The notes under the pieces are model-generated. The model saw only the letters and a program-made list of their open reading frames with translations. It was not told the origin of the DNA and did no database searches. This document shows, one piece after another, positions 1 to 47,032 of a stretch of 47,032 bases of DNA (position 1 is the stretch's first letter; every line of letters starts with the position of its first letter). A program made the translations under genes and the position numbers. The stretch is taken from contig MKGP02000081.1 in NCBI GenBank assembly GCA_001913845.2, positions 1-47,032 of the forward strand, in the 5' to 3' direction. Origin of the DNA: Limnothrix sp. CACIAM 69d (lineage in GTDB: Bacteria; Cyanobacteriota; Cyanobacteriia; CACIAM-69d).

Positions 1-252
1 GGCTCCCAGCACTTGCTCACGGATTTCCAGCGCTCGCCGGTAGAGGGGTTCCGCTGCCTCGTACCGTCCCTGGGATCGATAGAGTTCTGCCAAGTTGTTG
101 AGGCTGGTGGCGGTGGCGGGATGGTCGGCTCCCAGCACTCGCTCACGGATTTCCAGCGATCGCCGCAAGAGGGGTTCCGCTGCTTCGTACCGTCCCTGGG
201 ATTCGTAGAGGTATGCCAAGTTGTTGAGGCTGGTAGCCAGATCCGCCGATCG
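1..252 (-). repeat. 126-bp tandem repeat encoding near-identical TPR units
   Basis: Bases 1-126 and 127-252 are two copies of one 126-bp (42-codon) unit, each beginning ggctcccagcact/c and differing at only a few positions. They encode successive TPRs of the protein at 1-1017, and the array very probably continues past the left edge. Such low divergence suggests recent unit duplication or gene conversion. Confidence 0.9.
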
Positions 253-1017
253 CTCGTGGGTTTCGTAGAGCGCGATCGCCCGTTGGAAATAGGCTTCGGC
301 GGGAATCGCTTCCTCGGGCCCCCGACCCGCTCGGTAGCGATCAGCATAGCGATCGCCCAACTGTCGCAGCAAATCCGCCACGGCCAAGCTGTTGGGGCCG
401 AGCTGGGTTTCGGCGGCGGCCAGGGAAGCTTCCAAGTCTGCGATCGACAGGCTGCCTGCATCGTTGCTGTCTGAGGGTTGCAGCTCGATCCGCTCCGGGA
501 TGATCTCGGATGGGCTGACCGCTGCCTGAGTCACCACCTTGAACAAAAACACACCGTCGCGCCAGCTCCAAAAGTCCGGGGCCTTTTTGGGCAGCTCCGG
601 CAACAGCCGCTCCGGCAACCACAGCACGATCGGCAAGGCAAACTCCCGCAGCGCCTCCCGCGTCCACTGCAAATAGCCCAGGAATTTCTCGATCGGCTCC
701 GGCCCCGTCAAGCCCAGCGCCTCGCTGCCCGTCACCGTCACCACGATCGGCAAGCTGGGGTCAGTCACATCAGCCAAGGCTCGGGCCACGGCCTGATGCA
801 AGCTGGGTTCCGTCGCATCCAACCGCACTCGCAGCGGCTGGGCTTGGCCTTGCAACTCCGCTTCATAGCGATCGATCCAGGCCAGTCGTTGGCGATCGTT
901 ATCGCAACTGGCCAACAGCACCTGTAATTGCCCCAGCCCCATTTCCAATGAGGCAATCAGGCGATCGTAGGTGCGATCGTTCCCGTTGGTTGTTTCTGGC
1001 CGGTCGTCAGGATTCAT
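1..1017 (-). CDS. TPR protein with STAND-like N-terminal domain (C-terminus beyond window)
   Basis: The frame is open from the ATG at 1017 (MNPDDRPETT...) to the left edge, giving 339 codons with no stop. Residues 1 to about 165 form a globular domain ending in PIVLWLPE... and APDFWSWRDGVFLF. I recognise this pattern from cyanobacterial TPR proteins; it has no visible Walker A and resembles degenerate STAND/NTPase-like modules. A linker of about 25 residues follows, then from about residue 185 an array of TPRs of the kinesin-light-chain/NB-ARC-associated 42-residue type (SLNNLA-YxSQGRYEAAEPLxRRxLEIRE-VLGA). The ATG overlaps the TGA of the ATPase gene (ATGA), so the two are probably translationally coupled. 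The likely role is a sensor or scaffold partner of that ATPase. Family recognition is from memory; function is inferred. Confidence 0.8.
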   Translation of the reverse strand, partial: MNPDDRPETTNGNDRTYDRLIASLEMGLGQLQVLLASCDNDRQRLAWIDRYEAELQGQAQPLRVRLDATEPSLHQAVARALADVTDPSLPIVVTVTGSEALGLTGPEPIEKFLGYLQWTREALREFALPIVLWLPERLLPELPKKAPDFWSWRDGVFLFKVVTQAAVSPSEIIPERIELQPSDSNDAGSLSIADLEASLAAAETQLGPNSLAVADLLRQLGDRYADRYRAGRGPEEAIPAEAYFQRAIALYETHERSADLATSLNNLAYLYESQGRYEAAEPLLRRSLEIRERVLGADHPATATSLNNLAELYRSQGRYEAAEPLYRRALEIREQVLGA

Positions 1018-2336
1018 CAGCCAATTCGCTGCTCAATGCGCAACTGATCTATTAGCAAAGGATGTACGTCATACCAGCTTTCTTTGTTGCGATATTCGAT
1101 CACATACACACCATGCAACATCTCCAAAAACGCTTCGGCTTTTGGATCATCCGGCTGGTAGTTGCAATAGATTTGCTCCAAAATTTCGCGATCGGTTTTG
1201 CCCAGCGTAATCGACATTTCATTACGCAGCGAATCCAGCGCCTCTTGCAAAATGCTCTGATCGATTTGGGTTTGGCTAATGTCTTTGCCTCGCCGTTGTC
1301 GAACTCGCAATTCTACCCGCATTAATCGACAACATTCCTTGGCAATCCGAATCAACTCGCGATTGACTCCGCCGCTATACAGCACAATTTTTTCGGCGAC
1401 TCCCTCAGCCAATAAATCTGGCGCAACCCGGCGATGAAGAATTTGCAATAGGGTCTTGAATTTTTCAGGCACGGGCTGACCATCGGCCCGATGACTGTCG
1501 TGCTTGGCAAACAGCTTCAACACGGGCATCACGTAAATGCTGGTGCTGGTTTCCGTTTCCAGATGACTCTTCAGCCGGGTATCACGAATCGTGGCGATCG
1601 GGATCGTATAAATCACCGTGAAGTTGGGTTCGAGCAGCGCTTTCAGATTCCGATAAAAAATCTCGTCAATCTGCGTCAGTTCCAGCTTGTCTAGATCATC
1701 AATCACCGCCAGAATTTTGCGACCACTAGCAAGCTGAATTTCTGTGGCGATATTATTGATCGTATCGATTAAGTCTCGAAGGTCTTTTGTAAATTCAGTC
1801 TTGATTTCTTCGCGCATTTTGGCATCGGTCTTCAGCTTGGTTTTCAGCAAGCCGAACAAATCAAAGCCCACTTCTGCTTCACCACTGACCGATGCTTCTT
1901 CGATGTGGGTGCGGGTTTTAAACCAATTGCGAAAGGCTTTGATCTTGCTGGGCGAAATCGCGATTTTCTCGGATTCAGCCTTGGCCATCAATTGCACGGC
2001 CATGGTGAACAAAATATTGATGTGATTGATCGAGTAACTTTCGATCAAATCCGCGATCGAGAAAAAGACCGTGAAATAGCGATCGCTCATCATCTTGGCA
2101 AACTCAGCCAACACTGTGGATTTGCCGCAGCCCCGATGGCCCGCAAAGATGAACTGATTGTCTGGCTCGGTGCTGTCTTCCACGAGCTGCTCCAATTCCG
2201 CCAAGCAGCGATCGTTGTAGCTCACCCCAAAGTTTTTCCAATCCTGATCGGCCACCAGGGGTTGAAGCTGCAAGTTTTGGAAGGCTTTTTGGAAGGCTGC
2301 CGCACGGGCAACGCTGGCCGAAGATGCTTCAGACAT
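1017..2336 (-). CDS. P-loop ATPase with C-terminal winged helix, partner of TPR protein
   Basis: A 439-residue protein. The Walker A motif GHRGCGKST lies at residues 66-74 and Walker B ILAVIDDLDKL at about 208-218. It is followed by an arginine-rich sensor-like stretch and by GGVNRELIRIAKE, which resembles a sensor-2 helix. The C-terminal 80 residues (about 355-439, including YVIEYRNKESWYDVHPLL) look like a winged helix. This layout fits STAND/Orc-like AAA+ switch ATPases rather than transporters. Its stop TGA overlaps the ATG of the downstream TPR gene. I chose the ATG at 2336 although no strong Shine-Dalgarno is visible. A module of ATPase plus TPR sensor suggests an NLR-like signalling or defence role, but no effector domain can be seen inside the window. 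The function is an inference. Confidence 0.8.
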   Translation of the reverse strand: MSEASSASVARAAAFQKAFQNLQLQPLVADQDWKNFGVSYNDRCLAELEQLVEDSTEPDNQFIFAGHRGCGKSTVLAEFAKMMSDRYFTVFFSIADLIESYSINHINILFTMAVQLMAKAESEKIAISPSKIKAFRNWFKTRTHIEEASVSGEAEVGFDLFGLLKTKLKTDAKMREEIKTEFTKDLRDLIDTINNIATEIQLASGRKILAVIDDLDKLELTQIDEIFYRNLKALLEPNFTVIYTIPIATIRDTRLKSHLETETSTSIYVMPVLKLFAKHDSHRADGQPVPEKFKTLLQILHRRVAPDLLAEGVAEKIVLYSGGVNRELIRIAKECCRLMRVELRVRQRRGKDISQTQIDQSILQEALDSLRNEMSITLGKTDREILEQIYCNYQPDDPKAEAFLEMLHGVYVIEYRNKESWYDVHPLLIDQLRIEQRIG

Positions 2337-2666
2337 GGGAAACCACAGACGAGATAACGAGCAAGAAACCGAGCAATCTGCCCTCGGGTTTAATGACCCT
2401 AGACGATGGGGGCGATTGTCGCCATTGTGCCACAGGGGCGCTGGCCAAGATTAGCTTGCTTGATCCTCACCATGGGATTGGGTCAATCATAGCCCGCACC
2501 AATTGCTGAGTGCCTGCGGGCGCTTTGACAGGGGATCAGGAACTGCCAACCGATCGCCCAAGACGGAACCATGGGACAAATCGAGCGAGATTTTGCGGAA
2601 GATCGGCGCTTGTGTTAAACCGCTAGAGGGTTAATCAACCGGAAATTGGCGCTGAGGAGCTTGGGG
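2337..2666. other. Divergent intergenic region
   Basis: About 330 bp between the divergent ATPase gene and the DUF3536 gene. It must hold both promoters. No clear sigma-70 box pair, RNA gene or repeat was recognised. Confidence 0.5.
2654..2659 (+). promoter_or_regulatory. Ribosome binding site GAGGAG deciding the DUF3536 start
   Basis: GAGGAG lies 7 nt before the ATG at 2667. This supports 2667 over the in-frame TTG at 2646, which lies upstream of the Shine-Dalgarno. Confidence 0.6.
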
Positions 2667-5351
2667 ATGGCAAAACGATCGAACGAAGGTACCGTCGCAG
2701 TTCCCGTTTCGCCCATGCCCGATCGCCCCGCTTCTGGGGTTTATGTGGTGGTGCATGGGCATTTCTATCAACCCCCGCGCGAAAATCCTTATCTAGAAGC
2801 GATCGTGCGGCAGCCCAGCGCGGCCCCTTGCCACGACTGGAATGAGCGGGTTTATCGGGAATGCTATCGACCCAATGCCTTCGCCCGAATTTTTAATGAT
2901 TCGGGGGCGATCGTGGGGCTGGTGAACAATTTTGAGTGGATGAGCTTCAATGCGGGGCCCACGCTGCTGAGTTGGTTGGAGCGGTTTGATCCGGCCACCT
3001 ATGCTCGAATTTTGGAGGGCGATCGCCTGAGTGTGAAGCGGTTGGGGGGTCATGGCAACGCGATCGCTCAGGTCTATAACCACATCATCATGCCCCTGGC
3101 CAATCGGCGGGATAAGCAAACCCAGGTGCGATGGGGCGTGGCGGATTTTCGATCGCGCTTTGGTCGCTCACCCGAAGGCATTTGGCTGGCGGAAACGGCC
3201 GTGGATTACGCCACCCTTGATGTGCTGATCGACGAGGGCATTAAGTTTGTGATTTTTGCCCCATCCCAGGCCCAGCGCTGCCGGCCGCTACCCACGGAAG
3301 CCGATCCGGAGCCGGATTGGCTGGATGTGGGATCGGGGCAAATTGACCCCACGCGGTCCTATCGGTGCTTTGTGCCCAAGGGAGGGGAACCGGAGCCGAT
3401 CGACCCGGCAGCGCCTTCGGATCCAGCGGCCACCTTGGCCCGCGATCGCTACATTGATCTGTTTTTCTACGATGGGCCGATTTCCGGCGACATGGGTTTT
3501 GGCGATGTGCTGACCAGTGCCGCTTCCTTTGCCGATCGGTTGGGATCGGCGGTGCGGGCCGATCGCCCCAGCCAGGTAATTTCCGTGGCCACCGACGGGG
3601 AAACCTTCGGTCACCACAAGCGCGATAAGGAAAAATGCTTGGCCTATGCCCTCACCATGGAGTTTCCGGGGCGGGGTTGGTGTACCACCAATTTTGCCCA
3701 TTACCTGAGCCTGCACCCGCCGGAGTGGGAGGTGGCCATGAAGCCGGTGACGGCCTGGAGCTGTTCCCACGGGGTCGATCGCTGGCAGGACGATTGCGGT
3801 TGTGGCGGCGGCGGCGGCTGGCACCAGCGCTGGCGGCGACCATTGCGGGACAGTTTGAATTATTTGCGCGATCGACTGGTGGCGGTGTTTGAACGCTATG
3901 CCACGCCGCTGCTGCGGGATCCTTGGCAGGCCCGCGATGAATATATCGAGTTGGTTTTGGATCGATCGCCCGATCGGATCACAGCGTTTTTGGAACGTCA
4001 TCGGGCCCGCCCCCTGTCAGCCCAGGAGCGAATCGATGCCCTGCGGCTGTTGGAAATGCAGCGCCATGCCCTGTTGATGTTCACCAGTTGCGGCTGGTTT
4101 TTTGAGGAAATTTCTCGCCCGGAAGGGGTGCAGATTTTGCGCTATGCCAGCCGGGCGATCGAGCTGGCGGCCGAAGTGGCCGGGGTGAATTTAGAGCCGG
4201 ACTTTGTGGCCCAACTGGCGGCGGCCCCCAGCAACGTGCCGGAATTTGGCGACGGGGCGGAGGTTTATCGACAGTTGGTTTTGGATGATCATGTTAGCTT
4301 TGAGCAGGTGGTGGCGGCCCATGCGATCGGCTCTTTGATTCCCAACCAACCGCGCCAAAGCCGCACCTATTGCTACACGATCGAGCAGCAGGATTACCAA
4401 CTGCAACGGCTGGGATCCCTGGCGTTGGCCGTGGGCGAGTTGGTGGTGACTTCGGATATTGCGGGCGAGTCTGCCCATTTTGTCTTTGGAGCCTTGCACT
4501 TGGGCGGTTGGGATTTTCACTGTTGTGTGCAGCCGTTCCAAGGCCGATTAGCCTACAGCAAGCTGAAGGAGCGGCTGTTTGCGGCGCTGGAGTCCGCCAG
4601 TGCGGCCCAGGTGGTCTTGGCCTTGAGTGCCACCATGGGCGGCCAGTCCCGGGGATTTGCCTTGGCGGATCTCTGCGCGGAGGATCGCGATCGGCTGATG
4701 CGGGTGCTAGTACAGGAAACGACGGCAAGACTGGACACGCTGTACGATCGCGCCTATCGCGACAACTGCGGGATCATGACCCGGTTTTATCGAGATGCGC
4801 TGCCGGTTCCCCGCGAATTACAGGTGGCGGCGGAGTTGGCCTTGGGTCAGCGGGTGTTGACCTTGGTGCAGCGGTTGGCCGGCGAGTTGGAAACTTGGCC
4901 CTTGGCAGCGATCGAGGCCGGGCCGGGAACGCTAACGGAGTTGGAAGCGGTGGCCGCCGAAGCCCAGCGCCTGCACTGTCAATTGGATGGATTGGAAATT
5001 GCCCCTTGGATTACGAGGGCGATCGGGCGGTTGCTGGAACGGGCAGTGGGCTTGGTGGAAACGGAACTGAGCGGGCATCCTGCCGCCGACCCAGAGCAGT
5101 CCCTAGGCGGGTTTCGGGTGGCCGTGGATGCGATCGAGCGACTCACCAGCCTCAGCCGATCGCTTCAACTCACCTTAGATCTAGATTTGGTGCAGGAACG
5201 GCTCTTTTTCTGGTGGCAGGGTTCGATGGCCGCTGCACCATTTGATGATCGGTGGTTGGGCTGTTTGGGCGATTTGGGTCAAGCCTTGGCCGTGCGGCTG
5301 CGACCGGGCCCCTACAGCAATTTGCTGATCGATCGCCCCCGATCATCTTGA
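2667..5351 (+). CDS. DUF3536 / glycoside hydrolase family 57-like protein
   Basis: An 894-residue protein starting [10 protein letters not shown]. The N-terminal half carries the GH57-type hallmark [16 protein letters not shown], followed by [16 protein letters not shown] and [10 protein letters not shown] (the region of the GH57 catalytic nucleophile glutamate) and DGETFGHHK. The C-terminal half is the helix-rich DUF3536 region typical of cyanobacterial homologues. GH57 members act on alpha-glucans such as starch and glycogen, so a role in cytoplasmic glucan metabolism is plausible, but the substrate cannot be read from sequence. No signal peptide is visible. It is transcribed alone, divergently from the ATPase/TPR unit, with radC 190 bp downstream on the same strand. 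The length is normal for the family and the frame is intact. Confidence 0.88.
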
Positions 5352-5457
5352 GCCGCTTGGCAGCGATCTGAATCGATCAGGGTCAATCCGAGGCGATCGC
5401 CCCAAAGCCGATCTTGTCGGGCCGTTGTATATCCTGACCCGGATTGCAAAAATCTCC

Positions 5458-5474
5458 GATATCTCTGAGATATC
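5458..5474. promoter_or_regulatory. 17-bp perfect palindrome upstream of radC, possible operator
   Basis: GATATCTC, one base, then GAGATATC form perfect 8-bp arms about 70 bp before the radC ATG, in the spacer after the DUF3536 gene. It could bind a dimeric repressor. No named regulator was matched. Confidence 0.35.
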
Positions 5475-5541
5475 AGAGGTTTATCCTGCTTTTGTGGCAG
5501 CAGTTTTCAGTATCATAAAGGGCGGTCAAAATGTCAGCCCT

Positions 5542-6273
5542 ATGACCTACAACCCTCGGATTCAGGATCTACCGGCCACAGAGCGCCCCCGGGAGCGGTT
5601 GGCCGCCTTTGGCCCCCGTAGCCTCTCGAATGCGGAACTATTGGCTATTTTGCTGGGCACGGGCCAAGGGCCGGGCAAACTCTCCGCCGTGGGGCTAGGG
5701 CAACTGATTTTGCAAACCTTGGGGGGCGATCGCCAGGATCCGCTGGCCGTCTTGCGCGATGCGTCCTTGGCGGAACTGACCCAAATTCACGGGGTGGGCG
5801 ATGCCAAGGCTACGGCAATTTTGGCGGCGGTGGAGTTGGGCAAGCGGATTTTGCAAACCCGACCGCTCGATCGAGCCTTAATTGACACCCCAGCCGCCGC
5901 CGCTGCTGCCCTCAGTCAGGACTTGATGTGGCAACCGCAGGAACGGTTCGCCCTGTTGTTGTTAGATCCCAAAAATCGACTCCTAGCCACCCAAGTCCTG
6001 ACGATCGGGACGGAAACCCAAACCCTGGCCCATCCTCGCGATATTTTTCGGGAGTTGATTCGTCAGGGCGCTGCCGCCTGCATTGTGGCCCACAATCACC
6101 CCTCGGGTGACCTAACCCCCAGCCCTGAGGATTTGACCCTCACGCAGCAGCTTTTGGCAGGGGCCCATTTTCTGGAGCTGCCGCTGTTGGATCATTTGGT
6201 GGTGGGCTATGGGGAATTTCGCAGCCTGCGCGAGACCACCGATCTTTGGGCCGCCTATCCCGACATGGGCTAA
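5542..6273 (+). CDS. radC: RadC family protein (JAB/MPN domain)
   Basis: A 243-residue protein starting [20 protein letters not shown], the standard RadC N-terminus. The frame extends upstream to 5425, but that part reads through the palindromic spacer and is not RadC-like. The N-terminal half holds a helix-hairpin-helix-like segment ([20 protein letters not shown]). The C-terminal JAB/MPN domain has the JAMM metal site, with His184, His186, Ser194 and Asp197 in [14 protein letters not shown]. RadC was named for DNA repair, but its biochemical role is unsettled; MPN domains are often metalloproteases. The length matches cyanobacterial RadC. It converges with the GNAT gene across a palindromic repeat. 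Confidence 0.93.
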
Positions 6274-6275
6274 GC

Positions 6276-6348
6276 GGATCTCTGAAAAGCCAGCACTGTT
6301 ACCTTGTGGATCCCATCAACGGCGGAGACAAGGGGCTTAAGCCCCTTG
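6276..6348. repeat. Interspersed palindromic repeat, copy 1 (radC/GNAT spacer)
   Basis: The block begins GGATCTCTGAAAAGCCAG and ends in the palindrome core CAAGGGGCTTAAGCCCCTTG (6329-6348). The same block, inverted and slightly diverged, lies at 7792-7859 beyond the GNAT gene. It sits between two convergent genes and could also act as a hairpin terminator, although no T-tract follows. Confidence 0.8.
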
Positions 6349-6415
6349 CCCCAACAACTCTTCGTGCTTTGCCAGTACCCTAAGTCACTGCTCAGACATG
6401 CTCTAAGACACTAGC

Positions 6416-7603
6416 TCAGGATTGGGCGGGCGGCTCTGGCGCTTCGGGATTCTCCGGGGGATCTTCCGGCGGGTCAAAGGTGGGCCCATCCCAAGCACTC
6501 GACCAATAGACCCGACCGCCGCCGGTCATTGGTTTGGCCGGTTGCCAGCCGTTCAGCATCTCTTGCAGGGCATCCAAGGAGATCGATCGAGTCTCCCGCA
6601 GCTTGTGCCAAACCGATCGCGACAGCAGCAGGGAATGCTCAAACCGCTCGGCCCCAATGCTTTCCAGGTAGGCCTCCCGCTCCGGCTGGTAGTCCGCAGA
6701 AGCCAGCAAGAGGGGCAAATCGGGATTGAGCGATCGGGTAATCCGCGCCATTTGAGCCATCAACTCGGGATAGAGCCAGGTATAGGCCGGATGCACGGTT
6801 AACTCGGCCCGATGGGGCAGCGCTGCATATCGGTGCGATCGCACTTGGAAATAGCCGATCGCGGCTTTCCGTTGGGGTTCAAACACATAACCCATCGTGG
6901 TTTCCAGCCCATCTATCCGCTGCCGGGTGTCCGCCAGGGCCGCCAACCAATCCGCCTTGAAGTCATCGACGCGCAAATCAAAGGCCTGGCGCACATGGGG
7001 GGGCATGGCCGCCGTGTCGAGTTGGTAAAGCAAGGGCGCATCGGCATTGCCCACCGGCATCAGGTTGGGCAAGTCTGGTTCCCGCTCCGCCAGGGCCGTG
7101 AGGGCGGCCGGCGGAATCGACCAATAGGTTAATTGGGCGATCGGCTGGAATCCGTTTTGGCGATAGAGTGCCAGGGCATCTTTGCCATGCACATTCACCT
7201 CCAGCATCCAGGTGCGTGCTTCCCAAATGGTTTCAAAGCAGTAGCGCAACAGCTCGGAACCAATGCCCTGGCTGCGACATTCCGGCATCACGGCCACCTG
7301 CTTCACACGCCAAGTGCTGCGCGATCGATTCACGGGCATCACCGCGATCGCCCCGCAAACCCGCCGATCGCGCTCGGCCACACTGGCCCGTAACCGTCGC
7401 TGGCTGGGGGCCATCATATCCATCAGTGCCGATAAGCCATACCAAGTGCGCAGCCGCGACCAATCCACCCCCGCCGTTTCCAGGGGGCTTCCTAGCCCGT
7501 CAAAGTCCGCTGAGTCCGCCGCAAGCTGGGCGATCGCATCCAAATCGCGATATTGGGCCCCTCGCAGGACAAGATCGGCATTTTGAGGCAAAAAAGCAGG
7601 CAT
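6416..7603 (-). CDS. GNAT family N-acetyltransferase
   Basis: A 395-residue protein. The N-terminal half is a GNAT domain with the acetyl-CoA-binding motif QVAVMPECRSQGIGSELLR around residues 102-120 (R-x-x-G-I-G), followed by LEVNVHGKDALALYRQNGF, the usual beta5/alpha4 region. The C-terminal half (about 190-360) resembles a second, degenerate acyltransferase-like fold, and the last 25 residues are Pro/Glu-rich. The acceptor substrate cannot be deduced. The gene is monocistronic and enclosed by inverted copies of an intergenic palindromic repeat (6276-6348 and 7792-7859). Confidence 0.85.
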   Translation of the reverse strand: MPAFLPQNADLVLRGAQYRDLDAIAQLAADSADFDGLGSPLETAGVDWSRLRTWYGLSALMDMMAPSQRRLRASVAERDRRVCGAIAVMPVNRSRSTWRVKQVAVMPECRSQGIGSELLRYCFETIWEARTWMLEVNVHGKDALALYRQNGFQPIAQLTYWSIPPAALTALAEREPDLPNLMPVGNADAPLLYQLDTAAMPPHVRQAFDLRVDDFKADWLAALADTRQRIDGLETTMGYVFEPQRKAAIGYFQVRSHRYAALPHRAELTVHPAYTWLYPELMAQMARITRSLNPDLPLLLASADYQPEREAYLESIGAERFEHSLLLSRSVWHKLRETRSISLDALQEMLNGWQPAKPMTGGGRVYWSSAWDGPTFDPPEDPPENPEAPEPPAQS

Positions 7604-8400
7604 CGCGCAGCCGCTCCCACATGGCAGGTTGCTCCTACTTTAGCGGTTTTGCTTCCCCGGTGGGGCAACCGTTGGCCAATCCCGATCGCCTCCCACGGGC
7701 AACCGTTCTGTGATCTGGGCTGGGGTCTCAATTTGTCGTGGGGGCAAGGGGCTTAAGCTCCTTGTCTCTGCCCTTAAGCCCCTTGTCTCTGCCCTTAAGC
7801 CCCTTGTCTCTGCCGTTGACGAGATCCACAAGGTAACAGTTCTGGCTTTTCAGAGATCCCCTTAGTTCATATCGGGATAAACGGCCCAAAGATTGGGTGG
7901 GTCATTCAGCCCCTTCCTTAACCGCTATTCAAGCCGTTGGATTGGTTATTTTCGATTTTACACTTTCGATTTCTGATTCAAGAATCGCCTGATTCTTTAT
8001 TCATCAACTTTTCAATTTTTAGTGGCTTACATCCAAATTCTTAATTGTCACAAGCTTCCAAAATCAGAAAATTAAACACCCTGACTCGCAGCTTCAAGTA
8101 GTTGCAAACCTGACAGATTGGTAACTGGCCCATGCCAGGAAACCAATTAGGAACTGCAATTGTCTGATGAAGTAACTGAAAAGGAAAAAAAGGAAAACTC
8201 CGAATTGAGATGGAATTTGGTGATTTTGAAAAGCTTGGCCCAGTTAAAAATTGCCAGTTCTTCAACTGTCCACCACTCCGATCTCCGGATTTCAACCCCC
8301 TTTTCAGAAGTAGTCAAAGAAGCCCGCAGAAAGCTTCCTTCAGAATTTTCTCAGGGGACTCCCGATCGGGTTCCCTGTTCGCTCCTCAGGATTTAAAACC
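7604..8400. other. Long divergent spacer, partly AT-rich
   Basis: About 800 bp between the divergent GNAT and SLH genes. The left part holds the repeat cluster 7745-7859. From 7950 to 8300 it is markedly AT-rich compared with the genes. The short frames here lack codon bias or recognisable motifs. Promoters for both genes must lie here and a long 5' leader for the SLH gene is possible. No RNA gene was recognised. Confidence 0.5.
7745..7859. repeat. Interspersed palindromic repeat, copy 2, with 21-bp tandem half units
   Basis: An imperfect palindrome (caaggggcttaagctccttg, 7745-7764) is followed by two 21-bp units cccttaagccccttgtctctg (7771-7791 and 7792-7812). Next comes the rest of the block, ending cttttcagagatcc (to 7859). 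The segment 7792-7859 is the reverse complement of 6276-6348 with a few changes. Confidence 0.8.
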
Positions 8401-9660
8401 ATGCTGAATCGCAATCGCTGGAAAGCCGCCGCCGCTCTGTTGATGACCTTTGGCATGAACGTCACCACCATCACCCCGATGCTGGTTGCTCCTTTGGCTG
8501 CTCCTGCTCCGGCCGTGGCTCAAAGTATTTCATTCCCCGATGTACCTGCGAATCATTGGGCCAGTGATTACATCCACGCACTGGTTTCTCAAAACATTTT
8601 GGCGGGTTTTCCCGATGGCACTTTCCGCCCCGATGCACCGGTCACTCGGGCAGAATTTTCAGCCATGTTGCGCAAGGTTTATCAACGGGGCAGCATCCGC
8701 AGCGCGATCAATTTTGTGGATGTGCCCAGCAGCCATTGGGCCTATGATGCCATTCGCCGCGCCTATGAGATGGGCTTTGTTTCTGGTTATCCCGATGGCA
8801 TTTTCTTGCCGGAACAAAATATTCCGCGCGAACAGGTTTTGGTGGCGCTGACTAATGGTTTGAACTATCAAGCAGCGGCTCCCACGGAACAGGTTTTAGG
8901 CAATTTTGCGGATAGTGGGGCCATTTCCAATTTTGCTCGCGGCCCGATCGCGGCCGCCACTGAAAAACGGATGGTGGTGAACTATCCGAACGTCAGCTAT
9001 TTGAACCCTGGGCGCAATGCCACCCGAGCGGAAGTGGCGGCTTTTCTCTACCAAGCCTTGACCAGTGAGGGACGAGTGGCGACTCTGAGTTCGCCTTATA
9101 TTGCCAATGCCCAAACCGTGGCCACCAACTATCGGATTGCGGCGGGCACATCCCTTCCTGTGAGCTACATGAAGGAAAAAATCCTGCTGATGCCGGATGA
9201 AACCTTGCCGGTGACTTTTAATGTGCGCAACAACATCACCACCACTACGGGTCAGGTGTTGATTCCGGCGGGCAGCCAAGTGAAGGGCAATCTGCGGCCG
9301 GCCGGCGACAAGGCAACGCAGTTTGTGGCGCAGGAAATTGTGATGCCCGATGGTTCAACGCGATCCCTGAAGGCTACGTCCAGTGTGATTACAACAACGG
9401 AAACGGTACGCAAGGGGGCTGACCTGGGCCGGTTGCTGAAGAACACGGCGATCGGGACGGCGGCGGCGGCGGCCATCTCGGCGGTGACGGGCGATCGGGC
9501 GATCGCCACGGAAGAGTTGCTGATCGGTGCGGGTGGCGGTGCGCTTCTGAGCCTGATCGAACGGTTCTTGGGTCGCAACAGCATCGATGTGCTGGTGGTG
9601 CAACCGGAAACGAATCTGAACCTGACCCTCACGGATGATTTTGTGGTGGCGGCTCGCTAG
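8401..9660 (+). CDS. Exported SLH-domain protein with TrbI/VirB10-like C-terminus
   Basis: A 419-residue protein. It has an N-terminal signal peptide (basic MLNRNRWK, hydrophobic stretch, APAVA-Q cleavage near 40/41). Three S-layer-homology repeats follow at about 44-225, each with the FPDVPxxHWAxxxI pattern, an F/YPDGxFxPxxxxTRAE pattern or both. SLH repeats bind cell-wall polymers or outer-membrane-linked polysaccharide. The C-terminal part, from about residue 245, contains ILIPAGSQVKG-like and RGADLGRLL segments, then an Ala/Gly-rich hydrophobic stretch (AIGTAAAAAISAVTG) and a final beta-rich tail. This resembles the TrbI/VirB10-like fold found in cyanobacterial SLH proteins. It is probably a periplasmic or envelope structural protein, and a single-gene unit. 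Confidence 0.85.
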   Translation: MLNRNRWKAAAALLMTFGMNVTTITPMLVAPLAAPAPAVAQSISFPDVPANHWASDYIHALVSQNILAGFPDGTFRPDAPVTRAEFSAMLRKVYQRGSIRSAINFVDVPSSHWAYDAIRRAYEMGFVSGYPDGIFLPEQNIPREQVLVALTNGLNYQAAAPTEQVLGNFADSGAISNFARGPIAAATEKRMVVNYPNVSYLNPGRNATRAEVAAFLYQALTSEGRVATLSSPYIANAQTVATNYRIAAGTSLPVSYMKEKILLMPDETLPVTFNVRNNITTTTGQVLIPAGSQVKGNLRPAGDKATQFVAQEIVMPDGSTRSLKATSSVITTTETVRKGADLGRLLKNTAIGTAAAAAISAVTGDRAIATEELLIGAGGGALLSLIERFLGRNSIDVLVVQPETNLNLTLTDDFVVAAR

Positions 9661-9813
9661 GCGGACTGAAGGCCCTGCAACGGGACTGAAACCCTAATTC
9701 TCCTGTTGGCGGATTGTGGAGGGGGTGTTGGCAGATCGTGAGGGACAAGGGGCTGAGGACTGGCCATCGTTTAACCCGAAACCCATGATCTGCCGTTAGC
9801 AGATCGTGGGGGG

Positions 9814-9833
9814 CAAGGGGCTTAAGCCCCTTG
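9814..9833. repeat. Palindromic repeat core, copy 3
   Basis: A perfect CAAGGGGCTTAAGCCCCTTG in the spacer between the convergent SLH and M1 aminopeptidase genes. A degenerate copy of its flank (gcagatcgtgagggacaaggggctgagg) lies about 70 bp earlier, near 9731-9758. Confidence 0.85.
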
Positions 9834-9881
9834 TTTAGGGCGGTTAGGGGATGGAAGATCAACCGTTCTCATTGGATTCCA

Positions 9882-9901
9882 GGAAATGACGACGGGCCCT
9901 A
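9882..9901 (-). repeat. TAGGGCCCGTCGTCA element end abutting the M1 stop codon
   Basis: On the minus strand the aminopeptidase stop TAG is immediately followed by GGCCCGTCGTCATTTCC. The same TAGGGCCCGTCGTCA string starts at the stop of the TPR gene at 17741-17755. Confidence 0.6.
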
Positions 9902-12559
9902 GCTCGCGGGTTGTGGTTTTGATTTTGCCTCCAAGTCTTCCAGGCGCGATCGCAGGGTTTGGTTGTCTTTTTTCAGTTGATCTAGCTCTTGGCGCACCTG
10001 ATCCAAGGCGCGATCGGAACCCGCATTATGCTGCACCCGCTTCACGGCCTCTTCCGCCATCCGACGCACGCGGCCATCGGGCGACTGGCTGGCCAACCCT
10101 TGCAAAATCCCGATCGCCTTGGTGGTTTCCATCTGTCCTAGGGCAACCACCACCGCCACTTGGGTGAGGAAAAAGCTCTCGCGGGCATAGGTTTGCAGTG
10201 CATTCAACACCCGATCGACCGCTGGGGCTTCTTGGCCGTTGGCCACCGCGCCCAGGGCCCGAATCGCCGCTAAGCGTAGGGCCTGGGGAATGCCCGGTTG
10301 GCTGGTTTCCAGCACCAAATCCAGGGCGGCGGCAGAGGTCTTGAGGGCGCTTAGGCCGCTGACGGCCCCGGAACGAACGATTTCATTCCAGCCCGATCGC
10401 TTTTTCAGGGCCGATTTGAGCAACGCAATCGCCCGATCGGCCAAGGCCGGCTGGGCCGCCGCGATCGACCCGATGGCCGCCAAGGCCGCCGACTCGGTGT
10501 AGTAACTGACATCGCCCTTCTTGGCGATCGACTCCAGCGCTGAATAAGCTGCTTCGGTTTTGAGGGAGGCAATGGCCTGAATCACCGATCGACGCACTTG
10601 GGGATCCGAATCCTTCAACCCCGGCTTCAGGGCCGCCAACACCCCATCTAAACCGATGGTGGCCAGGTTTTCTGCCACCTCGGCACGCACCCCCCAAAAG
10701 CGATCGCTCGTCAGGGATTGGGCCAAAGCATTCAAGGCTTCGAGCGTGCCTTTCTGGGCGATCGCTTTGGCCGCAAATACCCGGGCGATCGGGTCTGGAT
10801 CAAACTGTAATTGGGCTTTCAATTCCGGCAGTGGATAATCTAGCTCCACCGTTTTCAGCCAATGATTCCCCGGATCAAAACTGACGAAATCTGGTTTTTG
10901 CTCCAAGGGTAAGTAGAAGGTTTGTTCCCGATCGTGAATGGCCAGCTTCACGGTTTTGAACGTGACCTTAGGGGCGGGAGCCGCTACTTTTTTCGACTTC
11001 TTCGATTTCGGAGCAGGGCTGGCTGCTTCACTGCTGAGGGTCGCAAAGGACACTGGAATTTTCAAATTAAACAGCGTCTCCAAATCCCCTTCCTTGGCTT
11101 GGGTTTGGGTCACGGTCAATTTTGCAATCTTATTTTCTCCATCCCAGCTATAGGCAACTTTGAAATCGGGATGACCTCCCCGAAACACGTACTGATCAAA
11201 CAGAAACAACAAATTTCGACCCGTTGTCTGTTCGATCGCTCGCAAGAGATCGATCGTTTCGATAGCACCAAAGGCGTGATTTTTGACAAATGCTTGAATC
11301 GATTTCCAAAACAAATCATCGCCCAATTCCTGGTGCAGCATGTGATAAACACAGCCGCCCTTTTCATAGGTATGGCAATCGTAGAGTTCGATCGGCTCGC
11401 GATAAACATGGGTCACCATGGGCCGTCGGTAGCGCCGCCGATCTTCCCCTAAATAGGCCCGCTGATCACCCAGGCGATAATAGGCTGCTTCCTCCGATCC
11501 ATATTCATGCTCAGTCCAGAGGGTTTCGGAATAGGTGGCCATGCCTTCTTTCAGCCAAGCATGGGACCAATGCTTAATGACCAGCAAATCACCAAACCAC
11601 TGGTGCGCCAGTTCATGAACCACCAAAGCTTCGGAATTGCGATTATCGATCGCGGCTCGTTCATCTAACAAGCAACGATCGGTTAACAGGGTCATGGAGG
11701 TATTTTCCATACCCCCAAAAATAAAATCCTCCATGCAAGCTTGCCCATACTTGCTATAGGGATAGTCATAGTCAAATTTTTCGCTGAGAAAATCCATCAT
11801 CGCGGGCGTTTTGCCCATGGTGCGCTGGGCTTCCGAAGCCCGATTCTGAGCGGTGTAATAGCTCACAGGTCGGCCGCGCCACTCATCCTTGATTTCTGCA
11901 AAATCTCCCACGGTCAGGGTGAACAGATAAATCGGATGAGGCTGTTTTTGATGCCAATGGTAAGTGGTGGTTTTGCCCTTGGTTGTCTGATTAATCAGCT
12001 CTCCATTCGAGAGCACGAGCAAACCATTGGGCACTTGCACCTGCATTTCCGAGGTGCAGAGCTGCCCTGGAAAATCAAAACAGGGGAACCAAAAGCGAGA
12101 ATCTTCATCCTCTCCCTGGGTCCAAACCTGCACATTTTTATTGGGATAGTCCGCCGTGGGCTGTACAAAGTAAATGCCGCGTTGGGGACGATCTAATTGA
12201 TAGTCAATGACTAATTTGAAGGCGCGATCGCGCTGGGTTGGCTCCAACAGCGTGATCGCTAATTTCTCACCATCATATTCAAATTGCTGGGCAGCTTCGC
12301 CCACCCGAACCCCTTGAATTTGCATGGCCACCGCATCTAATTCCAGGCGATCGATCCCATCTTGCACGGGCAGCAGGTCGATCGAGCAAGTTCCCGCTAC
12401 CCGACAATTGGGAATGTCCAATACCAAATCAAGGGCCACATGTTGTGTGCGTACCGGGCGATCGGGAAGATAGTGGGGCTTGGCTCCGGGAAGTTGAAAC
12501 GATCGCGCTTCATCTGCACTCAAACCCCAAAATGCTTCCAAAAACCGATTCCGCGACAT
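9899..12559 (-). CDS. M1 family zinc aminopeptidase with HEAT-repeat C-terminus
   Basis: An 886-residue protein. The exopeptidase motif GGMEN is at residues 282-286. The zinc site HELAH is at 315-319, with the third ligand Glu338, matching the HEXXH-x18-E spacing of M1 (gluzincin) peptidases. The N-terminal beta-sandwich domain covers about 30-235. The region from about 610 to 850 contains HEAT-like helical repeats (ARVFAAKAIAQKGTLEALNAL; DSDPQVRRSVIQAIASL), and the last 35 residues form a predicted coiled coil (LDQVRQELDQLKKDNQTLRSRLEDLE). It trims N-terminal residues from peptides. No signal peptide is visible, so it is probably cytoplasmic. The start ATG at 12559 is followed by a typical M1 N-terminus. 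The stop codon abuts a repeat element. Confidence 0.93.
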   Translation of the reverse strand: MSRNRFLEAFWGLSADEARSFQLPGAKPHYLPDRPVRTQHVALDLVLDIPNCRVAGTCSIDLLPVQDGIDRLELDAVAMQIQGVRVGEAAQQFEYDGEKLAITLLEPTQRDRAFKLVIDYQLDRPQRGIYFVQPTADYPNKNVQVWTQGEDEDSRFWFPCFDFPGQLCTSEMQVQVPNGLLVLSNGELINQTTKGKTTTYHWHQKQPHPIYLFTLTVGDFAEIKDEWRGRPVSYYTAQNRASEAQRTMGKTPAMMDFLSEKFDYDYPYSKYGQACMEDFIFGGMENTSMTLLTDRCLLDERAAIDNRNSEALVVHELAHQWFGDLLVIKHWSHAWLKEGMATYSETLWTEHEYGSEEAAYYRLGDQRAYLGEDRRRYRRPMVTHVYREPIELYDCHTYEKGGCVYHMLHQELGDDLFWKSIQAFVKNHAFGAIETIDLLRAIEQTTGRNLLFLFDQYVFRGGHPDFKVAYSWDGENKIAKLTVTQTQAKEGDLETLFNLKIPVSFATLSSEAASPAPKSKKSKKVAAPAPKVTFKTVKLAIHDREQTFYLPLEQKPDFVSFDPGNHWLKTVELDYPLPELKAQLQFDPDPIARVFAAKAIAQKGTLEALNALAQSLTSDRFWGVRAEVAENLATIGLDGVLAALKPGLKDSDPQVRRSVIQAIASLKTEAAYSALESIAKKGDVSYYTESAALAAIGSIAAAQPALADRAIALLKSALKKRSGWNEIVRSGAVSGLSALKTSAAALDLVLETSQPGIPQALRLAAIRALGAVANGQEAPAVDRVLNALQTYARESFFLTQVAVVVALGQMETTKAIGILQGLASQSPDGRVRRMAEEAVKRVQHNAGSDRALDQVRQELDQLKKDNQTLRSRLEDLEAKSKPQPAS

Positions 12560-12809
12560 GGTGGATTGCCCCTAACTGATGATGGACTGGTGAAACGATC
12601 GCTGACCAATTCAGAAAATTGAGTCAGTCTGGCAAATTATTGATAGCCTTGGGCACAAAAATCATTGGCTCATCCCAGACTGGCCGTAGTTATTTTTAAC
12701 ATAACCATCAGAAGATTAGGGCAAGATCAATGGTAAAGATGACAAGATGGCTAGGAGTTGAACCCAATCAAAACCCGGCCCATCGACTGATATAGGAATA
12801 GTCAACGCT

Positions 12810-13193
12810 ATGAGCTGTGACAAAACCAGCAACTGGATACAAGATCGCTGCTTATTGAAAAGCACTTCTCAAAATCATTTATTCACCAATAACCTTTTTC
12901 AAAATCTCCCGATCGAACTGCCCGAGGAGATCTTTGAAACGATTTTGCAAACGCCCGAGATCAAAATTGAGCGAATTTTATCGAAGGGCCATCGATCGGA
13001 TCCTGATTTTTGGTATGACCAAGTGCAATCCGAATGGGTTTTGGTGCTTCAAGGTCATGCCCATTTGGAACTACCGGAGGGCATGATTGAGCTAAAGCCT
13101 GGTGACTATTTCAATATTCCTGCTCACCAAAAACATCGGGTTGCTTGGACAGATCCGGATGTGGAAACTATTTGGCTGGCAATTTTCTATTAA
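12810..13193 (+). CDS. Small cupin-domain protein
   Basis: A 127-residue single-domain cupin. The conserved core is EWVLVLQGHAHLELPEGMIELKPGDYFNIPAHQKHRVAWT, with the G(x)5-hydrophobic turn and the second cupin motif PGDYFNIPAHQKHRV carrying the C-terminal His. The first motif (GHRSDPDFWYDQVQSEWV) is reduced, so metal binding may be partial. Similar small cyanobacterial cupins have no settled role. It lies divergent from the M1 aminopeptidase gene across 250 bp. The first 30 residues are poorly conserved-looking, so a later start is possible. Confidence 0.8.
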   Translation: MSCDKTSNWIQDRCLLKSTSQNHLFTNNLFQNLPIELPEEIFETILQTPEIKIERILSKGHRSDPDFWYDQVQSEWVLVLQGHAHLELPEGMIELKPGDYFNIPAHQKHRVAWTDPDVETIWLAIFY

Positions 13194-13290
13194 AATTTGC
13201 GATCCGATGAGAGGGAGCAAATTGCGTTTTTTGAGGCTTGATTAGCCCTGCAATGTTGCTTTCAAAAATGACTTTTAACTTTTGGCCCTT

Positions 13291-15633
13291 TTAGCTTTGG
13301 GCAACCACCACTCGATCGCGCCCGGCCCATTTCGCTTGATAGAGAGCAGCATCGGCCGCTTGCAAAAGGGTGGCTACGGTAACCGCATGTTGCGGAAAAC
13401 TGGCCACTCCAAAGGAGGCCGTGATTGCGCCCAGGGTTTGCCCCCCATGGCGCAAGGACAAATACTTCAGCTCTTGGCACATCACCTCCGCCCGTTGCAC
13501 CGTTTCTTCGAGGGTGGCTCCGGGCAAAATCAGCGTCATTTCTTCGCCACCATAGCGACAGGCGATATCGGAACCTCGGATGCGACTTTGCAGAAATTGC
13601 GCCACTTCCTGCAACACCAAGTCTCCGGCATCGTGGCCAAAGGTGTCGTTGAATTGTTTGAAATGGTCAATGTCCAGAATGATCGCCCCGATCGGGGAAC
13701 GATCGCGCCGGGCCCGACAAACCGCTTGCTCCAGGGCTTCCTCCAAATAGCGTCGATTATAGAGGCCGGTGAGCGGGTCGCGGATGCTTTGTTGTTGTAA
13801 GGTTTCCCGCAATCGCAAGTTGGAAATGGCCAAGGCCACCTGCTCCGCCACGGTGCGGGCGAGCTGTTGTTTTGGAGCCGAAAGGGAATCGTGCTGCGGG
13901 GTGCAAAGATACAGCAGTCCCAGGGTTTCGCTTTGGGCCATCATCGGCAAACAAAGGGATTCTGCTTCGGATCCCAGGGGGTGGGCATGGCGACAGAGCA
14001 GCCCCGTATGTTTGTGTTCTGCCCAATGGATGCGGCCGCGACGCAGGGCCCAGCAATCATCGGGATAGAACAGGGTTTCCCCGATCGGGTCAGGGCCCCA
14101 AGTGGCCACCGCCTCCAGGGCCACGCGGGTCGATTCCAGGGTAAACAGGGCCCCGGAACAGCCAGGAAACAGCGCTTGCACCAGATCGGCCACGGCCGTG
14201 TAGGCTTCCTCCACGGTCACGCAAACCTGAAGGAAATCAATCATTTCACTCAGCAGGGCCATTTCGCGGTTGCGAAACTTCAGCTCCTCAATGCGGCGCT
14301 CCAGTTGTTGATTGGTTTCCTGAAGCACCTGTTCGGCCTGCCTGGTTTGGGTCACATCCCGAAAAGTCAGGGTCAGGCCGTCGCCTAATTTCACCGCCGT
14401 CAGTTGCAACCAAGCATCGCGGCCGTCCGCTTGGGTGATTCGGAGCGATCGACTGAAAGCTTGGCCAGTTTCCACCACCCGCACATAGGCTTCAAAGAGG
14501 CCGTCTTGGCGCACAAGGGGCACTTGATCAAGCAGTTGTCGGTTCAGCAGTTGATTGCGCGATCGCCCCAGCACCATTTCGGCCGAAGCGTTCACCGCCG
14601 TCCACAAAAAGTCCACAATTTGCCCGGCTCCGTTGCGGATCGTGCGCAGGGCAGCGATCCCATCGATCGAGCTGTCGAGAATATCCGCCAGTTCTTGTTG
14701 GGTGCGGGCCAATTCGCTAATGTCCGTCAGGACTCCCCAAAGGATATCTTCCCCATTGACCGCGCTGTGGCGCACCGCCCGCACCAGGCCATGAACAATG
14801 TTTTGGTTGCGGTGCTCAAACCGCTGAATCAGTTGAATGCAGTTGGCCTGGTTCACCTGCACCGCCTGCCGCAGATTGTTGAGGGTCGATCGATCTTCCT
14901 CAATGAGCCGCTGTTCCCAAGTGGCCCACTCATCGGCCAACTCCGAGGGGCCATAGCCCAACAGGGCCTTCCACCGAGGCGACAACACCAGGCGATCGGT
15001 CGTTAGGTTCCATTCCCAAGCCCCATCGTTCACCACTTGGGCAACCCCATCGCCCACTTGTCCTAGGAAATGGTTTAAACCTGCTGACCAGTAGCCATGC
15101 ACCGGCTGCGAACAAATTAGCGGGGAATAGTCTGATTCTGGGGTTGATTCTGAGGCTGGTTCTGACAACTGACCAGCCAGGCCGCCCCGTTCCACCACCG
15201 CTTCCAGCAAAGCAGTACGGGAAATGACCCCCGCAAAAACTCCCTGCTCCTCTAGCAACACTAACCAGGCGCATTTTTGAGCCTGAAACGTGTCCCAAGC
15301 GGTTTGCAAATTGGTCTGAGCGGGCAAGGTCACGGGCGGTCTAGCCAGGCTCATGAGGGCGGAGGTGGCCAATTCCCGCTGGGTCGCCACGGCCCAGGCC
15401 AGCTCGCTCACCGTCAGCACCCCGATCGGCTTCTCGCCCTGGGCCGTCGGCAACACCAGCACAATCAATTGTGATTCAGCCATCTGCGATGGGTGAATTC
15501 CCTGAAGATGCTGCACCATGTCTGCAATAGTCTTGTCCGCTGAAATCACCAGCGCTTGCGTTGCCGCCAGGTAGCCAGCTTCGCCCAGGGACAAGGAACG
15601 GACAGCGGGAATAATTTGGTGAGAATCAAGCAC
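13291..15633 (-). CDS. CBS-PAS-PAS-GAF-GGDEF diguanylate cyclase
   Basis: A 780-residue protein read from a GTG start. The order is: a tandem CBS-like pair (about 5-155, VLPTAQGEKPIGVLTVSELA; LLEEQGVFAGVISRTALLEAV), PAS 1 (about 205-310, WEWNLTTDRLVLSPRWKALLGY), PAS 2 (about 320-430), a GAF domain (about 465-610) and a C-terminal GGDEF domain (about 620-775). The active-site loop reads RYGGEEMTLILPG (GGEEM at 695-699), with a product-inhibition site RGSD at 686-689, five residues upstream. It should make cyclic di-GMP in response to ligands of the CBS, PAS or GAF modules. The Phe-to-Met change at the fifth signature position is unusual, but the catalytic Gly-Gly-Glu-Glu is intact. No transmembrane segment is seen. 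The spacer upstream is 700 bp. Confidence 0.9.
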   Translation of the reverse strand: MLDSHQIIPAVRSLSLGEAGYLAATQALVISADKTIADMVQHLQGIHPSQMAESQLIVLVLPTAQGEKPIGVLTVSELAWAVATQRELATSALMSLARPPVTLPAQTNLQTAWDTFQAQKCAWLVLLEEQGVFAGVISRTALLEAVVERGGLAGQLSEPASESTPESDYSPLICSQPVHGYWSAGLNHFLGQVGDGVAQVVNDGAWEWNLTTDRLVLSPRWKALLGYGPSELADEWATWEQRLIEEDRSTLNNLRQAVQVNQANCIQLIQRFEHRNQNIVHGLVRAVRHSAVNGEDILWGVLTDISELARTQQELADILDSSIDGIAALRTIRNGAGQIVDFLWTAVNASAEMVLGRSRNQLLNRQLLDQVPLVRQDGLFEAYVRVVETGQAFSRSLRITQADGRDAWLQLTAVKLGDGLTLTFRDVTQTRQAEQVLQETNQQLERRIEELKFRNREMALLSEMIDFLQVCVTVEEAYTAVADLVQALFPGCSGALFTLESTRVALEAVATWGPDPIGETLFYPDDCWALRRGRIHWAEHKHTGLLCRHAHPLGSEAESLCLPMMAQSETLGLLYLCTPQHDSLSAPKQQLARTVAEQVALAISNLRLRETLQQQSIRDPLTGLYNRRYLEEALEQAVCRARRDRSPIGAIILDIDHFKQFNDTFGHDAGDLVLQEVAQFLQSRIRGSDIACRYGGEEMTLILPGATLEETVQRAEVMCQELKYLSLRHGGQTLGAITASFGVASFPQHAVTVATLLQAADAALYQAKWAGRDRVVVAQS

Positions 15634-16339
15634 AGGATAGGAAAAAGCAAACGCCTGAGTCAGTGAAATCGTTTGAATCGTTTTCGGCAGCCGTGATGCA
15701 GTGTTTGGGCTGATGGGGCTGGCTGATCATGAGCAACGTCCCCAACGATCGCTCAGGGGTAAGCGGGCGGCTTGGGGCTAGTTGATCATGACTAATATCC
15801 AAATTAATATCCAAAATCAGTACTTAAACAGTGCTAGGGCTGTTTATCGCCGCACCGAGCCACGCGATCACCTGATCCTAACCCATTCATCCCAAGACCC
15901 TGATGGATTGCCTGATGCATTTCCCGATGTACTAAATCTCCAGATCTCCGACTAGACACACGAACTGAGGTACTCGTTATTGAACCCCCATTGAATCGCC
16001 GAATTGAATCGCCCACTGGATTACCGGATGGACTGCTAGATCAACTGTCGGATGAATCGAGCGCTGGACAGCTTGCAGCAACCACCAAGCCGAGTGGTCA
16101 GGCGCAGCGCGGCAGGATTGACCAGCAATCCACAGCTCCGCATTCATTATGAGTGGGTTGGCCCGGTCTTCATCAAGGGCTGTTGATGATTAGCCCTGTT
16201 GATGAGAAATGGGGGACGGAAAGTCGAGGAAGTTTGCCTCAAAATCCGTATGGGTTGATACAAATCACCGCAAGCTCTCTACCAATTGCTAGGATTGCCC
16301 TAATGATGGCGGTCGGTATGTGATCAGCGAGGCGGCGTG
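15634..16339. other. 706-bp divergent spacer with degenerate repeats
   Basis: This lies between the divergent diguanylate cyclase and TPR genes. The part at about 15900-16080 is a patchwork of short imperfect repeats around gattgaatcg, ggattgcctgatg and ggatggactg with loose 15-bp spacing. No convincing coding frame or RNA gene was seen. Promoters for both genes are expected here. Confidence 0.45.
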
Positions 16340-17743
16340 ATGACTGATAATGCGGCCTTTTGGGAGGGCATCGAGCAGGCAAAACAAGGCGACCAAGCAG
16401 CGGCGATCGCTTGCTTTGACCAAGCCATTACGGCGGATCCCCATTGGGCTGAAGCCTATTACCGGCGAGGTTTGGCCTATTTTGATATGGGACGGTTGCA
16501 ACAGGCCGCCTTTGACTATTCACGGGCGATCGAACTGGCCAACGATTATCAACCGGCTCTCTATGGCCGAGCCTTGGTTCGTGTGGTTTTGGATCACTTT
16601 GATGGGGCGTTGGATGATTTAGCCAGTCTGCTTCAGCTCAATCCTCAAAATCCAGCGGCCCACCAACTGAAGGCAACGGCCCTGCGCAAGCGAGGAGATC
16701 TGGCCGCTGCGATCGTCAGCCTGCGTAAGGCGACGGAGCTTTATCTCGATCGCCGCGATCCCGTGGGGGCCCGGCAATGTTTGGATTTACTGAAACAGCT
16801 ACAACCCAATGCCAGTCCACCCGTGCTGACGGAACCGTTGCCACCGTTTAATGCACCGCCCACGTTGGCCAGTTTGCAGACCACCGCCACGGGCACGTCC
16901 AGTACGGGCGCATCCGATGCGGGCACGTCCAATACAGGTACACCCAATGCGGGCGCACCCGTGGGAGCGATGATGCGCCCAGAAGCCTTTTATGCTCAGG
17001 CTTTAAACCGGGCGGAGTCGGGAGATGTGCAGGGGGCGATCGCGGAGTTAGATTGGGCCCTGAAGTTGGATCCACAGGATCCAAAGGCGCTGGCTTGTCG
17101 AGCAGCGGTGCGCATTAAGCAAGGCAACTGGCAAGGGGCGATCGCGGATTGCAACCGGGCGATTCAAGGGGGTGGGGTTGATGCCACGCTCTACCGCTAC
17201 CGGGCCAGGGCCAGGCTGGAAATGGGCGATCGGGCGGGGGCGTTGACGGATTTAGATCAAGCCTTAGCCCAAGATGACCAAAACCCGCTGCTGTGGTTGG
17301 CTCGGGGCGATGCCCAACAGGCCCTGGGAAACTACAACGCGGCGATCGGGGACTATAACCAAGCATTGGAGTTGGGGGGCGATCGACCCGCCATTTTGCT
17401 GTTGCGGGCCCAAGCGGCCGTTCGCCAAGAAAACCTGAAACAGGCGATCGAGGACTACCAAACCGCCGCCAGCTTGTTTTGCGATCGCAACGACTGGGAA
17501 CGCTATCGCACCACCTTGGAACAGCTCAAGATGTTGCAACAGCCGGTGAACTTGTCTCCGGGGTTGCCCCAAAAGGCCCAAAATCCCCTTTGGCAGCGGC
17601 TGTTGGGGCGGGTTGGCGGCCAGGAAGCGATCGCACAAACCCTGCTCGATCGGGCCCGCGAACATTACCCCAACATGGATGAGGATTGGTATTTGGAGAA
17701 GGTGCTCTATGACCTGGAACGGGATGACCTCCCGGAAGATTAG
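16340..17743 (+). CDS. Tetratricopeptide-repeat protein
   Basis: A 467-residue protein. I prefer the ATG at 16340 over the adjacent GTG at 16337. Two TPR blocks (about 5-150 and 210-375), with units such as AYYRRGLAYFDMGRLQQAAFDYSRAIEL and NAAIGDYNQALEL, are separated by a low-complexity Thr/Ser/Gly/Ala linker (about 183-210) made of GTSxTGxxxAG-like repeats. The C-terminal 30 residues (REHYPNMDEDWYLEKVLYDLERDD) look like a conserved acidic tail. It is probably a scaffold for protein interactions; the partner is unknown. There is no signal peptide. The stop codon TAG is the first three bases of a repeat element (TAGGGCCCGTCGTCA). Confidence 0.88.
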   Translation: MTDNAAFWEGIEQAKQGDQAAAIACFDQAITADPHWAEAYYRRGLAYFDMGRLQQAAFDYSRAIELANDYQPALYGRALVRVVLDHFDGALDDLASLLQLNPQNPAAHQLKATALRKRGDLAAAIVSLRKATELYLDRRDPVGARQCLDLLKQLQPNASPPVLTEPLPPFNAPPTLASLQTTATGTSSTGASDAGTSNTGTPNAGAPVGAMMRPEAFYAQALNRAESGDVQGAIAELDWALKLDPQDPKALACRAAVRIKQGNWQGAIADCNRAIQGGGVDATLYRYRARARLEMGDRAGALTDLDQALAQDDQNPLLWLARGDAQQALGNYNAAIGDYNQALELGGDRPAILLLRAQAAVRQENLKQAIEDYQTAASLFCDRNDWERYRTTLEQLKMLQQPVNLSPGLPQKAQNPLWQRLLGRVGGQEAIAQTLLDRAREHYPNMDEDWYLEKVLYDLERDDLPED

Positions 17744-17931
17744 GGCCCGTCGTCAAATCGCCTGAAACCCTGATGACCTCGTTCTTCAAACCAATCAGTC
17801 GTAGGGGCGGGGTTTCCCCACCCAGTTCCCGTGATCCTTGGGTGTTCCCAGGGGTGGACAGGGTTGTGGCGATCGCCCGGGTTAGGGTTGGGAGACCCAA
17901 CCCCTACGGCGATGGAAATGACGACAGGCCC
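17743..17931. repeat. MITE-like intergenic element with nested inverted repeats
   Basis: The outer inverted arms are GGGCCCGTCGTCA (17743-17755) and TGACGACAGGCCC (17919-17931), matching at 12 of 13 positions. Inside is a second pair, gtagggg (17801) and cccctac (17901-17907), bounding smaller hairpins (ggggtttcccc; ggttgggagacccaacc). The element is about 190 bp, has no coding capacity, and begins at the stop codon of the TPR gene. One outer arm recurs at 9888-9899. Confidence 0.6.
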
Positions 17932-18044
17932 GAAGCCCCTTGTTACGACGATTGGGGCGATGAAAATAGGCCCCAGAGACCCATGATTTCGGTTCGCGAC
18001 AAGTCTAGGAACTGGCTTTGGGAACTGGCTTTGGCCGGGTTTAA

Positions 18045-18626
18045 TCAGCTTTCGTCAGCCGCAGGGGTTGCGATCGGGGAGAACATAATCGCTTCCAGTT
18101 GAATCAGCGCCTTGTCTAGGTCGTCGTTCACCACCTGCTGATCAAATTCATCGGCGGCGGCCACCTCTTCGCGGGCCCGGGCCAAACGCCGCTCAATCGC
18201 CGCTTCGGCATCTTGGCCACGCGATCGCAACCGTCGTTCCAATTCATCCAGCGACGGCGGCAACACAAACACCCGCAACGCCTCGGGAAACGTGGTCTTG
18301 ACCTGGCGTGCTCCCTCTAACTCAATTTCCAACAATACCTGCTCGCCCCGATCCAGACGCTCCACGATCGGTTGGCGCGGGGTTCCATAGCAGTTCCCAG
18401 CAAACTCGGCCCATTCGAGCAGGTCACCGGCTTCGGCCATGGCCATGAACCGATCGCGCGACACAAAAAAATAATCCTGCCCGTCCACTTCGCCGTCACG
18501 GGGCGATCGAGTGGTGGCAGAAACGGATAAATACAAATTGGGATGGCGTTCGCGTAACAGCTTCACCAATGTGCCCTTTCCCACGCCGCTGGGGCCTGTT
18601 AATACCGTTAGCGTTCCGTTCGCCAT
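18045..18626 (-). CDS. gmk: Guanylate kinase
   Basis: A 193-residue protein from the ATG at 18626 ([19 protein letters not shown]). The P-loop GPSGVGKGT is at residues 11-19. The GMP-binding segment [21 protein letters not shown] follows, then the lid region and [13 protein letters not shown]. It phosphorylates GMP (and dGMP) to GDP for nucleotide and, in bacteria, (p)ppGpp pools. The frame runs on to a TTG at 18674, but those 16 residues are not family-like. The length is normal for bacterial Gmk. There is no operon partner; the neighbour petE is on the same strand 370 bp upstream. Confidence 0.94.
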
Positions 18627-18997
18627 TTGAGTTGCGCGCCGATCTTCAAATGCATTAATACTGGTCTCAAGCAAGGGAAAACCATGCTGATTTCAAGCTG
18701 ACCTAAAGCCGACTGAAGCTGATCTAAAAAACCGAAACCTCGTGGATTGAAAACCTAATCAATCAAGAACTCATCAACCGAAAGCCTGTCAAGTGATGGA
18801 GCCAGGTCGCTCCTAGTCCATCAGCCTAGATCCCAATCATCCTGTCAGTTTTAGCGACTTTGAGCGTGGTATTAGCCCTTGAGGAGCTATGCCAGTGATC
18901 GCGTTTTCCACAATCGCTCGATCGCATTCTTGGGGCTACCCGGCTTGCCACAAAGTGTAGTCAGCCAATGTAGTCAGCCTAATAAATTAGCCGGTGG
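18627..18997. other. gmk/petE intergenic region
   Basis: 371 bp upstream of gmk and downstream of petE. It holds a short direct repeat (ggctgactaca-type, near 18955-18985) just after the petE stop. No clear terminator hairpin with a T-tract or RNA gene was recognised. Confidence 0.45.
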
Positions 18998-19390
18998 TTA
19001 CTGAACCACAATCTTGCCGGCCATGCCAGCGCCCCGGTGAGGTGCGCAGTAGTACTTGTAGGTGCCAGCAGGCAGGTCGCTCGGCAGGGTGAAGCCAGCT
19101 TCGCCTTTGCCCAGCAGTTGGCCCAGTTTCTTCACTTCAGCCGCGTCAAACTTCGAGGCATCTTCCAACACCACGTTGTGGGGCAAACCAGCGGGGTTCG
19201 ACCAGACGATCGTGTCGCCAGCCTTGGCGGTCACGATTTCGGGGGAGAACTTCAACAGGTTGGTCATTTCCACGCTGCGGGTTTCGGCCAGGGCGCTGGG
19301 GGCCACGGCGAACAACACACCGGCAAACAGAACGACGGCAGCCACCAGCAGGCTAGCGCGACGGGCGATCGATTTCATCCAAGCTTTCAT
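18998..19390 (-). CDS. petE: Plastocyanin-type blue copper protein
   Basis: A 130-residue precursor. A cleavable signal (two basic clusters, MKAWMKSIARR, a hydrophobic core, then SALA-E) predicts export to the thylakoid lumen or periplasm, with a mature part of about 95 residues. The type-1 copper ligands are all present: His71 (LPHNVV), Cys115, His118 and Met123 in YYCAPHRGAGM. Plastocyanin carries electrons from cytochrome b6f to photosystem I. The mature sequence is divergent: the N-terminal strand is shortened (VEMTNLLKFSPE) and the segment between the first His and the Cys (EDASKFDAAEVKKLGQLLGKGEAGF) is unlike common plastocyanins. A plastocyanin-like paralogue therefore remains possible. 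Copper-responsive regulation is typical for the family but not shown here. Confidence 0.85.
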   Translation of the reverse strand: MKAWMKSIARRASLLVAAVVLFAGVLFAVAPSALAETRSVEMTNLLKFSPEIVTAKAGDTIVWSNPAGLPHNVVLEDASKFDAAEVKKLGQLLGKGEAGFTLPSDLPAGTYKYYCAPHRGAGMAGKIVVQ

Positions 19391-19468
19391 TGGTCAAAAA
19401 CTCATGAAAGGGGTTTTACAGGTTGAATTCTATCGCTCTCCCGTAGCAACGGTGATGGTTTTGACCAA
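19390..19468 (-). promoter_or_regulatory. Inverted repeat spanning the petE leader and start codon
   Basis: Perfect 10-bp arms TTGGTCAAAA (19390-19399) and TTTTGACCAA (19459-19468) lie 59 bp apart immediately upstream of petE. The gene-proximal arm runs into the first base of the start codon, so the paired form would partly hide the ribosome entry region. It could equally be two half-sites of a regulator. Confidence 0.4.
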
Positions 19469-19503
19469 TTTCCTTGGCCCGATTCGATCTGACCAAAGTG
19501 ATT

Positions 19504-19517
19504 GAATCGATCGATTC
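19504..19517. repeat. 14-bp perfect palindrome after the pyrD stop
   Basis: GAATCGATCGATTC lies 12 bp past the pyrD stop, between pyrD and petE on the same strand. It may contribute a hairpin at the 3' end, but no T-tract follows. Confidence 0.3.
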
Positions 19518-19528
19518 GATCGAGCCGA

Positions 19529-20674
19529 TCAATCCAAGGAGCCATGGTAACAGCCGATCGCCTGGGTAATGGATGACCAGCCACGCTCCGCCAGCTTGGC
19601 CGCCAAGCCCTCAGCAATGCGGCGGGGTAGTCCCGGCCCCTCGTAGACAAAGCCGGTGTAGACCTGCACGAGGCTGGCCCCGGCGGCAATTTTGTCCCAG
19701 GCATCCTCGGCGCTGAAAATTCCCCCCACGCCAATGATGGGCAGTTGGCCGGCGGTTTGGCGATAGATATGGTGAATGACTTCCGTGGCTCGATCGCGCA
19801 GGGGTTGGCCACTAATGCCCCCGGCTTCGGCGGTGATTGGGTTGCCCGTCTGCTTCAGGGTTTTGGTTTGGAGTTGGTCGCGGCGGATGGTGGTGTTGGT
19901 GGCAATCACCCCCGCTAGGCCAAAGCGCTGGGCCAGGCCAACTACGTCATCGATCGCGCTCCATTCCAAATCCGGCGCAATTTTCACCAACAGGGGCTTC
20001 TGGCCTTGGTTGTTTTGCTGAAGGCTGTCCAAAATTTCCCCAAGTCGATCGGCATCCTGGAGCGATCGCAGACCAGGTGTGTTGGGCGACGACACATTCA
20101 CCACGAAATAATCGCCCCAATCCTTCAGCAGTCGGAAGCTGCCCAAATAGTCGGCGGCAGCCCCTTCCAATTGGGTGATTTTGGACTTACCCAGGTTGAC
20201 CCCGATCGGGATGTTGGGATTTTCCCAGGGGGAAGAACGAATGGCGGCTAGCCGTTCAGCCAGCGCCGCAGCCCCTTGGTTGTTGAATCCCATCCGGTTC
20301 AGGACGGCGCGATCGGGCAGCAGGCGAAATAGCCGAGGTTGCGGGTTGCCCGGCTGGGAATGGAGCGTCACTGTGCCCAACTCCGCAAAACCAAACCCCA
20401 ATTGCTCCCAAGCCCCGGCGGCTACCCCATCTTTGTCAAATCCGGCCGCCACGCCCACGGGGTTCTCAAACTTCAAGCCCCAGAGGGTTTGACTCAGTTC
20501 CGGTGTTTGGGCAGTGAACCAATGGCGCAGGTTGGCGAGCATCGATCGCCCCGTGGCCGATCGCCGCAACTGAGCCAACCCTTGCAACAACTCCATGGCC
20601 TGGTCGTGGGCCCGTTCGGGGCTAGGAGCCAAGGGCGAAAACACCAACGGACGAAGGACGCGATACCAATCCAT
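19529..20674 (-). CDS. pyrD: Dihydroorotate dehydrogenase, quinone-type (class 2)
   Basis: A 381-residue protein from the ATG at 20674 (MDWYRVLRPLVFSPLAPSPERAHDQAM). The frame extends to 20758, but the extra residues are not family-like. The N-terminal amphipathic helical region is the class 2 membrane/quinone-entry module. FMN-site motifs follow: GVAAGFDKDG, NRMGFNNQGA, VNVSSPNTPG (with the class 2 catalytic Ser), KIAPDL, GVGGIFSAEDA and YTGFVYEGP. It oxidises dihydroorotate to orotate in pyrimidine synthesis, passing electrons to plastoquinone at the membrane. trxC lies 146 bp upstream on the same strand; pairing is not obviously functional. Confidence 0.95.
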   Translation of the reverse strand: MDWYRVLRPLVFSPLAPSPERAHDQAMELLQGLAQLRRSATGRSMLANLRHWFTAQTPELSQTLWGLKFENPVGVAAGFDKDGVAAGAWEQLGFGFAELGTVTLHSQPGNPQPRLFRLLPDRAVLNRMGFNNQGAAALAERLAAIRSSPWENPNIPIGVNLGKSKITQLEGAAADYLGSFRLLKDWGDYFVVNVSSPNTPGLRSLQDADRLGEILDSLQQNNQGQKPLLVKIAPDLEWSAIDDVVGLAQRFGLAGVIATNTTIRRDQLQTKTLKQTGNPITAEAGGISGQPLRDRATEVIHHIYRQTAGQLPIIGVGGIFSAEDAWDKIAAGASLVQVYTGFVYEGPGLPRRIAEGLAAKLAERGWSSITQAIGCYHGSLD

Positions 20675-20820
20675 AAAACGGCAACACAGAGGCTGATGCG
20701 GGCTTGAGTTCGCCAACAGCAAAGCAGACCCACCCCGATCGTGCAAGTCGCCAATCAAGTCGGCAAGGACACAATCGGCGGTTTTAGGGGGCTTTGAACC
20801 GACGGCGGCTTGGAAACTGC

Positions 20821-21171
20821 TTAGGACGTAAACGATCGAGACAATTCCACTTGATTCACAGCACGGTTGAGGTGGCGCAAAAACTCTTCTTTGCCTTCAA
20901 AGCGATCGAGCCGAAAAATTGGTTTTCCATCCTGAAACAAAATCACCGTCGGCAGGGTAGTGAGGCGATAGGAATTGGCTAATCTCAGATTGCTGTCTGC
21001 ATTGACATTAACCAACTTGACCGACTCACCCCAGTCCGATCGCAGCTTATTCAGGAGGGGATCAATCAAACGACACAATCCACACCAAGGGGCCCAAAAG
21101 TTCACCAACACCAAACCGGGCGTTTGTAGCACTTCCCGATCGAAGCTGGAGTCATCCATGGTATCTAGCAT
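20821..21171 (-). CDS. trxC: Atypical cyanobacterial thioredoxin, TrxC type
   Basis: A 116-residue thioredoxin fold. The active site reads FWAPWCGLCRLIDP (Cys30 and Cys33), with Gly-Leu replacing the usual Gly-Pro, and the cis-proline loop is TTLPT (Pro74). WCGLC followed by R is the signature of the cyanobacteria-specific TrxC group, which is known to be an atypical, poorly redox-active thioredoxin. The protein is cytoplasmic with no signal peptide. The start ATG at 21171 gives MLDTMDDSSF; Met5 is an alternative. It is not in an obvious operon. Confidence 0.82.
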   Translation of the reverse strand: MLDTMDDSSFDREVLQTPGLVLVNFWAPWCGLCRLIDPLLNKLRSDWGESVKLVNVNADSNLRLANSYRLTTLPTVILFQDGKPIFRLDRFEGKEEFLRHLNRAVNQVELSRSFTS

Positions 21172-21314
21172 TATGAACCGGCAAAGAAATATTAAAAAAC
21201 GCTGGACGAGAAATAAACGAAAATAATCAAAAATCGCCGGAAATTTGGCACATTTCAGGAAGGCTAGTCACGCAAACCAATCTAGAAATGTCCTCTGTCC
21301 CCGGCGATCGATAC

Positions 21315-22058
21315 CTACCAGTTTACGCTAGCCGTTAGCCGAATGAGCGCCGGATGGGCCCACCAAAATCCCAACACAAAGGCCGTGACCCCCACATAGG
21401 CCGGGCGCAAAAATTCCGCAAGCTGAAGGGTTTGGCGGCCGTCAAAAACTGCCCGAAAAGGAATGATTGATGTGCGTTCCTTGACTTTTAAGAATGCATC
21501 GCCATATCGGCCATACAAGCGCCGATCCCCGTGCCAAATTGCAAACAGGTGATGGGCAATCAAACCGGCACAGGTCACCATCATGAAACTGGTTCCCAAC
21601 CAAAGGGCATGGCCCACACACCAAATAATTTGCCCGATCGCCTGGGGATGGCGAGTGATCCGAATAATGCCCGTTTCGTACAGGTGAACCTGGGGCTTGG
21701 CCACGGCGGCCACTTCCAACAGGTTAAAGGTGGCCGGATAAAGGAACAAAAACGAAATGGCCGACAAGATCCAAACCACCGGCTGCACCCAGGTTTCCCC
21801 TTGCAGTTGCCAAAGTTGGATCCCGTCGTAGCGATGGTTGAAAAAATAAGTAATCAACAATCCCGCAGCCGGCAAACTGACCAAGGCGAACAGCACCCGG
21901 TAAGCCCGCGCGCCGATTAGGGCTTCGCCTTGGATCCGCAGGGCCGCCAGGCCGCTGTGCAAAACCGCAAACCCCACCAGCAGACCCAGCATGATCCAAT
22001 GGCTGGCGGGAAACCAGGCGGGCGTGAGCCAAGGGGCCAAACCCAGCAGGGAACTCAT
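21315..22058 (-). CDS. NnrU / zeta-carotene isomerase (Z-ISO)-like membrane protein
   Basis: A 247-residue polytopic protein from the ATG at 22058 (MSSLLGLAPWL); the frame allows starts at 22112 (ATG) and 22175. Family motifs include SHWIMLGLLVGFAVLHSGLAALR, RITRHPQAIGQIIW (with the conserved His) and HHLFAIWHGDRRLYGRYGD. Six or so transmembrane helices are expected. The NnrU family includes the heme-dependent 15-cis-zeta-carotene isomerase Z-ISO of plants and some cyanobacteria, so carotenoid isomerisation is the best guess. NnrU proper was described in denitrifiers. The two cannot be separated by eye. Confidence 0.8.
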   Translation of the reverse strand: MSSLLGLAPWLTPAWFPASHWIMLGLLVGFAVLHSGLAALRIQGEALIGARAYRVLFALVSLPAAGLLITYFFNHRYDGIQLWQLQGETWVQPVVWILSAISFLFLYPATFNLLEVAAVAKPQVHLYETGIIRITRHPQAIGQIIWCVGHALWLGTSFMMVTCAGLIAHHLFAIWHGDRRLYGRYGDAFLKVKERTSIIPFRAVFDGRQTLQLAEFLRPAYVGVTAFVLGFWWAHPALIRLTASVNW

Positions 22059-22184
22059 TGCCCCGATCGAGCCGATAGATCCAGTAAATCCGAGGGAGAA
22101 AATGGAAATCATGATGCAATCAATCACACAATCGGCGGTGAGGGCAGAGGGAGGATCGTTGATCCAAGCGGGCAAAACCCGAAA

Positions 22185-22385
22185 TAACCAAAAATGACCA
22201 AGGGTAATCAGAAGTGACTAGAAATGACCAAAAGGTGGCTGGAAATAACCAAAGGTAACCAGCGACAGCCAGAAATTGCCCCGAAAATCGCCCCAGGAAT
22301 TGCTGCAAATCGCCAGAGACAACCAAAGATAGCTGGAAACAACCCCAGAGAGCGTTGGAGATCCCCAAAGATAGCTGGAAGACGA
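22185..22385. repeat. Degenerate short tandem array (about 10-bp period)
   Basis: Variants of aaatgaccaa, aaggtaacca and gaaataacca recur with a spacing of about 10 bp, for example two aaatgaccaa copies exactly 30 bp apart. Only a few units are exact, so this is an aged array. Confidence 0.6.
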
Positions 22386-22751
22386 CCGCAACCGACCTCA
22401 GCGCTCCAGGATAGGAATTTACCGGTTTTTGGTCGGTGCGCCGCAGGGATCGATCCTGGGTCTATCAGGGAACCGAAATTTTCTCATAAATGTTTTTAAT
22501 CAAATGGTGGGGGTCTGCTTCAGAATAATGAAGAACGGGCGATCGTGCGGCTAGGTCGAGATGAGATCCTAGATTGACGATCTTTTGTCAGCATTCGATC
22601 GCCTAAGGTTCACCGTCCACGGTTCAATCGCCCCATGGCCTCTCGATTCACGCCCCCTTTCTCCAGGATGGTGGGCCCGTGAATTTGGGCCGGGCCCTGA
22701 TGGTTGTCGTTGGGGACTCTTCCCAGTGCTACCTTCCGCCAAAAGGCTGTT

Positions 22752-22811
22752 TCGTCCTGTGTTGTTGCACCTCGTGTTGTTTCGCCCTGTGCTGTTTCGC
22801 CCCGTGTTGTT
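22752..22811. repeat. 15-bp tandem repeat, four units, upstream of rbcR
   Basis: The four consecutive units are tcgtcctgtgttgtt, gcacctcgtgttgtt, tcgccctgtgctgtt and tcgccccgtgttgtt. They lie 108 bp before the rbcR start codon. Confidence 0.8.
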
Positions 22812-22919
22812 TCACACGACCGCGCCACAACATCTTGGAGCAACGGCTTTCTTTGCCAACTCCCGATCGATGTCCATCCCATTCCACTCGATGGCTTTCT
22901 CCAGGCTGTAGTACTGTCT

Positions 22920-23909
22920 ATGTCCGATTTGCCATTCACGCTTGACCAACTCCGCATCCTCAAGGCGATCGCCGCCGAAGGGAGCTTTAAGCGGGCCGCC
23001 GACAGCCTCTATGTTTCGCAACCTGCGGTGAGCTTGCAGGTACAAAACCTAGAGCGCCAATTGGATGTGCCCCTGTTCGATCGCGGCGGTCGCCGGGCCC
23101 AACTAACTGAAGCAGGCCACATGCTGCTGAGCTACGGCGAAAAGATTCTGACCCTTTGCCAGGAAACCTGCCGGGCGATTAAAGATTTGCAAAACCTCCA
23201 AGGCGGAACCCTGATCGTGGGGGCCAGCCAAACCACCGGGACTTATCTGCTGCCTCGGATGATTGGCATGTTCCACGACAAATATCCCGAGGTGGGGGTG
23301 CAGTTGCATGTGCATTCCACCCGCCGCACCTCCTGGAGCGTGTCGAATGGCCAAATTGACCTGGCCATCATTGGCGGCGAAGTGCCGGCCGAGCTGCAAG
23401 AGTCCCTGGAAGTATTGGCCTATGCCCGCGATGAGTTGGCGCTAATTTTGCCGCCTCAGCACCCTTTGGCCCAGCTTGATCCCATCGATCGGGAACATCT
23501 CTACGGGTTGTCTTTCATTGCGCTTGACTCCCAATCCACCATCCGCAAGGTGATTGATACGGTTTTGAGTCAGTCGGGAATTGATACCCGCCGCCTCAAG
23601 GTGGATATGGAATTGAATTCGATCGAAGCCATTAAAAACGCAGTTCAAGCAGGTCTCGGCGCGGCCTTTGTCTCCGTAGCGGCGATCGAAAAAGAACTGC
23701 AATTAGGCCACCTCCACCGCAGCCAAATTGAAAACTTCCGGGTTGAACGAATCCTCAAGGTGATTACCAACCCCAACCGCTATCGCTCCAAGGCCGCAGA
23801 AGCCTTCACTCGCGACATTTTGCCCCATTTTGCTTCAGCCGATTTATATCCACCGCCCCCGAGCGCTCCTAGCTCTCCGGAACCGGAAATGCTGATTAGT
23901 TTGGATTAA
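22920..23909 (+). CDS. rbcR: LysR-family regulator RbcR
   Basis: A 329-residue LysR-type regulator from the ATG at 22920 ([20 protein letters not shown]). The winged helix-turn-helix (about 5-65, [27 protein letters not shown]) is followed by a hinge helix and an effector domain with [40 protein letters not shown] and [23 protein letters not shown]. These segments match the RbcR/Ycf30 group that activates rubisco and carbon-fixation genes in cyanobacteria and red-lineage plastids. No rbcLS lies in the window. An in-frame extension to 22704 runs through a tandem repeat and is rejected. The last codons and stop are part of a 15-bp repeat array that continues downstream. Confidence 0.93.
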
Positions 23910-24031
23910 GCAACCTGGCATTAATCCCTCTCAAACTAATTAATCTTGGATTAAGCAATCTTGGGTTAATTAATCTTGGATTAAGCAATCTGGCATTAAT
24001 TCATTTCAAACTAATCAATCTTGGATTAACC
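23901..24031. repeat. 15-bp tandem array with 45-bp higher-order unit, overlapping the rbcR stop
   Basis: Units of the type ttggattaagcaatc recur. The 45-bp block 23901-23945 is repeated at 23976-24020, with the intermediate units ttggattaagcaatc and ttgggttaattaatc at 23946-23975. The first unit includes the last coding bases and TAA of rbcR. Several ATTAA/TTAAT half-sites occur. Confidence 0.8.
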
Positions 24032-24352
24032 GATTTTTAGAAAACAAGTGATCAAAAAACAATAGGCAACCCAATCGGAAACCAATTTCAAAATTTTGAT
24101 CAGAGGATGTTTGAAAAGTATCTTTTGGCATGGGCCAAGCACTAATGGTCTTGGGGGCAAGGGGCTTAAGCCCCTTATCTACGTTGATCGCTAGGGCGTA
24201 GAGAGTAGCAATTTTGGCTTTTCAAACAACCTCTCAGAAACCGGTTAATCAGAAAGTTGATCAGAAATCAAAACCATCGACCTTCTGGGGAATAATTGCC
24301 AGCCGTCGCGGGCCCTGGCTTAGACTGGAGGCAGCGACCTAAGGCAATCCCC
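23910..24352. other. rbcR/Ser-Thr kinase spacer
   Basis: 443 bp holding most of the 15-bp array and the MITE-like element 24103-24233. No gene was seen. Confidence 0.55.
24103..24233. mobile_element. 131-bp MITE-like element with 16-bp terminal inverted repeats
   Basis: The left end gaggatgtttgaaaag (24103-24118) and right end cttttcaaacaacctc (24218-24233) are inverted repeats matching at 15 of 16 positions. They are flanked by TCA on both sides (24100-24102 and 24234-24236), a possible 3-bp target duplication. The palindrome core caaggggcttaagcccctta sits inside at 24158-24177. It has no coding capacity. The inner end cttttcaa/gaaaagcca resembles the ends of the copies at 6276 and 7859. 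Confidence 0.65.
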
Positions 24353-25840
24353 ATGGAGGTTTACTGCACAAGGCCGGGGTGCGATCGCCCCCGGAACGAG
24401 TTTCCCGACCTGGATCACCCCCAGACCCTGGTGTCTGTGGGGCAAAAGTTCTGTTCGCGCTGCGGGATGCCGCAAATTTTGGGGGGTCGCTATTTGCCGA
24501 TTCGTCTGTTGGGGCAGGGCGGCTTCGGAGCGGCTTATTTGGCTATCGATCGCTATACCCCCGCAGCCCGTAAATGTGTGGTGAAGCAGTTTTTGCCACC
24601 GGCCGATCTTCAGGGCGATCGCCTGGCCCTGGCCCAATCTTTGTTTGTCAAGGAAGCGGCGGTGCTGGAATCCTTGGGCCATGAACATCCCCAAATTCCG
24701 GATCTGTTCGCCTTTTTTCCGCTCACGGTTCCCACCCCAACGGGCGATCGCACACAGGACTACTTCTACATTGTTCAGGAATTCATTGACGGGCAAAATC
24801 TGGAAGAAGAGCTAGCGGATCAGGGCCCTTTTTCAGAAGCAGAAACGCGGATCGTGTTGCAAGAAGTGCTGAAGGTGCTGCATTTCATTCACGATCGGGG
24901 AGCCATTCACCGAGACATCAAACCCTCAAATCTGATGCGGCGGCGGGATGGGCGGCTGTTTTTGTTGGATTTTGGTTCCGTGCGGTTGGCGGCCCAAGCA
25001 TCCAGCAACCAATCCACCAGCATCTATTCCACGGGGTTTGCGCCGCCGGAACAGGTGACCGGCGGGATGGTATTTCCATCCACGGATCTCTATAGCCTGG
25101 GGGTTACTTGCCTGGTGTTGTTGACGGGGCAAGCCCCTGAAACCCTTTATGACTCATTTCAGGGCCAGTGGCGCTGGCGATCAGGGGTGACGGTGAGCGA
25201 TGAGTTGGCCGTGGTGCTCGATCGACTGGTGCAGCTCACGCCCAATCAACGGTTCAGCTCGGCCCAAGAGGTGCTGGCGCGGCTCGATCAGGTGACCATT
25301 TTGCCATTGGTGAATCCCGGCGCGGGCCAGCCCAGTTTGCAAATTTTGAGCGTGCCACCCAAACTCAGCACCTCTCAGCCCGTGGCCGCCGGCCCCGCCC
25401 CCCTTGCGCCCCATCCGCCAGCTTCAGCCCAACCACAACCCGCCACCTCCCAAAAACCCAGCAAGGGCAAGGCGCGATCGGGCACGCCCTTCAGCACACG
25501 CGAGTGGATCAGCCACAGCCTGTTTACCGGTGTTCAGGGCACGTTAATTTGGAACTTTGGGCAAAGTTTGGGGCAATTGTTCGGCATTGAGGCAGCCGTG
25601 CCGGGCTTGTGGTTGCTGATTATTTTGGTGGCGCTGCAACAGTCACGGACGATCGAGCGGTGGGATTTGTTGCTGTTGCCGGTGATTACGCTCGGGGTGG
25701 TCAGCCTGATTCCTCTGTTGCGAAACGGATTAGCCCTGTTGGAATTGATCATGTTGGCCGGGGCGATCGGGCTGGTTTGCGTCATCGTCACCTGCATCAT
25801 TCGCCTCGGATTTCTGCTCACAGGTCGCTCTCGACCCTAA
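24353..25840 (+). CDS. Membrane Ser/Thr protein kinase with N-terminal zinc ribbon
   Basis: A 495-residue protein from the ATG at 24353 (MEVYCTRPGCDRP); an upstream in-frame start at 24296 is less likely. Four cysteines (Cys5, Cys10, Cys34, Cys37) form a zinc-ribbon-like module before a Hanks-type kinase domain. That domain has the glycine loop GQGGFG (54-59), Lys78, HRDIKPSN (186-193) and DFG (206-208), so it should be active. A Pro/Ala/Gln-rich linker (about 350-390) leads to about three C-terminal transmembrane helices (about 435-490). Cyanobacterial kinases of this zinc-ribbon type are common; the substrate and signal are unknown. It is a single gene between two palindromic repeats. Confidence 0.9.
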   Translation: MEVYCTRPGCDRPRNEFPDLDHPQTLVSVGQKFCSRCGMPQILGGRYLPIRLLGQGGFGAAYLAIDRYTPAARKCVVKQFLPPADLQGDRLALAQSLFVKEAAVLESLGHEHPQIPDLFAFFPLTVPTPTGDRTQDYFYIVQEFIDGQNLEEELADQGPFSEAETRIVLQEVLKVLHFIHDRGAIHRDIKPSNLMRRRDGRLFLLDFGSVRLAAQASSNQSTSIYSTGFAPPEQVTGGMVFPSTDLYSLGVTCLVLLTGQAPETLYDSFQGQWRWRSGVTVSDELAVVLDRLVQLTPNQRFSSAQEVLARLDQVTILPLVNPGAGQPSLQILSVPPKLSTSQPVAAGPAPLAPHPPASAQPQPATSQKPSKGKARSGTPFSTREWISHSLFTGVQGTLIWNFGQSLGQLFGIEAAVPGLWLLIILVALQQSRTIERWDLLLLPVITLGVVSLIPLLRNGLALLELIMLAGAIGLVCVIVTCIIRLGFLLTGRSRP

Positions 25841-25873
25841 TCAAAATTCATGGACATTCTCAACCCAACCAGA

Positions 25874-25893
25874 CAAGGGGCTTAAGCCCCTTG
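25874..25893. repeat. Palindromic repeat core, copy 5
   Basis: A perfect CAAGGGGCTTAAGCCCCTTG between the convergent kinase and epimerase genes. It could act as a bidirectional hairpin, but no T-tract follows. Confidence 0.85.
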
Positions 25894-25926
25894 CCCCTCA
25901 CGATTTCGCAAGAGTTTTCGACAGAT

Positions 25927-26865
25927 TTAAGCCAAGGCTGTCAGGATTTCTTCATCCGTTGAAAAGTCCACTTCCGCGCGATCGGCTCCCGACGGTAAGT
26001 AATCATTTTCAAACGCATCTCGCAACCCAGAAACCAAATCGTAGGCAGGTTGCCAACCCAAATCCTGTTTTGCTTGTTGATTGCTGGCAAAGAAATGCTG
26101 AACGCGCATCGGGAAAGCTTTCCGCTTGCCGAAATCAAATTGCTTGGGATCGTAATGAATCAGTTGCAATTGCTCCGGATCTTTACCGGCCGCCAACGCA
26201 CAGGCCCGCGCCAAACCATCGAAGGTGACGTAGCGATCGCCCGAAATATTGTAGATTTTGCCAATGGTTTTGGAGTTACCAGCCGCCGCCACCATGGCGC
26301 TGGCCAAATCAGCCACATGGCCCAGTTGGGTGATGTGCAATCCGTTGCCGGGAATGGGAATGGGGCGATCGCGAACAATCCGATCAAAAAACCAAGATTC
26401 CAACGGATTGTAATTCAGGGGCCCGTAGATATAGGTTGGTCGAAACGATGTGAAGGGTTCGTCGTGGTGGGCTAAATAACTTTCCGTTTCATGTTTGCCC
26501 TTGTGACGACTTTTGGGATCAACGGGGTCTGCTTCGCAGTGGGGCAATTGGTCAGTTTTCAGGTAAACACCAGCCGAACTCATGTAGAGAAAATGCTCGG
26601 TTTTGCCGCGCAACACTTCCACCAGCGGTTGCGTGTCGCTGAGTTCGCGACCGTTATTATCAAACACCCATTCAAAGTGCCGATGGGCTAGTTTTGATTT
26701 CAATTCATCGCCTTGGGTGCGATCGCACTGAATGACCTCCAAACCTTCGACGGGCGAGGGCTTGCGACCACGATTCAACAGGGTGACTTCATGACCTTTT
26801 TCCACCAGTAATCGGGTCAAATAAACGCCAATAAACCGCGTTCCACCCATCACTAAAACACGCAT
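25927..26865 (-). CDS. NAD-dependent epimerase/dehydratase, CSP41b-like
   Basis: A 312-residue Rossmann-fold extended SDR protein. The N-terminus MRVLVMGGTRFIG carries the modified nucleotide-binding motif GGTRFIG (7-13). Other family stretches are YMSSAGVY, FRPTYIYGPLNYNPLE, ITQLGHVADLASAM and YNISGDRYVTFDGLARA. GGTRFIG together with the missing canonical YxxxK pair points to the chloroplast CSP41b-like/RNA-binding branch conserved in cyanobacteria and plastids, linked there to RNA and ribosome stability. Sugar epimerase activity is therefore not assured. It is a single gene convergent with the Ser/Thr kinase and divergent from the ftsI-like gene. Confidence 0.85.
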   Translation of the reverse strand: MRVLVMGGTRFIGVYLTRLLVEKGHEVTLLNRGRKPSPVEGLEVIQCDRTQGDELKSKLAHRHFEWVFDNNGRELSDTQPLVEVLRGKTEHFLYMSSAGVYLKTDQLPHCEADPVDPKSRHKGKHETESYLAHHDEPFTSFRPTYIYGPLNYNPLESWFFDRIVRDRPIPIPGNGLHITQLGHVADLASAMVAAAGNSKTIGKIYNISGDRYVTFDGLARACALAAGKDPEQLQLIHYDPKQFDFGKRKAFPMRVQHFFASNQQAKQDLGWQPAYDLVSGLRDAFENDYLPSGADRAEVDFSTDEEILTALA

Positions 26866-27050
26866 AAATCCCTTGCACCTTTCAAAAAATGAAGTATTGA
26901 TCGCTTGGAGAACGAAATTGGGGAAAGAAATAGCCCGGAAGCTTTGAGACCACAGGGACGAGGCTATTTTATCGATTTATTCCCCACACAAACGCTCCAC
27001 CGCCCCTTAAGATTTGATCTGTTACCGCTTGCGATTGATTGTGCCTGCCC

Positions 27051-29060
27051 ATGAGTCGGTTTGACCCCGCTGAAGATGCTGCCTCGGGCGATCGGGATGC
27101 GCGATCGCGCCGCAGCTTTGGATCGGCGGCCGATTGGCAAGGAGCAGAAGACGATTGGCCCTTGGAAGCGTTCAACGTCAAAGCATTTCGGCAACGGGGC
27201 GATCGCTCCGGTGAGCCGGGCCCCAGCACCCGATCGCGCCCTCGATCACGCCCTCGATCTTGGTTGGGGCCAACGCCCGATCGGGATGACTCACTGACCC
27301 AAAAATGGGAGCAAACCTGGCGGCAAATTCGCGCCCAATTGCCCGACCCACGCCAGGTGAACCCGTCCCGCCAACGGGTGACGGTTGTGGGCGGCGTTTT
27401 GCTGGCGGCCGTGGCAGGGTTGCTGTTGCGGTTGGTGTGGTTGCAGGGCGTTCAGGGCGAAACCCTCACCAGCCGGGCCCGCGCCCAACAACGGGTAACG
27501 GTCAAACCCTTTGCGCCTCGCCGCTCCATTGTCGATCGGCGCGGGGTGGCGCTGGCGCTCGATCGGGTCACCTACACCCTCTACGCCCACCCCAAGCTCT
27601 TCAACAAGCCCAAATCCGTGGTGGCGGCCCTGGTGGCTTCGATCTTGCAGGAACCGGTGACGGAGGTGGCCCAAAAATTGGAGCGGGGCCGCAGCGGCAT
27701 TCGGCTCCATGAGTCCCTGACGGAAGACCAGGCCCAACGGATTCGGCGCACGGCCTTGGATGGGTTGGAGTTGCATGAGCGGCCCGGCCGAGTCTATCCC
27801 CAAGACGAGATGGCGGCGGAGATTGTGGGTTATGTGAACCTATTCGACGGTCAAGGCAAGACCGGCTTGGAATATTCCATGGGGCGACTGTTGGCGCGAT
27901 CGGTCAGCCCTGTGACCTTGGAGCGGGCCCCCGGTGGCTATGCCCTGCCGCGCTTGGGCAGCCTGGAAAACGATCGGCTGAACCAGTTGACCTATTTAGA
28001 CGATTTACAGCTCAAATTAACCCTTGACTTGCGGTTGCAACGGGCTGCTCGGGCCGCTGTGCAGGCTCAAATGACCGCTAGCCGCGCCAAGAAGGGAGCC
28101 GCGATCGTCCTGGATGTGCAAACGGGAGCCATTCGGGCCCTGGTTTGTGAACCCAACTACAATCCCAATCGCTACTCAGAGGCAGATGTTGCCCGGTTCC
28201 GAAATTGGGTGGTTTCGGATTTGTACGAACCGGGGTCAACCTTCAAGCCGCTGGTGATGGCCATGGGGCTGGATTCGGGGGTGTTGAGTCTGGATGACAC
28301 CTTTGATGACAATGGTTCAATACAAGTGGGCGATCGAATTATTCGCAATTTCAACTTTGCCCGACTGGGAAAATTGAATCTGAGCAAAGTCATTCAAACT
28401 TCGAGCAATGTTGCCACAGTTCGGATTGGTTTGCGATTAGATCCAAGCGTGTTTTATCAATACTTACAGCGCCTGGGTTTTAATCAAACCAGCGGGGTTG
28501 ATTTACCCTTTGAAACCTCTGGGCAAATTAAAGATCGTCAGACTTTTTTAGCCTCCAAAATTGACCGCGCCACCACCTCTTTTGGCCAAGGGGTTGCCAT
28601 CACACCGCTACAACTGGTGCGGGCGATCGCGGCCCTGGCCAATGGGGGAAAACTCGTCACACCCCACATTGTGGACAGCCTCAGCACCGTTGAAGGGCAA
28701 CCCTATTGGCAACCGGCCCACCCGGAACCGATTCCCGTTTTTTCTGCTGCCACCACCCGCGAGGTGCTGAAAATGATGGAAACGGTGGTGGCTCAGGGCA
28801 CGGGCAAACGGGCCCAAATTCCGGGTTATCGGATTGCGGGCAAAACCGGCACTTCCCAAAAACAAGATGAACGGGGCGGCTATCGGCGCGGGGCTGTCAT
28901 TGCCAGTTTTGTCAGCATTTTTCCCGTTGAAAATCCTCGATATGTGGTGATGACCATTTTTGATGAACCTCCGGGCGGTTCCGGTGGGGTGGTGGCAGCT
29001 CCGGCGGCCAAGCCGATTTTGGAATCGATTATTACGCTCGATGGATTACCGCCCCAATAG
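27051..29060 (+). CDS. ftsI: Class B penicillin-binding protein, FtsI/PBP2 type
   Basis: A 669-residue protein from the ATG at 27051 (MSRFDPAEDAAS). A long Arg/Asp-rich cytoplasmic N-terminus (about 1-105) precedes one transmembrane helix (about 107-130, VTVVGGVLLAAVAGLLLRLVWL), then the pedestal domain (RRSIVDRRGVALAL) and the transpeptidase. Active-site motifs are STFK (Ser396-Lys399), SSN (451-453) and KTG (598-600). It cross-links septal or lateral peptidoglycan. No ftsL, murE or other division gene lies alongside, as is usual in cyanobacteria. The symbol ftsI follows overall similarity; a PBP2-type elongation role is not excluded. Confidence 0.88.
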   Translation: MSRFDPAEDAASGDRDARSRRSFGSAADWQGAEDDWPLEAFNVKAFRQRGDRSGEPGPSTRSRPRSRPRSWLGPTPDRDDSLTQKWEQTWRQIRAQLPDPRQVNPSRQRVTVVGGVLLAAVAGLLLRLVWLQGVQGETLTSRARAQQRVTVKPFAPRRSIVDRRGVALALDRVTYTLYAHPKLFNKPKSVVAALVASILQEPVTEVAQKLERGRSGIRLHESLTEDQAQRIRRTALDGLELHERPGRVYPQDEMAAEIVGYVNLFDGQGKTGLEYSMGRLLARSVSPVTLERAPGGYALPRLGSLENDRLNQLTYLDDLQLKLTLDLRLQRAARAAVQAQMTASRAKKGAAIVLDVQTGAIRALVCEPNYNPNRYSEADVARFRNWVVSDLYEPGSTFKPLVMAMGLDSGVLSLDDTFDDNGSIQVGDRIIRNFNFARLGKLNLSKVIQTSSNVATVRIGLRLDPSVFYQYLQRLGFNQTSGVDLPFETSGQIKDRQTFLASKIDRATTSFGQGVAITPLQLVRAIAALANGGKLVTPHIVDSLSTVEGQPYWQPAHPEPIPVFSAATTREVLKMMETVVAQGTGKRAQIPGYRIAGKTGTSQKQDERGGYRRGAVIASFVSIFPVENPRYVVMTIFDEPPGGSGGVVAAPAAKPILESIITLDGLPPQ

Positions 29061-29109
29061 GTTTTCAGGGATCAAGTTCGCTCAAGTTGCCCACCACTGG
29101 GAAACGGAT

Positions 29110-31500
29110 TTAGCGCGATCGAATCACCGATAGCAAACTGGAGCGATCGTCTGTCCAAAGTTGGCTGGGTGGTTGGGGCGGAGCCGGTTGCCATTGGGTT
29201 TGGGGCCGATCGATTAACCAATTCAGATCCTGCGGAGAGCGGGCGATTGCCACCCAATGGGAAGGGGTTTTACCGATTGCTTTTTCTGATTCCAAAATTC
29301 GCAAATCCCAGCGATGAATCGCCGTTAAACGCAAGTCTTGGCTAATGGCTCCCAAGACGGGCAACAGGTCAAGATAGCGGTTCGTAATGTTAACCACAAT
29401 CAAGCCTCGATCGGTTAGTTTGTTCAGGTAGCTGGCAATGGCTTCACGGGTAATTAAATGCACAGGAATGGAGTCGGAGCTAAAGGCATCCATAATCACC
29501 AAATCTAGGGAGCGATCGCCCACTGTTTGCATTTTTAAACGGCCATCCCCAATTTCCACCGCTACCTTGCCCTTCGACAGTTCCAAAAAATTGAAATAGG
29601 CGGGATTTTGGGCAATCAACTTCACCGTGGGATCAATTTCATAAAATGTCCATTGCTGATTGGGCTGGGCATAGCTGGCCAACGTACCAATGCCCAAGCC
29701 CAAAACCGCCACCCGATCGCGCCGAGATTGATTAAACCCCGCAAAAAATTCCCCGATCGGGCCCGTTTCTGTGAAGTAGGTGAGCGGTCGATCGCGCCGT
29801 TGGGGCAGCAGGCTTTGTTGACCGTGGAGTGTGGAGCCGTGAAGCAAGGACATGACCTGTCTTGAGCGATCGCGCACCACCCGATTCACTCCAAAAAAGC
29901 TGCGATCAATTAACAGCACTTCGCCCCGTAAGCCCACGGAAAATTGCATCATTAAAATAATCGCCAGGCCGGCAGAAATGATCTTGGTTTTGCGCAATTG
30001 CAGCGCCCAGCCAATTAAGGCCAGCAAGCCAAAGGCAACGCAATAGGCGGCCCAATAGTCTGCTAGATGATTGAAATTAATGCCTGCTAACAGCGCACCA
30101 AACCCCAGCCCGATCGCGATCCAACTCCACTTGGGCAAGCGGTGGGAGTTAATCACCGACAGCAGCGTCAAAATCAGAATCAGGGGATATTCTTGGGTTG
30201 TCGGAAACAGGTAAGGAGCAGCGATCGCGTTAAACGATCCGCCCAAGGCTCCCCCCAAAGCAATCCAGAAATAAAACTGCGTCAGGTAGGTTACGGATGG
30301 CTTAATGAGCGCCAGAGTTTGATGGCAAACAAAGGCCGCGATCGCAAACCCCAGCCAGTGAAACGGCAACATGACCCACAAATTTTGGGCCCCATCCAAG
30401 CGCGACCAAAACACCAATGGAGTCACCAACAATGGCAAACTGGCGATCGATAGTGGATAGGCGATCGCGCTCCATCGCCAATTGGAAAAAGCGACAATAT
30501 AGGTTAGTAGATAGAGGCTGAGGGGAATTGCCCAAAAGAGAGGAACCGCCGCCAAATCCGTAGTGACATAGGTGGTTACACCCAGCGATAAGCTGGCAGG
30601 CAAGAAGGCAAATAGGGCCCATTGGAGTCGATCGCGCCAAGTGGGTTGTAAGGGTTTGTTTGGCGAGCTGTCAGGCTCGGAAGCAAATGTTAAGCGATTA
30701 ACCACTGCGCCATTTTTTGAACTGGCTGGTGCATTACCGAGGGTAGTTAATTGTTCTGGTAATGTCGTTAACTCTTCTAGGCTTTCGAGTCTTTTTAGCT
30801 TTTTAAAGTCTCCTAAGCTTTCAAAATGTTCTGATCCTGGTTGTTGTTTCGATTGCGAAAATTGTTCTAAATTATTTGCATCGCCCGAAGGATTCCAATT
30901 GCGATCGCGCCAGGTGATCAGCACACAGGCTCCAATTAGAAGCAGCTCAACTCCATAGCCCAATTGCCAAAATTGTCGCTGTTCCATTAGGGAAAAAAGC
31001 GGCTCAATAGCCCCTGGATATCCCAAAACCCCTAACAAGCTGCCCGCATTACTCGCGGCATAAAGGACATAGGGATCTTTGCCCAAATCTAAGCGAGTTC
31101 GCGATACCCACCGTTGCAACAAAGGAGCCGTTGCGGAGAGGGCAAAAAACGGCAAAGCCACCCCTAAAAACAAAATTTGGAGCAGCGCCATTAAGGGGCG
31201 ATCGACAGTAATGGTTGACTGACTAAAGACTTGGTTGAACTGACCCCAAAGCGCCAAACCGCCCCCGATCGCCACAACTCCATGAATCCAAAACTGAGAG
31301 CGCAACGACGGGCGATCGCTCAACCAAGCCGCATAGCCATAGCCAGCCAACAGCATAATTTGAAAGAAAGCCTGGCAAACATTCCAAACGGCCGGGGTTC
31401 CTCCCAACAGAGGTAGCAGGCTTTTTGCAACAATAAATTGCACCCAAAATAGTAAAAAAGCGCTACCAAAGAGCGCCGCCGAAAATATTGCTTTTTTCAT
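29110..31500 (-). CDS. Membrane-fused spermidine synthase-like protein
   Basis: A 796-residue protein. Residues 1 to about 560 hold many transmembrane helices, starting MKKAIFSAALFGSAFLLFWVQF, with PAVWNVCQAFFQ near the N-terminus. They are interrupted at about 205-255 by a hydrophilic Leu/Glu/Ser-rich loop of low complexity (FESLGDFKKLKRLESLEEL). The C-terminal part (about 570-790) is an aminopropyltransferase/methyltransferase-like Rossmann domain with VLGLGIGTLASYA (about 598), FYEIDP and IMDAFSSDSIP (about 674). Fused MFS/spermidine-synthase-like proteins are widespread, but their reaction is unproven and may not be spermidine synthesis. The gene is single, and its start at 31500 is followed by a typical N-terminal helix. 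Confidence 0.85.
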   Translation of the reverse strand: MKKAIFSAALFGSAFLLFWVQFIVAKSLLPLLGGTPAVWNVCQAFFQIMLLAGYGYAAWLSDRPSLRSQFWIHGVVAIGGGLALWGQFNQVFSQSTITVDRPLMALLQILFLGVALPFFALSATAPLLQRWVSRTRLDLGKDPYVLYAASNAGSLLGVLGYPGAIEPLFSLMEQRQFWQLGYGVELLLIGACVLITWRDRNWNPSGDANNLEQFSQSKQQPGSEHFESLGDFKKLKRLESLEELTTLPEQLTTLGNAPASSKNGAVVNRLTFASEPDSSPNKPLQPTWRDRLQWALFAFLPASLSLGVTTYVTTDLAAVPLFWAIPLSLYLLTYIVAFSNWRWSAIAYPLSIASLPLLVTPLVFWSRLDGAQNLWVMLPFHWLGFAIAAFVCHQTLALIKPSVTYLTQFYFWIALGGALGGSFNAIAAPYLFPTTQEYPLILILTLLSVINSHRLPKWSWIAIGLGFGALLAGINFNHLADYWAAYCVAFGLLALIGWALQLRKTKIISAGLAIILMMQFSVGLRGEVLLIDRSFFGVNRVVRDRSRQVMSLLHGSTLHGQQSLLPQRRDRPLTYFTETGPIGEFFAGFNQSRRDRVAVLGLGIGTLASYAQPNQQWTFYEIDPTVKLIAQNPAYFNFLELSKGKVAVEIGDGRLKMQTVGDRSLDLVIMDAFSSDSIPVHLITREAIASYLNKLTDRGLIVVNITNRYLDLLPVLGAISQDLRLTAIHRWDLRILESEKAIGKTPSHWVAIARSPQDLNWLIDRPQTQWQPAPPQPPSQLWTDDRSSLLSVIRSR

Positions 31501-31656
31501 GATTCTCGTGAACCAAGGAAGTTTTATAAAACCAAATCATTACCTACCCAATTCTGGCCAGCTCTGATGCTGCTGTCACTCATGCTGAACACACCGGTTG
31601 GGTCTGAATTCAGCACCTACTTAGCCCAAATTATCCTAACCCAGTTCCCCAGAAGA

Positions 31657-31676
31657 CAAGGGGCTTAAGCCCCTTG
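31657..31676. repeat. Palindromic repeat core, copy 6
   Basis: A perfect CAAGGGGCTTAAGCCCCTTG between the same-strand ArsA-like and spermidine-synthase-like genes. It lies within weaker flanking arms ttccccagaag (31645-31655) and cttctaggggaa (31719-31730), inverted with one extra base. Confidence 0.85.
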
Positions 31677-31796
31677 CCCCAACGCTTCCGCACAATCACA
31701 ATCTTCCAAGATCACGATCTTCTAGGGGAATCATTTTCCAGGGTCGTGACTGTTAAGCCTTCAGGATTTGAGGTGACGGAAACCAAATAATCAGCG

Positions 31797-32987
31797 CTAG
31801 ACCTTAGCGGGTTCTGAAAAGCGAATTTTCAGGTAATCTTCTTCCATTTTCGCACCCGTGGGTTGCAGGGCTGCTAGGGCTTGGGGCAACACCAAATTAC
31901 GGCGATGGTTACCGATCCGAACATTCAGTTCATCGCCGGTTTTACTCAGTTCAATTTGGCTCTTCGGAATGCCTGGCAAGTACATTTCCAAGCTGTAGGT
32001 GCTGTCCACCTGCACCACGCGCAAGGTCGTTTCTTTGTAATAAACCTGGGCGGGATCTTCGTTGTTGGGGTAAAGGGTTTCCTTCAGGCGATCGAGCGCT
32101 GCCAATCCGCACAGTTCTTCAGAAAAAAGCGGCACTTCTTTCACCGGCAAGGGGCGGAAATTTTCATGAATTTCATCCTTATATTTCTGTTGATCGGCTT
32201 TCCAGCGATCGAAAAAGGGATCGCTCACCTCCGCCGGAATCACCCGATTGGCCACCACCATATCGGTCGCCACATTATACAAACTCAAGTAAGCATGGGC
32301 CCGCAGCGATTCTTTAATCACCATTTTTTCTGGATTGGTCACCAGCCGCACCGAAGTTTGGGAACTGTCGGTTAAGACTTTTTCCAACGCCTCAATTTGT
32401 TCATAGAACTCGTAGGGCGCATCCATCACTTCCTTATCCGGCAGTGAAAAGCCAGCGATCGGGCGGAAGATCGGTTCCACCAACGGGCGCAGGGCAACAG
32501 ACATGCTTTGCAGCGGCTTATAGAAGCGGCGCATGTACCAACCGCCCACCTCCGGCAGGCTCAAAAGCCGCAAGGCCGTGCCCGTGGGGGCTGAGTCAAT
32601 GATCAAGACTTCATATTCACCCTCGTCGTAGTGCCGCTTCATGCGCACCAGGGCGAAAATTTCGTCCATTCCCGGCAAAATTGCCAATTCTTCCGCTTGC
32701 ACACCTTCTAGGCCACGCGCTTGCAGGACTTGTGTGATGTAGCGCTTCACTGCGCCCCAATTTCCTTCTAATTCGGCCAGGGCATCCAACTCCGCCGCCC
32801 ACAGGTTCGGTCGCACCGCGATCGGGTCATGACCCAACTCTAAATCCAGGCTATCGGCTAAGGAATGGGCCGGATCGGTACTGAGGACGAGGGTTTTGTA
32901 GCCCAGCTCGGCACAGCGCAGGCCGGTAGCTGCGGCGACGGAGGTTTTACCGACTCCGCCTTTGCCGGTCATCAAAATTACGCGCAT
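31797..32987 (-). CDS. ArsA/Get3-like ATPase with C-terminal HSP20-like domain
   Basis: A 396-residue protein from the ATG at 32987 ([16 protein letters not shown]). The deviant Walker [10 protein letters not shown] is at residues 8-16, followed by [14 protein letters not shown] (switch I region) and [17 protein letters not shown] (A-loop/switch II). The last 75 residues, from [27 protein letters not shown], form an HSP20/alpha-crystallin-like module seen in cyanobacterial and plastid ArsA homologues. No arsenic genes are nearby, so a chaperone or targeting role like Get3 is more likely than arsenite efflux; this is inference. The frame extends to 33113, but that would overlap the DUF2358 gene and lacks family similarity. 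Confidence 0.88.
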
Positions 32988-33093
32988 GATGGAATTGCCT
33001 TTGTTTCGGAGGAGACGATCGCCCAGTGCGCCTCCATTATGGCGTTTTTTGTAAAGCTTTTTGAAGTCTGTCTCAGGTAGGTTGCGTAATCTG

Positions 33094-33504
33094 TCAACCG
33101 TTTGCGCGAGCAAAATGCTGTTTCAGCACATCCCAGATCGAACATTGCCAATAGTCAATGTGGGAGTTGATGAAGCCTTGGGAATTCAACCCCAGCTCGC
33201 TCCAACCCGTGATCGAAATTCGCGGTTTCCAGGGAATTGGTGTAGTCCAAGTCAGAGTCCAGTCTGTGCGGATCGTGCGATCGGTCGTCACGGCAATTTC
33301 ATGGAGCGTGAGGCAAGGATCCTGAAACCACTGATCAATAAAGGCGATCGTTTTTCGGTAGCGATCGACCCCTCGAAATTCACTCGTTGGATCTTTGAAA
33401 TAAACTTCCCGATCGTAAATCTCAAATGTTTGATCTTTAGGAAATTTCTGATAGTCTGCCTTCAAAATTTCGACAACTGATTCTATGTTCATCTGTCTAT
33501 TCAT
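33094..33504 (-). CDS. DUF2358 family protein (NTF2-like)
   Basis: A 136-residue protein. Residues 8-125 fit DUF2358: [51 protein letters not shown], then a beta-rich C-terminal half typical of SnoaL/NTF2-like folds. It is conserved in cyanobacteria and plants with no assigned function. Met1 or Met5 (33492) may be the start. It lies 106 bp upstream of the ArsA-like gene on the same strand and may be co-transcribed with it. Confidence 0.85.
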
Positions 33505-34086
33505 TTGATTTTCAAGACTGATGTAGGGAATATTTGCAGCATCAAAGCCAATACCTAATTTATTTCATCAGTCAACGCACCAAATAGGCCCAAACTTTTA
33601 GTTTATGCGACTAATGAATTTTTGTGATCACTGAAAACACTCCTGATCATGCTCTTAAAACAAAAAATCTTGAAAATGCTATGCTTATTATAGATTTTCA
33701 GTATAATTTCTGCTTAGATCTTTTGAAGTCAATTTTTCAATAAACTTTTAATCGCGTTTTTAAGTCAATTTCAGGGTAAATCGTCCAATAATTCCCAAAA
33801 TAACTATTTAGTTATAAAGTATCAAATAATTTGCTCTAGAGCATTCTTCTAACACCGCTTTGCTTGATTATTGCTGGTCTTAATTCGATGTTTTACCCAT
33901 TAATCTAGCAATTTGTGATTGCAATTGCTATGATTAGAGCCGAGCTAACGTGATCTCAAGCAGTCTTCCAGTTAAGCCCCAAAACTCTTCAAACCACACT
34001 CAAGACCATGGCCCGATCAGCCCCGATCAAGGCTTGGGTCGCGATCAAGGCGCTGAATCCACCCCTCAACTGCATGACTGTGGCCC
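33505..34086. other. AT-rich divergent spacer
   Basis: 580 bp between the DUF2358 and giant kinase genes, clearly AT-richer than its surroundings over 33510-33920. It must hold promoters for both directions. A 6-codon frame (ATG at 34074 to TAG) overlaps the kinase start codon and is the only leader peptide candidate seen. No RNA gene was recognised. Confidence 0.45.
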
Positions 34087-37000
34087 ATGACTAGCCCACT
34101 GCAACCAACTTCGCCCACTTTGTGGCCCAGCCTTGATGGTTACGAAATTACTGAGCAACTTTACTCAGGATCTCGCACAGCCGTTTACCGGGCAATTCAG
34201 ACGGATACAGGGCGATCGGTTGTCATCAAAATCCTTTGCCATGAGTATCCCAGCTTTAATGAGCTGACGCAATTTCGCAATCAATATAGCATCGCCAAGT
34301 CTTTAAACATTACGGGTATTGTATATCCCTACAGTCTAGAAGCCTATGGCAACAGTTATGCCTTGGTGATGGAAGATTTCAGTGCTATCTCCCTAGAAAA
34401 TTATCGAAAACAATACTCGATTTCGTTAGCTGACTTTCTATCTATTGCCTTACAGGTATCCGAAATTCTCCATGACTTACACCAAAGCCGCGTTATTCAT
34501 CGAGATATTAAGCCTGCCAATATTTTGATTCAACCCAGCACCAAAGCAATCAAGATTATTGACTTTAGTATTGCTTCCGTGCTGCCCAAGGAAACTCAGG
34601 AAATTCAGAACCCGAATATTCTTGAGGGAACCATTGCCTATTTAGCCCCTGAACAAACCGGCCGCATGAATCGCGGCATCGATTATCGCACAGACTTTTA
34701 TGCCCTTGGAGTCACCTTTTATCAATTACTGAGTGGTCGGCTCCCCTTTGAAGCAACGGATCCCCTCAAGCTCATTCACTGTCACATTGCCAAAACACCC
34801 ACAGCGCTTGACCAGGTGAATCCAGCGATTCCTCACATGGTGGCGGCCATTGTCTCTAAATTAATGGCCAAAAATGCAGAACATCGCTATCAAACCGCGA
34901 AGGGGTTAAAGCACGACCTTGAGGAATGTTGGACACAGTGGGAGGCCACGCAACAAATTCAGCCTTTTGAGTTGGGAACTCGAGATTTGAGCGATCGATT
35001 CCTAATTTCTGACAAACTCTACGGGCGCGATCGGGAGGTTGCTCGTTTATTAACAGCCTTTGAACGTGTTGCTCAAGGAAGCGCAGAATTGATGCTGGTG
35101 GCGGGATTTTCGGGAATTGGTAAAACTGCCGTTATTCATGAAATCCACAAGCCCATCACTCGCCAAAAAGGCTATTTCATTAAGGGAAAGTTCGATCAAT
35201 TTAATCGCAATATTCCTCTGTCGGCTTTTGTGCAAGCCTTTCGCGATTTAATGAGCTATTTGCTTTCTGAGCCAGATAGTCAGTTAAACCAATGGCGAAC
35301 CAAAATTCTGCAAGCGTTGGGAGAAAGTGGACAAGTCCTGATTGAAGTCATTCCCGAACTGGAGACCATCATTGGGACTCAGCCAGCCGTGCCCGAGCTA
35401 TCAGGAACAGCCGCTCAAAATCGGTTTAATTTTCTGTTTCAGAAGTTTATTCAAGTTTTCACAAGGCCCGATCATCCCCTTGTCATTTTTTTAGATGACT
35501 TACAGTGGGCAGATTTAGCTTCTTTGCAACTCCTGAAGGTTTTGATGGGGGATAGTGCCCACTTACTCATGCTGGGGGCCTATCGCGATAATGAGGTTTC
35601 GCCGATTCACCCCCTCATGGTCACCTTGGAGGAATTGGTCAAAGAAAAAGCGATCATTAATACCATTACGCTAAATCCACTGAGTCTAGAACATACCAAT
35701 GACTTAGTGGCGGATACGCTGCGTTGCCCACCCGATCGAGCCTTGCCCCTCACTGAATCAATTAGTCGAAAAACCCAGGGCAATCCTTTTTTCACAACAC
35801 AATTTCTAAAGTCGCTCCATGAGGAAGGCTGGATTACATTCAACCGAGAAGCCTGCTATTGGGAATGTGATATTTCCAGTATCTATACCCTAACCACAAC
35901 TGATGATGTGGTGGAGTTTATGGCGGCGCAACTTCAAAAGCTGCCTGAATCCACTCGATCGGTCTTGAAGCTAGCGGCTTGTTTGGGTAACCAATTCGAC
36001 TTAACAACCCTCTCAATCATTGCTCAACAGTCTGCCGCAGAAACAGCCAATGCCCTTTGGAAGTCGCTGCAAGAGGGCTTGGTTTTACCTAACAGTCAGG
36101 TCTATAAATTTTTTCAGCCGGAGGTACTAACCCCAGCCGATCGGGAGGTGCAGGAACCGCAGGTTAATCCAACCTATCGTTTTTTACACGATCGCGTCCA
36201 ACAGGCCGCCTATTCCCTGATTGATCCGACTCAGAAACCCATGACCCATCTAATGATCGGTCAACTTTTGCAGACTCAGCTCTCGGGTTCAGAGTTAGAA
36301 AATAGACGATTTGATATTATTAACCACTTAAATTTAGGCCAAGACTTACTCACCACCGATGCAGAGCGAGTTTCCTTGGCTCAAAGTAATTTGGAAGCTG
36401 CCCAAAAAGCCAAAATGGCAACGGCCTATGCGGCTGCCAGCAACTTTGTTAACACGGGGTTATCGCTCCTATCCAATGAGCGTTGGCAGAAACAATATCA
36501 CTTGAGTTTAGAGTTACATATCTTAGCGGCCGAGGTGGCATACCTCATGGGTGACATTGCCGAGATGGACAATCATTGTCAACAGGTTGTAGCGGCAGCC
36601 CAAAACCCATTAGACAAGGTAGAAATCTACAAAATTCAAATTAATGCCCTCGCCACTCGTAACCAAATGTCAGAGGCGATCGAGATCGGGGCCAATGCAC
36701 TGTCGGAACTGGGTGTGGCCTTGCCCACCCAAGCCGACTCAACCATGAGTCATCAAGTGCTTGAAGCGTTAGCCCAGCAACTTGAAGATTATGTCATTGA
36801 GGATCTGGGGCATCTTGCTCCGATGACCAATCCTCGGATCATGGCAGCTATGAAGTTAATGGCGGCACTTTTTGCACCGATCTACATGGTGAAGATAGAA
36901 CTCTTTCCATTGGTTTGTGCGCGGATGGTGAGCTTATCTTTGGAATTTGGTAACAGCTCTGTTTCCATGATTGGCTACAGTGGCTATGGCCTAATTTTGA

Positions 37001-39501
37001 CCAATTCTTACAATGACTTTGAAAAGGGACATCAATTTGGCAAGGTGTCCTTAGAGTTGCTCGATCGCTTCAGTGCTCCTGAATATCGGGCCATGACCCT
37101 TTTTCTATTTAGTATTTTTATTCAGCATCGCCATAACTCTTTGCGATCGACTATTCCCATGCTCAAGGAAGGATATCTTTTGGGTATGGAAACTGGCAAT
37201 TTACTCTACGCAGTCTATAGCATCAATAATTATTTCTGTAATCAACTTTTCTCTGGCTGTTGCTTAACTGATATGGAACCCGAGATGGAGCAATATTGCA
37301 TCATCTTGAGTCAAATGAAGCGAGAGAATCCTGTGAGTTATCTCCAGATGCAGCAACAGACGATTCAAAGCTTAATGATCAGCACTGATTATCCTGATCG
37401 GCTGATTGGTCAGAGCTATGATGAGACGGTGATGTTTCCTCAGTATGTACAAAAAAATGAGCTGACGGGTTTAGCAATTGCTTATATCTATAAATTAATT
37501 TTGGCTTACCTTTTTGATCATTACGAACGAGCCATTGACTATATTAATGCAGGCTCTTCTTGCGTATACATCATGACGGGACATATTCATATTCCAGTTT
37601 TTCATTTCTATGCAGGGTTAACCTATTTTCGAGCTGCCACTACTCAGTCCAGCTTAGAGCGATCACGGGCTTTGTCTCTCGGAGAACAACAGCAAACTGC
37701 CTTAGCCGCTTGGGCTAATCAATCACCAATTAACCATCAACATAAGGTGGATTTGTTGGAAGCAGAAAAGTGCCGCGTGCTGGAAAAGTTTTACGAAGCC
37801 GGTATTTGGTACGATCGGGCCATTGATGGAGCCAAGGCACAAGGATTTTTACAGGAAGAAGCTTTAGCGAATGAGCTGGCTGCTAAGTTTTACTTGGATT
37901 GGAACAAGGAAAAATTCGCCGCCAGTTATATGCAGGAAGCTTATTACTGTTATGCCCGCTGGGGGGCAAAGGCAAAGGTAAGCGACCTTGAGCAACATTA
38001 TCGAAAATTGCTCTCACCGATTTTGGAATCGGCTTCTGAGAAGTTAAATCATCTGGAAACATTTGTCTCCATTGCGACAGCAACCTATAGCTCCACTGCC
38101 ACACAAAATTCCAGCAGCCAAAATCTCAATATCATGCTCGATTTGGCGGCTATCATTCGAGCATCTCAAAGTATCGCCAGCACCATCCAACTAGATGAAC
38201 TACTGCAACAATTAACGCAAATTATTTTGCAATATTCCGGTGGTGACCAATGCATTTTGATGGTTCCTGATAGCGATGGTGAATGGTTAGTACGAGCGAT
38301 CGCCTCCACGGAAACGACCAAGCTTTGCACCATCCCCCTTCAGAACGAAAACTTCCTGCCTTTACCCCTCATTCAATGGGTGAAAAATACCAGAGAATCG
38401 GTGGTGATCAATGAAGGTCAAACCCATTTGCCGATCGGGGATGCTTTTCTTGATCGCCCGATGCCCCAAAGTATATTGTGCTTACCGATCCTCAACCAAT
38501 CGCAATTGGTGGGCATTTTATATCTCAGTAACCAAGCTGCGAAAAATGTGTTTACGAGCGATCGGCTCTTGGTTCTAAATTTCCTTTGTGCCCAAGCAGC
38601 CATTTCACTGGAAAATGCTCGGCTCTATCAGCAAGCACGCACCTATGCTCAACAGCTTGAACAATCTCAACTACAAATTGTTCAAAGCGAAAAAATGGCA
38701 TCTTTGGGAAACTTGGTGGCAGGAGTTGCCCATGAAATCAACAACCCGATCGGCTTTTTAAACGGCAGCATTCAAAATTTGCAAGATTCTTTTCAGGATC
38801 TCATTGGGCATTTAGAACTCTATCAGCAACATTATCCCAACCCTGAACCCAGCATCACAGAAAACGCGGAAGAGATTGATTTAGACTTTCTAAGTGAAGA
38901 TCTGCCAGCTTTGTTGAAATCGATGCAATTGGCAACCGATCGCATCAAAGGTATTAGCAATAGTTTGCGTACCTTTTCACGGGCAGATACTGAATATAAA
39001 ATTCAAGCCAATTTGCATGAAGGAATCGACAGCACATTATTGATTCTGAAATATCGACTGAAAGCCAATGAGCATCGCCCTGCCATTGAAGTCATTCAAA
39101 ACTATGGAGACATTCCAGCAATCGATTGCTTTCCAGGGCAGCTTAATCAAGTGTTTATGAATCTTTTGGCCAACGCGATCGACATGTTTGATGAGCTAGC
39201 GCAAGGGCAATCATTTGAAGAATTAGCTGCCCATCCGCAAACCATTACGATTGGCACTCGACAGGTGGATAATCATGTGCAAGTGACCATTCAAGACAAT
39301 GGCAAGGGCATGAACGAGGAGCTACAAGCCAAGATTTTTGATCCCGCCTTTACCACCAAGGCCGTTGGCAAGGGCACCGGATTGGGCTTAGCGATCGCTC
39401 GCCAAATTGTGGTGGACAAACATGGCGGCAGCTTAATAGTGCGATCGGAGGTGGGCCAGGGGTCACAGTTTTTGATGAGTTTGCCCATTCGTGGTTCCTG
39501 A
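34087..39501 (+). CDS. Giant hybrid kinase: Ser/Thr kinase, AAA ATPase, GAF, histidine kinase (HstK type)
   Basis: A 1804-residue protein. Order: Hanks-type kinase (about 20-285; Lys48, HRDIKPAN at 138-145, DFS at 159-161 in place of DFG); AAA/STAND ATPase (about 305-600; Walker A GFSGIGKT at 340-347, Walker B VIFLDDLQWAD near 465); a long helical TPR-like region (about 770-1330); GAF (about 1355-1525); and a histidine kinase with phospho-acceptor His1549 in VAGVAHEINNP, N-box NLLANAID (1692-1699) and G-box GKGTGLGLAIARQ. The same architecture defines the cyanobacterial HstK family, which joins eukaryote-type and two-component phosphorylation. No response regulator is adjacent. No transmembrane helix or Shine-Dalgarno is evident. 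Its base composition is AT-richer than neighbouring genes, hinting at a different history. Confidence 0.92.
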   Translation: MTSPLQPTSPTLWPSLDGYEITEQLYSGSRTAVYRAIQTDTGRSVVIKILCHEYPSFNELTQFRNQYSIAKSLNITGIVYPYSLEAYGNSYALVMEDFSAISLENYRKQYSISLADFLSIALQVSEILHDLHQSRVIHRDIKPANILIQPSTKAIKIIDFSIASVLPKETQEIQNPNILEGTIAYLAPEQTGRMNRGIDYRTDFYALGVTFYQLLSGRLPFEATDPLKLIHCHIAKTPTALDQVNPAIPHMVAAIVSKLMAKNAEHRYQTAKGLKHDLEECWTQWEATQQIQPFELGTRDLSDRFLISDKLYGRDREVARLLTAFERVAQGSAELMLVAGFSGIGKTAVIHEIHKPITRQKGYFIKGKFDQFNRNIPLSAFVQAFRDLMSYLLSEPDSQLNQWRTKILQALGESGQVLIEVIPELETIIGTQPAVPELSGTAAQNRFNFLFQKFIQVFTRPDHPLVIFLDDLQWADLASLQLLKVLMGDSAHLLMLGAYRDNEVSPIHPLMVTLEELVKEKAIINTITLNPLSLEHTNDLVADTLRCPPDRALPLTESISRKTQGNPFFTTQFLKSLHEEGWITFNREACYWECDISSIYTLTTTDDVVEFMAAQLQKLPESTRSVLKLAACLGNQFDLTTLSIIAQQSAAETANALWKSLQEGLVLPNSQVYKFFQPEVLTPADREVQEPQVNPTYRFLHDRVQQAAYSLIDPTQKPMTHLMIGQLLQTQLSGSELENRRFDIINHLNLGQDLLTTDAERVSLAQSNLEAAQKAKMATAYAAASNFVNTGLSLLSNERWQKQYHLSLELHILAAEVAYLMGDIAEMDNHCQQVVAAAQNPLDKVEIYKIQINALATRNQMSEAIEIGANALSELGVALPTQADSTMSHQVLEALAQQLEDYVIEDLGHLAPMTNPRIMAAMKLMAALFAPIYMVKIELFPLVCARMVSLSLEFGNSSVSMIGYSGYGLILTNSYNDFEKGHQFGKVSLELLDRFSAPEYRAMTLFLFSIFIQHRHNSLRSTIPMLKEGYLLGMETGNLLYAVYSINNYFCNQLFSGCCLTDMEPEMEQYCIILSQMKRENPVSYLQMQQQTIQSLMISTDYPDRLIGQSYDETVMFPQYVQKNELTGLAIAYIYKLILAYLFDHYERAIDYINAGSSCVYIMTGHIHIPVFHFYAGLTYFRAATTQSSLERSRALSLGEQQQTALAAWANQSPINHQHKVDLLEAEKCRVLEKFYEAGIWYDRAIDGAKAQGFLQEEALANELAAKFYLDWNKEKFAASYMQEAYYCYARWGAKAKVSDLEQHYRKLLSPILESASEKLNHLETFVSIATATYSSTATQNSSSQNLNIMLDLAAIIRASQSIASTIQLDELLQQLTQIILQYSGGDQCILMVPDSDGEWLVRAIASTETTKLCTIPLQNENFLPLPLIQWVKNTRESVVINEGQTHLPIGDAFLDRPMPQSILCLPILNQSQLVGILYLSNQAAKNVFTSDRLLVLNFLCAQAAISLENARLYQQARTYAQQLEQSQLQIVQSEKMASLGNLVAGVAHEINNPIGFLNGSIQNLQDSFQDLIGHLELYQQHYPNPEPSITENAEEIDLDFLSEDLPALLKSMQLATDRIKGISNSLRTFSRADTEYKIQANLHEGIDSTLLILKYRLKANEHRPAIEVIQNYGDIPAIDCFPGQLNQVFMNLLANAIDMFDELAQGQSFEELAAHPQTITIGTRQVDNHVQVTIQDNGKGMNEELQAKIFDPAFTTKAVGKGTGLGLAIARQIVVDKHGGSLIVRSEVGQGSQFLMSLPIRGS

Positions 39502-39635
39502 CCTGCTTGCAGAACGGCTGGGGATTTCGATCACAGACCATCTGAAATTCATCGCCTAGACCCCCTAGCCTGGAGCTAATTGCCGGGAACCCATAGCCTG
39601 GAATTAGATGTTACTCAGCGGGCAGAGGTCGGAAC

Positions 39636-41022
39636 ATGAGTGATTGCAGTTTTGCCGATGGGTTGCGCGATCGCCGTCGCCGGTTAAGCGATCGGGTGTC
39701 GTTTCCAGTGGCCCTCTGGTCTGGGCAAGGGGCGGCGCGGAATTTTCCCGCCAATCGCTATCCCTTTCGGGCCAGTAGCCATTTTTTTATATTTTGCGGG
39801 CCTGTCCCTTGAGCGGGCCGTGCTGCTGATCCTGGACGGGCGATCGATTCTGTTTTGGGATCAACCGACGGTTGATGATGCGCTGTGGCATGGGCCAGAA
39901 CCCTCGCGGGCGGAATTGGCGGCCCAAATGGGGGTGGAGGATGCCTATCCCTTGGCGGAGCTGGCGAGCTATTTGGGCGATCGAGTGGCGGAGGTGGCCA
40001 CCATTGCGGTGCAGTCGCCTGCGGCTCGGGCCCATCAGGAAGCCCTGCTGGGGCGATCGCTCCCCCAACCGGCCCAGGCAAACGGTTCCGATGGGGCGCT
40101 GGTGGATGCGATCGTGGCGGTGCGATCGACCCAAGATCCCATGGCCCTAGGGGAGTTGCGGCGATCGGCGGCGATCGCGGTGGCGGCCCACCGGGCCGGC
40201 CTCGCGGCCACTCGTCAAGCCCCCACGGAAGCGGCCGTGCGGGCGGCGATCGAAGCCACCTTGATCGCCCAAGAGGCTTGCCCTGCCTACAACAGCATTG
40301 TCACCACCCGGGGCGAAGTGCTCCACAATGAGCGCTACCACCACCCCCTCACGCCGGGGGATTTGCTGCTGGTGGATGCGGGGGCTGAGGTGTCCAGCGG
40401 TTGGGCCTCCGACATTACCCGCACTTGGCCCGTATCGGGGCAGTTTTCCGCCCCACAGCGGGCGATTTATGAGGTGGTGTTGGCGGCCCATGATGCGGCG
40501 GTGGCGGCAGTGCGGCCGGGGGTGGAATACCGCGACATCCACCACAAGGCGGCTTGGGTGTTGGTGGAAGGCCTGGTGGACTTGGGCATTTTGCGGGGGC
40601 AACCGGCGCAGTTGGTCGATCGGGATGCCCATACGCTGTTTTTTCCCCATGGTGTGGGTCACCTGTTGGGGCTGGATGTGCATGACATGGAGGATCTGGG
40701 CGATCGGGCGGGTTATGGGCCTGGCCGTCAGCGCAGTGAGCGGTTTGGCTGGTGTTTCCTGCGGCTCGATCGCCCCTTGGAGGTGGGCATGGTGGTGACG
40801 ATCGAACCCGGTTTTTACCAAGTGCCGGGCCTGCTGCAAGACCCGGCGCGGCGCGATCGCTATGGCGACTGTATTGATTGGGAACGGTTAGCCCAATTTG
40901 CCGATGTGCGCGGTATTCGGATTGAGGATGACGTGCTGGTCACGGCGACGGAGCCGGAGGTGCTCACGGCCGATTTACCCACGGATCCTGACCAAATTTG
41001 CGCGCTGATTACCGGTACTTAG
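39636..41022 (+). CDS. pepP: Aminopeptidase P family protein (M24), interrupted by a one-base frameshift
   Basis: The gene is readable only if one T is dropped from the T7 run at 39782-39788. The first frame (ATG 39636, MSDCSFADGLRDRRRR...NFPANRYPFRASSHF) stops at 39812. The second frame resumes with the family sequence YFAGLSLERAVLLILDG and runs to 41022, together about 461 residues. The N-terminal AMP_N-like domain precedes an M24 'pita-bread' domain with all five metal ligands in place (repaired numbering Asp247, Asp259, His342, Glu390, Glu430, in VDAG, SDIT, GVGHLLG, IEPG and RIED). It removes N-terminal residues before proline. It may be a true frameshift, a homopolymer sequencing error, or a slippage site. 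A GTG at 39820 could give a shortened protein. Confidence 0.82.
39781..39790 (+). other. Frameshift site: T7 homopolymer in the aminopeptidase gene
   Basis: The bases read a, seven t, a, t. With six t the codons become CAT TTT TTA TAT TTT GCG GGC (HFLYFAG), matching the family. With seven they lead to TGA at 39810-39812. Confidence 0.85.
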
Positions 41023-41048
41023 CGGGTTCAAAAGTTAGCCTCAAGTTT

Positions 41049-41084
41049 GGCTCCTGGGCTGAAGCACCCGTCAGCCCAGGAGCC
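41049..41084. terminator. Strong hairpin between convergent genes
   Basis: A perfect 14-bp GC-rich stem, GGCTCCTGGGCTGA (41049-41062) and TCAGCCCAGGAGCC (41071-41084), with an 8-nt loop. It lies between the stops of the aminopeptidase P and histidine kinase genes. No T-tract follows on either strand, so it is a hairpin-type bidirectional terminator candidate. Confidence 0.65.
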
Positions 41085-41089
41085 AGCCC

Positions 41090-43237
41090 CTAGGTAGACA
41101 GCAACAGAGACGGCATCGATCGCCCGCCACCGTTGGGCAGCAGGGGCGGTATGGGTCGATCGCCCAAATTGCCCCGAAGCAGGAATCGATCGGGCAAATC
41201 CACCGCCGATTCCGCCTCCTCCAGCGCAGGCGGCGCAGGGGGCAGTTCCACCACAAAGGTCGTGCCCTGATTGGGTTCCGACTCAAACCAAAGCCGGCCC
41301 CCATGCTGCTCCACAATGGTTTGATAGGCGATCGACAGGCCCAACCCCGTCCCCTGCCCGATCGGCTTCGTACTAAAGAAAGGATCCAAAATGCGATCGT
41401 GCACCGCCTCCGGAATGCCGAGGGCATTGTCTCGAATCCGAATCACCGCCCGCCCGCTGGCCGGATCCAGGGCCGTAGCCAGCCAAATGGTGGGACGTTC
41501 TTCCTTGGCTAACCATGGGGGCGACTCGATCGCCACCGTCAACGCATCGATCGCATTTTCAATCAACGCCGCCAAGGCCTGATTCAGCGGGCCCGGATAA
41601 CAAGTGATGGCCGGCAATGCTCCCCACTCATGAATGAGCTGAATCGAATGGAGTTGCTCACCGCTGCGCAAGGCATTTAGCCGCCCTTGAAACAACACCA
41701 ACGCGCTATCTAAACTCTCGTTGAGGTTAATGCTCTTCACAATCGCCTCATCCAACCGCGAGAAGGCCCGCAGCGATCGAACAATTTTTTGGATTCGCTC
41801 CACGCCCGATCGCATCGATTGCAGCATTCGTGGCCAATCTTCTGCAATATAAGCAGGATCCACCTCCTCCACCAACGCTTCCAGCTCGGCCGAAGGAGCC
41901 ATCCCCGATCGCGCCCACTCCGCTTGGTAGACATTCACCAAGTCCAACAAATCCTGGATATAGTGGCCCGCGTGGGCCAAATTGCCCGCAATGAAGGCCA
42001 CCGGATTGTTCACCTCGTGGGCCACCCCCGCCACCAACTGCTCCAGCCCCGCCAGCCGTTCCGCCTGCACCAACTGGGCCTGCTGCCACTTCAGGGCCTG
42101 CAACGCCGCCTCTAACTGAGCCGCCTTGTCCGCAAGCTTGGCCTCCGCTGCCTGTCGCCGCCGAATTTCCGCTTGGGCCTGTTCATACAGTTCCGCCTGC
42201 AACACGGCCACGGCCAACTGATGGGACAACCGCTCCAACAAATGAATTTCGTTCGGATGCCACTGGCGCGGATTTTGGCAATGGTGAGCGATTAACAGAC
42301 CCCAGAGCCGGCCATGGTCAGAGATGGGCAACACCAAATTAGCCCGCACTTGGAACCGACGTAGCAAATTGCGATGGCACTCGCTGAGGGGGGCCGTTTC
42401 AATGTCGCTGATCGCGCTAATACGTCCCTGTTGGTAATCCTGGGCGCGGCTGACCTGAAAACAGGTGTCCTCGATCGTCACATCCAACGACGCATCCCAA
42501 TCCTCGCCCACGGATTCGGCCACCACCATGCCGCTCCAGTCGGGGTTAAAGCGATAGACCACCACTCGATCGGTCTGCAGCAGTTGGCGCACCTCATTCA
42601 CCGCCGTGCTCAACACCGCCGTCAAGTCCAGGTCTTGGCGAATGCGCTGGGTCACGCCGCTCAGGAGTTGTTCCTCTTGCAATTGCCGGTTTTGGCGCTT
42701 GCGGGCTTCCACCGCTTCGGTCACATCCGTTTGTACACCGATGTAGTGGGTCAAATGGCCCGCCGCATCATGCACGGGGCCGATCGAGAGGCGATTCCAA
42801 AAGGGCCGGCCATCCTTGCGGTAATTGAGCAACACCACCTCGCAGGCCTCGCCCCGGCGAATGGCCTGGCTGAGTTGCTCCACCGCCACCGGATCCGTGT
42901 CCGGCCCCTGCATAAACCGGCAGTTACGCCCCAACACCTCTTCCCGGCGGTAGCCTGTCATGGTCTCGAAGGCTTCGTTGCAATAGATCAGGGGGCGATC
43001 GGGCCGGCTCATATCGGCGATCGCAATGCCACAACTGGCCGAAGCCATCGCCCGTTCATACAACTCCAGGGTCACCGGCAATAACCCTGGACTCGCTTGA
43101 TTTTCCATAAGCCTCCAAGCTTCAGGATCTGACGCGTCCTCTGATTGGTTTGTGGTTTGCCATCCGGCCAAACATTCAGAAACATTCAACAGCGCTGTTG
43201 AATCTTCAGACACCCTCTCGGATGACTGGGCATTCAT
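41090..43237 (-). CDS. LOV + cyanobacteriochrome-type GAF histidine kinase (predicted photoreceptor)
   Basis: A 715-residue protein from the ATG at 43237; a TTG at 43267 is less likely. Residues about 55-175 are a LOV-type PAS domain: GRNCRFMQG holds the flavin-adduct cysteine (Cys106), followed by NYRKDGRPFWNRL and GVQTDVT with the expected Asn, Asn and Gln. Residues about 195-355 are a GAF domain with DTCF (257-260), the DXCF motif, and Cys287-His288 in LSECHRNLL, the bilin-attachment pair of cyanobacteriochromes, followed by QVRANLVLPI and LWGLLIAHHC. A coiled coil leads to a histidine kinase with His407 (VAGVAHEVNNP), an N-box (ALIENAIDAL) and a G-box (GQGTGLGLSIAYQ). Motifs predict flavin and bilin binding, that is, dual light input; neither is proven. 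It is an orphan kinase with no response regulator nearby. Confidence 0.88.
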   Translation of the reverse strand: MNAQSSERVSEDSTALLNVSECLAGWQTTNQSEDASDPEAWRLMENQASPGLLPVTLELYERAMASASCGIAIADMSRPDRPLIYCNEAFETMTGYRREEVLGRNCRFMQGPDTDPVAVEQLSQAIRRGEACEVVLLNYRKDGRPFWNRLSIGPVHDAAGHLTHYIGVQTDVTEAVEARKRQNRQLQEEQLLSGVTQRIRQDLDLTAVLSTAVNEVRQLLQTDRVVVYRFNPDWSGMVVAESVGEDWDASLDVTIEDTCFQVSRAQDYQQGRISAISDIETAPLSECHRNLLRRFQVRANLVLPISDHGRLWGLLIAHHCQNPRQWHPNEIHLLERLSHQLAVAVLQAELYEQAQAEIRRRQAAEAKLADKAAQLEAALQALKWQQAQLVQAERLAGLEQLVAGVAHEVNNPVAFIAGNLAHAGHYIQDLLDLVNVYQAEWARSGMAPSAELEALVEEVDPAYIAEDWPRMLQSMRSGVERIQKIVRSLRAFSRLDEAIVKSINLNESLDSALVLFQGRLNALRSGEQLHSIQLIHEWGALPAITCYPGPLNQALAALIENAIDALTVAIESPPWLAKEERPTIWLATALDPASGRAVIRIRDNALGIPEAVHDRILDPFFSTKPIGQGTGLGLSIAYQTIVEQHGGRLWFESEPNQGTTFVVELPPAPPALEEAESAVDLPDRFLLRGNLGDRPIPPLLPNGGGRSMPSLLLST

Positions 43238-43639
43238 GGTGTTTTCCGCCGCACCCTGCAACGACAAACAGCGTTCAAGGTCGATCCCTGGTGGATCCCG
43301 AATCCTTCATTGTTCCGGGTCAGTCCAGGGTGATCAAGAGCTTGGTTAAAAAATTTCGCGATGCAAATGCTGTTGATTAGGATTGGTTTTCGCAGAATTT
43401 TATTTCCCTCATCTCATTCTAGAAGTGATTGCAGGAATTGATTGGGTCGGCGGCGGCTGCCGGCCATGGCGCGATGGGAGCAGTGGGAGTGTTGCAGGAG
43501 AATTGTGGGGGCGTTGCGGGAACGTTGTGGGAGCATTGCGGGAACGTTGATCGATCGCACAAGACAGACCAAGGCAGACGGATTATTGTTGGCTGTTATT
43601 GTGGTTTTCGATTGATGTTGTGGTGTCTGGTGGCGATTC
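43238..43639. other. Divergent spacer with degenerate repeats
   Basis: 402 bp between the photoreceptor kinase and the peptide-binding lipoprotein genes. The part at 43470-43549 is G-rich and repetitive. No gene was recognised. Confidence 0.5.
43513..43549. repeat. 22-bp direct repeat, two units
   Basis: gttgcgggaacgttg (43513-43527) recurs as attgcgggaacgttg (43535-43549), 22 bp apart, within a looser gggag/gttg array starting near 43475. Confidence 0.6.
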
Positions 43640-45427
43640 ATGCCTAACCTGTTTTGGCCTCGGAAATGGACAAGGGCGATCGCTCCGGCTCGATCGCCCC
43701 AGTTGCGTCAGTCGTTAGGGGCGATCGGGCTGGTGGCCAGTTTGCTGGTGGGGGGCTGTGGCGGCGGCACATCCACCAACTCCACCAACCGTCCCAGCGC
43801 CAGCGGCCCGGCGGATAAAACCCTGAAGTTGCTCTATTGGCAAGCCCCCACCATTTTGAATCCCCACCTGGCCACAGGAAATAAGGATTTTGACGGGGCG
43901 CGGGTGGTCTATGAACCCCTGGCCAGCTACGACAAAGCGGGCAAATTGGTTTTGTTTTTGGCGGCAGAAGAACCCACCCTGGCCAACGGTGGCGTGGCCA
44001 AGGATGGGCGATCGGTCACTTGGAAACTGAAATCCGGCGTGACGTGGGCCGACGGCAAACCCTTCACCGCTGAAGATGTGGTTTTTACCTATGAGTTTTT
44101 GAGCGATCCCAAAACCGGCGCGGCCACCCTCACGGACTACGCCATGGTGAAATCGGTGCGGGCGATCGACCCGCAAACGGTGCGAATTGAATTCACAGCA
44201 CCCACGGCCAGTTGGTCTCAGCCTTTCACTGGCTACAACGGCATGATTTTGCCGAAACACGTTTTTAAGGACTATGTGGGAGCCAGGGCCAAGGAAGCAC
44301 CGGCCAACCTGAAGCCGATCGGGACGGGTCCCTATCAGGTGGAGTCCTTTAAGCCGGGTGATTCGATCGTCTACAAACCCAACCCCAACTACCGCGATCG
44401 GGCCAGCCTCGCCTTCGAGCAGGTGGAGATTAAAGGCGGCGGTGATGCCACCTCGGCCGCCCGGGCAGTGCTGCAAACGGGCGATGCGGACTACGCCTAC
44501 AATCCGCAGGTGGAAGCACCGGTTTTGAAACAACTGGAAAGCGGCGGCAAGGGCAAACTACTGGCCGTGACCGGGGCCCAATCGGAGCGGATTCACTTTA
44601 ACTTCACTGACCCCAACCGGGCCACCGCCGACGGGGAGCGATCGAGCGTGCAGTTTCCCCACCCCTTCTTCACGGATAAAACTGTGCGCCAGGCCTTTGC
44701 CCTCGCGGTCGATCGCGCCACCATCGCCCAGCAGCTCTATGGCCCCACCGGCAATCCCACGGCCAATCTGATCATCGCTCCCCAGCAGTTTGCCTCACCC
44801 AACAACCCAGTGGAATTCAACCTGCAAAAGGCAGCCCAACTGTTGGATCAAGCGGGCTGGAAAGACACCAACGGCAACCAAATTCGGGACAAAAACGGTG
44901 TGGAAATGCGGGTGCTGTTTGTCACTTCGGTGAATCCCCTGCGCCAGAAAACCCAGGAGATTGTGAAGCAAGCTTGGGAGTCGATCGGGATTGGCGTGGA
45001 ACTGAAGTCCGTGGATGCCGGAGCCTTCTTCTCTGGCGACCCAGCCAACGCCGACACGGTAAACCGCTTCCAAGCCGATTTGCAGCTCTACACCACCGGC
45101 AACACCTCCCCGGATCCCAGCGCACATCTGAAATGGTGGACTTGCGCCGAAATTGCCAGCAAAGCCAACGACTGGAACCGCAATAACTACACCCGCTATT
45201 GCAACTCAGCCTATGACCAAGCTTGGGCCAAAGCCGACCAGGAATTGGATCCCATCAAACGACAGGCGGCCATGATTGCCCTCAATGACCAACTGATTCA
45301 GGATGTGGCCCTGATTCCCCTCATTGCCCGGGCCAAAGTGGGAGCCGTCAGCGATCGATTGCAGGGCGTGGATCTCACCCCTTGGGACAGCGACACCTGG
45401 AACATTGCCACCTGGAAGCGTCCTTAA
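43640..45427 (+). CDS. Lipoprotein peptide-binding protein of an ABC transporter (SBP family 5)
   Basis: A 595-residue precursor. The signal peptide ends in the lipobox LVGGC with lipid-anchor Cys40, then a Gly/Ser/Thr/Asn-rich tether. The mature part fits the DppA/OppA-like family 5: LYWQAPTILNPHLATG, WKLKSGVTWADGKPFTAEDVVFTYEFL (the family signature), GTGPYQVESFKPGDSIVYKPNPNY and KTVRQAFALAVDRATIAQQLYG. It should capture peptides or similar solutes in the periplasm for an ABC importer whose permease and ATPase genes are not in the window. Cyanobacteria often scatter these genes. The start ATG at 43640 has no strong Shine-Dalgarno. The frame is intact and the length normal. Confidence 0.92.
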   Translation: MPNLFWPRKWTRAIAPARSPQLRQSLGAIGLVASLLVGGCGGGTSTNSTNRPSASGPADKTLKLLYWQAPTILNPHLATGNKDFDGARVVYEPLASYDKAGKLVLFLAAEEPTLANGGVAKDGRSVTWKLKSGVTWADGKPFTAEDVVFTYEFLSDPKTGAATLTDYAMVKSVRAIDPQTVRIEFTAPTASWSQPFTGYNGMILPKHVFKDYVGARAKEAPANLKPIGTGPYQVESFKPGDSIVYKPNPNYRDRASLAFEQVEIKGGGDATSAARAVLQTGDADYAYNPQVEAPVLKQLESGGKGKLLAVTGAQSERIHFNFTDPNRATADGERSSVQFPHPFFTDKTVRQAFALAVDRATIAQQLYGPTGNPTANLIIAPQQFASPNNPVEFNLQKAAQLLDQAGWKDTNGNQIRDKNGVEMRVLFVTSVNPLRQKTQEIVKQAWESIGIGVELKSVDAGAFFSGDPANADTVNRFQADLQLYTTGNTSPDPSAHLKWWTCAEIASKANDWNRNNYTRYCNSAYDQAWAKADQELDPIKRQAAMIALNDQLIQDVALIPLIARAKVGAVSDRLQGVDLTPWDSDTWNIATWKRP

Positions 45428-45473
45428 CCCTCCATCCATCAATCGGGTTCAGAAACCGTCGGGTTGCTCGCCC

Positions 45474-45504
45474 TTGCGTTAACGGGGGCCCTTCATGGTA
45501 TGGT
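45474..45504 (+). promoter_or_regulatory. Possible ffs promoter
   Basis: TATGGT (45499-45504) lies 6 nt before the predicted 5' end of the SRP RNA. TTGCGT (45474-45479), 19 nt further upstream, is a weak -35 candidate. Confidence 0.35.
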
Positions 45505-45510
45505 TATTGC

Positions 45511-45604
45511 GACCTGGACCCGCGCAATCCCAACGCCCGAACCGTGTCAGAGCCGGAAGGCAGCAGCACTAAGGGATGCTTGAGATAGGCGCGGTCTCCG
45601 GGTC
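45511..45604 (+). ncRNA. ffs: Signal recognition particle RNA (4.5S)
   Basis: About 94 nt from gacctggacc to ccgggtc. The apical helix carries the SRP signature: GUCAG, AGCC, the GGAA tetraloop, GGCA and GCAGCAC, which is the Ffh-binding domain IV. The ends pair (gacctgga-cccgcgc with gcgcggtctccgggtc), closing a hairpin of bacterial size. The RNA joins Ffh for co-translational targeting to membranes. A T-run follows directly (tctcttttttt, to 45613) and should end transcription. Exact ends are inferred from the pairing. Confidence 0.93.
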
Positions 45605-45613
45605 TCTTTTTTT
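45590..45613 (+). terminator. Terminator of ffs
   Basis: The closing GC-rich strand of the SRP RNA helix is followed by a run of seven T. Confidence 0.6.
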
Positions 45614-46014
45614 GCTTATTGCTTCTGTTTATTGCTTCTGTTTATTGCTTTTGCTTATTTTTTGTTCGTATTGAATTCGTATTGAATCTGTAAAGTACCC
45701 CGATCGATCGCGGAATATATCGCTAGATATGTCTCGGGGTGCATGGCGGGACACATCGCGGGATACATCGCGGGATACATAAACCAACGGGCGAATTTCC
45801 TGAGTTGTTGATGAATCCAACAACCACAGACCTGAATTGCATAGGATTGAAGTATTCAGCCTGTTGAACTGAAACCGAGACCGTCCTAGCGAAGGCTGAG
45901 GTACTGGTTTTGGCAGCCGATCGATCGGGAGCGTCTCAGCGGCAGCCCAGTTCAATTACCAGGGTCAGGGCGCGGGGATTCGCGATCGCACAGCCACTAG
46001 GAGCGTAACTAACA
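45605..46014. other. Spacer downstream of ffs with two short tandem arrays
   Basis: About 410 bp, AT-rich at the left. It holds 13-bp units gcttctgtttatt (45621-45633 and 45634-45646) and a 12-bp array (45743-45778). A 108-codon minus frame across it is repetitive (SRDVSRDVSRH) and is not accepted. Confidence 0.55.
45743..45778. repeat. 12-bp tandem repeat, three units
   Basis: The units are atggcgggacac, atcgcgggatac and atcgcgggatac, consecutive, between ffs and the acidic hypothetical gene. Confidence 0.8.
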
Positions 46015-46515
46015 ATGATGGAGCGGCATCATGGGGCCAGGCAGGCGGCCCAACAGGCCTTCTTAGAGGCCCTCGAACGCCTACGGGAAAATCTGACTGA
46101 TCCTGAAGATGCGGTCGCCCTTGACACGGTGGAAACCGAAGCAGCCCCCAGCCCCCAGGCCGCAGCCGAAACCGCACCTCCCGCCAGCCAGGAAATTACC
46201 CTGGAGGACTTGGAAGCGGCGATCGAGGATATTGAGCGCTATATGGGCAGCCAGCATCAAGAAGACGAAGACCCCCAGGCTCCTGAAAATCCCGAGCACC
46301 CCCAAAATTCCAAGGCGGCACAAGATGCGGCACAGGGTGAGGCAAACAACCGCGATCGCCCCTTAGATCAAGGGATGGAACCAGCGGCCGAAACACCCGA
46401 TCTCGCAGACCCCAACGCGCTATGGGCGGAAATTCTGTTGGGACTGGAGCAAAAAACCGCTCCCGCGCCACCGCCTGCACCCCCCGATCGGCGGCGCTCA
46501 GGGGAAACCCGTTGA
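46015..46515 (+). CDS. Acidic hypothetical protein, low-complexity
   Basis: A 166-residue protein starting MMERHHGARQAAQQAFLEAL; the second Met (46018) may be used. The N-terminal 30 residues form a helix (QAAQQAFLEALERLRENL) and another helix sits at about 63-77 (ITLEDLEAAIEDIERYM). The rest is Pro/Ala/Glu/Gln-rich and probably disordered, ending in a short LWAEILLGLEQ helix and a basic tail. No family or function is recognised. The codon pattern and the conserved-looking helices suggest it is real. The sequence resembles small cyanobacteria-only proteins with short helical segments, but I cannot name the family. Confidence 0.7.
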   Translation: MMERHHGARQAAQQAFLEALERLRENLTDPEDAVALDTVETEAAPSPQAAAETAPPASQEITLEDLEAAIEDIERYMGSQHQEDEDPQAPENPEHPQNSKAAQDAAQGEANNRDRPLDQGMEPAAETPDLADPNALWAEILLGLEQKTAPAPPPAPPDRRRSGETR

Positions 46516-46542
46516 GTGGTTCCCTCAACGATTGGTGAGCCT

Positions 46543-46857
46543 TTAGCCGCGCCGCCCCTCTGCGATGCCCTCGATCGCCTCAAAATAGTCTGCGGCCTCT
46601 TGCCACACTTCCCGAAATGACATGGCTCCCGATCGCTCGTTGGGCGACACAAGATGCTCCCATTGGGCAATGTAGCTGGTCACTAAATCCACCATCGGTT
46701 CACTGATGCTGCTGGTGGGCATTCCCGCTCCGGCAAACCGATAGACCTGATCGGTGGAAAAAGATTGCAGTTGAAATCCTCCCGGCTGGGTGATGGCTTG
46801 GTAGGAGCCAATTTGCACGGACGTTTGCGGGGACGGGGCGGGCTGTTCGATCGGCAT
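46543..46857 (-). CDS. Hypothetical protein
   Basis: About 104 residues from the ATG at 46857 (MPIEQPAPSPQTSVQIGSYQAITQPGGFQLQSF). The frame continues to a TTG at 46971, but the extra residues run into an intergenic-type repeat. The C-terminal 60 residues look helical (SEPMVDLVTSYIAQWEHLV; FREVWQEAADYFEAIEGIAEG). No family is recognised. It converges with the acidic hypothetical gene, with only 27 bp between their stops. Confidence 0.55.
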   Translation of the reverse strand: MPIEQPAPSPQTSVQIGSYQAITQPGGFQLQSFSTDQVYRFAGAGMPTSSISEPMVDLVTSYIAQWEHLVSPNERSGAMSFREVWQEAADYFEAIEGIAEGRRG

Positions 46858-46958
46858 GGTTCCAGGCAATGGGGAGTTGGGGGGCAATGGGAGGCGATCG
46901 GATTGGGCAGCGATCGCATTGGATTTCAACAGACCTTCTGCACGAATCAGCGAACAGC

Positions 46959-47003
46959 CCTCATCCCCCAACCCCTTCTCCCAAGGGGGGCGAAGGGGAG
47001 CCA
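46959..47003. repeat. Interspersed C/G-rich hairpin repeat at right edge
   Basis: A block of the type cccccaaccccttctcccaa followed by ggggggcgaaggggag. Its arms CCCCTTC (46972-46978) and GAAGGGG (46992-46998) form a hairpin. This is a common kind of cyanobacterial intergenic repeat. Confidence 0.5.
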
Positions 47004-47032
47004 GAAATCGGGAGTTACGGCGATTTCATTGT

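Follow-up and report, generated by a model that had tools for sequence, protein, structure and literature searches.

The minus-strand gene at positions 41090–43237 of the analyzed stretch of DNA (47,032 nucleotides, hereafter the window) encodes a protein of 715 amino acids that is likely to be a dual-chromophore sensor histidine kinase, in which the signals of a flavin adduct and of a bilin would share one helical stalk leading to one histidine. This reading is based on the LOV residues and their relatives in the PDB, two GAF cysteines in the register of TePixJ, the conservation of these residues, the dN/dS values, the presence of PcyA, the positions associated with phycoviolobilin (PVB) and the AF2 model. 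The residues for flavin-adduct chemistry and for two-cysteine bilin chemistry are seen in the sequence to share one reading frame with the kinase.

Domain architecture and the LOV and kinase halves

The open reading frame runs from the LOV domain through the GAF domain to the histidine kinase. Pfam matches above cut-off were obtained for PAS_9 (residues 71–174, E = 1e-24), GAF (residues 204–345, E = 6e-27), HisKA (from residue 399, E = 2e-8) and HATPase_c (residues 550–668, E = 5e-23), and at the sequence level this domain and motif evidence is far beyond chance. The original prediction had placed the gene at the correct positions, and the motifs that it had named (GRNCRFMQG, DTCF and LSECHRNLL) were all located at the predicted residues. 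The features of the gene and of its LOV and kinase halves are as follows:

41090–43237, minus strand: LOV–GAF–histidine kinase gene, 715 amino acids, start ATG at 43237 and stop at 41090 (open reading frame and Pfam)
42713–43075, minus strand: LOV domain with lead-in helix, residues 55–175 (PAS_9 at 71–174, LOV matches in the PDB, N138, N148 and Q169)
42920–42922, minus strand: Cys106 in the NCRF motif, predicted flavin-C4a adduct cysteine (unchanged in eight orthologous proteins)
41798–42070, minus strand: dimerisation and phospho-acceptor region, about residues 390–480, with His407 in HEVNNP (HisKA)
41234–41590, minus strand: HATPase_c catalytic domain, residues 550–668 (Pfam; N, G1, F and G2 boxes)

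The closest solved structure to the LOV half is the histidine-kinase LOV 9vf7 (E = 1.6e-41), followed by phototropin and aureochrome LOVs, and NCRF, both asparagines and the glutamine fall within gap-free alignments to solved LOVs. The cysteine of (N)CRF and the flavin-contact residues N138, N148 and Q169 are thus all in place, and the LOV domain proposed from these residues is borne out by its best PDB matches, which are LOV domains. In phototropin LOVs, the FMN phosphate is in contact with an arginine of helix Fα. The orthologues L018–L022 have this arginine, and the window protein has Ser123 at its place; this replacement could weaken FMN binding. The LOV assignment was kept because this arginine is a secondary and variable feature that is not universal among LOV domains.

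The kinase half agrees with the histidine kinase that had been predicted: HisKA and HATPase_c are accompanied by His407 (codon 42017–42019, minus strand) and by the N (IENAIDAL), G1 (DNALGI), F (DPFFSTK) and G2 (GQGTGLGL) boxes, which identifies the protein as a sensor histidine kinase. The first glycine of the G1 box is an alanine in the window genus, which is unusual, and a glycine in the orthologue of G004.

The GAF domain as a probable cyanobacteriochrome

The features of the GAF half, which was assigned to the DXCF-type cyanobacteriochromes (CBCRs), are the following:

42188–42646, minus strand: DXCF-type cyanobacteriochrome GAF domain, residues 198–350 (Pfam, PDB alignment, tree and structure match)
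42461–42463, minus strand: Cys259 in DTCF, the second (DXCF) cysteine (on the cysteine of DPCF in TePixJ; unchanged in eight orthologous proteins)
42377–42379, minus strand: Cys287, predicted canonical bilin-attachment cysteine (on Cys-His of TePixJ and PPHK; unchanged in eight orthologous proteins)

His288 directly follows Cys287, and the Cys-His pair spans positions 42374–42379. The solved structures closest to this half by sequence are all bilin-binding CBCRs, namely PPHK (E = 2e-55), miRFP670nano and TePixJ. The alignment check of the DXCF-type GAF claimed by the original prediction was run and placed Cys259 and Cys287 on both chromophore cysteines of TePixJ. The alignment is ungapped, with IEDTCF on IEDPCF and ECH on ECH, and the spacing of 28 between the two cysteines is the same in TePixJ and in every orthologue measured.

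Since nearest-neighbour identity alone pointed to the PPHK type, which is without the second cysteine, a tree of 70 Cys-bearing GAFs was built. The window GAF lies outside both the XRG clade (AnPixJg2, 6bhn and Slr1393g3; support 100/99) and the NpR3784/PPHK clade (miRFP670nano, PPHK and relatives, seven rows; support 95/84). Its nearest companions are the LOV–CBCR GAFs from its own family, within a part of the tree made up of DXCF GAFs; the backbone of the tree is unresolved, and TePixJ stands on a long branch. An XRG (red/green) identity was ruled out, as placement with the XRG references gave an AU p of 7e-45; the XRG group is defined by the motif WXDXXL (PMC11284453), and the window GAF has IEDTCF with Ile at the Trp position. 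The NpR3784/PPHK lineage was likewise ruled out by the 95/84 clade, which excludes the window GAF.

DXCF domains are spread over several CBCR lineages, and three positions have been reported to matter for the isomerisation of phycocyanobilin (PCB) to PVB (PMC11284453). The window GAF carries Ile at the XRG Trp site, Thr258, and Ile316 at the site of Ile1076 in MCC3606390g2. At two of the three (the Trp site and Ile316), the residue agrees with that of the PVB-binding TePixJ; the third is Thr, a PCB-type residue (PMC11284453). This Thr, together with the position of PPHK as the nearest solved GAF by sequence, favors a different assignment in which both chromophores are bound and the GAF belongs to the PCB-binding CBCRs of the red/blue or another dual-Cys kind, such that the protein would compare blue with red light. 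PPHK has been solved in red- and green-absorbing states (6OAP and 6OAQ). We consider this assignment rather doubtful, since the two isoleucines are those of TePixJ and neither the XRG clade nor the NpR3784/PPHK clade takes in this GAF.

An AF2 model was made from a 7-row alignment. The pLDDT is about 85–93 across most of residues 70–390, which comprise the sensor region; the kinase part is poor, with values below 50 beyond residue 565 that are too low to interpret. The Foldseek matches of the sensor model, re-aligned by VIA, included the CBCRs JSC1_58120g3 (Z 25.2) and TePixJ (4glq; Z 23.9, rmsd 2.1).

Orthologues, linkers and rarity of the LOV–CBCR pairing

The same LOV–GAF(–kinase) order is found in all six genomes of the window's family in the set analyzed and in G032 and G471 from two other families, so that eight orthologous proteins, the window protein and seven orthologues, were compared. 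Sensor identity to the window protein is 98, 78, 62, 61 and 59% in the other five family genomes and 51% in G032, the representative of the second family; the orthologue of G471, from the third, has 650 amino acids and carries NCRF, DTCF, ECH and HEINNP. All eight proteins, which come from three families and go down to about 45–50% identity, retain Cys106, Cys259 and Cys287. No change is seen at N138, N148 or Q169 among the orthologous proteins that were aligned, and wherever the sequence extends far enough, Gln169 and the His of the kinase are kept (the copy of G005 ends at the contig end, before the kinase). The neighboring residues vary: Phe260 is replaced by Leu in G003, G004 and G005, and His288 by Tyr in G003 and G005. 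The first GAFs of L020 (G003) and L021 (G005) consequently read DTCL and Cys-Tyr, and in L020 a second GAF, in which DTCF and Cys-His are intact, has been added in tandem. The tandem GAFs of G003 suggest a duplication with a division of labour.

Relative to genome G001, dN/dS is 0.08 for the LOV part, 0.15 for the GAF part and 0.23 for the kinase part. The low values of the two sensor domains reflect purifying selection, and in this comparison the constraint is strongest on the LOV domain, which has the lowest value.

Two helices join the three domains:

42638–42721, minus strand: linker helix from LOV to GAF, residues 173–200 (one continuous helix in the AF2 model; generic PAS–GAF spacing)
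42038–42205, minus strand: signalling helix from GAF to kinase, about residues 345–400 (continuous helix 328–444 in the AF2 model; heptad spacing)

The spacing between the LOV Gln and the GAF Arg is 54 in 36 of 38 PAS–GAF pairs, with or without LOV. The PAS–GAF linker is therefore a generic chassis, as it is shared by these pairs whatever the PAS. An exact distance of 153 between the LOV Cys and the GAF Cys in nine proteins, considered as a special constraint, was dropped for this reason, and the fixed distance therefore gives no evidence for LOV–CBCR coupling. In single-GAF orthologues that do not have the insertion of G471, the spacing between the GAF Cys and the kinase His takes the values 120 or 127. 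They differ by 7, and a one-heptad difference is expected for a coiled-coil stalk (PMC6798134).

The same linker is very common with light-inert PAS domains, and the LOV domain could thus serve as an ordinary PAS. The protein would then have a single photoactive sensor, either a working CBCR behind a redox or structural PAS or the reverse, with the other domain acting as a relay. Ser123 in place of the phosphate-binding Arg and the change from CH to CY at the canonical site of two orthologues are in line with such an arrangement. It nevertheless seems quite unlikely: Cys106, N138, N148 and Q169, none of which an ordinary PAS requires, are conserved without change, the LOV domain is the part under strongest constraint, and both GAF cysteines are invariant.

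That the pairing of these two photosensors is uncommon had been supposed from the outset, and the survey supports this. Profile A1 (LOV plus GAF), which covers the order with LOV directly before GAF, was used to survey 386 species of the phylum and 390 species of the class. In the class set, only eight proteins were found in which a two-cysteine CBCR directly follows an intact LOV. A ninth, variant protein in G212 has NCKF for NCRF and a DRCF/PCH GAF within a larger multi-PAS kinase. Other high scorers combine LOV with a GAF that is missing one or both bilin cysteines (the Tlr1612-like proteins of G034 and G047, and G110) or have Ser for the LOV Cys (G198 and G297). A search for related loci by protein gave only PAS–GAF relatives. 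In one GAF group (L050, L051, L052, L053, L054 and L080), which is a distinct one, DXCF is replaced by E[IV]FP and Cys-His by PCL, and these GAFs are often found after LOV or LOV-like PAS domains.

The pairing may have arisen more than once, by replacement of a PAS by a LOV domain before CBCR GAFs rather than by single descent, which we regard as a real possibility although not the favored one. In the tree, the GAFs of G032 and G471 stand apart from the GAFs of the window's family, and a single clade is nearly rejected (AU p 0.065); moreover, the register of the PAS–GAF linker is identical with or without LOV. However, at p 0.065 a single origin is not rejected and the deep branches are weak, and DTC, the domain order and the kinase type are common to all three families.

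Cellular context, proposed signalling and relation to known systems

PcyA is encoded in the window genome (NCBIfam equivalog above cut-off), and PCB should therefore be available. No other LOV domain was detected in this genome at E 1e-8 or better, the two weak PAS matches being without the Cys, and no BLUF domain was found. No response regulator was found beside the gene among the window genes or the orthologue neighbors scanned with Pfam, a scan that covered part of the neighboring ORFs. Across the genus, the genes for an M24 peptidase and an ABC solute-binding protein remain syntenic with the kinase gene, and a short 11/22-bp tandem repeat (CGTTGCGGGAA-like, 43483–43549) lies in the gap that separates the divergent genes of the kinase and the solute-binding protein. 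Two genes from the LOV–GAF kinase lies a hybrid of 1804 amino acids that combines a Ser/Thr protein kinase, an AAA_16 ATPase, a GAF and a histidine kinase (34087–39501, plus strand). The same contig also carries a CBS–PAS–GAF–GGDEF diguanylate cyclase (13291–15633, minus strand), an ORF of 796 amino acids with no Pfam match at E 1e-5 (29110–31500, minus strand) and a bacterial small SRP RNA (RF00169, 64 bits; 45511–45607, plus strand).

For the dual-chromophore kinase, we infer chromophore binding, a blue/green colour, a relay along the helices, control of His407 by both sensors and an unlinked partner. The LOV domain would hold a flavin and form the Cys106 adduct under blue light, which would decay in the dark. 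PCB supplied by PcyA would be attached at Cys287, while Cys259 would add reversibly to C10 and probably help to isomerise the bilin to PVB. These first two steps have the support of the sequence. Because of this addition and the probable formation of PVB, the likeliest photocycle would lead from a blue-absorbing dark state to a green- or teal-absorbing product, which green or teal light would reset. Both sensors would act in series on one stalk, formed by LOV, helix 173–200, GAF and helix 328–444 with His407. Blue light would switch both sensors, and of the two only the bilin switch would be reset by green light, so the kinase output would report blue intensity through the thermal LOV and, at the same time, the recent blue/green ratio through the bistable CBCR. 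The phosphoryl group would pass to an unlinked response regulator, which is proposed because none was found next to the gene. Points against the dual-chromophore reading are Ser123, the drift of Phe260 and His288, the poor kinase model, the Ala of the G1 box and the lack of a partner regulator among the genes scanned. More tentatively, the protein could be a logic element whose output is determined jointly by a flavin adduct that decays thermally and a two-cysteine bilin switch that is bistable, on a fixed-register PAS–GAF chassis into which LOV was slotted repeatedly, and which would be the organism's only LOV- or BLUF-based blue receptor.

Several known systems share parts of this design. 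The window GAF resembles TePixJ and other DXCF CBCRs in the register of both cysteines, their spacing of 28, IEDxCF, ECH and GLLIAH, but PixJ is a chemoreceptor with DPCF, whereas the window protein has a single DTCF GAF between LOV and a histidine kinase. PPHK (6OAP), a dual-sensor histidine kinase with the closest solved GAF by sequence, likewise places two serial sensors ahead of a GAF-linked kinase; in contrast to the window protein, it has DQYF without the second cysteine and groups with the NpR3784 type, and its first sensor is phosphorylation-responsive and not a LOV domain. The cyanobacterial Tlr1612-type LOV–GAF c-di-GMP enzymes have an intact LOV directly before the GAF and an equal linker length, but their GAF is without both bilin cysteines and the NCBIfam model describes a c-di-GMP phosphodiesterase and not a kinase; the LOV–GAF loci of G034 and G047 appear to be Tlr1612 orthologues. 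LOV–GAF pairings in better-known proteins use a non-CBCR GAF of this type. LOV histidine kinases and the YtvA family likewise have LOV upstream of a HisKA/HATPase_c kinase, whereas the window protein has an interposed CBCR GAF and scores below the respective NCBIfam cut-offs. Ppr of Rhodospirillum centenum, which ends in a histidine kinase as the window protein does, and the neochromes combine a blue and a bilin photosensor in one polypeptide (PMC5812497, PMC9614035); unlike the window protein, Ppr pairs PYP with a bacteriophytochrome, the neochromes are eukaryotic phytochrome–phototropins, and neither has a CBCR.

The natural multi-photosensor proteins listed in a review from 2022 are neochromes, Ppr and multi-CBCR receptors, with no LOV–CBCR protein named among them (PMC9614035). 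Literature searches for LOV–CBCR names gave no paper on a natural LOV–CBCR kinase, which is weak evidence, with subscription journals mostly outside their coverage. All parts of the protein belong to known families, and the combination of LOV and CBCR in one kinase appears to be a new variant. If both chromophores work, this would be a natural kinase that reads flavin and bilin signals on one helical stalk, and the combination of signals from serial sensor domains would be testable by light alone, since each input could be switched separately. It would also offer a ready-made scaffold for two-colour optogenetic kinases, as its linker register could apparently be exchanged for that of ordinary PAS–CBCR proteins.
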